From assembly GCA_027459705.1 (NCBI GenBank), contig DAIDHM010000229.1:1-45674 (forward strand): a stretch of DNA of 45,674 nt. The letters run 5' to 3'. Below the pieces are notes generated by a model. It had not been told where the DNA came from and made no database searches. It worked only from the letters and a program-made list of their open reading frames with translations. The first letter of the stretch is position 1. Each line of letters opens with the position of its first letter. The DNA is from Ktedonobacteria bacterium (GTDB taxonomy: Bacteria; Chloroflexota; Ktedonobacteria; Ktedonobacterales; JACDGC01). The position numbers and the translations under genes are program-made. Below are positions 1 through 45,674 of this stretch, piece by piece.

Positions 1-178
1 CATATTTCAATGCTTCACCACGTCTGATATTCGCGACCCCCGCCTGTGCTACCGCCGAGACCGTTTGCTGCAGGGAATTTATGCGAACGACCGCGAACAC
101 GGAGAGAAGGACGGTCATGATGAGGGTCAACCCGAACCCCATCATGAGTTTCTGTTGGACCGAGAAGCGTTGCAGCAC
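1..178 (-). CDS. Membrane sensor / chemoreceptor-like protein, N-terminal fragment
   Basis: This is an open frame that runs off the left edge, with 59 residues visible. It starts at a GTG preceded by GGGAGG about 12 nt upstream. The protein opens with a short basic cytosolic stretch (LQRFSVQQK), then a hydrophobic helix at about residues 11-31, then a helical segment rich in V, A, Q and S (RINSLQQTVSAVAQAG). This is the usual opening of methyl-accepting chemotaxis receptors and 4HB/HAMP sensor kinases: a first transmembrane helix leading into a four-helix periplasmic bundle. The signalling domain lies outside the window, so the output (kinase, cyclase or chemoreceptor) cannot be told. A longer frame on the same strand (15-410) looks like a shadow. 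Confidence 0.6.
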   Translation of the reverse strand, partial: MLQRFSVQQKLMMGFGLTLIMTVLLSVFAVVRINSLQQTVSAVAQAGVANIRRGEALKY

Positions 179-419
179 AGGTATACCAATCCTCCCATAC
201 AATGATGCTACACGCCACTATCGGCACAACAATCATACCTCTGAACCTTGACGATACCGGTCCAATCCCGCCGTGCAACATGATCGCGACAGGCTCGACC
301 GTCTCAGGAACACCATGACGCGCCGCGTGCTCCCATGCCCAGTGAGAGAGTGCAAACCCTGGCCGGTGTATGGCACGCAACCCATTTGACGCCCAGTCGC
401 ATGGGGTCATAACGATACG

Positions 420-689
420 CTATGGTGTTGCTAATTGGGAAGCGACTTCCGCAATCGAGAGGCCGGCGATCGCGATCTGCTTATGGCGGCCGCTCGCCCC
501 GCGCATGATGGTGATGGCGCTGCGCGGAATGTTCAGGCGCCGTGCCAGCAATGCGATGACAGCGACATTAGCGGCACCCTCGACTGGCGGCGCCATCACC
601 CATATCTGCAGCAGATCATCCACCAATCGGACATCCTCGTGGCGGGCCCGTGGATGCACCTGCGCCATCAGGCGAAGGACGTCGGCCAT
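420..689 (-). CDS. DUF167 / YggU family protein
   Basis: An 89-residue protein of the DUF167 (YggU, UPF0235) family, small alpha/beta proteins of unknown function found across bacteria and archaea. The family signature is clear: the strand and turn VMAPPVEGAAN, the helix VIALLARRLN, and the strand-turn ITIMRGASGRHK. I chose the ATG at 689 because AGGAGG lies 8 nt upstream and the N terminus then matches family length; the frame stays open further upstream but that part looks non-coding. It lies downstream of the membrane-protein gene on the same strand (147 nt gap), possibly in the same transcript as dprA. Confidence 0.8.
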   Translation of the reverse strand: MADVLRLMAQVHPRARHEDVRLVDDLLQIWVMAPPVEGAANVAVIALLARRLNIPRSAITIMRGASGRHKQIAIAGLSIAEVASQLATP

Positions 690-836
690 CACCTGTGCCT
701 CCTGCAATGGTTCATATTGGGGAGCCCCAAACTCGCCCGAGGATGCGCATCTGCACGCCAGTCTAGATGGACGGAAGTCTGGCACCTGATCATTGGACTG
801 GCAAGCTACGAACGTCAGCCATGCGCTCCCAACAGG

Positions 837-1574
837 TCATCGGTCACGATTAAGCCGAACGTCGCCAGGCACTGGACGACCTGGGCTGAGCCCCCAGAGC
901 AGGATCGCGCCGAGCCATGCGGAGTATAAAAAGAGCGCGGCGGCCACCACGACGGGGATGATCATCGGCAGGACGCTATCCAGGTAATAAGCAGCTGGCG
1001 TCGCGGCCAGGGTGACCAGCCAGGCGAGCGCCCCCAACCAGATGATCCAGGTGGGAAAGTTGGCGACGCGCGCCAGAGCGATGGTCACGAGCGCGCCCGC
1101 CACGAAATAGCCGGTATTGCCCACCACGCCAGAGAGCACCGTGATGAGCCGATCACAGAGGTGGAAGAGGAAACGAATGGTCGTCGAATCGGACGTCACT
1201 GGGAGCGCGACATAATATGCCGCGATGGTCGGGAGCGCGCCGACCTGCAGACTGTCGCCAATCATATCGGCCGTTGCGGCGATCGTCGCCATGGGTACCG
1301 CCAGATGCAAGAGCACACCAGCGGCAGAGCGGTCCGCAAACACGCGCGCCAGTGCCCAGATGCTGAGCAGCAGTCCCAGACTGCCTCCCATCCACATCGT
1401 CCAACCAGCCACCCAGACGGATGTGTGCGCGGCAATGAAACGCAGGCGCGCGTCATCGCCCCCCGCGCCAGCCACCGTCCCGGGAGCCAGCAATAGCCCT
1501 GTATAGGCCAGAGGGATGAGATTGAGCGCCACTGCCAGGATCAGCGCGACCCGTGTGCCTGCTATCTTTGCCAT
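837..1574 (-). CDS. Multi-pass membrane protein of unknown function
   Basis: A 245-residue protein with about seven hydrophobic segments: residues 5-28, 52-75, 85-110, near 118-135, 155-178, 180-200 and 205-228. I recognise no catalytic motif. The general pattern, with paired helices and a conserved-looking HLCDR turn in the middle, recalls DUF4386-type membrane proteins, but I cannot confirm this. The start is the ATG at 1574, with GAGAGG 7 nt upstream; an in-frame ATG 81 nt further upstream would add a charged, non-membrane leader and has no clear ribosome site. It follows dprA by 77 nt on the same strand. Confidence 0.65.
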   Translation of the reverse strand: MAKIAGTRVALILAVALNLIPLAYTGLLLAPGTVAGAGGDDARLRFIAAHTSVWVAGWTMWMGGSLGLLLSIWALARVFADRSAAGVLLHLAVPMATIAATADMIGDSLQVGALPTIAAYYVALPVTSDSTTIRFLFHLCDRLITVLSGVVGNTGYFVAGALVTIALARVANFPTWIIWLGALAWLVTLAATPAAYYLDSVLPMIIPVVVAAALFLYSAWLGAILLWGLSPGRPVPGDVRLNRDR

Positions 1575-1651
1575 CAATCTACCTCTCACCAGGGGTAGCT
1601 CGGAGCGCCCCCTCCTGAACAATAGCACAGCTTGACAAGCGGGTGATAGCG

Positions 1652-3010
1652 TCACACACGCGCGTAGAGCATGCCTCCCAAATTGCGCGCCAACCCTTTC
1701 AACTCCAGCATCGCCAGCGCGCTTGAGACCGTGGCGATTGGTAAGCTGCTGTCGCGACAGAGGTCATCGATGTGGCGCGCATCGAGCGCCAGCATCTCCA
1801 GCAGACGCTGTTCGGCAGGATCCAGTGGCATGAGTTCGCGCATATCCATTTGCTCAGGCAACAGGTGCATGTTCAACGCATTGATGATATCTTCCGCGCT
1901 TTGCACCAACAGGGCGCCCTCTTGAATGCGGTTATGACACCCCGCGCTGGCTTTGCTGAAGATGCTCCCTGGTACGGCCATGACATCGCGCCCCTGATCG
2001 ATGGCAAAGTCTGCCGTCAGCAACGCGCCACTTTCCCGGGGCGCTTCGGCGATGACGGTCGCCAACGCCAACCCGCTGATAATGCGGTTGCGCGCGGGAA
2101 AGTTCCCCGCCTCGGGCGGCATGCCCACGCCATAATCCGAGACAATCGCCCCTTGCCGCACGATGCGCGCCGCCAATTGCGCATGTTCGGGTGGATAGAC
2201 AAGATCGACACCACACCCGAGGACGGCGATAGTCCGCCCGCCCGCGGCTAACGCGGCCGCATGCGCAACACCATCGATTCCCCGTGCCAATCCGCTGATG
2301 ATCGTCATCCCTTGCGTCGCCAGATCACGCGACAATCGCTCCGTCACCTGGCGACCATAGGTGGTCATGCCGCGCGTCCCGACGATCGCGATGGCGCGGG
2401 CATCCTGCGGTGCCAGGATGCCGCGCACATACAGCACTGGCGGTGGCGCCGTAATTTCTCGTAAGAGTTGTGGGTATTCTTCATCACTCAGGATCAACGC
2501 CGCCACTGCCAGATGATCGAGTCGCCGCATCTCGGTCCGGGGATCGATCTGTTGGCGTTGGCGCACTATGTCCTCCAGCGTGCGCGCATCGAAGCCCATC
2601 CCCCGCAGTTCGGTCGGCGATGCCACCCACGCGCTGGCGGCGTCGCCAAAATGATCCAGGAGGCGTTTGAACCGTACGGGACCGATCCCACGCACCCGGT
2701 TCCAGGCGACCCAATACGGGCGATCATCATTCGGGATCACACGCATCAGGTCTGGCGTTTGTTCGGAGGTCAGATAAGGGATGGCCGGTGGCGGATCGGC
2801 AATGGAAGGCGATTTCTCTGCTGTAGCAGCATCTCCGGAGAGCGCATCGGGGGATGCTTCGTCGCGCGTGCGGCCATCCCCCGGTGACGGGCGATCTGCG
2901 GTAATGCCAATTGGTTGGTCCGGGAGACCAGCCAGACTCGCTGCATCTGAGGGCTCGTTTGCGCGCGCCATGCTCAGTGCATTATCGGGTTCGTCATGCC
3001 CTCTCACCAT
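1652..3010 (-). CDS. dprA: DNA processing protein DprA (DNA uptake / recombination mediator)
   Basis: A 452-residue DprA. In transformable bacteria DprA binds incoming single-stranded DNA and loads RecA. The order is: a Pro/Asp/Ala-rich extension (residues 1-95) not seen in typical family members; a helix-hairpin-helix region (about 100-155, VRGIGPVRFKRLL); the Rossmann-like DprA core with IVGTRGMTTYGR (209-220), SGLARGIDGVAH (239-250), VLGCGVDLVYPPEH (263-276) and FPARNRIISGLA (304-315); and a C-terminal winged-helix domain (about 395-452). It starts 12 nt after the stop of the MerR-like gene, and its GAAGGG ribosome site falls at that stop, so the two are probably translationally coupled. 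The true start could lie inside the disordered extension. Confidence 0.93.
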   Translation of the reverse strand: MVRGHDEPDNALSMARANEPSDAASLAGLPDQPIGITADRPSPGDGRTRDEASPDALSGDAATAEKSPSIADPPPAIPYLTSEQTPDLMRVIPNDDRPYWVAWNRVRGIGPVRFKRLLDHFGDAASAWVASPTELRGMGFDARTLEDIVRQRQQIDPRTEMRRLDHLAVAALILSDEEYPQLLREITAPPPVLYVRGILAPQDARAIAIVGTRGMTTYGRQVTERLSRDLATQGMTIISGLARGIDGVAHAAALAAGGRTIAVLGCGVDLVYPPEHAQLAARIVRQGAIVSDYGVGMPPEAGNFPARNRIISGLALATVIAEAPRESGALLTADFAIDQGRDVMAVPGSIFSKASAGCHNRIQEGALLVQSAEDIINALNMHLLPEQMDMRELMPLDPAEQRLLEMLALDARHIDDLCRDSSLPIATVSSALAMLELKGLARNLGGMLYARV

Positions 3011-3022
3011 TGCTGCATCCCT

Positions 3023-4309
3023 TCAGGTGCGTAACATTGCCGCGACATTCTGTGTCGCCTCACCAGGCGTTGCCCCCAAATAGATGCCGCCAGATCGTTG
3101 GCGTAACTCCGCATGGCGTGCCAGAGCCTGCCCAACAAGGACGAACTTGGGAGGATGCTCTGTATGCAGGTTGCGCAGGTTATTCGCCAGATGCCGGACG
3201 AGTTTGAGGCGCGCGGTCGATTGCAGTGTCAATGCCAGCAAGCGTGGCATATGCTGACGTGCTTCGGCCACTAACCCTGCCGCGTCGACTTCCTGGCCAA
3301 AGTAGATCACGCGCAGACCGCTCCGTCGCCAGAATACTGCCAGCATCAATGCGTCAATCTCATGCGGCTCATCTGGGCCACAAGCAATGAAGGTCAGGGG
3401 CGCTTCTGGGATGATGGGAGTGGTATCGAAGATACGAAACAAGCGGGACTTGAAGAAATTCATCGCAAACAGGAGTTCGGGACGACTCATCTCGCGCCGT
3501 TGGGTCAGTTCTGTCACGCGCGACATTGCCGACGAGATGAGGACCTGGCACACTTCGTTGACAGGGTGGGAAGAAAATGCCTGATCCAGGATCCCAGTCG
3601 CATTATAGACATCCAATAATTGCAATGCTCTGGTCAGCGGGATCACCATATCCACCAGCGCCACCTGGCCACCAACATGAGGCATCCCCGGTATCGCGCC
3701 ACCGGCGATTGGCTGGGATGGGGTTGGTCGCTGAATGGGTTGCGACTGGCCAGATCGGGGCAGCGACTGGGATGGAGTCGGTCGCTGAATGGGCTGCGAC
3801 TGACCAGATCGGGGCAGCGGTTGGGATGGCGGACTGGAGGGAAGAGACGCGGACAGTGATTGCTGGGCAAGGGGCGCCGAGAGGGACGATTGCCCTTTGA
3901 TCGCGAGCATGTGCTCACGCAACGCATCAGCGGCGAGTTGAGGATGCACGCCGAACACAACTTGTTCTCGCAGCCAGACCAGCGCCATCAGATCACGCTC
4001 AGAGTACCGCGCATTGGTCGTCGGATCTCCCGTGCTATCGCGTGGCGGGACCCCTAAGTTTTGCTCCCAGGAATACAGCGTGAGCGGGCGAACTCCCACG
4101 AACTCCGCTACCGAGGTCAGGTCATAGCGTGGCGCATCAGAATACAGCAGGAGATTGGGAAGGGGGGCATGCGCCATCGCGCCACGCCCCACAGGGTGGG
4201 TCTGCCGTTTCGTCCAATGTGCTCCATCGCGGCGTCCGTCAAGCGGCCGCGAGGGAGTTCCAGAGGATGCTGTTCTTCCATCGTCTGGTGGTTGCTGGCC
4301 TTGTGTCAT
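3023..4309 (-). CDS. MerR-type regulator with a C-terminal B12-binding-like domain (CarH/LitR relative)
   Basis: A 428-residue protein. It has an N-terminal MerR-type winged helix (about residues 58-120: LTSVAEFVGV, LTLYSWEQNLG, RYSERDL), a low-complexity Pro/Gln/Ser linker with two 18-residue repeats, a helical domain (about 215-290), and a B12-binding-like Rossmann domain (about 300-428: PLTFIACGPDEPHEIDALML, VIYFGQEVD, FVLVGQAL). Proteins of this build, such as CarH and LitR, are light-sensitive repressors using adenosylcobalamin. Here the lower His motif appears as EPH, but the Trp-x9-Glu-His signature of the helical domain is not visible. The start at 4309 has GAGGA 8-9 nt upstream; 4324 is an alternative. 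It is probably self-regulated through the palindrome at 4390-4435. Confidence 0.82.
   Translation of the reverse strand: MTQGQQPPDDGRTASSGTPSRPLDGRRDGAHWTKRQTHPVGRGAMAHAPLPNLLLYSDAPRYDLTSVAEFVGVRPLTLYSWEQNLGVPPRDSTGDPTTNARYSERDLMALVWLREQVVFGVHPQLAADALREHMLAIKGQSSLSAPLAQQSLSASLPSSPPSQPLPRSGQSQPIQRPTPSQSLPRSGQSQPIQRPTPSQPIAGGAIPGMPHVGGQVALVDMVIPLTRALQLLDVYNATGILDQAFSSHPVNEVCQVLISSAMSRVTELTQRREMSRPELLFAMNFFKSRLFRIFDTTPIIPEAPLTFIACGPDEPHEIDALMLAVFWRRSGLRVIYFGQEVDAAGLVAEARQHMPRLLALTLQSTARLKLVRHLANNLRNLHTEHPPKFVLVGQALARHAELRQRSGGIYLGATPGEATQNVAAMLRT
3713..3832 (-). repeat. 54-bp tandem repeat in the MerR linker
   Basis: Two near-identical 54-bp units (3713-3766 and 3767-3820) and the start of a third lie in frame in the linker of the MerR/B12-like regulator. 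Each encodes an 18-residue block containing LPRSGQSQPIQRPTPSQ. The copies differ at only a few bases, so the duplication is recent. It probably lengthens a flexible tether between the DNA-binding and sensor domains. Confidence 0.9.
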
Positions 4310-4352
4310 ATCGCCAATCCTCATGTGTTTTCTCTGTTCACGTTTTTTGCGC

Positions 4353-4380
4353 GCTATAGTCGTTGCTGATCTGGGTACAA
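4353..4380 (-). promoter_or_regulatory. Candidate promoter of the MerR-like gene
   Basis: On the minus strand there is TTGTAC (4380-4375), a 16-nt spacer, then TATAGC (4358-4353). Transcription would begin near 4346, about 40 nt before the ATG at 4309. The large palindrome lies just upstream of the -35. A second, weaker candidate is the extended -10 TGCTACAAT at 4489-4481. Confidence 0.4.
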
Positions 4381-4389
4381 TAGGCGCGG

Positions 4390-4435
4390 GTATGTGTGGT
4401 AATGCGCCGCGCACGCGGTGCGTCACCACACATAC
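4390..4435. promoter_or_regulatory. 46-nt near-perfect palindrome upstream of the MerR-like gene
   Basis: The arms GTATGTGTGGT (4390-4400) and ACCACACATAC (4425-4435) match perfectly over 11 bp. Pairing continues inward to a 21-bp stem with a GCAC loop, with one A-C mismatch and two G-U pairs if read as plus-strand RNA. It sits 10 nt upstream of the candidate -35 and has no T-tract, so an operator for a dimeric or tetrameric regulator is more likely than a terminator. The adjacent gene product is the obvious candidate ligand. Confidence 0.6.
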
Positions 4436-4898
4436 GGATGCGACTCTCACTTTGTATGCAAATAGCGCCATCAATATCGCATTGTAGCATACAACAAGAG
4501 GCGGCCGACCTCTCTGCACGCTGCACTGCTGCCAGACGCAGCATACACGATGATCATTCCACGTGTAGTGGGCGGTGAAATCAGAGTCACACAGCGATCT
4601 GGCGCGGGAAGATGTTTTGCATGATGGGCATCTTCATGTCGAGTCACGCGCAGGTTGCCCACCATGGGGTGACTTTTGGCCTATTGCTGGTTTGCCAGAT
4701 GGAGAACAATCACAAGTTTCGACGAGGGAGAGATCCTCATCTGAATCAGGGAGACGGCCGTCTATCGGAGAGCAGTCTGAGCTCATCTGCAAGGACCATT
4801 GTCATGGACAACCATTTCCCGCTATGATGGATCAACAGTTTGTTGATTGCAATTTTCGCCACCCTCGCCGCCCACCTGGCAAGGAATGCGAATGACCC
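4436..4898. other. Divergent intergenic region, no gene recognised
   Basis: This lies between the MerR-like gene (minus) and the histidine kinase (plus). It holds an 8-bp inverted repeat, TTGTATGC (4452-4459) and GCATACAA (4487-4494), a 7-bp hairpin (4608-4635) and a candidate kinase promoter. Short overlapping frames on the plus strand have no convincing coding character. ATGATGGATCA occurs at 4823 and again at 4914, the second copy being in the kinase start. Confidence 0.5.
4799..4828 (+). promoter_or_regulatory. Candidate promoter of the histidine kinase gene
   Basis: TTGTCA (4799-4804), an 18-nt spacer and TATGAT (4823-4828) precede the kinase start by about 70-90 nt. The match to the sigma-70 consensus is fair; nothing else in the region is better placed. 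Confidence 0.4.
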
Positions 4899-7433
4899 AT
4901 GAGCCAGGAGACGATGATGGATCAGCAGTCCACCGCGACATGGAATCCCGCGCGCGCGGACGCATTGCGCGCCGCCCTCGATGAAATCATCCTCATCGTT
5001 GGATCGGATCTGTGTCTTCACACAGGGCAGGAAGACTGGTCAGCCTATACAGGGCTCAGCGTCGAGCAGTGCGTAGGGACGCAATGGCAGCAGGCTTTGC
5101 TTCAAACAGATTGTCATACCCTTAAAGCATGCCTCACCGATCCCGATCGACCAGGACAACGGTTGGTCATATCACTCCGCATTCGCGATGCCGCAGGAAT
5201 TTTCCATCTGCACGAATGGCGTATTGCCCCTACCATCCCCGGTGAGAATGCCGTCATCGAATGGATCTGTGTTATCCGCCAGGTCCCCAGGGAAATCCCA
5301 TTTTTGCAGCACCTCTTTGCGCACATGGAACAGGGGGCGATCATACAAGACGCGCAAGGGACCATCATCGCGGCGAATCCCGCCGCGCAACGCATCCTGG
5401 GCGTGACACTGGATCAATTATCAGGCCGCACCTCGCATGATGCGCGCTGGCGAGCTATTCGCGAAGATGGCTCACCCTTTCCTGGCGATCAACACCCGGC
5501 GATGCGCGCGCTGGCGAGCCAGACTGTGATCCGCGATATTATGGGCGTCTGGCACCCGGTTGAGGCAAGCTATCATTGGATCCTCATCAGCTCCACACCT
5601 CTTTCGCCCAATAACGCTCTGATGACCGGCGTGATCTCTACATTTGACGATATCACCACGCTGAAAGCCGCACAGGATACCATTCGTACCCATGCCGCCG
5701 AGTTAGAAGCGATCTTTGATGCATTGACGGATGGGATCGTGGTCTATAATGCACTTGGCCAAATTACCCACATCAATGCCGCGCTCCAGCGTATGGCGGG
5801 CGTCAATCATTATTACGATTTTTTCTTATCTGTGGAAGAACGCCTCAGTGTCTCGCCTCTTTATACCTTGCGAGGTGATCTGGTTCCACCAGAACAGTGG
5901 CCCGTCCAACGAGTTTTGCGCGGGGAAATCCTGGCAAACTCCACGCTCGAACGGCTGTGGATGCGCACCGCTGATGCTGGTGATATTTTGTTGAGCATCA
6001 GCGGCAGCCCTGTCCTCAGCGCCTCTGGGGAGATCACTGGCGCGATCCTCATCATTCGGGATGAGACGGAGCGCTACTTACTCGAAGGCCATGTCGCATA
6101 TACGATTGAGACCTTATTGCGGATTGAAGAACAACTGGCGATCCAGCCTCCGAAAATGGGTGGTGGCGACCCCTTGCCGATTGATGATGCACTGCTGGCT
6201 CAAATTATGGAGACCACCCGCCGTGTCCTCAAACTAGATCGCACCAGTCTGCTACTCTTTGATTACGAGCACGACAGCATGCTGATGCGCGCGGTGGCGG
6301 TGAAACCGCCGGAACTGGAGCAAGATTGGCGGGAGAGCATAGCGCGGACACGTCTTAGCGAATGGTTCGACGCACCGCTCATGCGCCGTCTGACCGCTGG
6401 GGAGGTCATCATTCAACCACCGCGTCCGACGGTCAACATCCCCAACAACCCGCGTATCATTATGCTCAATCCAATCATCATTGACAATAATTTATTGGGT
6501 TGTATGACAGGGAGTTACCTCAGCGCTATCCCCTATAATATCGAGGTTATCACCCCGCTGGCACGCTCTGTCAGCCGACTCATGGGCCTGATATTCGAAC
6601 GCTTCCATACGCAACAGGAACGTGAACGGTTGCGCTGGATGCAAGAGGAATTCATCAACATCGCGAGCCATGAATTGCGTGCGCCACTGACACCCCTCCT
6701 GCTGGCGAGCCAGATGGTGCAACGCGCGGCACGCAAACCTGGCCAGGAAGCAAGAATTATTCATCTGGCAGAAGAGATTGCGCTCCACGCAAAACGGATG
6801 AATCGCATGGTCGACGATATGTTGAACATGACGCGCATTGAAGCGGGACGATTCACCCTCGTGCCCGCTCCTTGTGATCTCGCCGCAACGATCCGCGATG
6901 CGATTCAGACGCAGCACGACCTGACCCATCGCGACTTGCTGTTGGTTGGCGCGGATGCACCCATTGAAGCGGTAGTAGACGCCGAACGTATCTGGCAGGT
7001 GCTGACAAATCTGGTGAGCAACGCAATTAAGTACTCCCCATCGCCCTCGCCAGTGGAGGTGTTGGTGGAGCAAATGGCGAAGGATCAAGCGCCCTGGTTG
7101 CGGGTAAGTGTGCACGATGCCGGGCCGGGTATTCCAGCCAGCGCGCTCCCCCACCTCTTCCAGCGATTCTATCGGGTCATCGCCACGCAGGAATCGTCAC
7201 AAGATGGCTTGGGGCTGGGGCTCTATATCGCCCATTCGATCATCCACAGCCATGGCGGCACAATATGGGTAGAGACTACCGAAGGCGTTGGTTCGACGTT
7301 TATCGCGGAATTTCCGCTCTTTGCTGGGGAACTGCGCGAAAACACAGAAGCTGCAGAGGACAGCGGCCGAGGTGCGGACAGTGCCTCAATCACCGACCGC
7401 CAATTGCCCGGTGATTCCGCAGAACATCCATAG
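4899..7433 (+). CDS. Orphan sensor histidine kinase with PAS and GAF domains
   Basis: An 844-residue soluble kinase with no transmembrane helix. It has about three PAS-like modules (residues 25-130, 133-255 and 262-390; the second has GAIIQDAQGTIIAANPAA), a GAF-like domain (about 420-570), then HisKA and HATPase_c. The phospho-acceptor is His591 in the H-box FINIASHELRAPLTP; the N-box is LVSNAIKYSP (near 708), G1 is DAGPGIP (near 740) and G2 is GLGLGLYIA (near 770). These are all the catalytic motifs, so the kinase should be active. No response regulator lies nearby. The start at 4899 has a distant AAGGA; the ATGs at 4914 and 4917 are attractive alternatives because AGGAG ends at 4910, giving 6 nt to 4917. 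It is divergent from the MerR/B12-like regulator, suggesting shared light, redox or ligand control (inference). Confidence 0.9.
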   Translation: MSQETMMDQQSTATWNPARADALRAALDEIILIVGSDLCLHTGQEDWSAYTGLSVEQCVGTQWQQALLQTDCHTLKACLTDPDRPGQRLVISLRIRDAAGIFHLHEWRIAPTIPGENAVIEWICVIRQVPREIPFLQHLFAHMEQGAIIQDAQGTIIAANPAAQRILGVTLDQLSGRTSHDARWRAIREDGSPFPGDQHPAMRALASQTVIRDIMGVWHPVEASYHWILISSTPLSPNNALMTGVISTFDDITTLKAAQDTIRTHAAELEAIFDALTDGIVVYNALGQITHINAALQRMAGVNHYYDFFLSVEERLSVSPLYTLRGDLVPPEQWPVQRVLRGEILANSTLERLWMRTADAGDILLSISGSPVLSASGEITGAILIIRDETERYLLEGHVAYTIETLLRIEEQLAIQPPKMGGGDPLPIDDALLAQIMETTRRVLKLDRTSLLLFDYEHDSMLMRAVAVKPPELEQDWRESIARTRLSEWFDAPLMRRLTAGEVIIQPPRPTVNIPNNPRIIMLNPIIIDNNLLGCMTGSYLSAIPYNIEVITPLARSVSRLMGLIFERFHTQQERERLRWMQEEFINIASHELRAPLTPLLLASQMVQRAARKPGQEARIIHLAEEIALHAKRMNRMVDDMLNMTRIEAGRFTLVPAPCDLAATIRDAIQTQHDLTHRDLLLVGADAPIEAVVDAERIWQVLTNLVSNAIKYSPSPSPVEVLVEQMAKDQAPWLRVSVHDAGPGIPASALPHLFQRFYRVIATQESSQDGLGLGLYIAHSIIHSHGGTIWVETTEGVGSTFIAEFPLFAGELRENTEAAEDSGRGADSASITDRQLPGDSAEHP

Positions 7434-7524
7434 ATTTTGCGGAATTTCGGCGGATATTCCCTGAAGTTCCCTTCATTCACGCTGGCTGTGCGGCCGTGGA
7501 GTCGATAGCGCGTTACCGTGGCGA

Positions 7525-7554
7525 TTGACCATTGTTTCCTAGATAACATATACT
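7525..7554 (+). promoter_or_regulatory. Candidate icd promoter
   Basis: TTGACC (7525-7530), an 18-nt spacer, then TATACT (7549-7554). Transcription would start near 7561, giving a leader of about 90 nt before the GTG start of icd. Confidence 0.55.
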
Positions 7555-7651
7555 GCCCTCAGGCACAGAGTGCAATGTCGTTCCTCAGGGCCTGGTTGAT
7601 GACCTGACCGCCGAGGACCTCAACCCTCACACCAACAACGAGAGGTTTCTT

Positions 7652-9121
7652 GTGGGCAAAACATTTTTCACAACCCCCGGCGGTAAAAAATTAATCACCG
7701 TCATCCCTGGGGATGGCATTGGCCCCGAGGTTGTGCGGTCGGCGCAACAGATCATTGAAGCACGCGGCGTCCCGATCGAGTGGGAAGAGCGCTATGCTGG
7801 TGAGAGTGTCTTCAAAATGGGAGTGCCATCGGGCGTACTCCCCGAGACTATTGAGTCAATCCGCAAGACGCGCGTCGTCCTGAAAGGTCCCCTGGGCACC
7901 CCGATCGGCTATGGTGAAAAGAGCGCCAATGTCACCTTGCGCAAACTCTTCGAGACCTATGGCAACATCCGCCCGGTGCGTGAATTACCTGGGGTCCCTA
8001 CCCCCTTCAGCGGCCGCGGGATCGATCTGGTCGTGGTCCGCGAGAATACCGAAGACCTGTATGCAGGCATCGAGTATATGCTGACCCCCGGCGTCGCGGA
8101 GTGCCTGAAGCTGATATCGCGCAAAGGCAGCGAGAAGATCGTGCGCCTGGCATTTGAATTCGCGCGATCCGAACGCCGCAAGAAAGTGCATTGCGCGACG
8201 AAATCAAATATTATGAAGATGACCGAAGGGACGTTGAAGCGCACGTTCGAGGCCATCGCGCCCGAGTATCCCGATATCGAAGCGCAGCATATCATCATTG
8301 ATAACTGTGCTCACCAGCTCGTCCGGCACCCCGAACAATTCGATGTCATCGTCACAACGAATATGAATGGCGATATTCTCAGCGATCTGACGTCCGGTTT
8401 GATCGGCGGCCTGGGCTTCGCTCCCTCGGCCAACATTGGGTCCGAGGTGTCGATCTTCGAAGCTGTCCATGGATCTGCTCCCAAATATGCCGGGAAAAAC
8501 ACCATCAATCCCACGGCGCTGATCATGTCCGCCGTTATGATGTTGCGCCACCTTGATGAGTACGAGGCAGCGTTGGATATCGAGCATGCCGTACTGGTCA
8601 CGATGGAATCCGGAGTCCGCACCCGCGATACGCTGGGTGATGAGGGCGCAGTCAGCACTTCCGTGTTTACCGATACGATTATCAAGAATCTGGGTAAACG
8701 CGCCACAAATTGGTCTGTCCGCGATTATCGGCCACTGCAACTCCCAACCTTCTCAACGGATCCTGATTGGGTGCATGTGACCACCCGGCGCACCGTCGGG
8801 GTCGATGTCTTCCTGGAGTCGTCGCTCGACGCGGAAACGCTGGGGCATAGCCTGGAGCAGCTCGCGGAGGGGACGGCACTGCAGCTCAAGCTGATCTCAA
8901 ACCGCGGAACGAAGGTCTATCAACCCACCGGCGCGATGACCGATTGTATCGATCAGTGGAGTTGCCGCTTCATGCTCGCCGACGCACAGGGCGATCTGAC
9001 AGATGCCCAGCTCTTCACGCTGCTGCAACATATCAACAGCCAGCATAGCTTCGTGTCTATCGTCAAACTGCAAGATTTCGATGGCCAGCCAGGTTATACG
9101 AAGTCTCAGGGCGAAGACTGA
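7652..9121 (+). CDS. icd: Isocitrate dehydrogenase, Thermus type with C-terminal extension
   Basis: A 489-residue enzyme that converts isocitrate to 2-oxoglutarate in the TCA cycle, producing NADPH or NADH. It matches the Thermus thermophilus enzyme along its whole length. Visible motifs are ITVIPGDGIGPE (15-26), ESIRKTRVVLKGPLGTP, the substrate loop KSANVTLR (90-97), VVVRENTEDLYAGIE (127-141), and the metal-binding helix TTNMNGDILSDLTSGL. The last roughly 140 residues (from RRTVGVDVF) form the extra domain of Thermus-type IDH, absent from E. coli Icd. The start is GTG with GAGAGG 6 nt upstream. It is a single-gene unit between its own promoter and a strong terminator. Cofactor preference cannot be fixed by eye. 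Confidence 0.95.
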   Translation: MGKTFFTTPGGKKLITVIPGDGIGPEVVRSAQQIIEARGVPIEWEERYAGESVFKMGVPSGVLPETIESIRKTRVVLKGPLGTPIGYGEKSANVTLRKLFETYGNIRPVRELPGVPTPFSGRGIDLVVVRENTEDLYAGIEYMLTPGVAECLKLISRKGSEKIVRLAFEFARSERRKKVHCATKSNIMKMTEGTLKRTFEAIAPEYPDIEAQHIIIDNCAHQLVRHPEQFDVIVTTNMNGDILSDLTSGLIGGLGFAPSANIGSEVSIFEAVHGSAPKYAGKNTINPTALIMSAVMMLRHLDEYEAALDIEHAVLVTMESGVRTRDTLGDEGAVSTSVFTDTIIKNLGKRATNWSVRDYRPLQLPTFSTDPDWVHVTTRRTVGVDVFLESSLDAETLGHSLEQLAEGTALQLKLISNRGTKVYQPTGAMTDCIDQWSCRFMLADAQGDLTDAQLFTLLQHINSQHSFVSIVKLQDFDGQPGYTKSQGED

Positions 9122-9152
9122 GCGACAGCGCTACGGCGGGTTCGCTCCCTCG

Positions 9153-9198
9153 CGATGGGATGTTTGCCATGCGTGGCAGACGTCCCATCGTTTTTTTT
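9153..9198 (+). terminator. Rho-independent terminator of icd
   Basis: The stem starts CGATGGGA (9153-9160) and closes TCCCATCG (9183-9190). Inner pairing of GTTTGCCA with TGGCAGAC gives about 17 bp around a TGCG loop, followed directly by eight T residues (9191-9198). It lies 31 nt after the icd stop codon. Confidence 0.93.
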
Positions 9199-9258
9199 GG
9201 TGATAGTACGCGTCAGGGCATTCCGACGACGGTATGTTCTCCCAGCCTCCGCTCCACA

Positions 9259-9287
9259 TGGACAGCGCCAGGTGAATCTGCTATAGT
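9259..9287 (+). promoter_or_regulatory. Candidate promoter of the oxidoreductase-glycosyltransferase operon
   Basis: TGGACA (9259-9264), a 17-nt spacer and TATAGT (9282-9287) lie between the icd terminator and the next gene. Transcription would start near 9294, leaving a leader of about 80 nt. Confidence 0.5.
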
Positions 9288-9375
9288 CGAGACCACGCCC
9301 GCATGCGAGCGCCGTCGGGGGCGGAACAGGGGCAAGCATGATCCGGCGGGACGCCGCCCAAGAGAGAGTGGAGAT

Positions 9376-10731
9376 ATGCGGCAGAGCTTCGCGGTGATTG
9401 GGGGCGGCGTTCTGGGGTTGACCGTCGCGTTGCGGCTCTTGCAACGCGGGCAAGCGGTGGAAGTCTTCGAACGTGAGGCTTTGCCAGGTGGGCTAGCAGC
9501 AGGCTTCGATCTCAACGAGGGTCAGGTTGGACGACAGCCGATCTGGCTCGACCGCTTCTACCATCATATTTTCACTTCAGACCTCGCGTTCATCGCGCTG
9601 GCCGACGAACTGGGGCTGAAGGACGAGATTCTCTGGCGGAATCCACCCACTGTCACGCTGATTGGCGGACAGATATATCGCTTAGATTCAGCACGCTCGC
9701 TGCTCAATTTCACCCCAATGTCACCAATCGGACGCCTGCGCACGGGGTTTGGTCTTGCGATATTGCGCGCCCTCCCCAGTCCCAGACTGCTGGAAGGGCG
9801 TACCACCGGCGCATGGATCCGCGGGGTCATGGGGAACTCGTCATACAATACTGTCTGGGGACCCTTGCTGCAAGGCAAATTCGCCGATGCCGCGGATGAA
9901 GTAGCCTTGCCCTGGTTCTGGGGACGCGTCCATGATCGCTCGCCGATGCTGGGATACCTCCAGGGTGGATTTCAGCGATTCTATGACCGCCTGGCCATCA
10001 AAGTCGAGGGCATGGGAGGCAAATTGCGATTTGCGACGGCGGTACGGCAGATTGCCCCTGAGCCAAAGGGAGGATTGAGCGTCACCAGTTCCCCCGCGTC
10101 CTCATCACGACCCGCGCGGACGCTGCGCTTTGACCAGGTCATCTCTACATTGCCGACCGCGTTGAACTGGCAGATCGCGCCAGATCTGCGACGCGGTGAT
10201 TATGCCAGGCGCTACCAATGGGGGCAGGCAATCGGTGCTCACTGCCTGATCATCGCGCTGGATCGGCCATTGACGGGATCGTATTGGGTGAATATCAATG
10301 ACGCGGGCTATCCGTTCCTGGTGTTGGTCGAACATACCAACTTCATGCCAACCAGCGACTATGAAGGACGCCACCTGATCTATCTGGGCAACTATCGTCC
10401 GATGTCCGATCCACTCTTCAAGAAGAGCAAGGACGAAGTGCTGCGCGAGTTTTTGCCCCATCTGACGAAACTCAATCCCGATTTCGAGGTCGATTGGGTG
10501 CGAGAATCGTGGATGTTCGCGGCGCCATTCGCGCAACCAGTCGTAACCCGCGAATTCAAGGAACATATCCCACCGTTCGACACACCTATAGCAGGATTCT
10601 CCATCGCCAATATGTACCAGGTCTATCCCCATGACCGCGGCCAGAATTATTCAATTGTGCTCGCCGAAGCGCTCATCACGCATCTGACACGCCAACAACA
10701 CATTCCGCTCGTGGCGGAAGGAGCGAAGTAG
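9376..10731 (+). CDS. FAD-dependent oxidoreductase (protoporphyrinogen oxidase / UDP-galactopyranose mutase-like)
   Basis: A 451-residue flavoprotein. The N terminus has the dinucleotide-binding fold VIGGGVLGLTVA (7-18) with a glutamate at the end of the second strand (VEVFERE), and the C terminus has the FAD-contacting block IANMYQVYPHDRGQNYS. This build is seen in amine-oxidase-like proteins encoded beside glycosyltransferases in polysaccharide or glycolipid clusters; the substrate is unknown. The ATG at 9376 is chosen because it starts just before the first Rossmann strand and has GAGAG upstream; the longer frame from 9160 runs through the icd terminator and is rejected. The next gene starts immediately after its TAG, so the two are co-translated and probably act together. 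Confidence 0.82.
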   Translation: MRQSFAVIGGGVLGLTVALRLLQRGQAVEVFEREALPGGLAAGFDLNEGQVGRQPIWLDRFYHHIFTSDLAFIALADELGLKDEILWRNPPTVTLIGGQIYRLDSARSLLNFTPMSPIGRLRTGFGLAILRALPSPRLLEGRTTGAWIRGVMGNSSYNTVWGPLLQGKFADAADEVALPWFWGRVHDRSPMLGYLQGGFQRFYDRLAIKVEGMGGKLRFATAVRQIAPEPKGGLSVTSSPASSSRPARTLRFDQVISTLPTALNWQIAPDLRRGDYARRYQWGQAIGAHCLIIALDRPLTGSYWVNINDAGYPFLVLVEHTNFMPTSDYEGRHLIYLGNYRPMSDPLFKKSKDEVLREFLPHLTKLNPDFEVDWVRESWMFAAPFAQPVVTREFKEHIPPFDTPIAGFSIANMYQVYPHDRGQNYSIVLAEALITHLTRQQHIPLVAEGAK

Positions 10732-12705
10732 ATGAGCATGCCACAGTTGGAAGCAGATCATGCGGGGATCAGAGCGCCACGCGCCATCACACCCCATGCC
10801 GCTACCGCGACACGCCTCGCGGTGCTGGTTCTCGTCCGAGGCTTGCCGTCCGCCCAGGCAAGCGGTCCGCTCCTCAGCGCCGACCAGACCCAACAGATCC
10901 TGCGCGCCATCCACGAAGATTTCCCAGGCGCGCGGACCTGGCTGGTAGATGAAGACCTCGACAAACTGAGCGACACGGTGGTTTCACCAGTGAGACGGGC
11001 AAGCCGTCCAGTCCGCGCGCCGCAACTGCCACCTGACCCCACCGGCCCCCACACCTTGCGACAAGCGATGCGCCAAGCAGCAGATGCCGGCGCGACGGTG
11101 ATCGCGATTGTTGATCCGAATCTGCTGGATGTGGAAGGTCCTCTGACATACGCGCGGATCATCCGACAAGGCCTGCGCAGCATGGGGCGCCGTGCCACAC
11201 CGACAGTTGGACGGGACGGAACGAAGCGCGGTCCAATCTGGCGACCACGCTGGCGAACGCACAGGGGCATCGCCCCAGACCGCCAGAGTACAGCTGGCAT
11301 CACCTTGCTGCGCGTCGTCGATCTCGCCCCGATCCTCGATGGCCTGCCCCAGGCAGAACTCAGCGCACAGGATCAGGATACAGCACTTCGCGACCCGGCC
11401 CCATCCATTGTCGGCAAACCAGATGACCTCCGCGATAAGCGTCACGCGGATCGGCGCGTACGCGACTTCAGCGCTACTCCAAGGATCACGGCCTTGGCGC
11501 GCTTGCGCGCGGCCCTCCAGCGGCCGATCGCGCATCGCCGGGCGCTGATGGCGATCGGAGGGTTGGTCGCGCTGACATTCCTGCTGCATGTATATCTCAT
11601 CTTCACGACCTACGGCGCGCTTGCGGATATCGAGTCCTATGTGATCCAGGCAAATGCGTTGATTCATGGACAGAATGTCTATCTGGCGACGACTCGATAT
11701 CCGTATCCGCCAGTCTGGGTCTGGGTGACCGCCGCGACGCTACAGGTGAGCAATCTGTGGCACCTGCCATTCGATCGTCTCATCAAGCTACCGATGTTGA
11801 TCAGTGATCTTGGGATGGTATACCTGCTCTATCGATACGCGGCCCAGCGCGTCGGTGATTCGCTGCTGGCACTGATTCCCGCAACGCTCTATGCGGTGAA
11901 CCCGATTGCGCTCATGATCTCCGCCGGACATGGGCAGTTCGATTCGTTGGTGTTGGTTTTCGTGCTCTGGGCGCTGGTCGTGCGTGGACGCGACCAGGAT
12001 CAACAATCGATCCTGGCGGCACTCTTGTTGGGAGTGGCAATTGCGTTGAAGGGCTATCCCGTGCTGGTGCTCCCCTATCTGATCTGGACAGCGCCGCCAT
12101 CCCGGAAGATCTGGACGGCGTTCTTTGCTTGCTTACCTCTGGTGTTTAGCCTGACAATCTATACGATCGGGTATGGCTTTGCCATGCCGATGATCACACG
12201 GATCCTGGGGTATGGCAGCACCAACGATTTCGGTTGGTATTTCTTACTGCCCCAGTCTCCAACTTTTGCTTTGCTCAGTAGCCTGGGCCGCGTGGCGATC
12301 CTTGTGCTGGCGCTCTGCGTGCCGGGCATGGCGCTTAGGCATCGGCCAGCGGCAGCGGTGACGTTGATCTTCGCAGTCTTCTACGCCCTGACGTTCGCGA
12401 TGAGCGTGCAATATCTGCTCTGGATTGTGCCGTTTATTGTCGCGGCATATCCGCTCTGGTCGCTGGCTTTCACGACGACCGGGACGATTGCCGCCGTCAG
12501 CTTCTATGTCAGCAACTTCCCAGCGGCGCTCCCACAGGGTGGCCATGTGGGGCACTTCCTGGCGCTGTTCGCACCATATCGGATTTTTGGCGTGGCGGCG
12601 GTGATCGCGCTGAGCGCGGGCACCGCGCTGCTGATCATCTGTTCTACGCAGCCCAGATATCAAGCATGGACTGCATCGTGGCGCGTCTTCGCGCTTGATG
12701 GGTGA
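10732..12705 (+). CDS. GT-C membrane glycosyltransferase (GT87/DUF2029-like) with an unusual N-terminal domain
   Basis: A 657-residue protein in two parts. Residues 270-657 form a GT-C type glycosyltransferase with about ten membrane helices, acidic residues in the first outer loop (ADIESYV, 298-304) and the family block GHGQFDS (399-405); such enzymes use polyprenyl-phosphate sugars on the outer membrane face. Residues 1-250 form a soluble region with alternating strands (LAVLVLVRGLP, TWLVDEDL, ATVIAIVDPN, ITLLRVVDLAP), reminiscent of a nucleotide-sugar-binding GT-A fold but without a clear DxD; its function is unknown. A long charged, probably disordered linker joins them. The ATG directly follows the TAG of the oxidoreductase, with GAAGGAG about 9 nt upstream. 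Confidence 0.8.
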   Translation: MSMPQLEADHAGIRAPRAITPHAATATRLAVLVLVRGLPSAQASGPLLSADQTQQILRAIHEDFPGARTWLVDEDLDKLSDTVVSPVRRASRPVRAPQLPPDPTGPHTLRQAMRQAADAGATVIAIVDPNLLDVEGPLTYARIIRQGLRSMGRRATPTVGRDGTKRGPIWRPRWRTHRGIAPDRQSTAGITLLRVVDLAPILDGLPQAELSAQDQDTALRDPAPSIVGKPDDLRDKRHADRRVRDFSATPRITALARLRAALQRPIAHRRALMAIGGLVALTFLLHVYLIFTTYGALADIESYVIQANALIHGQNVYLATTRYPYPPVWVWVTAATLQVSNLWHLPFDRLIKLPMLISDLGMVYLLYRYAAQRVGDSLLALIPATLYAVNPIALMISAGHGQFDSLVLVFVLWALVVRGRDQDQQSILAALLLGVAIALKGYPVLVLPYLIWTAPPSRKIWTAFFACLPLVFSLTIYTIGYGFAMPMITRILGYGSTNDFGWYFLLPQSPTFALLSSLGRVAILVLALCVPGMALRHRPAAAVTLIFAVFYALTFAMSVQYLLWIVPFIVAAYPLWSLAFTTTGTIAAVSFYVSNFPAALPQGGHVGHFLALFAPYRIFGVAAVIALSAGTALLIICSTQPRYQAWTASWRVFALDG

Positions 12706-12793
12706 GGTAGAAGGTCCACTGCCAGATGCACAGGCCCATAACGTGAGGCAGCAGCAATGAATCGTACCGATCGTCTGTTGGCAATCGTTCTGG

Positions 12794-12833
12794 ACAGGAA
12801 GGGGGGATAATCTGCCACTCCCCCGCTTCCTGT
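12794..12833. terminator. Hairpin between convergent genes
   Basis: ACAGGAAG then GGGGGA (12794-12807) pairs with TCCCCC then CTTCCTGT, with a single bulge, giving a 14-bp stem and a short loop. It sits between the convergent GT-C and HD genes and could stop transcripts from either side. There is no T-tract on either strand, so intrinsic termination would be weak. Confidence 0.45.
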
Positions 12834-12854
12834 TGCCAGGATTGCCTGGGCGCG

Positions 12855-13559
12855 TTACATCTCATCTGGAAAACTGTGCTCATGCCCGTCCCATTCGTCC
12901 ATGAAGCGCTGGAGAAATTCAAGCATATACACATGGCGCCGCTCCGCCAACTGGCGCGCCGTCGCGGTATGCATGCGATCGCGCAGCAACAAGAGTTTCT
13001 CGTAGAAATGATTGATGGTCGTTGAACGCGCAGATTTATATTCCGCGAAGGTTGCATGCGGATGGGGAGCAAGTTCAGGATCGTACATTGGTTGCCCGGT
13101 ATGGCCACCATAGGCAAAAGTCCGGCCGATCCCAATTGCGCCCAGGGCGTCCAAGCGATCCGCATCCTGGACAATCATCCCCTCAGTGGTGGGCATCATG
13201 GATGACGTCCCTGCGCCTTTGAATGAAAGGTCATGGATGATCGCGCAGATATGATCGATTGCCGCTGAATCTATGGGATATTGCTCCAGCCAGGCACGCG
13301 CGACGCGCGATCCAGCTTCCGCGTCACCATCCTGGAATTTCCAATCAGCGATGTCATGCAATAGTGCGGCGAGTTCGATGACGAAGAGGTCAACTTCCGC
13401 CGGGAACTGGCCTTTCGACTCACGAGCGGCGATGGTCCGGGCGAGGCGCCAGACGCGGGTAATATGCCACCAGTCATGGCCGCTACTGTCTTGCGCCAAT
13501 GCCTGGCGAACATAGTCGGCGGTCGCGGCGATGATCCGTTGTTGCTCGGCTATCTCCAA
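12855..13559 (-). CDS. HD-domain phosphohydrolase
   Basis: A 234-residue metal-dependent HD hydrolase. Visible ligands are the His of GHDWWH (27-32), the HD pair in LLHDIADW (about 68-69), and the distal Asp in VQDADRLDALGAIG (about 132-134). The region after it (IGRTFAYGG) is typical of the YedJ-like HD family, whose substrates are thought to be small phosphorylated metabolites or nucleotides. I chose a TTG start at 13559, because GGAGG lies 7 nt upstream and the protein then begins at the family's usual point; the ATG at 13643 would overlap the preceding M24 gene. It follows the M24-like gene by 71 nt. Confidence 0.85.
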   Translation of the reverse strand: MEIAEQQRIIAATADYVRQALAQDSSGHDWWHITRVWRLARTIAARESKGQFPAEVDLFVIELAALLHDIADWKFQDGDAEAGSRVARAWLEQYPIDSAAIDHICAIIHDLSFKGAGTSSMMPTTEGMIVQDADRLDALGAIGIGRTFAYGGHTGQPMYDPELAPHPHATFAEYKSARSTTINHFYEKLLLLRDRMHTATARQLAERRHVYMLEFLQRFMDEWDGHEHSFPDEM

Positions 13560-13630
13560 AAATACACCTCCGGGTCTGTGAGTGGGCAAGCGCCTTCCGT
13601 CTGCTGAGGATCGCACCCACGTGATGTTCC

Positions 13631-14815
13631 TCATCCGCCACATTGTAGGAAGCGCATGGGCATATGATGGAGCGATTCCACACCAGACGCCGTCACGCGC
13701 AGTAATTCGCCAACCTGGACGCCCATCCGCTCATCGGAAGTAATCACATTGGGCTGGACGACGATCACCATATCTTCCGCGAAGGTGAAGGGAGGCGTCA
13801 CACCGGCGGTGGAAGTTTCGCTCCCCGCGGTGCGACGCGTGCGCAGGATCGGCGGAAGGTAGCCACCGCCATAACCATGGACAAGATCGTCATAGATAGT
13901 GTAGCCCTGGTCATGAATATATTCAGCGGCATCCAGCACATCTGTGGATGTGGCTCCCGGGCGAATGACAGCACAGACGCGCTGAAACGCCTCAAGCGCG
14001 ACCGCGAAGAGCCGCTGATAGGCAGGAGTTGGCGGCGCGCCAATGGCAAATGGCCGATGTATCTGCCCGGCATAGCCTTCCATCACCTGCGCGCTCAACT
14101 CAGTGATGAGCACATCGCCCCGTTCCAGGATACGTGACGAGAGATATTGTGCGGGTACACAGACGGATGGATTCGCCATGGGCGTCGTCGCCATATACTG
14201 GATACCGGCGCGTCCACCAGCGGCCAGGTAGGCGTCCTGGACGATAGCGGCGAGGGCATATTCAGGGATGCCAGGACGCGCTTCGCGTTCCAGCGCCGCG
14301 ACAGCGAGATCACAGAACTGCGCACCGCGTTGGAGCATGGCACGTTCTTCGGCGCTCTTCATGATACGCAGGCGAGTGAGAGCCGGGCCGACCTCGATCC
14401 ATTGCACGTGCGGCAGGTACGCGCGAAGCACTTCCATCTGCTGATATGGAATTCGGCCGCTGATTCCGATCCGCTGGCGATCCAGTCCGCGATTACGCAA
14501 TTCCGTCGCCGTGGTCGCGGCAGAGTCAGATCCGGCCCAACGCACGTCGTGGATACAGGAGATATGGCGCGCGGTGGGGACGTGGTTATACATCTGCACG
14601 AAGAGCGTCGCGGGGAGGGTGGAGTCAGTGGGAAAAATGAGATATGCCTCGCGGGTCGTCGCATAGTTCGTGAGGTACTGCACCTCGCCCTGAGCATAGG
14701 ATGGAGTGCCATATAGGACGAGCGCGACGAGATCCTCCGCCTGGAGAAGGTCGCGCACAGCGGCGTGCCGTCGAGCGTATTCTTCGTCTGAAAACCGGGG
14801 GTATTGCTGATCCAA
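13631..14815 (-). CDS. M24 family (Xaa-Pro peptidase / creatinase-like) protein lacking metal ligands
   Basis: A 394-residue protein with a creatinase-like N-terminal domain (about 1-140) and a pita-bread M24 domain (about 155-390). In M24 metallopeptidases five residues (Asp, Asp, His, Glu, Glu) hold two metal ions. By alignment by eye they are Glu239 (LITELSAQ), Gln251 (GYAGQIHRPF), His313 (VHGYGGG), Gln354 (VVQPNVI) and Gly370 (GVQVGEL), so only the His is kept. Creatinase itself is a metal-free member, so a non-peptidase role is plausible. The TTG at 14815 is preferred, with GGAGGA 7 nt upstream; an ATG at 14872 lacks such a site. Confidence 0.82.
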   Translation of the reverse strand: MDQQYPRFSDEEYARRHAAVRDLLQAEDLVALVLYGTPSYAQGEVQYLTNYATTREAYLIFPTDSTLPATLFVQMYNHVPTARHISCIHDVRWAGSDSAATTATELRNRGLDRQRIGISGRIPYQQMEVLRAYLPHVQWIEVGPALTRLRIMKSAEERAMLQRGAQFCDLAVAALEREARPGIPEYALAAIVQDAYLAAGGRAGIQYMATTPMANPSVCVPAQYLSSRILERGDVLITELSAQVMEGYAGQIHRPFAIGAPPTPAYQRLFAVALEAFQRVCAVIRPGATSTDVLDAAEYIHDQGYTIYDDLVHGYGGGYLPPILRTRRTAGSETSTAGVTPPFTFAEDMVIVVQPNVITSDERMGVQVGELLRVTASGVESLHHMPMRFLQCGG

Positions 14816-14907
14816 TGGTGATTCCTCCGCGCAGCGAGCGCGCAAAGCAGTTCGCGAAGTCAGGCCGGTCACCTGGATCGCGATCGATTCTTCATATGGT
14901 CATAGTG

Positions 14908-14913
14908 AGTATA
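14908..14913 (-). promoter_or_regulatory. Candidate -10 for the M24-HD gene pair
   Basis: On the minus strand TATACT (14913-14908) lies about 90 nt upstream of the TTG start of the M24-like gene. No good -35 is visible at 16-18 nt. Confidence 0.3.
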
Positions 14914-14978
14914 TCGCGTCGCCGCGATGGTCATCACGAACATCAGACTCAAGACCCTCTGGCAACTGGTTGGACGGT

Positions 14979-15007
14979 TTGACGATCAAGACCGTTTGTG
15001 CTACCGT
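14979..15007 (+). promoter_or_regulatory. Candidate promoter of the exonuclease/GIY-YIG fusion gene
   Basis: TTGACG (14979-14984), a 17-nt spacer and TACCGT (15002-15007), with TGC directly before the -10. Transcription would begin near 15014, about 85 nt before the ATG at 15100. Confidence 0.5.
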
Positions 15008-15099
15008 GCACTACACAGCCAAGAACACAATGCGCCTGGCAGTGGACCATCCACCGGGCGTGGACTATCCAATCAAGGACACGGAAGGGATCAAGGCCG

Positions 15100-17172
15100 A
15101 TGGCCAGCGAACCGCGCAGTCCAACCCCCGCCGCTGATTTTACCCCCGGCGGTCTCCTGCGTCGCGCGTATAGCGCGCTCGTCGCGGAAGGTGGACCATT
15201 GTCCACGGCTGCGTTGTTGCCCGTTGTTTTTGGTGGCGCCGCTGGCGGCAACTGGGAGCAGTTGTTGGAGCAATTATTGGGCGGATCTGATCTCTTTCAA
15301 CAGATGAGTGACGCTTCGTGGTCGCTGGCGGAGTGGTCAGCGGAAGATTTGCCACTGGAGGCGGTGGAATTCGCCGTCGTGGATGTAGAGACGACTGGAC
15401 TTTCGCCGTACCGCCATCGCTTGATCGAAGTCGCCGCGATCATCATTCGTGGGGATGAGACAGTCGCGGTCTTCCAGCAATTGATCAATCCTGGCAAACG
15501 CATTCCAGATTTCATCTCACAGTTCACCGGTATCACCAACGAGATGGTGCATGGCGCACCGAAAGCCGAACAGATTCTCCCTCAACTCCAAACATTTCTG
15601 GGGCGGCGGCCAATCGTCGGGCATAATGTTGGCTTCGACCTCGGCTTCATTAACTATGAGGCGGAGCGTGGCCACTGGTTTTTCCCCACCGACGGCATCG
15701 ACACTATCGCACTGGCACGCCGTTTCGTCCCTAACGCGCGACGCCTCAAGCTGGACGCGCTGGCAGCCAAGCTGGGGGTGTATGTGCGCGAGCGCCATCG
15801 TGCCCTGGGGGATGCCGAGACGACCGCCGATGTGCTGCGCAACTTGCTGGCGCGGGCACGCGCCGAGGGGTGCCGCACGCTGGCGGATCTCCGCACGGCA
15901 CTAGCACCCTTCTTGACGGGCGGGCCACCAGCGCGCGGCGCGACGGCCAACCCGCGCCCCACCGGCAGCCTCTATCTTAACCCGGCCTGGCGACGCGAGT
16001 TTCCGGCCCAGCCCGGCGTCTATCTGATGCACGATGAGACCGGCAAGGTGATCTACGTCGGCAAAGCCAAATGTTTGAAAGATCGCTTAGCGTCGTATTA
16101 TAACCATCCGATGGGCTATACCCGTAAGATGGATGGCTTGCTGCAGAGCGTCCGCTCGATTGAGACGCGCGTGCTGGGATCTGAACTGGAAGCCCTGCTG
16201 GTCGAGTCGCAACTGATCAAAGCACTGCAACCTCGCTACAACGTCCAACTGCGTAATTATGAACTGTATCCATTCATCAAGATCGATGTGAAGGCCGAAT
16301 TCCCGCGGGTCACCGCCACGCGCGAAGTGAAGGCTGACGGTGCGCGCTATTTCGGCCCGTTCAATTCGCGCCGTGCCGTCGACGCGACGATCGAAGTCCT
16401 GCAGAAAATTTTCCCCCTCCGCACCTGCACCCGTAGCCTGCCCCCCCTCGCCAAGCCCAGCGATCCCTGTTTGCGCTACCACATGGGACGCTGCCCGGCG
16501 CCTTGCCGGGGGAATGTGGCGCGCGCGGCCTATCGCCCGACGATCGACGAGGTCCTGGAGTTCCTGGGGGGAAGTCGCGACGACTTGATGGCACGCCTGC
16601 ATCAACGTATGTGGAATGCCGCGGAGCGCGACGACTTCGAACGCGCCGCAGCGCTGCGCGATGCGATCAAGCAAGTTGATCAGATCTTACTCGGGCAGAA
16701 ACTGATCTCGGGGGCGATCGAGGCCAACAATCTGCTGATCATCTATCCCAGCGCCGCGCCTGGCCATGCCGAGGTCTTCCTGGTGCGCCATGGGAGACTT
16801 GTGGAACAACAGCGCGTCGCGGGTGATGCCGCGACGATCGGCGCGGCGGTCGATATCCTGATCCAACGCGCGATCTGGCTGGGGCCGGTTCCCACCCGTG
16901 TCGGGAAACAGGAAGTTGATCAGATCAACATCATCGCGCGCTGGGTACATCGCTACAGCAATGAGCAAGGCCGCGCCTTCTGGGCGCTCCCCCAGCCATT
17001 GGATGACGCCGCCGCCGTGGCGGAGTTTCGTGCTGCCGTCATCGCGCGGACCCTGGCGCTCATCGCTGGCGAGATCGTCGAAGAATCAGCGAGCGCAGAG
17101 GCGCAAGATCCTGATGCTTTGCGCGAGACTCCGCATCTCGCCGACGAAATGGTGCTACGGGATGACTGCTGA
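15100..17172 (+). CDS. DEDDh exonuclease fused to a UvrC-N-like GIY-YIG nuclease
   Basis: A 690-residue fusion. Residues 90-250 form a DnaQ-type 3'-5' exonuclease with all DEDDh residues: Asp95 and Glu97 (VDVETTG), Asp180 (HNVGFDLGF), His233 and Asp238 (HRALGDAE). Residues 303-385 form a GIY-YIG nuclease (PGVYLMHDETGKVIYVGKA, then Arg329), followed by the UvrC Cys-containing segment (CLRYHMGRCPAPCRG) and a UVR-like helix pair (DDFERAAALRDAIKQ). The RNase H-like and HhH domains of UvrC are absent, so it resembles Cho plus an exonuclease. Mycobacterial Rv2191 has the same design. It likely cuts 3' to bulky lesions and degrades from the nick (inference). The start at 15100 has AAGGGA 9 nt upstream; the upstream in-frame extension is rejected. 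Confidence 0.92.
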   Translation: MASEPRSPTPAADFTPGGLLRRAYSALVAEGGPLSTAALLPVVFGGAAGGNWEQLLEQLLGGSDLFQQMSDASWSLAEWSAEDLPLEAVEFAVVDVETTGLSPYRHRLIEVAAIIIRGDETVAVFQQLINPGKRIPDFISQFTGITNEMVHGAPKAEQILPQLQTFLGRRPIVGHNVGFDLGFINYEAERGHWFFPTDGIDTIALARRFVPNARRLKLDALAAKLGVYVRERHRALGDAETTADVLRNLLARARAEGCRTLADLRTALAPFLTGGPPARGATANPRPTGSLYLNPAWRREFPAQPGVYLMHDETGKVIYVGKAKCLKDRLASYYNHPMGYTRKMDGLLQSVRSIETRVLGSELEALLVESQLIKALQPRYNVQLRNYELYPFIKIDVKAEFPRVTATREVKADGARYFGPFNSRRAVDATIEVLQKIFPLRTCTRSLPPLAKPSDPCLRYHMGRCPAPCRGNVARAAYRPTIDEVLEFLGGSRDDLMARLHQRMWNAAERDDFERAAALRDAIKQVDQILLGQKLISGAIEANNLLIIYPSAAPGHAEVFLVRHGRLVEQQRVAGDAATIGAAVDILIQRAIWLGPVPTRVGKQEVDQINIIARWVHRYSNEQGRAFWALPQPLDDAAAVAEFRAAVIARTLALIAGEIVEESASAEAQDPDALRETPHLADEMVLRDDC

Positions 17173-17380
17173 GCACAGCTTTTCATGAGTTGGCTTTGCG
17201 CCTAACACCTCTCAAACTATCTATCTCGTCCATTGGATCGCTATGATGAGTTGCTCACACAACTGTCCTCGGCGCGTCGACGTTGCGCGGCGAGTGGTAT
17301 CGCCTTCATGGCTTATCCGCTCTCAAGAACAAACGATCCAGTTCAATAATCCAGATCCGCCGATCGAGCAAATGAGCGTA

Positions 17381-17408
17381 TTGCTATTCTGTATGCTTAT
17401 GCTATACT
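17381..17408 (+). promoter_or_regulatory. Candidate promoter of the NTF2-like gene
   Basis: TTGCTA (17381-17386), a 16-nt spacer and TATACT (17403-17408). Transcription would start near 17415, giving a short leader that contains the GGAGG of the next gene. The rest of the gap from 17173 to here shows nothing recognisable. Confidence 0.5.
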
Positions 17409-17453
17409 CAGGCTTGAGCATCTCACTCCTTCTCCCATCATGGAGGTAACGTT

Positions 17454-17876
17454 ATGCAGGCGCAGCATGTGGCAGAAATCGAGGAAGTCCGCTGGGTGAT
17501 TCGTGAATGTCTGCGCGCGCTCCGTGGGTGGGATCGCGCAACCTTGCACCAGATATTCGATGAGGATGCGGAAGCGATTCATTTTGGCACAGCCCAGGAT
17601 GAGATGTACGTGGGCGGCGCAGCCTATTTGCAAGCCATAGAACGGCTCCATACTGAGACGATCCCCGACATCGAATTCGATTTCCTGCCAGGTTCCCCGA
17701 TCATCCAGACGCGCGATACCGTGGCCTGGGCGGTGGGGCAGGCACGCGTGAGCGGCACCACCCCGTCGGGACACTACTTTGAGATCCCCACGCGCCTCTC
17801 ATTCGTACTGGAAAAGAACGCCAGCGGCTGGCAAATCGTCCACAGCCACTACTCTATCGGTGTCTCAACACCTTAA
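17454..17876 (+). CDS. NTF2/SnoaL-like small protein
   Basis: A 140-residue single-domain protein of the cone-shaped NTF2-like superfamily (SnoaL_3/DUF4440 type). The order fits: a long N-terminal helix (residues 4-33), a short helix with DEDAEAIHFG, then the curved sheet with strands around VAWAVGQARVSG, RLSFVLEKNASGWQIVHSHYS. Such proteins are enzymes (isomerases, hydrolases) or ligand-binding subunits; function cannot be assigned from sequence. GGAGG lies 7 nt upstream of the ATG, an ideal ribosome site. It is probably its own transcription unit. Confidence 0.75.
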   Translation: MQAQHVAEIEEVRWVIRECLRALRGWDRATLHQIFDEDAEAIHFGTAQDEMYVGGAAYLQAIERLHTETIPDIEFDFLPGSPIIQTRDTVAWAVGQARVSGTTPSGHYFEIPTRLSFVLEKNASGWQIVHSHYSIGVSTP

Positions 17877-18035
17877 GCGCGCGGCATACCCACTCACAAA
17901 CAGTGTTTCACATCGATTCCTAACACCAGAGAGGAAGATCCACCGCCGGTGGCAGTAATGCCGGGGAATCGACTATGATAGTTAGTATTGAGAGTGGTGA
18001 CGACGAGCGTGCCTGCGGAGAGTGTGGTTCCCCCC

Positions 18036-19424
18036 ATGACCGAATTGCCAGATGCCCAACCACAAGGATTTCACGGACCCGACGCCCCGGATCTGGCCGA
18101 GGCCGGACGTTGTGTGCGTTGTGGGCTCTGCCTTCCGCATTGCCCAACGTACCGTGAAACGTATCGCGAGACCTCATCCCCACGTGGTCGGATCCATCTG
18201 ATTGAGGCGGTCGGCCATGGGCGACTGGATCTTCTGAGTCCGGGATTTGTCAATCAGATGTTTCAATGTTTGGATTGCCGTGCCTGTGAGGCGGTCTGTC
18301 CGTCTGGCGTGCGCTATGGGCAACTGGTCGAAGGCGCGCGTGCCCAGATTGTTCAGGCACGCCCCAATGATGCACGGCAGCGGGCCGCGAATGCGACCCT
18401 CGGCGCGATTTTCGGCGATATGCAACGGTTCCGTGCCCTCGTCGGCATAATCCGCATCTATCAGCGTTCGGGGGGGCGGGCCATTGCGCGCGCGTCGCGA
18501 CTCCTGCGCCTCCTGGGGTTGGATGAACAGGAAGCGCTGCTCCCAAACATCCCGCGTACCTTCTTCATCCCCGCGGATCAGCACGCCAAGCCCGCGACGG
18601 ATGCGCCGGCGCGCGCGCCGATCGCGTTCTTTGCCGGGTGCGTCATGAGTACGCTCCTCGCCGAAACCGACCGTGCGACGATGCGTGTCTTGACGGCATT
18701 CGGGCATCCAGTCATAGCGCCGGGCGATCAAGAATGTTGTGGCGCATTGGCCTCGCATGCGGGAGAACTGGATCTGGCGCGCGATCTGGCGCGACGCAAC
18801 ATCGTGCTCTTTGAACTGGCAGAGGCAGCTGGACCACTCCAGGCGGCTGGTCCGCTCCCAACCGATGCGATCGTCAACAATGCGGCGGGGTGCGGCGCCG
18901 CGCTCAAAGACTATGGCCATCTCTTCGCAAAAGATCCCGTGTGGGGTGAACGCGCAGCGGCCTTCAGCGCGCGAGTCCGCGATATCACCGAGATCCTGGC
19001 GGTTGACCTCGACGACACCATGCGCGCGAAATTTCAGCCGCTGCCGCTCCGCGTGACCTATCAGGACCCCTGCCATCTCGCACATGCTCAACACATCAGC
19101 CAGGCCCCGCGCGATCTGCTCCGCGCCATCCCCGGTCTGGAGTTGGTCGAGATGGAAGAGAGCGCGCTCTGTTGTGGGAGCGCGGGGGTATATAACCTCA
19201 CTCAGCCAGAGATGTCACGCCAACTTCGCCAGCGCAAAGTGGGGCATACGCTCGCTACCGGGGCTGACCTCGCGGTGACGGCGAACCCCGGTTGTTATCT
19301 GCAACTGCGCGCGGGACTAAAGAGCAGTGGCAACGCTATGGGCATTTTGCATATCATCGATCTGCTGGACGCTTCACTGCGTGGCCTCACGGTGGAAGAT
19401 GTGCTGGCGCAGGCGCGACGCTGA
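18036..19424 (+). CDS. (Fe-S)-binding oxidoreductase subunit, GlcF/LldE-like
   Basis: A 462-residue protein with two 4Fe-4S ferredoxin motifs, CVRCGLCLPHCP (Cys 26, 29, 32, 36) and CLDCRACEAVCP (Cys 78, 81, 84, 88), then two CCG domains with their cysteine clusters (FFAGCVMST, DQECCGALAS, QDPCHLAHAQ, ALCCGSAGVYN). This is the build of GlcF, the electron-transfer subunit of glycolate or lactate oxidase complexes. The FAD partner (GlcD) is not in the window. The start is uncertain: the ATG at 18036 has only a distant GGAG, while an in-frame TTG at 17988 lies about 9 nt after a possible -10 TATGAT (17974-17979), so a nearly leaderless transcript is possible. Confidence 0.88.
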   Translation: MTELPDAQPQGFHGPDAPDLAEAGRCVRCGLCLPHCPTYRETYRETSSPRGRIHLIEAVGHGRLDLLSPGFVNQMFQCLDCRACEAVCPSGVRYGQLVEGARAQIVQARPNDARQRAANATLGAIFGDMQRFRALVGIIRIYQRSGGRAIARASRLLRLLGLDEQEALLPNIPRTFFIPADQHAKPATDAPARAPIAFFAGCVMSTLLAETDRATMRVLTAFGHPVIAPGDQECCGALASHAGELDLARDLARRNIVLFELAEAAGPLQAAGPLPTDAIVNNAAGCGAALKDYGHLFAKDPVWGERAAAFSARVRDITEILAVDLDDTMRAKFQPLPLRVTYQDPCHLAHAQHISQAPRDLLRAIPGLELVEMEESALCCGSAGVYNLTQPEMSRQLRQRKVGHTLATGADLAVTANPGCYLQLRAGLKSSGNAMGILHIIDLLDASLRGLTVEDVLAQARR

Positions 19425-19545
19425 GCTGGAAGATCCGCTGCCACGCGCAGATGCCATAATAGTTAATGGCTGAACCCATGGTGTGTCACCACTGCCGCTG
19501 GGCCGCGCAGTTGCCCACCACCTCACTACTGGAGCAATGACGTCG

Positions 19546-21558
19546 ATGAATGATCATATACGCGCGATCCTCGACACGCTGCCACATACGCCGGGGATCT
19601 ATATCTATCGCGACGAGCATGGGACGGTGATCTATGTTGGCAAAGCAACCTCGCTACATAGCCGCGTCCGTTCGTATTTCCAGGAAGGCGCCGACCTCAG
19701 TCCCAAAAATCGCGCGCTGATCCTGCATATTGAGGATATCGAGTATATTGTCGTCGGTAGCGCGATCGAAGCATTGATCCTGGAGAATGAGTATATCAAA
19801 CGCTTTCAACCCAAGTATAATGTGCGGCTACGCGATGATAAGAACTATCCCTATATCAAAGTCTCTTTGACGGATAATTTTCCAAGGGTCTATCGCGTCC
19901 GTTCATTTCGCCAGGATGGCAACCGCTATTTCGGACCCTATACCAATGCTGGCGCCGTCGATGTCACGCTCGATCTCTTGAATAAGATCTTTCCATTTCG
20001 CGCCTGCCGTTATGACGATGTGGGTTGGGCACCGCCTCGGAGTTGGGGCAAACCCGAGCCAGCCGCTCCGGCGGAGTGGCGCCAGAAGTTGTTGCCACGG
20101 CCTTGCACCCAATATTTCATCCATCGCTGCGGCGCGCCGTGTGTCGCGAAGGTCGGTCACGCCGAGTATGACGCCGTCATTCGTCAAGTGCTGCTCTTCC
20201 TCGAGGGGAAGCATGAAGCAGTCCTGGATGAACTGCGCGCCGCGATGGAGGCCGCCGCCGAGCATCTGGAGTTTGAGCGGGCGACAGTGCTGCGCGATCG
20301 CCTACAGGCGGTCGAGCAGGTGCTGGCAAAGCAGAAGATCATCAACACCACCAATACGACCGACCAGGATGTCATCGCACTGGCCAGCGCGGAAGATGAA
20401 ACCTGCGCCCAGATCTTTTTCTTTCGCGACGGCAAGCTCGCGGGCCGCGAGTCCTTCATTCTGAAAGGCACGCGTGATACGCCAGCTGGCGAGATTATGG
20501 CCTCGTTCATCCAGCAATTCTATGAACATGCCCCGGCTATTCCCGGCGAACTGGTCCTGCAACACACACCGGATGATCAGGAAGAGCTTCTCGCCTGGTT
20601 GCGCCAAAGACGAGGCAGCGCCTTGAGCCTGACGGTGCCGAAGCGCGGGGACAAAGTGCGGCTGGTGGAGATGGTAACCAGCAATGCCGAGCAAGTGCTG
20701 GAACAAGAGCGTATCCGCTGGCTCTCTGACTCGCAGAAGACCGCATTGGCACTGGAAGAGATCCGCGCGGCGCTGAACCTGGCAGCACCACCCCAGCGCA
20801 TCGAATGCTATGACATCTCGAATATCCAGGGTACCGCCAATGTGGGATCGATGGTCGTCTTCGAAGGAGGGAAACCCAAACCATCCGATTATCGCCGCTT
20901 CAAGATCACCTCGGTGGAAGGCAGCGACGACTATGCCAGTCATCAGGAGATGCTGCGCCGCCGTTTCAAGCGCATGGATCGCGCAACCTTGATGACGGAC
21001 GTGGTTGAAGTGATGGAAGGGACTCTTCCAGTGGTGGAGACCGAGACCGGCAGCTTGCCCTCCGATGAGATGAATTCATTCCAGCGCGTCCCGGACTTGA
21101 TCATTGTCGATGGCGGACGGGGACATGTCAATGCCGACCTCGCGATCCTTCAGGAATTACATATCGACATCCCGCTGGTGGGGGTCGCCAAAGAGAATCA
21201 CGGCGCAATCAGTGAGGAAGAGACGCTCTACGCCATGAGCAATCCCACGCCGATCAGTCTGCCGCGCGGCTCGCAGGGGCTCTATCTGGTGCAACGGATC
21301 CGCGATGAGGCGCATCGTTTCGCCATCACGTACCACCGTCAGGTGCGGTCCACCAAAACCTTCAAGTCTGTGTTGGATGAGATCCCTGGCATTGGCCCCA
21401 AACGCAAGAAAGCGCTGATGCGGCGCTATGGCTCGGTCCGCGCGATTGCCGCCGCCAGCATCGAGGATCTGGCGGCGTTGGACGGTATGACGCGCGATGC
21501 CGCCGAGCGTGTCAAAGAATTTATCGGGGTGAAAGAGTCGCCGACAGAGGAAGCGTAA
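19546..21558 (+). CDS. uvrC: UvrABC excinuclease subunit C
   Basis: A 670-residue full-length UvrC, which makes both cuts around bulky DNA lesions in nucleotide excision repair. The order is: GIY-YIG nuclease (residues 14-95: PGIYIYRDEHGTVIYVGKA), the Cys segment (CTQYFIHRCGAPC), UVR domain (AAEHLEFERATVLRDRLQ), the RNase H-like nuclease (about 400-560; ECYDISNIQGT and PDLIIVDGGRGHVNADL hold the acidic residues), and the C-terminal HhH pair (IPGIGPKRKKALMRRYGSV, LAALDGMTRDAAE). The start at 19546 has GGAG 11 nt upstream; the ATG at 19537 is too close to it. It ends 7 nt from the convergent transporter gene. Confidence 0.96.
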   Translation: MNDHIRAILDTLPHTPGIYIYRDEHGTVIYVGKATSLHSRVRSYFQEGADLSPKNRALILHIEDIEYIVVGSAIEALILENEYIKRFQPKYNVRLRDDKNYPYIKVSLTDNFPRVYRVRSFRQDGNRYFGPYTNAGAVDVTLDLLNKIFPFRACRYDDVGWAPPRSWGKPEPAAPAEWRQKLLPRPCTQYFIHRCGAPCVAKVGHAEYDAVIRQVLLFLEGKHEAVLDELRAAMEAAAEHLEFERATVLRDRLQAVEQVLAKQKIINTTNTTDQDVIALASAEDETCAQIFFFRDGKLAGRESFILKGTRDTPAGEIMASFIQQFYEHAPAIPGELVLQHTPDDQEELLAWLRQRRGSALSLTVPKRGDKVRLVEMVTSNAEQVLEQERIRWLSDSQKTALALEEIRAALNLAAPPQRIECYDISNIQGTANVGSMVVFEGGKPKPSDYRRFKITSVEGSDDYASHQEMLRRRFKRMDRATLMTDVVEVMEGTLPVVETETGSLPSDEMNSFQRVPDLIIVDGGRGHVNADLAILQELHIDIPLVGVAKENHGAISEEETLYAMSNPTPISLPRGSQGLYLVQRIRDEAHRFAITYHRQVRSTKTFKSVLDEIPGIGPKRKKALMRRYGSVRAIAAASIEDLAALDGMTRDAAERVKEFIGVKESPTEEA

Positions 21559-21565
21559 GCGTACT

Positions 21566-22423
21566 TCACAACGACATACAAGCAATCCCGATCAATGCCA
21601 GGGCAATCCCGGCACTCTGGAGCGGCGTGAGTCGTTCGCGCAACACCACAAAGGCCAACGCCACCGTGGTCACGGGATAGAGGGCGGCGAGGACACTCAC
21701 AATGCCCAGGTTGCCCAACGTTGTCGCGCTGGCATAGACCACATTCGCAAAGGTGTCGAGCAACCCAGAGCCCGCAACCCCGGGCAGCCATCGGCACGTT
21801 GGCGGCGTCAATGCGCGAGTGCGCCAGCCGATGGCGATCAGCAGCGGCACCGTGGCGGCGCGCGCGCCGACGATAACCCAGAGCGCGGCCGTGCCCGTGG
21901 CGGCGCCACGAGCCAGGAACACAAAAAACGCGCCAAAACCCAGCGCGGCGCCCAGGCCATAGAGCACGCTGATCGTTGCCGAATGGACACTGCGGCCATT
22001 CGTTGGCTGGTGGCTAGGCGCCAGCGAAGTCAGGACGGCGCCACCCGCCGCGAGCGCCACACCCACCAACGCGATTGGTGTGGGCACCGCGCCGCTCAGC
22101 AAGGCCAGCGCCAACGGGACGATCGCCCCACTGGCGGAGAGGGGCGAGACAATCGCGATTGTTCCCTTGGCCATGCCGCGATAGAGCAAAAAAAGGCCGA
22201 CTAAACCACCCACCCCACCTAACATTCCCCAGAGGATGTCCGCCAGCGTGACCGGCTGCCGCACGACAATAACTATCACACAGAGCGCCCCGCCGCCCAC
22301 CATTTGTCCCCAGAGGATCACGCGCAGGGTGGGCAGACGACGGGTCATGAGGCCGCCGAGGAAATCGCCTCCGCCCCATGAAACCGCCGAGATGAGACCA
22401 AGCAAAATTGCCACGTCACTCAC
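21566..22423 (-). CDS. EamA/DMT-superfamily transporter
   Basis: A 285-residue protein with ten predicted membrane helices in two homologous halves (about 1-140 and 150-285), as in the drug/metabolite transporter superfamily. The second half ends with the typical block LAALYPVTTVALAFVVLRER followed by a last helix (GIALALIGIACMSL). The first half has ISAVSWGGGDFLGG. The substrate is unknown. The start is a GTG at 22423 without a strong ribosome site. Confidence 0.85.
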   Translation of the reverse strand: MSDVAILLGLISAVSWGGGDFLGGLMTRRLPTLRVILWGQMVGGGALCVIVIVVRQPVTLADILWGMLGGVGGLVGLFLLYRGMAKGTIAIVSPLSASGAIVPLALALLSGAVPTPIALVGVALAAGGAVLTSLAPSHQPTNGRSVHSATISVLYGLGAALGFGAFFVFLARGAATGTAALWVIVGARAATVPLLIAIGWRTRALTPPTCRWLPGVAGSGLLDTFANVVYASATTLGNLGIVSVLAALYPVTTVALAFVVLRERLTPLQSAGIALALIGIACMSL

Positions 22424-22481
22424 CTAATCCAGGCAGTGGGCGAGTGAGCACACGCCAGTAGGCGCGAACCATACCTGAGCA

Positions 22482-23213
22482 TCATACGGCCGGTCGGGCT
22501 TTCCGGTTTGTCCGGGTGGTGGGCGCGGCGGCGACTCCATAGGTGGTAAACCCATTGATGGCATCAGTAAAGGCGACTGCTTCGGGCGGTTGAGCCAGGA
22601 CAGCGCGCGCGATCCACAGGTCAGAAGTGGATGCGGCGACATGCGCTACGAGACCAGCCCAGAGATATGCCGCCACGATGGGCACGGTCAGCGCGAAGAT
22701 CACCCAGAGGATCAAGCCAAGCACCAGTGGGGCGACACGAAGAGTCGCATAGGTATTGCGTCCGAAACCTTGCGCTGGCGCGGTCCAGACCAGGCCAAAC
22801 CCTTCCAGAGCGCGGTGTACCTCCGGGCGTCCGCCCAGGGCACGACATGTGAGCGCGTGCAGACCATCGTGCCATAGGATCGCGGCGATACCAGCGGCGA
22901 TATTCACCAGGAAAAGGCCCAGCAAGACGCCGTCACTTATCTGCACCGGCTCGCCATGGGTCCGCATCAGGGCTTGACTGATGACGAGGGGCACTCCCAG
23001 CAAGATGGCGATCAGTCCTAAAACCCCTGCGCTGACCTGGGAGAGTGCGGTTTGCGTTGTGCGTGGGACCAATGCGAAGCCGCCAACCGTCACTAACCGA
23101 TGTTGTTCAGCGGCCACGACGACCTGGGATCGGATGGAGCCATCGAGGGACGCCAGAATCACCGTGGGAGGTGATTCCTCGGATGACGCTAAAATCCGCA
23201 TTGGTGTGGGCAC
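22482..23213 (-). CDS. DUF3267-like membrane protein with HDxxH
   Basis: A 243-residue membrane protein with about four helices (near residues 60-82, 93-115, 155-178 and 180-200). The second helix ends in WHDGLHALTCRALGG. DUF3267 proteins are putative membrane zinc proteases with HExxH at this place; here the Glu is Asp (HDGLH), and the downstream GLVWTAPAQ segment also fits the family. Whether it hydrolyses peptides is open. The GTG start has GGAG 7 nt upstream. It precedes the EamA gene by 58 nt on the same strand. Confidence 0.6.
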   Translation of the reverse strand: MPTPMRILASSEESPPTVILASLDGSIRSQVVVAAEQHRLVTVGGFALVPRTTQTALSQVSAGVLGLIAILLGVPLVISQALMRTHGEPVQISDGVLLGLFLVNIAAGIAAILWHDGLHALTCRALGGRPEVHRALEGFGLVWTAPAQGFGRNTYATLRVAPLVLGLILWVIFALTVPIVAAYLWAGLVAHVAASTSDLWIARAVLAQPPEAVAFTDAINGFTTYGVAAAPTTRTNRKARPAV

Positions 23214-23287
23214 TGTACTGCTCCAAATGGTAGTCGATTCCGCGTGCCTGGTATCATTCAGAGAGACAGCGGCGCGAGGATGTGTAT

Positions 23288-23296
23288 ATTATAGCA
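23288..23296 (-). promoter_or_regulatory. Extended -10 promoter for the DUF3267-EamA genes
   Basis: On the minus strand TGCTATAAT (23296-23288) is a perfect extended -10, about 75 nt upstream of the GTG start at 23213. The -35 region is poor, as is common for extended -10 promoters. Confidence 0.5.
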
Positions 23297-23483
23297 TGGA
23301 GCATGGCGATCGCTGTACCATCATGACGGGCCGAGGGTGATGGGGTGCAGGCGCATGTCGATCGCCGCCCGATCAGCGGTGGGGGTTGAGGGGGTGTGAG
23401 ACATGTGAGAGATCGGCGTCGCCTACCCATATGGGAGCGTGAAAGGGGAAGAAAGTCCTATCATCACCTATTATTCTCTCACA
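23297..23483. other. Intergenic region between divergent promoters, no gene seen
   Basis: This stretch lies between the minus-strand promoter and the parA promoter. It contains G-rich runs near 23380-23396 but no ORF, hairpin with T-tract, DnaA-box cluster or canonical parS that I could find. Confidence 0.4.
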
Positions 23484-23512
23484 TTGCTTGTGTCCTGTGC
23501 ATTTGTTAAAAT
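23484..23512 (+). promoter_or_regulatory. Candidate parAB promoter
   Basis: TTGCTT (23484-23489), a 17-nt spacer and TAAAAT (23507-23512), about 85 nt before the parA GTG. Confidence 0.5.
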
Positions 23513-23599
23513 AGGCGGGCGAGAGCACCGCGCACGGAGGGATGCCTGGCACAGCGCAATCTCCGGCGAATACGCGATGCGCGGAAAGGGAGCAGGGCT

Positions 23600-24361
23600 G
23601 TGACCAAAGTCTATGCGATCACCAATCAAAAAGGTGGCGTTGGCAAGACCACCACCACCATCAATCTTTCAGCTTACCTGGCAGCCGCCGGGCGGCGCGT
23701 GCTATTGATCGATCTCGATCCCCAGGCCAATTCTTCGACGGGGCTGGGCATCGCCCACGCCGATCAACGGTCGATCTATGATGTGCTGGTCGGTGAAGGG
23801 GTCGCCCTCAGCGATGTGTTTATCGTCAATTCGCGGCCAAACCTGACAATTGTCCCGAGTTCGGTCGATCTGGCGGGCGCGGAAATTGAACTTGTCGATG
23901 CACCAGAGCGCGAATATCGGCTGCAACGGGCGATTGAGGCTGTACGCCGACATTTTGACTATGTCTTGATCGACTGCCCACCTTCCTTGGGATTGCTGAC
24001 ACTCAACGCCTTGACGGCCTCTGATGGAGTCTTGATCCCGATGCAATGTGAGTATTTGCCGCTTGAAGGATTAAGTCAATTGCTGAACTCCGTCAAACTC
24101 GTCCGTGCGCGGTTCAACCCCACACTGGAGATCGCCGGGGTTATTCTGACAATGTTCGATCCCCGCACGCGTCTTGCGACTGAGGTGGTGCGTGAAGTGC
24201 GTCAGCATTTCCCGCGTGAAGTCTTCCAGACAGTCATCGGGCGCAATGTCCGACTCTCCGAAGCGCCCAGCCATGGCAAATCGATCCTGGAGTATGATCC
24301 AAACTCGCCGGGCGCGTTGGCATATCGCGCACTGGCCGAAGAGGTCATCAGCCGCGGGTAG
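23600..24361 (+). CDS. parA: Chromosome-partitioning ATPase ParA (Soj)
   Basis: A 253-residue Walker-type ATPase that works with ParB to segregate the origin region. It has the deviant Walker A box KGGVGKTTTT (11-20, with the signature lysine at 11), the Walker A' block LLIDLDPQANSSTGLG, and Walker B YVLIDCPPSLG. Length and sequence are those of chromosomal Soj rather than plasmid ParA, as it lacks an N-terminal HTH. The start is GTG with GGGAG 7 nt upstream. parB follows after 106 nt on the same strand. Confidence 0.95.
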   Translation: MTKVYAITNQKGGVGKTTTTINLSAYLAAAGRRVLLIDLDPQANSSTGLGIAHADQRSIYDVLVGEGVALSDVFIVNSRPNLTIVPSSVDLAGAEIELVDAPEREYRLQRAIEAVRRHFDYVLIDCPPSLGLLTLNALTASDGVLIPMQCEYLPLEGLSQLLNSVKLVRARFNPTLEIAGVILTMFDPRTRLATEVVREVRQHFPREVFQTVIGRNVRLSEAPSHGKSILEYDPNSPGALAYRALAEEVISRG

Positions 24362-24467
24362 CGGCGCCCCTTCTCGGATCGGGGGAGCGGCGATCCGCGC
24401 GGCATCGACGGCCCGCAGCCGCGGGTGCCTTCGATAACATTTTCACTAACGGAGCAGGAGGCGCATC

Positions 24468-25436
24468 GTGAGTTCTGATAGCCCGCGCATGGGCAGAGGT
24501 CTGGGAGCACTTTTTGGCAATGCGGCGGCAAGCGCCGCCCCACCTGCGCAGACCACCGATACGGATACCACCGCGTCGCTGGCGGATTCCGTCGCGCCCA
24601 GTCATACCCTGATGGTAGCGATTGATGCCATCGAGCCGAATCCACGCCAACCACGCCAGCAATTGCCAGCCGCTTCGCTGGATTCCTTGGCCAGGTCATT
24701 GCGCGAACACGGTGTCATTCAGCCGCTGATTGTTGTGCTGCGTCCCGGCGCTGGGAATGAACAAGGGCCGCGCTATCAATTGATTGCTGGGCATCGCCGC
24801 TGGGAAGCCGCCAAGCTGGCGGGAATCAAGACAGTCCCCGTCGTCGTCAAGCATGCCACGCCCCAGCAGATGCTAGAAATGGCACTGGTCGAGAATATTC
24901 AACGCGAAGATCTCAATCCGATTGAGATGGCGCGAGCCTATCAGATGCTGGTCGAAGAATATAATCTGACGCAGGAAGAAGTCGCGCGCCGGGTGGGCTA
25001 TGAGCGAGCTACGGTGACGAATACCCTGAAGCTACTGACCCTGGACGAAGAAGTCCAGAAAGTCTTGATGCAGGGCCTGGATGGCTTCACCGCTGGCCAC
25101 GCGAAGGCGCTGGTCGGACTGGAACCTGAGCAGCAGATCAAGTTGATGCAGCAGATCATCGCGCAAAACATGAGTGTACGTGCCGCCGAAGAGGCCGCCA
25201 AAAGCCTCAAGGAGGCGACGATCCGTCTTGCCAGCGATCGCCGCGGAGGCCGCTATGGATCGATGGAAGTGCAGCGTCTCGAAGAAGCGTTCACCCGCGC
25301 AATTGCCTTCAAGGTCTCCATCAAACGCAATGCGCAGGGGCGTGGCGCCGTGACCATCCACTTCAACAGTGAAGATGAGCTGAACCAACTCTATGAGATG
25401 CTCGTCGCACACACATCGGGCGAAGAAGAGTTTTGA
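24468..25436 (+). CDS. parB: Chromosome-partitioning protein ParB (Spo0J)
   Basis: A 322-residue ParB, the CTP-dependent DNA clamp that loads at parS. Its parts are: an N-terminal ParA-stimulating tail (MGRGLGALFG), the CTPase domain with IEPNPRQPRQQ, YQLIAGHRRWEAAKLAG and ENIQREDLNPIE, the HTH that reads parS (TQEEVARRVGYERATVTNTLKLL), and a C-terminal dimer domain (SDRRGGRYGSMEVQRLEE onwards). The start is GTG with AGGAGG just upstream. I could not find a canonical parS in this window. Confidence 0.95.
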   Translation: MSSDSPRMGRGLGALFGNAAASAAPPAQTTDTDTTASLADSVAPSHTLMVAIDAIEPNPRQPRQQLPAASLDSLARSLREHGVIQPLIVVLRPGAGNEQGPRYQLIAGHRRWEAAKLAGIKTVPVVVKHATPQQMLEMALVENIQREDLNPIEMARAYQMLVEEYNLTQEEVARRVGYERATVTNTLKLLTLDEEVQKVLMQGLDGFTAGHAKALVGLEPEQQIKLMQQIIAQNMSVRAAEEAAKSLKEATIRLASDRRGGRYGSMEVQRLEEAFTRAIAFKVSIKRNAQGRGAVTIHFNSEDELNQLYEMLVAHTSGEEEF

Positions 25437-25451
25437 ACCTCCATCCCCCGA

Positions 25452-25488
25452 CCCGGGCGACGGGTGATCCTCCCAACCGTCGCCTGGG
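25452..25488 (+). terminator. Hairpin after parB
   Basis: CCCGGGCGACGG (25452-25463) pairs with CCGTCGCCTGGG (25477-25488), 12 bp with one G-U, 15 nt after the parB stop. There is no T-tract, so termination may need Rho or the hairpin may protect the 3' end. Confidence 0.5.
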
Positions 25489-25603
25489 CTCAGCACCTTA
25501 TGGCGATTATTCCTGTAGCGCCCCACCCGCGCGACGCGCTATACTTCTTGAAGGCTGGGAACCCGCTGGAGCGCGCTACGCCAGTGGGGAGATGGAGGAT
25601 ACA

Positions 25604-26104
25604 ATGACAGTCGATTCGGGCGATTTTCGCCGTGTGCTCGGCCATTTCGCTACCGGTGTGACGGTGGTGACAACTCGCTTCGAAGAGCGACTCTACGGCT
25701 TCACCGCCAATGCCTTCATGTCCATCTCGCTCGATCCCCCTTTGATCGCTATCGCCGTGGGCAATGGCAACGCATCACGTGCCGCGATCGAGGGGAGCGG
25801 CGTCTTCTGCGTCAACTTGATGGCGCGCGACCAGATGGATCTCGTCCGCTGTTTCGCGACCAACGGACCCGAAAAATATGAACACTTCTGCGCCGCCAAT
25901 CACCATACCGCGATGACTGGTGCTCCCATTATCGAGGGGTCGCTGGGTTGGATAGATTGCCGCGTGAGCGCAACCTACCCTGGTGGTGATCATCAGATTG
26001 TCCTAGGTGAGGTCCAGGCGTTGGAGAGTGGCGTCGGGCAACCTCTGATCTACTACAGGGCGCGATATGTCTTGAATCCGCGCAAGATCCCGTCGGGATC
26101 ATGA
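25604..26104 (+). CDS. Flavin reductase family protein
   Basis: A 166-residue FMN-binding split-barrel protein of the flavin reductase-like family. Characteristic blocks are FRRVLGHFATGVTVVTT (8-24), GFTANAFMSISLDPPLIAIAV, GVFCVNLMARDQ, and the closing GDHQIVLGEVQALE and PLIYYRARY. These proteins reduce flavin for a partner monooxygenase or act as FMN-dependent oxidoreductases; no monooxygenase is nearby. The start is the ATG at 25604, with GGAGG 5 nt upstream; the ATG at 25592 is too close to its GGGGAG. Its stop overlaps the start of the glycosylase gene by 4 bp (ATGA), so the two are translationally coupled. Confidence 0.85.
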   Translation: MTVDSGDFRRVLGHFATGVTVVTTRFEERLYGFTANAFMSISLDPPLIAIAVGNGNASRAAIEGSGVFCVNLMARDQMDLVRCFATNGPEKYEHFCAANHHTAMTGAPIIEGSLGWIDCRVSATYPGGDHQIVLGEVQALESGVGQPLIYYRARYVLNPRKIPSGS

Positions 26105-26727
26105 CCAATCCTTCTGAAGCGCAACGCGTGGAACGCCTGTCGGCTTTGTCGCGCCAGGTAAGCGCCTGCCGTCGCTGTGTCGACGCGGGCTACATCCCTA
26201 CTGCCGATCCGGTAGGAGGTGCGCGTGGGCGTGTGTCTGATCGCCTCATGCTCATTGGCCAGGCACCCGGCCGGCTCTCGGTGGCTCGCGGCATGCCTTT
26301 TGGTGGCCCCGGTGGGGAAGTCCTGGACGATTGGTTGACGCGCGCCGGTTACCCGCCCAATTTCCTACGAACGGGGGTCTACCTCACCGCGCTCACGCGC
26401 TGTTTTCCCGGCAAAGTATCCGGAGGGAAGGGCGACAGAGCGCCCTCTGCTGCTGAGATGGCGCTCTGTCGCCCCTATCTGGACGCCGAGCTTGCCCTGG
26501 TGGACCCGGAGTTGATTGTGCTCGTTGGTGGCCTTGCGATCCGTGTGATGCTCGGCACAGGCCCCCTGGAACACTGGGTAGGTCAGATGGTGGAACAATC
26601 TGGTCGACACTGGCTTCCGCTACCACATCCCTCAGGGGTCAGCCGCTGGCTGAACGCGCCCGCACATCGCCTGCTGGTAGATCGTGCCCTCGATCAACTG
26701 GCCAAATGGCGCGAGGAGCGCCAATAA
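26101..26727 (+). CDS. Uracil-DNA glycosylase superfamily protein
   Basis: A 208-residue member of the uracil-DNA glycosylase superfamily, which removes uracil or other deaminated bases from DNA. Motif 1 is LIGQAPGRLSVARGMPF, followed by GGPGGEVLDDWL; the middle has YLTALTRCFPGKV; motif 2 is LPHPSGVSRWLN, with the His-Pro-Ser of the family. Two N-terminal cysteines (CRRC, about 21-24) recall the Fe-S sites of family 4/5 enzymes, but the full set of four is not obvious. Its ATG overlaps the flavin reductase stop. Assignment to a numbered UDG family is not safe from sequence alone. Confidence 0.82.
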   Translation: MTNPSEAQRVERLSALSRQVSACRRCVDAGYIPTADPVGGARGRVSDRLMLIGQAPGRLSVARGMPFGGPGGEVLDDWLTRAGYPPNFLRTGVYLTALTRCFPGKVSGGKGDRAPSAAEMALCRPYLDAELALVDPELIVLVGGLAIRVMLGTGPLEHWVGQMVEQSGRHWLPLPHPSGVSRWLNAPAHRLLVDRALDQLAKWREERQ

Positions 26728-26737
26728 GCGCTCCTCG
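26712..26737 (+). terminator. Hairpin spanning the glycosylase stop codon
   Basis: CGAGGAGCGC (26712-26721) pairs perfectly with GCGCTCCTCG (26728-26737), with the TAA stop in the 6-nt loop. It lies between convergent genes and could act in both directions. It lacks a T-tract. Confidence 0.5.
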
Positions 26738-26793
26738 GCCCACACTGCCTTCTGACCTTTCGCTCGTCGATGTGACGCGAGATTCCCCAGCTA

Positions 26794-28641
26794 CTACACA
26801 GCTCGAGGAGCGCCGCAGATGGCACAGTAGGTCGCATTTGGCGCCATGACATGGCCATTGACGCAGACGGTGGAGGGTGGCAGAGCCGCAGGAGACGATG
26901 GTGAAAGGATCGTACCAGAATCTGGCGGCCATTCACCACGTCGGTTCTCTAACGGGGTTGATGGCGGCGCGGCGGGGGGCCATGGTGCGCTCGAGGCTGA
27001 TGGGGTAGGCGGCGCGGCACCCCAACTGGAGCCATCCGCTATGAAAGGTGGCGGCGCGATCGGTGACCAGGCCTGATAGCGAGGCATCTCGCTCCCCGGA
27101 GCGCCGCCGTTGGCCAGCGGGTCAGGATTCGGACGGCTCATCGTGCCTGCAGAAACCGGTCGCGGCGCGGTATTGCCGTTATTCTCTGGCGGCCGCGGTG
27201 GCGGCGACGCATACATCGGCGCATAGCCCGGCATGGGCATCGGTGGCGCATATGCTGGCATGGGTGGTATCGCTGTCTCAGTGGCGCGCTGGCGGCGGCG
27301 GTTGCGCCGTCGGCGGCCCATGCCGACGACAACAATCAACAAGACCAACAACAAAACCAGGATACCTGCCACCAGGATCAGAAGTTGCTGGGGGGTAATC
27401 TGCACGAAGAAGCTCGTTGACGATCCGCTTGACGCACTTGATCCGTTCGTGGTTTCGGTACTCGCTTGTTGACGCGCATAGTTCAAATAGGGTTGTGCCG
27501 CGTTGAATTCTGGATAGGCCGTTGCCAGAGCTTGCAACTCAGTCGTCGCAGTATGCCAGTGATGTGGTGCGGTACTGGCATAATCCATCATCGCCTGCTG
27601 CCATAGGGTCTGGAAGCGGCCCGGAGTCAGATTCAAGTTCAATTGCGCGACCAGCGGCTGCACACTCTCCGAGGCCTGCAGAAACCGTGTCGACCCAAAG
27701 TCTGAGAGGCTGAAACTGACCACCCCGACAATCTGCCCCTGCGCATTGATTGCCGGACCGCCACTATCGCCATGTTCGACATTGCCCGCGACCTCGATCA
27801 AGCTGCCGCCGCCGCTATCTGAATTATGTTTGAGGGCGCTCACGGTCAGAGGATCGATCGATTCCGTCAACAGATCGTTGGGGTTGGAACTGACGTCAGC
27901 ACTGCCCGGAAACCCCAGCATGGTTAACGAGTCCGTCGGAGCAACATTGGCGCTGATGCCCAGGGGCAGGGATGGTGTGTCAGAGAGTGCGATCCGCACG
28001 ATAGCGAGATCATTGACGTTATAAGAGCTTTCCGCCCGTACCTGTAATGGATAATTTTTGATCGACTGAATGGAATTTTGCGAATAACTGCCAACATAAT
28101 CAGTCGGCAACCAGACAATGCTCTGCGGCGCGGAAGCGACGACATTGACCTGGTCGAGATGCTCGGAAAAATAATCGATAGTTTGTTGTACCGTCAAAAA
28201 GCTTGTGTTCAGGACTTTTGCGCATTTCGACTGCAAATCATCATGCAATGACTGCGCCTCGAGTTGAATCGCTCCGATCTTCAAAACATCGGTGGGCGCG
28301 TTGATGACATGGTCAGCAGTGAGGATATCGCCCTGAGAAGAGATAAAAGCGCCGGAACCGGTAAATGCCAATTGATCATTGATTGTCGAGGTCACACCCG
28401 GACAAAGTTGAGTGACCATCTCGATAGAGTAGACAGTGAGAATTCGCACGACCGCGGGTCGCGCGATATCGACTTGAAGGATCGTGGGGTTAGAGGTGTC
28501 TCCCCCTGGGTGTTGTGCGGCCCGCGCGGGTACGGGGAAGGCGAACCAGCATAGACAGAGAATCGCGACAATTCCGGGCAGTGCGAAAAATCCACGCTTA
28601 AGCGTGCGTGGGTGAGATCGGGGTATGCGCTGGGAGATCAT
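26794..28641 (-). CDS. Membrane-anchored trypsin-like serine protease with cytosolic zinc ribbon
   Basis: A 615-residue protein. It has an N-terminal signal or anchor helix (about 17-41), an extracytosolic trypsin-like domain with the catalytic triad His111 (TADHVI), Asp211 (NVNDLAIVRI) and Ser293 (EHGDSGGPAI), a helical spacer (about 335-395), a single transmembrane helix (about 416-440), a basic stop-transfer stretch (GRRRRNRRR), a Pro/Ala/Met-rich tail of some 130 residues, and a C-terminal zinc ribbon (CVNGH with CAICG). There is no PDZ domain, unlike HtrA/DegP. The layout suggests a protease whose outer activity is linked to a cytosolic interaction module. The start at 28641 has AGAGGA 9 nt upstream. 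Confidence 0.85.
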   Translation of the reverse strand: MISQRIPRSHPRTLKRGFFALPGIVAILCLCWFAFPVPARAAQHPGGDTSNPTILQVDIARPAVVRILTVYSIEMVTQLCPGVTSTINDQLAFTGSGAFISSQGDILTADHVINAPTDVLKIGAIQLEAQSLHDDLQSKCAKVLNTSFLTVQQTIDYFSEHLDQVNVVASAPQSIVWLPTDYVGSYSQNSIQSIKNYPLQVRAESSYNVNDLAIVRIALSDTPSLPLGISANVAPTDSLTMLGFPGSADVSSNPNDLLTESIDPLTVSALKHNSDSGGGSLIEVAGNVEHGDSGGPAINAQGQIVGVVSFSLSDFGSTRFLQASESVQPLVAQLNLNLTPGRFQTLWQQAMMDYASTAPHHWHTATTELQALATAYPEFNAAQPYLNYARQQASTETTNGSSASSGSSTSFFVQITPQQLLILVAGILVLLLVLLIVVVGMGRRRRNRRRQRATETAIPPMPAYAPPMPMPGYAPMYASPPPRPPENNGNTAPRPVSAGTMSRPNPDPLANGGAPGSEMPRYQAWSPIAPPPFIADGSSWGAAPPTPSASSAPWPPAAPPSTPLENRRGEWPPDSGTILSPSSPAALPPSTVCVNGHVMAPNATYCAICGAPRAV

Positions 28642-28731
28642 TCGATTACATCCTCTTCCGCCATCCGAGCCAAAATGATAGAGCAGCAAGTCAGGTGAGG
28701 GTCACGTAGGTCGTTCTGCTCGTTCTTTGCT

Positions 28732-28760
28732 ACTATAACGTGAAGCGGTCGGTTCCGCAA
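28732..28760 (-). promoter_or_regulatory. Promoter of the membrane protease gene
   Basis: On the minus strand TTGCGG (28760-28755), a 17-nt spacer and TATAGT (28737-28732). Transcription would start near 28725, about 85 nt before the ATG. Confidence 0.55.
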
Positions 28761-28917
28761 GCCAAAAAGCATTTTTCCAGGTTGCGCGACCATATCAACA
28801 CGCCCGATCAGTCTCACACTGTTATTTCTTCGGCAAACAAGACTCTATTCGGCAGTCCATCCTGGCGAGAGCAGTGCAACATCAGCCCACGACATGCTCA
28901 GGCGCAGTGGCTGATGC
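28761..28917. other. Short intergenic stretch, no gene recognised
   Basis: This lies between the protease promoter and the terminator of the small membrane protein gene. A 63-codon plus-strand frame here (28740-28931) lacks a ribosome site and protein-like composition and is not considered a gene. Confidence 0.4.
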
Positions 28918-28963
28918 AAAAAAATCAGTGAGCGGACCATCCTCGTATAGATGGTCCGCTCAC
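28918..28963 (-). terminator. Rho-independent terminator of the small membrane protein gene
   Basis: GTGAGCGGACCATC and GATGGTCCGCTCAC (28928-28941 and 28950-28963) form a perfect 14-bp stem with an 8-nt loop. On the minus strand it is followed by TGA and seven T residues (28924-28918). It lies 16 nt after the stop of the gene at 28979-29323. Confidence 0.92.
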
Positions 28964-28978
28964 GTACGTTGAACAGGC

Positions 28979-29323
28979 TCAATGGGCTGATGGGAGGGTC
29001 GGATTATTGCGACCAGGGAGCTGGGCACTGGGGGCCGCATTGGCAGATTGAGACAGGATGGTGTTGCGCTGCTGCTCCAGCCGCGTAATACGCGCCAGAA
29101 AGACTGCCATATTGGCGGCGAGCAAGCCGAAGAGTGTGAAGATGACGAGGTTTCCCTGGGGAGTATCAAAGAGCACCGGGAGGCCGAAGAGCGACGAATT
29201 CGGGTTATCGTAGAGTGATAGTGGGAACAGGATAACGCCAGCCATGATCAAGATGCCCGCAATCACGATCATGATAATTGTCGTCTGCAGGAAGCTGCGA
29301 TTGTTTTGCTCAAGCGCGTCCAT
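28979..29323 (-). CDS. Small two-helix membrane protein of unknown function
   Basis: A 114-residue protein with two hydrophobic helices (about residues 13-36 and 58-80), a short loop between them, then a basic helix (RITRLEQQRNTIL) and a Pro/Ala/Ser-rich tail. I recognise no family. It has its own promoter and a strong terminator, so it is probably a real monocistronic gene. AGAGGG lies 11 nt upstream of the ATG, a little far. Confidence 0.65.
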   Translation of the reverse strand: MDALEQNNRSFLQTTIIMIVIAGILIMAGVILFPLSLYDNPNSSLFGLPVLFDTPQGNLVIFTLFGLLAANMAVFLARITRLEQQRNTILSQSANAAPSAQLPGRNNPTLPSAH

Positions 29324-29382
29324 AGGTCAATTAACCCTCTCCAACCCGATCGCTGCGCGAATCGAGTGCAATGATTATTCTC

Positions 29383-29411
29383 ATGGTACACAGTCCGGAC
29401 GAGGCTGTCAA
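29383..29411 (-). promoter_or_regulatory. Promoter of the small membrane protein gene
   Basis: On the minus strand a perfect -35 TTGACA (29411-29406), a 17-nt spacer and TACCAT (29388-29383), about 60 nt upstream of the ATG. Confidence 0.6.
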
Positions 29412-29512
29412 TTATTCTGGTTCATTGTAAAGAAATTTTAACCCATAGCCCCACCAGCTACCGTGTCACCCCTGATCTCCGCCAGCGACCTGCTCACCGG
29501 CCACCGCTTCCC

Positions 29513-29878
29513 ATGCCATGCAGTGGATCTCAGCTTCGTCACTTCTCCTTGTGCGGGCTCGGCAGTCTCTTATCCCCCGGAGTGACTGCTGCGTACATCT
29601 ATGACTTCGGTACTTCGACGAATCTGTCGATTCGCTCGCTCAGCGCGCGACCGGGCATGGCGAAGAGCAATACCCCGACGCTGCTGGCAGGCAATGTCGC
29701 GCCAGCGATCCCCTGTGCCATCTGTGGGGAGCCTGCCACCCAGACGTGCACAGAATGCAACTATGAGGATAAGGGCTGGCTCTGCGACGAGCATACCAAA
29801 GCTCACGAGTGCGGAGCAGACATGTTTTTGCCTATCGTCAATTCGCCACGCACCGGCCATTGTGGCTATATCGGCTGA
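29513..29878 (+). pseudogene. 5'-truncated pRiA4b ORF-3-like gene remnant
   Basis: From about 29580 to the stop the frame reads like the C-terminal part of plasmid pRiA4b ORF-3 (MM3350-like) proteins: the strand AYIYDFGTSTNL, then the Cys-rich tail with CAICGEPATQTCTEC, WLCDEHTKAHECG and MFLPIVNSPRTGHCGYIG. The family's N-terminal domain is missing, and the roughly 25 residues before AYIYDFG do not resemble it. No promoter or ribosome site is evident. This looks like the surviving end of a gene broken by deletion; expression as a short zinc-binding protein cannot be excluded. Confidence 0.65.
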
Positions 29879-29887
29879 GTAGTCAAT

Positions 29888-30841
29888 TCAGTTCTTTCCA
29901 GCTCGCCAGGCGTCCAAGAAAGTCTGCAGGTCGGGAGGCAGAGGGCTCACGATATCCATTGGCACCCCGGTGATCGGATGGTTAAAGGCCAGGTGAGAAG
30001 CGTGCAGAAATTGGCGTGGCGGCATCGGCGGCTGTGGGCGGCCATAAACGCTGTCACCAACGACGGGATGATGCACCGCGGCACAGTGCACGCGGATCTG
30101 GTGGGTGCGGCCGGTGATGAGCTGCACCACCAACAGCGATCTCCCCCGGATCACCTCTGTGGTACGGTAGCGAGTCTGAGAGGGGCGGCCGCCCTGCGCC
30201 AGGATTGCCATACGCTGGCGGTGTCGTGGGTCACGCCCAATGGGGGCGTCGATCAGGCCGGCAGGTGGGTCCAAGCTGCCTTCGACAAGCGCAGTGTATT
30301 CTTTCAAGATGGTCCGATCGCGCATCATCTGGCCGAGCGCTACCATGGTGCGACTCATTCCCGGCGCAGCGGCATGGGCGTCATCCTTGGCGATCAGCAA
30401 CAATCCGGAGGTGTCGCGATCCAACCGATGCACGATGCCGGGGCGTTCGGTGGCCGCGGCCCCAAGATCGTCGGTGTATCCCAGCAAGGCATTGACGAGC
30501 GTCCCGTCACGATGTCCCGGCGCGGGATGGACGACCATCCCCGCGGGCTTATCAATCACGAGCAAAAACTGATCTTCGTAGACGATCGTGAGCGGGATCT
30601 GCTCCGCAACAGGCATTGAGGGCGCTGGTGGAGCGGCATCCACCGGCACGGACACTACATCACCCGCAACCAGCGTCCAGCCAGCTTTGGCGGGCTTGCC
30701 ATTGATGGTCACAATCTCAGCGGCGATCAACGCCTGAATGCGGGTACGTGAGATGGATGGCAAGCGCTGCACCACAAAGCGATCGAGCCGCATCCCTTCT
30801 TCGGATTCCGCGACAAGCAAGGTATCTACGGACATATTCAC
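29888..30841 (-). CDS. RluA/RluD-family ribosomal large-subunit pseudouridine synthase
   Basis: A 317-residue enzyme that isomerises uridines in 23S rRNA. It has an N-terminal S4 RNA-binding domain (about 17-65: MRLDRFVVQRLPSISRTRIQALI), then the catalytic domain with the motif HRLDRDTSGLLL, where Asp141 is the catalytic residue, plus KEYTALVEG and LITGRTHQIRVH. Its GTG start overlaps the lspA stop by 4 bp (GTGA), the classic lspA-rluD arrangement of many bacteria, so the two are co-translated. The assignment to RluD rather than another RluA member rests on the S4 domain and neighbourhood. Confidence 0.92.
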   Translation of the reverse strand: MNMSVDTLLVAESEEGMRLDRFVVQRLPSISRTRIQALIAAEIVTINGKPAKAGWTLVAGDVVSVPVDAAPPAPSMPVAEQIPLTIVYEDQFLLVIDKPAGMVVHPAPGHRDGTLVNALLGYTDDLGAAATERPGIVHRLDRDTSGLLLIAKDDAHAAAPGMSRTMVALGQMMRDRTILKEYTALVEGSLDPPAGLIDAPIGRDPRHRQRMAILAQGGRPSQTRYRTTEVIRGRSLLVVQLITGRTHQIRVHCAAVHHPVVGDSVYGRPQPPMPPRQFLHASHLAFNHPITGVPMDIVSPLPPDLQTFLDAWRAGKN

Positions 30842-31638
30842 CGGCGTTTACGTTTCTTGCTGCTCGCGCGTGATGCGGTTCGAGTGGCACTGGCACTGCC
30901 TGATCGGGCAACGGTGGTGTTGGTTTGGCTCGATCGTGCACTGGTCGATGTGGTCTCAATAGCGCGGCGAGGAGTGGAACTCGCTGTGACTTTGGCAGTG
31001 CCAGTATGCTGTGAGCGCATGAGGGACGGCGAACTATCCACATTTGGCGCTGCGGAGGCGCCAGCTGGTGACGTAACCTCAGAGATCGGCGTCTCACGCG
31101 GCATAAACCAGAAGATCAGGGCCAATGCGATGACCCCCAGGGAGATACACGCGTCGGCCAGATTGAAGACAGCAAAGTCGAAGTGGATGGCCGGGATCTG
31201 GAAATGAACGAAGTCCACGACGTACCCCAATCGTGGGCGATCCAGCAAATTATTGCTGAGCGCTCCCCCCAGGATCAGACCGAAGACGATCTTGAGCGCG
31301 GGAATCGCTCGCTCTCGCGTCGACCAGTACAACCAGCCGATGACGCCAAGTGCGATGAGGATCAACACCGCCAAAAGGACGGGTGAATGCGTAAAGGAAC
31401 TGAATGCCGCACCGGTATTCTGGACATATTCGAAGGTCACCAGATGGTCGATCACCGGCACGATATCGTAGCGGTGTGCGCCGTTGAAATGGGCGACGAC
31501 CAGGGCTTTCGTGATCTGATCGAGAATGATAACTCCCAGCGCGATGAGCACAACGATACCATGCCAGCGAAGCTGCTCCGCCGGATTGAGGGGAGCCATG
31601 CTCACCCGCTGGTCGCGAGGTTTTGTCATGAGTGACAT
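30838..31638 (-). CDS. lspA: Lipoprotein signal peptidase LspA with an unusual basic C-terminal tail
   Basis: A 266-residue LspA that removes signal peptides from prolipoproteins in the membrane. Four membrane helices and the family blocks are present: VQNTGAAFS, NNLLDRPRLGYVVDFVHF and FAVFNLADACIS, which hold the two catalytic aspartates. The family usually ends at about 160-180 residues; here about 85 extra residues rich in Ser, Thr, Ala and Arg follow, ending RASSKKRKRR. The start at 31638 has AGGA 9 nt upstream; other ATGs at 31677 and 31629 are possible. It is coupled to the downstream pseudouridine synthase gene. Confidence 0.93.
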   Translation of the reverse strand: MSLMTKPRDQRVSMAPLNPAEQLRWHGIVVLIALGVIILDQITKALVVAHFNGAHRYDIVPVIDHLVTFEYVQNTGAAFSSFTHSPVLLAVLILIALGVIGWLYWSTRERAIPALKIVFGLILGGALSNNLLDRPRLGYVVDFVHFQIPAIHFDFAVFNLADACISLGVIALALIFWFMPRETPISEVTSPAGASAAPNVDSSPSLMRSQHTGTAKVTASSTPRRAIETTSTSARSSQTNTTVARSGSASATRTASRASSKKRKRR

Positions 31639-31689
31639 GTCATCTATTCCTGACAGAGCGCCGCGTGGGAGATGCATACGTGTTTTCCC

Positions 31690-32067
31690 TTAATCATCGG
31701 TCGCGCTACGCTCATGTTTCTCCTGATCTTCCAGGCAATATTGCGCCTGAGGCATTGCCTCGAGTCGGCGCGGGTCGATAGGGCGCCCACAATCCAGACA
31801 AGTGCCATAGGTGCCATGGTCCAGCCGCGCCAGCGCTTCTTCCACCTGGGCGAGGGCATCGCGAGCCTGTAGAGTCAATGCCTCTTCACGATCGGTTTCA
31901 AAGATCTGATCGGCGTCGTCCACTCTGTCGCCGGTGTCAAGGTCATCTGACGTTGCAACATCGCGAGCAACCTCTCTATCGTCGTTTGCGGTTGACCGTA
32001 ATGTCTCCTGATATTCGCGGCGCATCTGTTCGAGACGTGCGCGGATCGCCAATACATCGAGATCCAT
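31690..32067 (-). CDS. DksA/TraR-type zinc-finger protein
   Basis: A 125-residue protein with a coiled-coil hairpin (about 5-80) and a C-terminal zinc-finger motif with Cys90, Cys93 (CLDCG) and Cys111 (QYCLEDQ). In DksA-type regulators four cysteines bind zinc; here the fourth position is Asp114. DksA binds RNA polymerase through the secondary channel and tunes rRNA and stress promoters; in other phyla such proteins (YocK-like) have less certain roles. The start at 32067 has AAAGGA 8 nt upstream; the longer frame is rejected. It ends 51 nt before the lspA start, so they may share a transcript. Confidence 0.85.
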   Translation of the reverse strand: MDLDVLAIRARLEQMRREYQETLRSTANDDREVARDVATSDDLDTGDRVDDADQIFETDREEALTLQARDALAQVEEALARLDHGTYGTCLDCGRPIDPRRLEAMPQAQYCLEDQEKHERSATDD

Positions 32068-32112
32068 CGCTTTCTTCCTTTCAAGGGGTGAACGCCGCAT
32101 CCCTCGCGGCAC

Positions 32113-32141
32113 ATTGTACGATATCTCTGCGTTTCTGCCTA
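32113..32141 (-). promoter_or_regulatory. Candidate promoter of the DksA-like gene
   Basis: On the minus strand TAGGCA (32141-32136), a 17-nt spacer and TACAAT (32118-32113), about 45 nt before the ATG. Confidence 0.4.
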
Positions 32142-32361
32142 TCCCTGAAGAGAGATCCAAGGATCGATTCACAGAGAGTATGTAGCATACCAGGAGGCAG
32201 ATGCAGTCTGTGTGCCAGCCCAGACGCATCTATGCACCGGCGCCAGGCTTATTCCTTTTGGAGAAACACTTGTTTCACTCCCATCTCACCTGCTATAACC
32301 TGAAAAGCGTTGAGCGTGCTCGTCGATACGCAATCTACCTCATCAGTTATTGATCGCATCC

Positions 32362-32373
32362 GCGAATATTCGC
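32362..32373. promoter_or_regulatory. Perfect 12-bp palindrome upstream of the Ni/Co permease promoter
   Basis: GCGAATATTCGC reads the same on both strands and lies 25 nt upstream of the -35 of the permease gene. A metal-responsive regulator is the natural suspect; the sequence is not the E. coli NikR box. Confidence 0.4.
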
Positions 32374-32398
32374 AATAGATAGTATTTGTATTTGCATC

Positions 32399-32428
32399 TT
32401 GATCGAGATAAGAAGACTCGTATACAAT
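32399..32428 (+). promoter_or_regulatory. Candidate promoter of the nickel/cobalt permease gene
   Basis: TTGATC (32399-32404), an 18-nt spacer and TACAAT (32423-32428); TATACA with a 16-nt spacer overlaps it. The downstream TGTACAT segment forms a further short palindrome. Confidence 0.5.
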
Positions 32429-32484
32429 GTGTACATGTTACGTTTCATCAGTAGTGCGTCCTGCTAATCCTTGAGGAGGTCATC

Positions 32485-33636
32485 ATGCTTGCCATCCGCC
32501 GGGTCCTGTCGGATTCGACTCCCGGGTTGCGCAATAAGGTTATCGGCATATATAGCGGTTTGATCAGCGCAAATATTCTTGTCTGGGTATTGACGTTGGT
32601 AGCGGCGACCCGCTATCCGCTCCTGCTCCCCTTCGCGGTGGCGGCCTATGGGTTCGGTCTACGCCATGCGGTTGATGCTGACCATATCTCAGCCATTGAT
32701 AATGTCACGCGCAAACTCATGCAAGAAAACAAGAAACCAGTGGGCGTGGGCCTCTTCTTCTCGTTAGGCCACTCCACGGTCGTCTTCATTATGTCGGTCT
32801 TGATCGCAGCGGGATCGGCGTATGTCTCCTCCAATCTGGCCGATAGTAACTCGCCCCTCAAGACCTACGGGGGTTTGGTCGGCACACTGGTCTCGGCAGC
32901 CTTTCTCTTCGCCATCGCCATCATGAATCTCGTCATCCTGATCGAGATTATACGGACCTTCCGTAAGGTGACGACAGGGGGGGCATATAGTGAAGAAGAA
33001 GTAGACTCCTACCTCAACCAACGTGGTTTCTTCGCACGCATCTTCCGCGGTGTCTTTAAAGTCATTGATACGAGTTGGAAAATGTATCCTGTCGGGTTCC
33101 TCTTTGGCCTCGGCTTCGACACCGCCAGTGAGATCGCCCTGCTGGCTTCGGCGGGCAGCTTCGCTTCGCAGCATGTGCCGTTCTATGTCGTGTTGTTGCT
33201 GCCATTGCTCTTCACCGCCGGGATGTCACTGGCCGACACGACCGATGGTGTGATGATGCTTGGGGCCTATGGTTGGGCCTTTGTCAAGCCAATTCGCAAA
33301 CTCTTCTATAACATGTCGATCACGCTGGTCTCAGTGGTTGTGGCCTTCCTTGTCGGGACGCTGGAGACCTTGAGCATCATCCAGGGCCAGTTAAACCTCA
33401 CGGGCACCTTCTGGAACTTTATCAGCGGCGCCAATGGCGGCGATGTCGTGATCTTCGGGGTCGCGGTCAACAATTTTGAGTTGATCGGTGGCGGCATCAT
33501 CGGCCTCTTCCTGCTGAGTTGGGCTCTCTCAACCATCATCTATCGGGTCAATCGCTACGACGATATGGAAGTTATTCCCGCAGGTTCGGGCGCGACAACG
33601 GTCGCTCTGCCGGAAGACGCTCTCATGCGCGAGTGA
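32485..33636 (+). CDS. NiCoT-family nickel/cobalt permease
   Basis: A 383-residue membrane protein of the HoxN/NixA/NicT family that imports Ni2+ and/or Co2+. The helix II signature HAVDADH (61-67, His-x4-Asp-His) is intact, and further family blocks are FSLGHSTVV (about 91-99), LFGLGFDTASEIALL (about 209-223) and TAGMSLADTTDGVMM. About eight membrane helices are visible, with a charged loop in the middle. An ideal GGAGG lies 5 nt upstream of the ATG. Metal specificity cannot be read from sequence. No Ni-enzyme (urease, hydrogenase) or cobalamin synthesis gene is in the window, though the B12-like regulator is. Confidence 0.93.
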   Translation: MLAIRRVLSDSTPGLRNKVIGIYSGLISANILVWVLTLVAATRYPLLLPFAVAAYGFGLRHAVDADHISAIDNVTRKLMQENKKPVGVGLFFSLGHSTVVFIMSVLIAAGSAYVSSNLADSNSPLKTYGGLVGTLVSAAFLFAIAIMNLVILIEIIRTFRKVTTGGAYSEEEVDSYLNQRGFFARIFRGVFKVIDTSWKMYPVGFLFGLGFDTASEIALLASAGSFASQHVPFYVVLLLPLLFTAGMSLADTTDGVMMLGAYGWAFVKPIRKLFYNMSITLVSVVVAFLVGTLETLSIIQGQLNLTGTFWNFISGANGGDVVIFGVAVNNFELIGGGIIGLFLLSWALSTIIYRVNRYDDMEVIPAGSGATTVALPEDALMRE

Positions 33637-33651
33637 GATTCATACTCGCGC
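33627..33651 (+). terminator. Weak hairpin at the permease stop codon
   Basis: GCGCGAGT and ACTCGCGC form an 8-bp stem with a 9-nt loop that spans the stop codon. There is no T-tract. Confidence 0.3.
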
Positions 33652-33836
33652 CTGTTATGCAGAGGGACAAATTGACAGGAGATCAGAGCAATTGGCTCTC
33701 TGCATCGATTATCATGTTTTAGGTATGAGAACTTTCGCTCATGTCCGCTTCCGATTGTTGAGGTTCTGCCTACGACGCCAACAGCGGTGCCACCAACTCC
33801 AAAGAAATAATGGCAAATGGTAATTTCCAATCTGGG
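33652..33836 (+). other. Intergenic stretch before the ABC-F leader
   Basis: This is part of a 621-bp gap without a conventional gene between the permease and the ABC-F gene. This first part is A/T-richer than its surroundings and holds a minor hairpin (ATGAG/CTCAT near 33724-33744). No ORF with a ribosome site is seen here. Confidence 0.4.
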
Positions 33837-33875
33837 TTGCTCGCAAGCGTAGCTGGCAAAGTGGCTTGCGAGCAA
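33837..33875. repeat. 12-bp perfect inverted repeat upstream of the ABC-F promoter
   Basis: TTGCTCGCAAGC (33837-33848) and GCTTGCGAGCAA (33864-33875) are perfect inverted copies separated by 15 nt. The element ends 5 nt before the -35 TTGGCA. It may be an operator, or a terminator-like barrier to read-through from the permease gene. Confidence 0.7.
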
Positions 33876-33880
33876 TGTGG

Positions 33881-33910
33881 TTGGCAAGATTGTCTTTGTC
33901 ATGATATACT
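33881..33910 (+). promoter_or_regulatory. Promoter of the ABC-F gene
   Basis: TTGGCA (33881-33886), an 18-nt spacer and TATACT (33905-33910). Transcription would begin near 33917, some 340 nt upstream of the ABC-F start, giving an unusually long leader. Confidence 0.6.
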
Positions 33911-33921
33911 TTCTCTGTCAT

Positions 33922-33945
33922 CGCTCCCGCATTGGTGCGGGAGCG
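33922..33945 (+). promoter_or_regulatory. 5' leader hairpin of the ABC-F transcript
   Basis: CGCTCCCGCA and TGCGGGAGCG form a perfect 10-bp stem around a TTGG loop, starting about 5 nt from the predicted transcription start. It could protect the 5' end or take part in leader folding. Confidence 0.6.
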
Positions 33946-33969
33946 GCCACTACCTCTGGAGGTCGAAGC

Positions 33970-33984
33970 ATGTTGTTGTGCTAA
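33970..33984 (+). CDS. Four-codon upstream ORF (Met-Leu-Leu-Cys) in the ABC-F leader
   Basis: ATG TTG TTG TGC TAA with GGAGG (33958-33962) exactly 7 nt upstream, as good a ribosome site as any in the window. It lies about 50 nt after the predicted transcription start and 270 nt before the ABC-F gene. Ultra-short upstream ORFs are known to control ABC-F and other ribosome-protection genes through antibiotic-stalled ribosomes. That this one does so is inference. Confidence 0.55.
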   Translation: MLLC

Positions 33985-33985
33985 A

Positions 33986-34030
33986 ATGCCGATCGTCGCG
34001 CCAGGCTGTGCATGGCGTCGTTCGGCGTGA
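33986..34030 (+). CDS. Possible second leader peptide (14 codons)
   Basis: An ATG one nucleotide after the TAA of the four-codon ORF opens a 14-residue frame (MPIVAPGCAWRRSA) that stops at 34030, just before the first attenuator hairpin. It has no ribosome site of its own and would depend on re-initiation. Confidence 0.25.
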   Translation: MPIVAPGCAWRRSA

Positions 34031-34038
34031 TCTGCCTC

Positions 34039-34085
34039 GCCAGCTCTGGCTGGTGTGGTGGTCGTGCGCAATGTGCTGGCTTTTT
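34039..34085 (+). terminator. Candidate attenuator: two mutually exclusive hairpins and a T-tract
   Basis: GCCAGC (34039-34044) can pair with GCTGGT (34049-34054) in a compact hairpin without T residues, or with GCTGGC (34075-34080), which is followed at once by TTTTT (34081-34085). Only one can form at a time. The second would be a terminator with a 30-nt loop, so modest in strength. About 170 nt of further leader follow before the ABC-F start. Confidence 0.4.
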
Positions 34086-34257
34086 CTCATCGCCGCCTGA
34101 ACATTTCTCCTCAAGACCGCGGTGTGCAGCCTCCTCATCCACACCTCCCACCAGATTACCATCGAGCAGCGACGAGCAGCATGACTCCTGTTGGAAGCCT
34201 TATGCCGCCGGGTTCACCGCCGGACGGCGCCCTTTCACAAGGAAGAGGTTCGCTCTG

Positions 34258-35955
34258 ATGGTACTCACTGTCCACGATCTCAGCAAGACGTATGGCACGC
34301 GTGTCGTGTTGGAAGGGGTCAACTTGGCCCTCGGCGCCCATGATCGCGCGGGCATCGTCGGCATGAATGGCGCGGGCAAATCTACGTTGCTCCGGCTCCT
34401 CAATGGCAATGAAGCGCCTGATAGCGGCACCATCGTCTGGGAGCGTGGCATTGTCCGTGGATACCTGCCCCAGTCCGCCCCCGATCTGGCGGGCGAAACC
34501 ATTGCCGATCTGCTGGCCGCCGCGCAGGGCAATCTCCAGGCGATTGCGACACATCTGGAAGATCTGGAATGTGCACTCGGAGCATGTTGCGGCGACGCCC
34601 TCGAGCCGCTACTGGAAGAATATGGCGCGCTCCAGGCGATCTTTCAGTCACGCGGTGGTTATGACCTGGATCACCGCGTCGAGGTCGTCCTGGCCGGGCT
34701 GGGTCTGGCACGGATGGAGCGCACGCGCGCGTTGAAGACGCTCTCTGGCGGCGAACGCGCGCGAGTTGGTCTGGCGGCATTGTTATTGCGCGCCCCCGAT
34801 GTCCTGTTGCTCGACGAGCCTACCAATCACCTCGACAGCGCAGCCCTGGCCTGGCTTGAAGAATACCTGGCGGCCTACCCTGGCACGGTGCTGGCTGTCT
34901 CGCATGATCGCCAATTTCTCAATCGTACCGTTACGCGTATCCTGGAGATCGATCTCCCAAACCGCGCGACCACCGCCTTTCACGGCGGACCTGCGCCCCA
35001 GCCAGGCCAGCTCCGGCTCTACGCGGGCGACTATGATGCGTACCGTGCCGCCAAAGCCCTGGAAGTGACGCAATGGGAAGAAGCCTATGCTCGCCAGCGC
35101 GACGAGATTGCCGATCTGCGGCGGCGGGTTCGCGAGGCGGATCGTACCGGTGGTCACAAGCGGCCGCCGCGCGACAACGACACCGCGCAATATAAGGGCA
35201 AAGGGCAGTGGGCGGAACAGACCATCGGTAGCGCGGTCCGCTGCGCGCAGGAGCGGCTGGCACGTATTGTTGCTGACCCTGTCCCACACCCACCCAGGCC
35301 GTTGCGGTTTCGCCCCCGCTTCGAGCACGAGGCGCTCAGGTCCGATGCGATCATCCGCGCGACGAAGATCGGGGCAGAGCGTAATGGCTGCTGGCTCTTT
35401 CATGATCTGGACCTGACCATTGCCGCGGATGCCCGCATCATGCTGACAGGTCCCAACGGTGCAGGGAAAACGACATTGCTGCGTATGTTGCTGGGTGAAA
35501 TCGCTCCAGATGTGGGGACTGTCCGCCACGTTGCAGCCGCACGCGTTGGCTACCTGGCACAAGAAGGTGAACCCGGTGAACCAGAGGAAACATTATTGGC
35601 CGTCTTCACGCGCGAGATCCAGCGCTATCAACCTGGCATCACCCCCGAAGAGGCTACCAACGCGCTGGTAGGGAGTGGGCTCTTTCACGTGGAAGATCTC
35701 ACCAAACGGCTACGCCAGATCAGCCAGGGACAGCGCCAGAAGCTGATCATTGCGCGCATCATCGCCGCCCAGCCCAACGTCCTGGCGCTAGATGAACCGA
35801 CCAATCACCTGAGTCTGGATGTGCTGGAGGCCTTCGAGCGCGCTGTCCTGGATTTCCCCGGGCCAGTGCTCGCCGTCTCACATGACCGCTGGTTCATCCG
35901 TCGTTTCGGGGGTACCCGTTGGGAGTTGCGTGATGGCGTGCTGCAGATGCCTTGA
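34258..35955 (+). CDS. ABC-F type ATPase, likely ribosome protection / translation factor
   Basis: A 565-residue soluble protein with two ABC ATPase domains and no membrane segment. The first has Walker A GMNGAGKSTLL, signature LSGGERARVGLA and Walker B VLLLDEPTNHLD; the second has GPNGAGKTTLL, the variant signature ISQGQRQKLIIA and VLALDEPTNHLS. Between them is the ABC-F interdomain linker (about 280-360, with RRRVREADRTGGHKRPPRDND), which in ABC-F proteins reaches toward the peptidyl-transferase centre. The linker composition recalls macrolide-type protectors (TlrC/OleB/Msr) more than housekeeping EttA. GGAAGAGG lies 9 nt upstream of the ATG. The leader architecture supports an antibiotic-inducible role. 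Confidence 0.9.
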   Translation: MVLTVHDLSKTYGTRVVLEGVNLALGAHDRAGIVGMNGAGKSTLLRLLNGNEAPDSGTIVWERGIVRGYLPQSAPDLAGETIADLLAAAQGNLQAIATHLEDLECALGACCGDALEPLLEEYGALQAIFQSRGGYDLDHRVEVVLAGLGLARMERTRALKTLSGGERARVGLAALLLRAPDVLLLDEPTNHLDSAALAWLEEYLAAYPGTVLAVSHDRQFLNRTVTRILEIDLPNRATTAFHGGPAPQPGQLRLYAGDYDAYRAAKALEVTQWEEAYARQRDEIADLRRRVREADRTGGHKRPPRDNDTAQYKGKGQWAEQTIGSAVRCAQERLARIVADPVPHPPRPLRFRPRFEHEALRSDAIIRATKIGAERNGCWLFHDLDLTIAADARIMLTGPNGAGKTTLLRMLLGEIAPDVGTVRHVAAARVGYLAQEGEPGEPEETLLAVFTREIQRYQPGITPEEATNALVGSGLFHVEDLTKRLRQISQGQRQKLIIARIIAAQPNVLALDEPTNHLSLDVLEAFERAVLDFPGPVLAVSHDRWFIRRFGGTRWELRDGVLQMP

Positions 35956-36179
35956 CCCAGCGGGCGCTGCCGCTTTTCCAGCGCATGCGCGATGACTATT
36001 GGGAAGGTCGCGCAGTGATCGTACCAAACGGCCAGGTCTACCTCCCGCTCCCGACCACTGCGCGGTCTGTTGAGGTGATCAGTTGCAAGAGTTCGCGCAG
36101 GGTTGCGATGAGGTGTGCGGGGTCGGCCGTGATGAGACGGCGTGGAATCGAAACCGTGCCCATCTCCACATGCGCCTGA
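35952..36179 (+). CDS. Possible small ORF coupled to the ABC-F stop
   Basis: A TTG start overlaps the ABC-F stop (TTGA) and opens a 75-codon frame. Its first 35 residues (LPLFQRMRDDYWEGRAVIVP and on) have protein-like composition and GC-rich third positions, but the rest overlaps the 3' end of mfd on the other strand. It may be a remnant of a gene once following abcF. I recognise no family. Confidence 0.2.
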   Translation: MTQRALPLFQRMRDDYWEGRAVIVPNGQVYLPLPTTARSVEVISCKSSRRVAMRCAGSAVMRRRGIETVPISTCA

Positions 36180-39100
36180 CCAGCAAAGCGGCGATAGATC
36201 GCAATGCGATTGGGGACTGAGGTCCGCTTCAACTTGAAGATCCACTCCTCATTCTTCAGCGCGATAGATTCAAATTCGAGTTCCTTCGCATCAATCTTCA
36301 GCCGCAGGAGATCCAGCAGGTTGATGACAGGTGCGGGCAAGATGCCAAAACGGTCGTGCATCTCCGCCTGCATCGCGTCCACCTGCTCGCCTAGCCTTAG
36401 CGATGCCAATCGCTGGTAGAACTGGATCTTCAACGCGCGATCGTTGATGTAATCATCGGGCAAGAAAGCTGGTAACGGGATATCGATCGCCACGTTCGTC
36501 TCTAGTTTGCGGAAGATCTCCCCCGATCCCTGAAGCTCCGCCACTTCTTCTTGCAAGAGCTGACAATAGAGATCGAACCCGACCGTGTTCATGAAGCCAG
36601 ATTGCTCCGCACCTAACAGATTGCCCGCGCCACGGATCTCCAGATCTTTCATGGCGATGCGGAAACCCGCGCCTAATTCGGTCGCTTCAAAGATCGCGCG
36701 CAGGCGCTTCTCGGCTAACTCAGTCAGTTTTGCATCTTTGTTATAAAGGAAATACGCGAAAGCTTGCTGGCCACCGCGACCAACACGGCCGCGCAGTTGG
36801 TAGAGCTGGGAGAGGCCGAAGAAAGCCGCATTATTCACGATGATGGTGTTGGCGTTGGGGATGTCTAGCCCGTTCTCGATGATCGTGGTGCAGATCAGCA
36901 CATTGTAAGCGCCGCTGGCGAAATCCAGCATCACCTGCTCCAGCCGGTCTTCGTGCATCTGGCCATGCGCCACGACCACTTTAGCCTCTGGTACGAGCTC
37001 CGTAATGTGCTGGGCGATGCCCTGAATGCCGCGGACGCGGTTATGGACCAGGAAGACCTGCCCACCACGATCAATCTCGCGTAAAATCGACTCGCGAATC
37101 AATGCATCCTCATTGGCACGAATGAAGGTGCGGATCGGCAGGCGTTCTTGGGGTGGGGTCTCGATGACACTCATATCTCGTACATTGACCAGCGCCATAT
37201 GCAGGGTCCGCGGGATGGGGGTCGCGGTGAGAGTCAGGACATCGACCTCGGCACGCAATTGCTTCAGTCGTTCTTTATGCTCGACGCCGAAGCGCTGCTC
37301 TTCATCGATAACCAGCAACCCGAGATCATTGAAGACAACATCTTTCGAAAGCAGTCGGTGCGTGCCAATGATGATATCCACTTTGCCAAAAGCCAGATCT
37401 TCCAGCACGGCTTTTTGCTCTTTCGCGGACCTGAAGCGCGAGAGCAACTCAATCCGGACAGGGTAGCCTTTCAAACGCTCATTGAACGTATTGAAGTGCT
37501 GCAAGGCCAGAATGGTGGTCGGCACCAAGATCGCCACCTGACGTTGATCGAGCACCGCCTTGAAAGCGGCACGCAGGGCGACCTCCGTCTTGCCATAGCC
37601 TACATCGCCACAGACAAGCCGATCCATCGGGCGGTCGCGCTCCATGTCGGATTTCACCTCGGCGATCGCGCGAGCCTGGTCGGGTGTCTCTTCATAAGGG
37701 AAGGCGTCTTCCAACTCTTGTAGCCAGGGTTGTTGGTCATCGGGAGGATAGGCATGGCCAGGGACCGCCTCGCGGACGCTATAGAGCCGCAAGAGATCTT
37801 TGGCGATATCCTTGGCGCTGGATCGCGCGCGTTCTTTAGCGCGCATCCATTCCGCGCCGCCCAATTTATTCAACGCCGGCGCCGCGTCACCCATGCCGAT
37901 GAAGCGGGTGATCAGGTCGAGTTGATCGGTCGGGATGTAGAGCCGGTCAGTACCGGCATACTGAATTAAGAGGTACTCGCGCTCCACACCCGAGGAATTG
38001 AGTTTCACCAATCCCTCGAAGCGCCCGATGCCGTGGTCGATGTGTACAACATAATCACCAGGCTTGAGTTCCGCCAGGAACGTCGCGGGATTGACGAAAT
38101 TCCGTTTCTCCTTGCGACGCCTGGACCACCCAAAGATCTCCGCATCGGTATAGACGGTCAATGCCAACGCACGACTATGAAAACCTTCCGCCAGTTCGCC
38201 GCTATGGATGATGGTCAACGAGGCTGTATCGGGCGGTTCTGGCAGGTCTACGATGGGCGCGACCCGCACCGTTGCCTCACCTAAGGTCTCCTCATCCGCG
38301 AAGATCTCCGTCAGACGCCGCGCCTGGTTCGTGACGATGACCACCCGCTGGCGAGCGCTGACCTCCTGGCGGGCTTCCGCGGCAAAAGCCCGAACGCGAC
38401 CGCCAAAACTATTGGCATTCTGGAGGTCGGGGCCAACGCTCTCGCCCCACTGGCTGCCTTCCGCGCCAGGCATGTCGGCCGTCAGTGCGGTGAAATGGAT
38501 TCCGCGCCGCTGCGCCAGCATGGGCTCGATCTCCTCCCACCCCAACCATGCCGACCGCATGTCCGATGGAACTTCGCCTTCGCGCACCAGTCGCTCCCGC
38601 ACCGCCCGGGCCTGGTCCGCGCGATCCAGCGCCAACGTCGCCAGGTGATCGGGTCCATCAAGGACAACGATGCCATCGGGAGGCAGGTAATCCAGCACAC
38701 TCGTGGCCCGGTGGAGGTAAGGCAGATAGAGGGCGATATCATCGAAACTAGCTTTCAAGCGAAGCGCTTCCAGGTCACGGGCCCAGCGTTCGGCGGCATC
38801 GGGATGCAGTGCGCTGGTCGTGACGGTGGACTTCAGTTCGACGGCGGCCTCGGTACCGTTCGTCGGCAGGGCTTCGCGAGCTGGTGGAACATAGAGCGCG
38901 TCGAGGGGGTTGAGCGATCGCTGTGTCGACGGATCAAAGGTCCGAATCGAGTCGATCGTGTCGCCGAAGAATTCCAGGCGGACAGGTCGCGGGCGCGTAG
39001 GGGGAAAGATGTCGAGGATGCCGCCGCGGTGCGAAATCTGTCCTGGCTCCTCGACCTCGGCGACATGTTCATAGCCCAGATTCGTCAGGTGGCGCAACAC

Positions 39101-39643
39101 CTGGCTGAGGTCGAGTTGCGCGCCCGTCTGTAGTGCGATGGTCGCGCGGGCGAACTCTCCCGGAGGGATGACTGGTTGGGTGAGTGCCGCGATCGACGTC
39201 ACGATGACGAGCGGTTCTGGTGGCTCATTGGCGGCGCGGCGCGCGCGCGATTGGATCAAGGCCAGCATGGCGGCCATGCGCAGGCGCATGGTGTCGGCGT
39301 CTTCCAGGAGTCGCTCCAGCGGCATCGCCGAGCGGGCGGGCAATACGGCCGATCGCGCGCCATCCTGGCCTTCGCGGTCGCCGAGCAGCGCGCTCAGCGC
39401 GCTCTGAAAGACGCGAGCGCGTTCGTCATTGGCGACGACGCAGAGGATGGGTCGATCGATCACCGTGACGAGGGCCGCGACGAGATAGGGTTTGGCGGCT
39501 TCGGCGATGCCGCTCAGGCCAAAGACCAGCGGATTCGCCGCTGGTTCGCCCCCAGAGCGCGGCATCAACTGATCGCGCAGGCGTGCCATCTCTGGACGAC
39601 GCGCGAGGATTGGCAGGAGTCCACGTATACTCATGGTTGTCAT
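36038..39643 (-). CDS. mfd: Transcription-repair coupling factor Mfd
   Basis: A 1201-residue Mfd, the ATP-driven translocase that pushes stalled RNA polymerase off DNA and recruits UvrA. Parts in order: UvrB-like domains (about 1-350, with HRGGILDIFPPTRPRPVRLEF), a middle region, the RNA polymerase-interaction (CarD-like) domain (LKPGDYVVHIDHGIGRFEGL), the RecG-like motor with Walker A GDVGYGKTEVALRAAF (about 678) and DEEQRFG (about 781), helicase motifs TATPIPRTLHMAL and QLRGRVGRGGQQAFAY, and the C-terminal TRCF domain. Full length. There is a weak GGAAG near the ATG; Met4 is an alternative start. With uvrC in the window it supports transcription-coupled repair. Confidence 0.96.
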   Translation of the reverse strand: MTTMSIRGLLPILARRPEMARLRDQLMPRSGGEPAANPLVFGLSGIAEAAKPYLVAALVTVIDRPILCVVANDERARVFQSALSALLGDREGQDGARSAVLPARSAMPLERLLEDADTMRLRMAAMLALIQSRARRAANEPPEPLVIVTSIAALTQPVIPPGEFARATIALQTGAQLDLSQVLRHLTNLGYEHVAEVEEPGQISHRGGILDIFPPTRPRPVRLEFFGDTIDSIRTFDPSTQRSLNPLDALYVPPAREALPTNGTEAAVELKSTVTTSALHPDAAERWARDLEALRLKASFDDIALYLPYLHRATSVLDYLPPDGIVVLDGPDHLATLALDRADQARAVRERLVREGEVPSDMRSAWLGWEEIEPMLAQRRGIHFTALTADMPGAEGSQWGESVGPDLQNANSFGGRVRAFAAEARQEVSARQRVVIVTNQARRLTEIFADEETLGEATVRVAPIVDLPEPPDTASLTIIHSGELAEGFHSRALALTVYTDAEIFGWSRRRKEKRNFVNPATFLAELKPGDYVVHIDHGIGRFEGLVKLNSSGVEREYLLIQYAGTDRLYIPTDQLDLITRFIGMGDAAPALNKLGGAEWMRAKERARSSAKDIAKDLLRLYSVREAVPGHAYPPDDQQPWLQELEDAFPYEETPDQARAIAEVKSDMERDRPMDRLVCGDVGYGKTEVALRAAFKAVLDQRQVAILVPTTILALQHFNTFNERLKGYPVRIELLSRFRSAKEQKAVLEDLAFGKVDIIIGTHRLLSKDVVFNDLGLLVIDEEQRFGVEHKERLKQLRAEVDVLTLTATPIPRTLHMALVNVRDMSVIETPPQERLPIRTFIRANEDALIRESILREIDRGGQVFLVHNRVRGIQGIAQHITELVPEAKVVVAHGQMHEDRLEQVMLDFASGAYNVLICTTIIENGLDIPNANTIIVNNAAFFGLSQLYQLRGRVGRGGQQAFAYFLYNKDAKLTELAEKRLRAIFEATELGAGFRIAMKDLEIRGAGNLLGAEQSGFMNTVGFDLYCQLLQEEVAELQGSGEIFRKLETNVAIDIPLPAFLPDDYINDRALKIQFYQRLASLRLGEQVDAMQAEMHDRFGILPAPVINLLDLLRLKIDAKELEFESIALKNEEWIFKLKRTSVPNRIAIYRRFAGQAHVEMGTVSIPRRLITADPAHLIATLRELLQLITSTDRAVVGSGR

Positions 39644-39811
39644 TGCTTCCGTTGCGCGATAGTTTTAGGCAGCACAAAACCCGCTCCCGGCGCCCCAGAG
39701 GGTGGGGGAGAAGGTGTGCAGGGGTATCCATCACGAGACACCCTACTCTATGCTATAGTAGCACATCGGATGCACAGGAAGGAGGAGATCGCGGACCGAA
39801 ATGACGCGCCC

Positions 39812-39855
39812 CAATGATAAGGGACATCGCGCATTGACGATGTCCCTTATCATTG
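39812..39855. terminator. 18-bp perfect hairpin between the NYN gene and mfd
   Basis: CAATGATAAGGGACATCG (39812-39829) pairs perfectly with CGATGTCCCTTATCATTG (39838-39855), loop of 8 nt. It lies 52 nt after the NYN stop on the minus strand. There is no T-tract on either side, so it may act with Rho, or as an RNA stability element. Confidence 0.6.
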
Positions 39856-39862
39856 ACTGATT

Positions 39863-39893
39863 GTCGACGCGGCTCGGCCGATGGAGCGTCGAC
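39863..39893. terminator. Second hairpin downstream of the NYN gene
   Basis: GTCGACGC and GCGTCGAC form a perfect 8-bp stem with a 15-nt loop, directly between the NYN stop and the larger hairpin. Confidence 0.4.
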
Positions 39894-39906
39894 TATACTG
39901 GTCGCC

Positions 39907-41703
39907 TCAGGCGCGGATGTCTTCTACCAGCGAGAGGTTCAGGAAGAGATCGCAGCTCTGGCGTAGGATCGCTGCCGTCGATTCGTCGAAAGCGGCGACC
40001 TCGACACGTACGCCGTGGTCAGAGCAGTAATCGAGCAGTGGCAAGAAATCGCTGTCCCCGCTCACCAGGACGACCGTATCGACCGCGCCCGCGTCGACAA
40101 TACGCACGATATCCATGCACAAATCGAGGTCGAGATCAGCTTTCTTGGCGCCGCTGGAGAATGTCTTGTAATCCTTGGTGGTGATGCGATATCCCAAACC
40201 CTTGACCGCCTGGAGGAAGGCCTGGTCGGCATACGGTTCCGGGCTGGTTGGGCAGTACGCGTGCGCGCGGATCAAGCGACGTTCATTGCGCAGGAAGGTC
40301 AAAAGTTTGCCGAAGTCGATGGGGATGCGCATGCTGCGAGACGAGTAGAGCAGATTGGCGACATCGACAAAGATGCCGACGCGCTCCGTACTGGGCATGG
40401 CGATGGTAAACATCGGCGTGTTGTTCTGGCGGCGCGATTCCGCGATGAAGCGATCCGTCTGCTGCTGAATAGCACTGGTGATGACCGTCGCCAGATGATT
40501 GGGCGAGATGGGCGCCCCGGTATCGCGTTCCTGACGGACGCGCGTTGGCGGCGCCACACGGAACTCGCTGGCGACGCCGCGTGGCGTCGGACCAAACCCG
40601 CGCGCGTAAGATGGTTCGGGCGAACCATACACGGAAGGTGGTTCAGCAGTGGGCGCTGGCATGGCCGGTGGTGGCGCGCTCGGCGGCGGATAGGTTGGGG
40701 TCTGCGGATAGGTCGGCGCTTGATAGATCGACTCGTTGATCGTCGTTGGCGGCAGTGTTGGCGTCGGCGTGGATTTCGGCGCGCTGGCCTGGGCCGTCGG
40801 CTTGGCCGCGGATGGCGCGGAAGTCATGCTGCGCAATTCGGTGGCGAGCAGATCGGCTGGTGTCACCGGCGCATGACCATTGCTGGAATTACCACTGCCG
40901 CGGCGGCGGCGACGGCGGCGTGAAGATTGCGCCTCGCTGGCCGAGACACTGGCATCTTCGGCGTCATCACTCTGCGCATCCGCGTCGAGAATGTCGAGCA
41001 CATTCTCCTCTTCTTCCGTCTGCGTCTCGATCATCTCAAGTTCCGCATCCGGAATGACGACGAAATCCTGATCAGCGGGAATTATTTCCTCAGCGAGATC
41101 TTCCTCAATGGCCGCGCTGGCCTCGGGAAAGAGTTCCGAATTGGTTGATTGGAGGTCTTCCGAGATTGCAGCAGGGGCGCGCTGTCCAAAGAGAGTCGCG
41201 AAAGGCCCTAACCGGCGTGACTCCGTCGGGGCTGGTGCGCTGGTCGGCGTAGTGGGAGGGCGATCAAAGCGATAGCGGCGTTGTGGTCGATTGGTAGATT
41301 CATCCGCAACGGGAGCAGAGGTTGGAACGGGCGGCACCTCGGCTGCCAGCGGTGGGGTGACGGAACTATTCGTCACTGAGGTATCTTCGGCAGTCGAGTC
41401 CATGGTATGCGCGGCAACCGTGTCTTCGACATTCTTCGTGTTTGCACGCCGCCCGCCACGGCGACCACGCGGATTGCGCGTCGCCCCATTTTCCTGGGCA
41501 GCCGGCACGTTCTCTGCGGCAGGTGTGGCAGTGGGTGCTGGCTCCGACGTGAGGGGCAACGGCGTCGCCTCAGGCGCGTGGGCGGCGCGGGATGGACGAT
41601 GGCGCCGACGTGGTGTGCGGCCACTTTCCTGGGCCATGGTCTCGCCTTCAACCGGCGCTGTGGGATTGGTCACTTCAGTCATACGCTGTTCGTTGTTTTC
41701 CAT
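39907..41703 (-). CDS. NYN-domain (LabA/DUF88) RNase-like protein with a long disordered N terminus
   Basis: A 598-residue protein. The last 157 residues (442-598) form a NYN domain of the PIN-like nuclease superfamily, with the acidic metal-binding residues in VGIFVDVANLLYSSRS, KKADLDLDLCMDI and VVLVSGDSDFLPLL. Such domains cut RNA or act as structural RNA-binding units. The first 440 residues are rich in Pro, Ala, Thr, Ser and Glu with two arginine clusters (RRRHRPSR, SSRRRRRRRG), fitting an RNA-binding or scaffold role. No good ribosome site precedes Met 41703; an ATG at 41727 two nt after the stop of a small ORF is an alternative. The longer frame to 41988 looks non-coding. Confidence 0.85.
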   Translation of the reverse strand: MENNEQRMTEVTNPTAPVEGETMAQESGRTPRRRHRPSRAAHAPEATPLPLTSEPAPTATPAAENVPAAQENGATRNPRGRRGGRRANTKNVEDTVAAHTMDSTAEDTSVTNSSVTPPLAAEVPPVPTSAPVADESTNRPQRRYRFDRPPTTPTSAPAPTESRRLGPFATLFGQRAPAAISEDLQSTNSELFPEASAAIEEDLAEEIIPADQDFVVIPDAELEMIETQTEEEENVLDILDADAQSDDAEDASVSASEAQSSRRRRRRRGSGNSSNGHAPVTPADLLATELRSMTSAPSAAKPTAQASAPKSTPTPTLPPTTINESIYQAPTYPQTPTYPPPSAPPPAMPAPTAEPPSVYGSPEPSYARGFGPTPRGVASEFRVAPPTRVRQERDTGAPISPNHLATVITSAIQQQTDRFIAESRRQNNTPMFTIAMPSTERVGIFVDVANLLYSSRSMRIPIDFGKLLTFLRNERRLIRAHAYCPTSPEPYADQAFLQAVKGLGYRITTKDYKTFSSGAKKADLDLDLCMDIVRIVDAGAVDTVVLVSGDSDFLPLLDYCSDHGVRVEVAAFDESTAAILRQSCDLFLNLSLVEDIRA

Positions 41704-41728
41704 GTTCGTGAATTCAAAGCTCCTCATC

Positions 41729-41878
41729 TCAAGGTGGATAACCCCGAGGAGCGGCGGCGCGCGGTGGGGGGTGGGGCGCAGACATTTCGTCGACAGACTC
41801 AGCATATGTTCCCATCGCTTTGGGATGGTTCCGGTCGTCAGACAGCAGTCCACACGCATCAGCCACCAGCGGCACCAT
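41729..41878 (-). CDS. Possible 49-codon ORF upstream of the NYN gene
   Basis: A frame starting ATG GTG CCG CTG, with GAGGAG 12 nt upstream, ends in TGA 1 nt before an in-frame ATG (41727) of the NYN gene. The arrangement would allow translational coupling and explain the lack of a ribosome site at the NYN start. The protein has no recognised family. Confidence 0.2.
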   Translation of the reverse strand: MVPLVADACGLLSDDRNHPKAMGTYAESVDEMSAPHPPPRAAAPRGYPP

Positions 41879-42229
41879 TTAGGCCGCGTTCTCCTCGGTA
41901 ACTTTCGCGGATATGTGCATGCTGGGCAAGTCGCGAATATTGAAATCAGGAGTGAGCGGCGGCGACTCCCTGCGAAATCAATACGCACAGTTTGTTTCCG
42001 AAGCGCCAGGTTCCATAGCTGGCGCAGATGATACCCCCGGCTAGGGCACGGGCTTGAGCGATCTCACCATCAGCGCGCCGGGGCAAGGCATGGGGTAAGT
42101 TCGTCGACGGCGTCCTCCGCATAGCCTACGCAACATGCATCACGCTCTCGTACCGCTATCGGCAACATCTACCCTTCCTGGAATATCCCAGGGGCCTGAA
42201 GGCCGGTGCCAGACGAGCGCGTGTCCATA
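41879..42229. other. Intergenic region between the phosphatidyltransferase and NYN genes
   Basis: About 350 bp with only short frames, none over 60 codons that looks protein-like. No T-tract terminator or strong minus-strand promoter is visible, although a promoter for the NYN gene is expected here. Confidence 0.4.
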
Positions 42230-42898
42230 TCAACGTTGCGCGAGCGGATCGCGCGTGACAGGTGGCATAACCGCAGGTGGGGCGGCGGCGGAGGCAACGC
42301 GTGCCTGACGCCAAACATACACGATACGCTGGATGCCAGTGAATCCCGTCGTCACCACCATCACCCCAAGCACCCACGGGAGCCAACTTTGACCGCCGAG
42401 GAGTAACCCTCCGCCGAGCACAATGACGCGCTCTGGCCGTTCCATCAGTCCAACTTTACACTCCAGGCCCAGACCTTCGGCGCGGGCCCGTGTATAACTT
42501 ACGAGTAGCGAGAAGAGCGCGGTCAAATATGCCAGCGCAATCTCCCAGGAATGCAATGTGCTCGGAACTTGACGATTGACCGCGTAGATCACTCCCAGGA
42601 AGATGAACCCTTCCGCATAGCGATCCAGCACGGAATCAAGAAACGCGCCAAAGACCGAAGTCTTCTGCTGAACACGCGCGACGGCGCCATCGGCCATATC
42701 GAAGAGGCCGGCAACCAACACCATCAAGCCGCCCAGTCGCAATGGTCCCAGCGCGACGAGCAACGCCGCCACTCCATTGAACACTAATCCCAGGAGCGAT
42801 ACAGTGTTCGGTGTCAACCCAGAACGCGCGATAGGTCGCATGAACCTTTCCGCGACTCCCCGCGCCTGACGCTGAAACTCTGCCCCGAACATAACCAC
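42230..42898 (-). CDS. CDP-alcohol phosphatidyltransferase (PgsA / PI-phosphate synthase-like)
   Basis: A 222-residue membrane enzyme that transfers a phosphatidyl group from CDP-diacylglycerol to an alcohol. The family signature DG-x2-AR-x8-G-x3-D-x3-D is complete: DMADGAVARVQQ, then GAFLDSVLDRY. Five to six helices follow. Members make phosphatidylglycerol-phosphate, phosphatidylinositol-phosphate or archaetidylinositol. It lies last in an operon with a PimA-like glycosyltransferase (90 nt gap) and two acyltransferases, as mycobacterial pgsA1 lies beside patA and pimA; an inositol-phosphate acceptor is therefore the best guess. Confidence 0.88.
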   Translation of the reverse strand: MVMFGAEFQRQARGVAERFMRPIARSGLTPNTVSLLGLVFNGVAALLVALGPLRLGGLMVLVAGLFDMADGAVARVQQKTSVFGAFLDSVLDRYAEGFIFLGVIYAVNRQVPSTLHSWEIALAYLTALFSLLVSYTRARAEGLGLECKVGLMERPERVIVLGGGLLLGGQSWLPWVLGVMVVTTGFTGIQRIVYVWRQARVASAAAPPAVMPPVTRDPLAQR

Positions 42899-42988
42899 TC
42901 CTCGCCTAACCTATCATTATTCTACAACATTTTTGCCCGGAGGGGAAATATGCCATCCGGATGGATCTGTCTGGCCGAATGTCACGAG

Positions 42989-44218
42989 TTATCGACGAAA
43001 CAGCCGACGTGGCGAGGGAATGCGCATGCCCCGTGGAAGGGGGTAGACCTCTTGCTGGCGCTCCAGACTGCGGACCTGACTCTCTTCATAGACCGCTTCG
43101 ATCTCTTCGGTGATACGCTGCCAGCTATAGAGTTGGGCGCGTTGACGCCCCTGTTCTCCAATATGTGCGCGCAATTCAGGTTGGCGCAACAAGTGACAGA
43201 CCGCCCAGGCAAGGCGTTCGGCATCGCGTGGCGGCGTCAACAATCCTTCCGCGGCACTCGGAATCACCGTGCGATAGCCAGGGATGTCTGAGGCTACCAC
43301 TGGTGTCCCCGTTGCCATCGCTTCCAGCAAGATTAATCCCTGGCTCTCACTGCCGGTAGCTGGCGCGCAATAGATCGTCGCGCTGGCGAAATAACTGGGC
43401 TTCTCTTCTTCAGCGACAAATCCGACGAAAACCACATCCTGCCAGCCCATTTGCTGCACGAAGCGTTGAAACTTCATGCGCTGCGGCCCATCCCCAGCGA
43501 TGATGAAACGCAGTGGCGGCCCCCCCATGGAAGCATATTGCTCACGGATCAGCGGGATGGCCTTCAGCAAGAAGCGGAGTCCCTTGCGCGGTTCCAATCG
43601 ACTCAAGAAGAGAATGTTGCAGGCCCCATCAGCAAATTGAGGCAGTGGCGCGACCGTCGGTGCAAAGTGCCCGATATCAATGCCATTTGGGATGATATGG
43701 TAATTCGCGGTGAAATGCCTGCTGACATGCGCCAATGCCGCCGAGGAGACGGCGATATAGCCATCAATACGCCGAAATGACGCTTGCAAGAATGGGCTGG
43801 CCATTGCATAGGCTACCGCTGCCGTCGAGGTGCGCTTATTCGTTGAAGCATGGAAGGTCGCCACGCAGGGAATGTGCATTGCCCGCGCTAAACGCAGGAC
43901 GGCCAGGGTCAAGGTTGAGACCATCGGCTCATGGAGATGGATGATATCGAATTGCTCGAAGCGCAGTAGCCGCCGTAAAGAACCCGTCAGTGCTGGAGTA
44001 ATGGCCACGCGCGCGATCGAGCCATTGAGCCGCAAGGGTGCGGTCCACCCGATTTTATAGATTCCAAATTCGATCGGGCGATCGCCGCGTTGTGAACTGG
44101 GAGTGAGGATGCGAACGGAATGTCCGCGATGCCGCAGTTCCGTCGCCAGATGCTCAATATGGGTCTTGACGCCACCGGGATAGCCCCAATCGTAGGGTGA
44201 GACGAGTGCGATCTTCAA
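42989..44218 (-). CDS. GT4 glycosyltransferase, PimA-like phosphatidyl-inositol mannosyltransferase
   Basis: A 409-residue GT-B glycosyltransferase of family GT4. The N terminus MKIALVSPYDWGYPGGVKTH and the blocks RLNGSIARVAI and FDIIHLHEPMV match PimA, which adds the first mannose to phosphatidylinositol from GDP-mannose. The C-terminal donor site has FLSRLEPRKGLRFL and the E-x7-E motif SESQGLILLEAMATGTPVV. The basic amphipathic tail (MRIPSPRRLFRR) could help bind the membrane. It is the central gene of a lipid-glycosylation operon. Substrate assignment rests on motif resemblance plus neighbours. Confidence 0.88.
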   Translation of the reverse strand: MKIALVSPYDWGYPGGVKTHIEHLATELRHRGHSVRILTPSSQRGDRPIEFGIYKIGWTAPLRLNGSIARVAITPALTGSLRRLLRFEQFDIIHLHEPMVSTLTLAVLRLARAMHIPCVATFHASTNKRTSTAAVAYAMASPFLQASFRRIDGYIAVSSAALAHVSRHFTANYHIIPNGIDIGHFAPTVAPLPQFADGACNILFLSRLEPRKGLRFLLKAIPLIREQYASMGGPPLRFIIAGDGPQRMKFQRFVQQMGWQDVVFVGFVAEEEKPSYFASATIYCAPATGSESQGLILLEAMATGTPVVASDIPGYRTVIPSAAEGLLTPPRDAERLAWAVCHLLRQPELRAHIGEQGRQRAQLYSWQRITEEIEAVYEESQVRSLERQQEVYPLPRGMRIPSPRRLFRR

Positions 44219-44274
44219 AGTAACCCCTCCGCACGCAGGCCGCCACGCATGAGCCTATCCTCAGCCAGAGTTCA

Positions 44275-44300
44275 ATACGGTCAATCACACTATACCGTAT
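44275..44300. promoter_or_regulatory. Inverted repeat in the gap before the PimA-like gene
   Basis: ATACGGT (44275-44281) and ACCGTAT (44294-44300) are inverted copies 12 nt apart. A minus-strand TATAGT (44294-44289) falls in the spacer and edge, so this could be an internal promoter with an operator. No -35 is seen. Confidence 0.3.
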
Positions 44301-44344
44301 CAACATCAATAACAGGTAAAATTGTTGATCCGCCAGGAGCAGGG

Positions 44345-45274
44345 TTACCTGGGCGCCGCGGTCGGAATCGGTGCGGTCGGCAGCGTCGCAACTTCGACAT
44401 CCCAGACATCATTCGCGAACACTGCCAACCATTGTTCAGGATGCGCCATGATCTGCTCCTCGAGTACCGCAATCAATGGTTCCAGAGCGGCGCGCACAGC
44501 GGCATCCCCACGCGTCGTCGCGTCGATGGGGGCATGGGCCACGATCAATTGTCCATGGTAGCGCATCAGGCCTTCGCGCCAGGGAAACGAGAAGAGGATC
44601 GGCGCCCCTGTCAGCCGCGACAAGGCCACCGGCCCAATCGGGATACGCGATGGCGCGCCAAAGAGCGGCAACGTCATGCCGCTCTGCTGAACATCGCGAT
44701 CCAGCGCCAATAACACCCCATCGCCAGCGCGCAACGCCGCGATCATCGTCCGCAGTGTCGCACCTTCGTTAATCGGTGGAAACTCCATGCCACTGCGCTC
44801 ACGTTGGGCACGGACCATTGCGTAAAGGTCCGGTGGCGCGAGTGCCTCCGCGGGCGCGACCAAACGTCGCCCACGCGCCAGCTCCACGATGCGATAGGTC
44901 GCCGCTTCAAAGGTATCCGTATGGTATGCCAGAATGATGACGCCCTGGCCACGTGCCAGCACCGCCGCCAGCTCACCATCGTTCGCTACGGGAAATCGCG
45001 CGGAGAAAGCCGCGCCCCAACGTTGCGCAGGGGGGTCAAAGAGATCGACGTAATTCAAGATGAGATGGACAAAACTCTGGCGTGTGACTCGTTGCAAGCG
45101 CTGCGGATCGGCCACGAGGGTGGGGATATGCGCGAGCTTAGCGCGGACACGGACGCGCATACCCGGCAACATCAGCCACATGATCGTCCCGATGGCGACG
45201 GCAAACATACGCGTGAGACGCGCAGGCAGGCGGGGCAGGAGCCAGAATGCCAACCGGTAGCTGGAGGTCTTCAT
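44345..45274 (-). CDS. HtrB/LpxL/PatA-family lipid acyltransferase
   Basis: A 309-residue membrane-associated acyltransferase. It has an N-terminal hydrophobic helix (about 22-40), the catalytic His-x4-Glu motif in AYHTDTFEAA, and the family blocks GVLLALDRDVQ, LFGAPSRIPIGPVALSRLTG and the C-terminal HPEQWLAVFANDVWD. In mycobacteria the homologue PatA acylates phosphatidylinositol mannosides; in Gram-negatives the relatives act on lipid A, of which there is no sign here. Its ATG overlaps the stop of the upstream acyltransferase gene by 4 bp, and the PimA-like gene follows after 126 nt. Confidence 0.88.
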   Translation of the reverse strand: MKTSSYRLAFWLLPRLPARLTRMFAVAIGTIMWLMLPGMRVRVRAKLAHIPTLVADPQRLQRVTRQSFVHLILNYVDLFDPPAQRWGAAFSARFPVANDGELAAVLARGQGVIILAYHTDTFEAATYRIVELARGRRLVAPAEALAPPDLYAMVRAQRERSGMEFPPINEGATLRTMIAALRAGDGVLLALDRDVQQSGMTLPLFGAPSRIPIGPVALSRLTGAPILFSFPWREGLMRYHGQLIVAHAPIDATTRGDAAVRAALEPLIAVLEEQIMAHPEQWLAVFANDVWDVEVATLPTAPIPTAAPR

Positions 45275-45674
45275 AGGTCGGATCCTCCCGGCGCGCTCAG
45301 CGCCGAGGCGTCCTTGCCAGGTATGATAGCGGCGGGTTCCGCGTCATCGGGCCAGAATTGGCGGAACATGTACCATTGGGTCGGATCCTGGCGCACCATG
45401 ACTTCGAAGGCATCGAACAGAGTCTGGGCCGCACGTTGGATATCCGCATCCTCATTGCCGGTTCGCTCGATGATAATCGGCGGAAAAATGCGGCCGAAGT
45501 AGCCATAGATTCCATCATACCACGCGAAGCCCGGGACGATCGCCGCGCCTACTTTGATGGCAATCGCCAGCAATCCACGGGGTATATAGGCCGTTCGTCC
45601 GAAGAAGCGGACCGGAACCCCTTCACCGACCGCCAGGGGCCGATCAATTGGCGTCGCGACCACTTCACCCTGAC
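45271..45674 (-). CDS. Second HtrB/PatA-like acyltransferase, cut by the right edge
   Basis: The visible 134 residues are the C-terminal half of an acyltransferase of the same family. They begin QGEVVATPIDRPLAV, and continue with VPVRFFGRTAYIPRGLLAIA and end QDPTQWYMFRQFWPDD, matching the family's DR and HPEQW positions. The catalytic His lies beyond the edge. The frame is open to the last base. It is translationally coupled (ATGA overlap) to the next acyltransferase, so the pair are either successive acylation steps or a heterodimer. Confidence 0.85.
   Translation of the reverse strand, partial: QGEVVATPIDRPLAVGEGVPVRFFGRTAYIPRGLLAIAIKVGAAIVPGFAWYDGIYGYFGRIFPPIIIERTGNEDADIQRAAQTLFDAFEVMVRQDPTQWYMFRQFWPDDAEPAAIIPGKDASALSAPGGSDL

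Follow-up and report, generated by a model that had tools for sequence, protein, structure and literature searches.

In the last 3.4 kb of the window (the whole stretch of DNA analyzed, a complete contig of 45674 bases) we identified an inositol-lipid operon that would direct the synthesis of an acylated glycosyl-phosphatidylinositol (glycosyl-PI), most likely an acylated PI mannoside (PIM), at the cytoplasmic face of the membrane. We place the probability of this reading at roughly 0.82. It draws on the observed presence of the genes, their clade membership, their intact active sites, the conserved gene order and the co-occurrence across genomes. The four frames of the original prediction are all present on the minus strand, between positions 42230 and 45674, as open reading frames with Pfam matches. 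They encode the C-terminal half of an upstream acyltransferase of the PatA/LpxL type (AcB, 45271-45672), a second PatA/LpxL-type acyltransferase of 309 amino acids (AcA, 44345-45274), a GT4 glycosyltransferase of 409 amino acids with a TTG start (pimA, 42989-44218), and a PIP synthase-like CDP-alcohol phosphotransferase (Pfam CDP-OH_P_transf) of 222 amino acids counted from a GTG (pgsA, 42230-42898). The Pfam E-values of the four frames range from 7e-14 to 2e-35, hence the domain matches are not due to chance. Each of the three complete genes is preceded by a purine-rich leader resembling a Shine-Dalgarno sequence; for the GT4 gene this is GGAGGGG ahead of the TTG. Predictions of sigma-70 promoters and of terminators gave none above chance, and the Rfam search returned zero matches. 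The NYN-domain protein encoded downstream of pgsA (39907-41988, minus strand) is a conserved neighbor in eight related loci and is probably not part of the inositol-lipid pathway.

The AcB frame runs off the end of the contig, and only its last 133 amino acids, matching positions 190-293 of Pfam Lip_A_acyltrans, are within the window. A genome search for inositol-1-phosphate synthase (ino1) found a single gene (128.6 bits), located on another contig (C141). The N-terminal half of AcB starts 14 bp after this ino1 and runs off the end of C141 (G000:C141:6968-7564), covering positions 15-187 of the same Pfam family. When the two halves were compared with eight complete relatives they lined up end to end, lacking 1-2 residues in seven of the eight; for the remaining one (L089) 10 residues were missing, and the alignment of the N-terminal half stopped at residue 191. 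The location of the missing half at the end of C141, directly downstream of ino1, makes it very probable that C141 and the window contig (C24) adjoin and that the operon reads ino1-AcB-AcA-pimA-pgsA. Since no sequence overlap of the two contigs was found and they abut, the junction is one that we infer. The tandem acyltransferases with a 4-bp overlap that had been predicted are thus borne out with respect to the tandem and the overlap (ATGA, 45271-45274), but the window holds only part of the upstream gene, and the rest of it is on C141.

The best NCBIfam match of AcA was the PIM acyltransferase, at 102 bits, the next model scoring 40. Among solved structures, PatA (PDB 5F2T) scored 44 bits and LpxM 17 bits. 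An AlphaFold2 model of AcA (pLDDT 80), built from AcA aligned to nine PatAs of Actinobacteria, also had PatA as its best PDB match (E 1.1e-14). The identity to PatA is 20-25%. The cut-off of NCBIfam PRK07920 (209 bits) was reached neither by AcA (102 bits) nor by the AcB fragment (65 bits), and we therefore describe the two as proteins that would work like PatA, not as equivalog members. AcA is an HX4E variant, with H118, E143, R158 and D192 in the places of H126, E149, R164 and E200 of PatA. Both AcA and AcB, the latter aligned as two halves, keep the catalytic histidine, the equivalent of R164 and a carboxylate equivalent to that of E200, three residues whose roles have been described (PMC4792965), and across the phylum the same holds for nearly all AcA and AcB proteins. 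The PatA residues Y83, W130 and D131 are mostly kept in AcB, and are replaced by N, F and E or D in AcA. The tree splits the two proteins into different lineages (SH-aLRT 99), apart from two downstream copies that are misplaced, and these lineages occur in distant families. Judged from the alignments and the tree, AcA and AcB are two ancient paralogous lineages of PatA type with intact active sites, and the simplest reading is that they would be two enzymes adding two acyl chains. The strict tandem with its 4-bp overlap, the single acyltransferase copy seen in some genomes and the N and F of AcA at Y83 and W130 are also what one would see were the pair one heteromeric acyltransferase, or one member a regulator, with a single acyl chain added. 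We consider this unlikely, though a serious contender, as both lineages retain the catalytic histidine, the block 3 carboxylate and the R164 equivalent phylum-wide and split early in the history of the phylum, a pattern that fits two enzymes acting on different acceptors.

The GT4 enzyme had been called PimA-like, and the comparison with solved structures upholds this. A search of the PDB sequences gave PimA as its best relative with 195 bits; the next, 6kih (a sucrose-phosphate synthase), scored 89, 7qsg scored 75 and PimB' 61. M. smegmatis PimA scored 135-420 bits with the GT4 enzymes of a PimA group (n = 32) from the fetched loci, and at most 107 bits with all others. In the GT4 tree one side of a branch with support of 87/55 holds 18 proteins of Chloroflexota, 11 actinobacterial PimAs (themselves grouped at 100/100) and 4 proteins from Stahlbacteria, WOR-3 and Thermotogota. 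The Chloroflexota proteins occupy their own branches, and within the window's order the tree mirrors the taxonomy of the hosts. An AlphaFold2 model (pLDDT 86) likewise had PimA as its best PDB match (Foldseek E 3.8e-28); the alignment behind this model included actinobacterial PimAs, so the fold match does not count as evidence separate from the sequence comparison. On sequence grounds the enzyme is a PimA-clade protein, with approximately 33% identity to PimA and moderate branch support (87/55) against other GT4 enzymes. A diacylglycerol glucosyltransferase was considered and rejected: the best NCBIfam score of that kind was 66 bits, far under PimA, and by scores, tree and fold the enzyme groups with PimA instead.

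PimA is a GDP-mannose:PI alpha-1,2-mannosyltransferase (PDB 2GEJ and 4N9W), for which the roles of donor and catalytic residues have been assigned (PMC9883506, PMC4506291). The window enzyme keeps G16, N63, S65, R68, H118, R196, E199, K202, E274 and E282 of the M. smegmatis protein, and two donor-site positions are changed, D253 to E and F276 to Q. These changes near the donor make another NDP-sugar possible, and other Chloroflexota proteins in this clade carry A or S at position 253; the enzyme could then place glucose, N-acetylglucosamine or galactose on PI, and the product would be an acylated glycosyl-PI that is not a mannoside. Against this stand the best match to PimA by sequence and by fold, the acidic residue that the window enzyme retains at position 253, and the genome's homolog of GDP-mannose pyrophosphorylase (306 bits with TIGR01479, under its cut-off of 373), and we regard a sugar other than mannose as distinctly improbable. 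For a second mannosyltransferase, the genome's own paralogs (L146 and L148) matched MshA at least as well as PimB', and no clear PimB' was identified in the genome by this comparison. That AcA and AcB would be secondary acyltransferases of the lipid A type and the GT4 a general membrane glycosyltransferase, in an operon for another glycolipid, is suggested by the Pfam family name Lip_A_acyltrans and is highly improbable in view of the NCBIfam and PDB margins of AcA given above, the linkage with ino1 and PIP synthase, and the description of Chloroflexota as lacking the LPS pathway (PMC13319060).

Residues 70-95 of the translated CDP-alcohol phosphotransferase carry the signature D-x2-DG-x2-AR-x8-G-x3-D-x3-D, complete as had been predicted. 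The best solved relative of the enzyme is the phosphatidylinositol-phosphate (PIP) synthase of M. tuberculosis (81 bits). Of the NCBIfam models the nearest is archaeal, archaetidylinositol-phosphate synthase at 151 bits, followed by PIP synthase at 130 bits; both scores are below the cut-offs (170 bits for PIPSynth), as for a diverged homolog. The enzyme shares with PgsA1 PIP synthase (PDB 6H53) the CDP-AP signature, and keeps the four catalytic aspartates (D68, D71, D89 and D93) as well as S132, P153, R155 and R195, but has an arginine in place of K135. R155 and R195 are the inositol phosphate-binding arginines of the M. tuberculosis enzyme (PMC4634129).

The same order of genes, ino1-AcB-AcA-pimA-pgsA, recurs in many sampled families of the phylum, and frequently arsR precedes ino1 and a PHP phosphoesterase gene precedes pimA. 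Among 47 genomes of the window's order, Ktedonobacterales, 26 have both PimA and the acyltransferases, 20 have neither, and one has PimA alone, in a gene whose start lies at base 9 of the contig (Fisher test, 2e-12, with kinship ignored). PIP synthase is present in 45 and Ino1 in 44 of the same genomes. The genome that we take to be that of Ktedonobacter racemifer (G181) has PgsA and Ino1 and is devoid of PimA and the acyltransferases; the polar lipids of K. racemifer are reported to include PI. Dictyobacter also contains PI (PMC12453558). The near-universal PIP synthase and Ino1, together with the PI of these two organisms, indicate that PI is made generally in the order, with PimA and the acyltransferases as a linked extension of that synthesis. 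The original prediction of an acylated glycosyl-PI lipid outside Actinobacteria is accordingly supported by the genes: the presence of ino1, the grouping of the GT4 with PimA, the phyletic co-occurrence, and the agreement of genotype and lipid in K. racemifer. Neither of the two refutations proposed with it, a lack of inositol synthesis and a grouping of the GT4 with diacylglycerol glucosyltransferases, came about.

In the proposed pathway, Ino1 would convert glucose-6-phosphate to inositol-1-phosphate, which the CDP-alcohol phosphotransferase would join with CDP-diacylglycerol to give PIP. A phosphatase encoded outside the window would release PI. The PimA-like GT4 would then transfer a hexose, probably mannose from GDP-mannose, onto the inositol ring, after which AcB and AcA would attach acyl chains, most simply one each. 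We infer the donor sugar, the acceptor hydroxyl, the acyl positions and the order of steps. The phosphatase step is required in prokaryotic PI synthesis after PIP synthase, and its enzyme was unidentified in PMC4634129; the only one known since is BT_1525 of Bacteroides (PMC9246714). Of the 38 genomes with a PHP phosphoesterase subfamily that we call PHP1 (with the motifs HxH, DHD, E, HP and SDAH), 35 encode it within 2.5 kb of pgsA and on the same strand, and 14 of these 35 lack pimA. This adjacency, with and without pimA, makes PHP1 a good candidate for the PIP phosphatase. A second subfamily (PHP2) is present in 23 of 27 genomes with pimA and in none of 20 without; the window's genome, whose copy is on contig C197, and its family have PHP2 only. 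We tentatively propose, at somewhat less than even odds, that the Chloroflexota PIM pathway is self-contained and anciently separate, with the second PatA paralog leading to a di-acylated product and PHP1 being the missing PIP-to-PI phosphatase.

PI mannosides are regarded as a trait of Actinobacteria. In Thermomicrobia, which also belong to Chloroflexota, a 2015 paper in Lipids reportedly described acylated phosphoinositol mannosides on long-chain diols; if right, this report supports our reading, and makes the lipid less novel but not the gene assignment. Among the open-access papers searched, none tied such genes, or PIMs, to Chloroflexota. Inositol lipids in bacteria are, by published account, mostly confined to Actinobacteria, spirochaetes and Bacteroidetes (PMC9246714). 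The core of a PIM pathway in a second phylum, inherited within that phylum, bears on when the pathway arose. The operons also offer handles on two gaps, the PIP-to-PI phosphatase and the second PIM acylation, whose enzyme is described as not identified (PMC9490103).

Of the known systems, the mycobacterial PIM cluster Rv2612c-Rv2611c-Rv2610c (pgsA1-patA-pimA) has the three enzyme families in common with the window operon, adjacent and co-oriented, with ino1 also in the genome and with like residues for catalysis and PIP synthesis. The operon would work like the mycobacterial pathway, its proteins being homologous to PgsA1, PatA and PimA, with none at the curated equivalog cut-off. It differs in its phylum and in its order, ino1-AcB-AcA-(PHP)-pimA-pgsA, with ino1 inside the operon. 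It has two PatA-type paralogs instead of one, and a PHP phosphoesterase in many relatives; the actinobacterial loci fetched for comparison read pgsA-patA-pimA, with one acyltransferase. The Bacteroides cluster BT_1522-BT_1526, the products of which are PI and phosphoinositol dihydroceramide, likewise brings together Ino1, PIP synthase and a phosphatase outside Actinobacteria, but names no PimA or PatA, and its phosphatase BT_1525 is annotated as PgpA and not as a PHP protein (PMC9246714).

A PHP phosphoesterase of the subfamily that we term PHP1 adjoins pgsA, the PIP synthase-like CDP-alcohol phosphotransferase gene, in 35 of the 38 genomes that carry it (G181, a genome of the window's order, at C9:2573826-2575565, and 34 others), and 14 of these 35 are without pimA. 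PHP1 is a candidate for the PIP phosphatase, the enzyme that would convert PI-phosphate to PI. The second subfamily, PHP2, is found in 23 of the 27 genomes of the order that have pimA, versus none of the 20 that lack it, and in no PHP2-bearing genome of the order is its gene near pgsA. The PHP2 gene of the window's own genome (G000, contig C197; L167:1748-2647) shows 63% identity to a PHP gene that adjoins pimA in another fetched locus, L133. In the NYN-domain protein of the window (39907-41988), the N-terminal part is long and of low complexity, and the C-terminal domain is retained at 70-87% identity in eight relatives, directly downstream of pgsA.

On contig C141 of the window's genome, a single open frame encodes a fusion of 473 aa, with an ArsR-type HTH domain first and Ino1 after it (L003:5532-6953; G000:C141). 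Such a frame recurs within the window's family (G032, G041, G009 and G132), and arsR and ino1 are separate, adjacent genes in other families of the order. Ahead of the Ino1 part, the fused frame has a codon that may serve as an internal start (ATG, but GTG in the genome of the window), and it could thus give two products.

Within the window's family, G161 holds three PimA-like and two pgsA-like genes (contigs C742, C250 and C825). PimA-clade proteins are also carried by Stahlbacteria, Thermotogota and WOR-3 (L004, L008, L012 and L017); no pgsA adjoining the PimA-clade gene was detectable within the stretches fetched for these four loci. In one WOR-3 genome, an acyltransferase directly precedes the PimA-clade gene.
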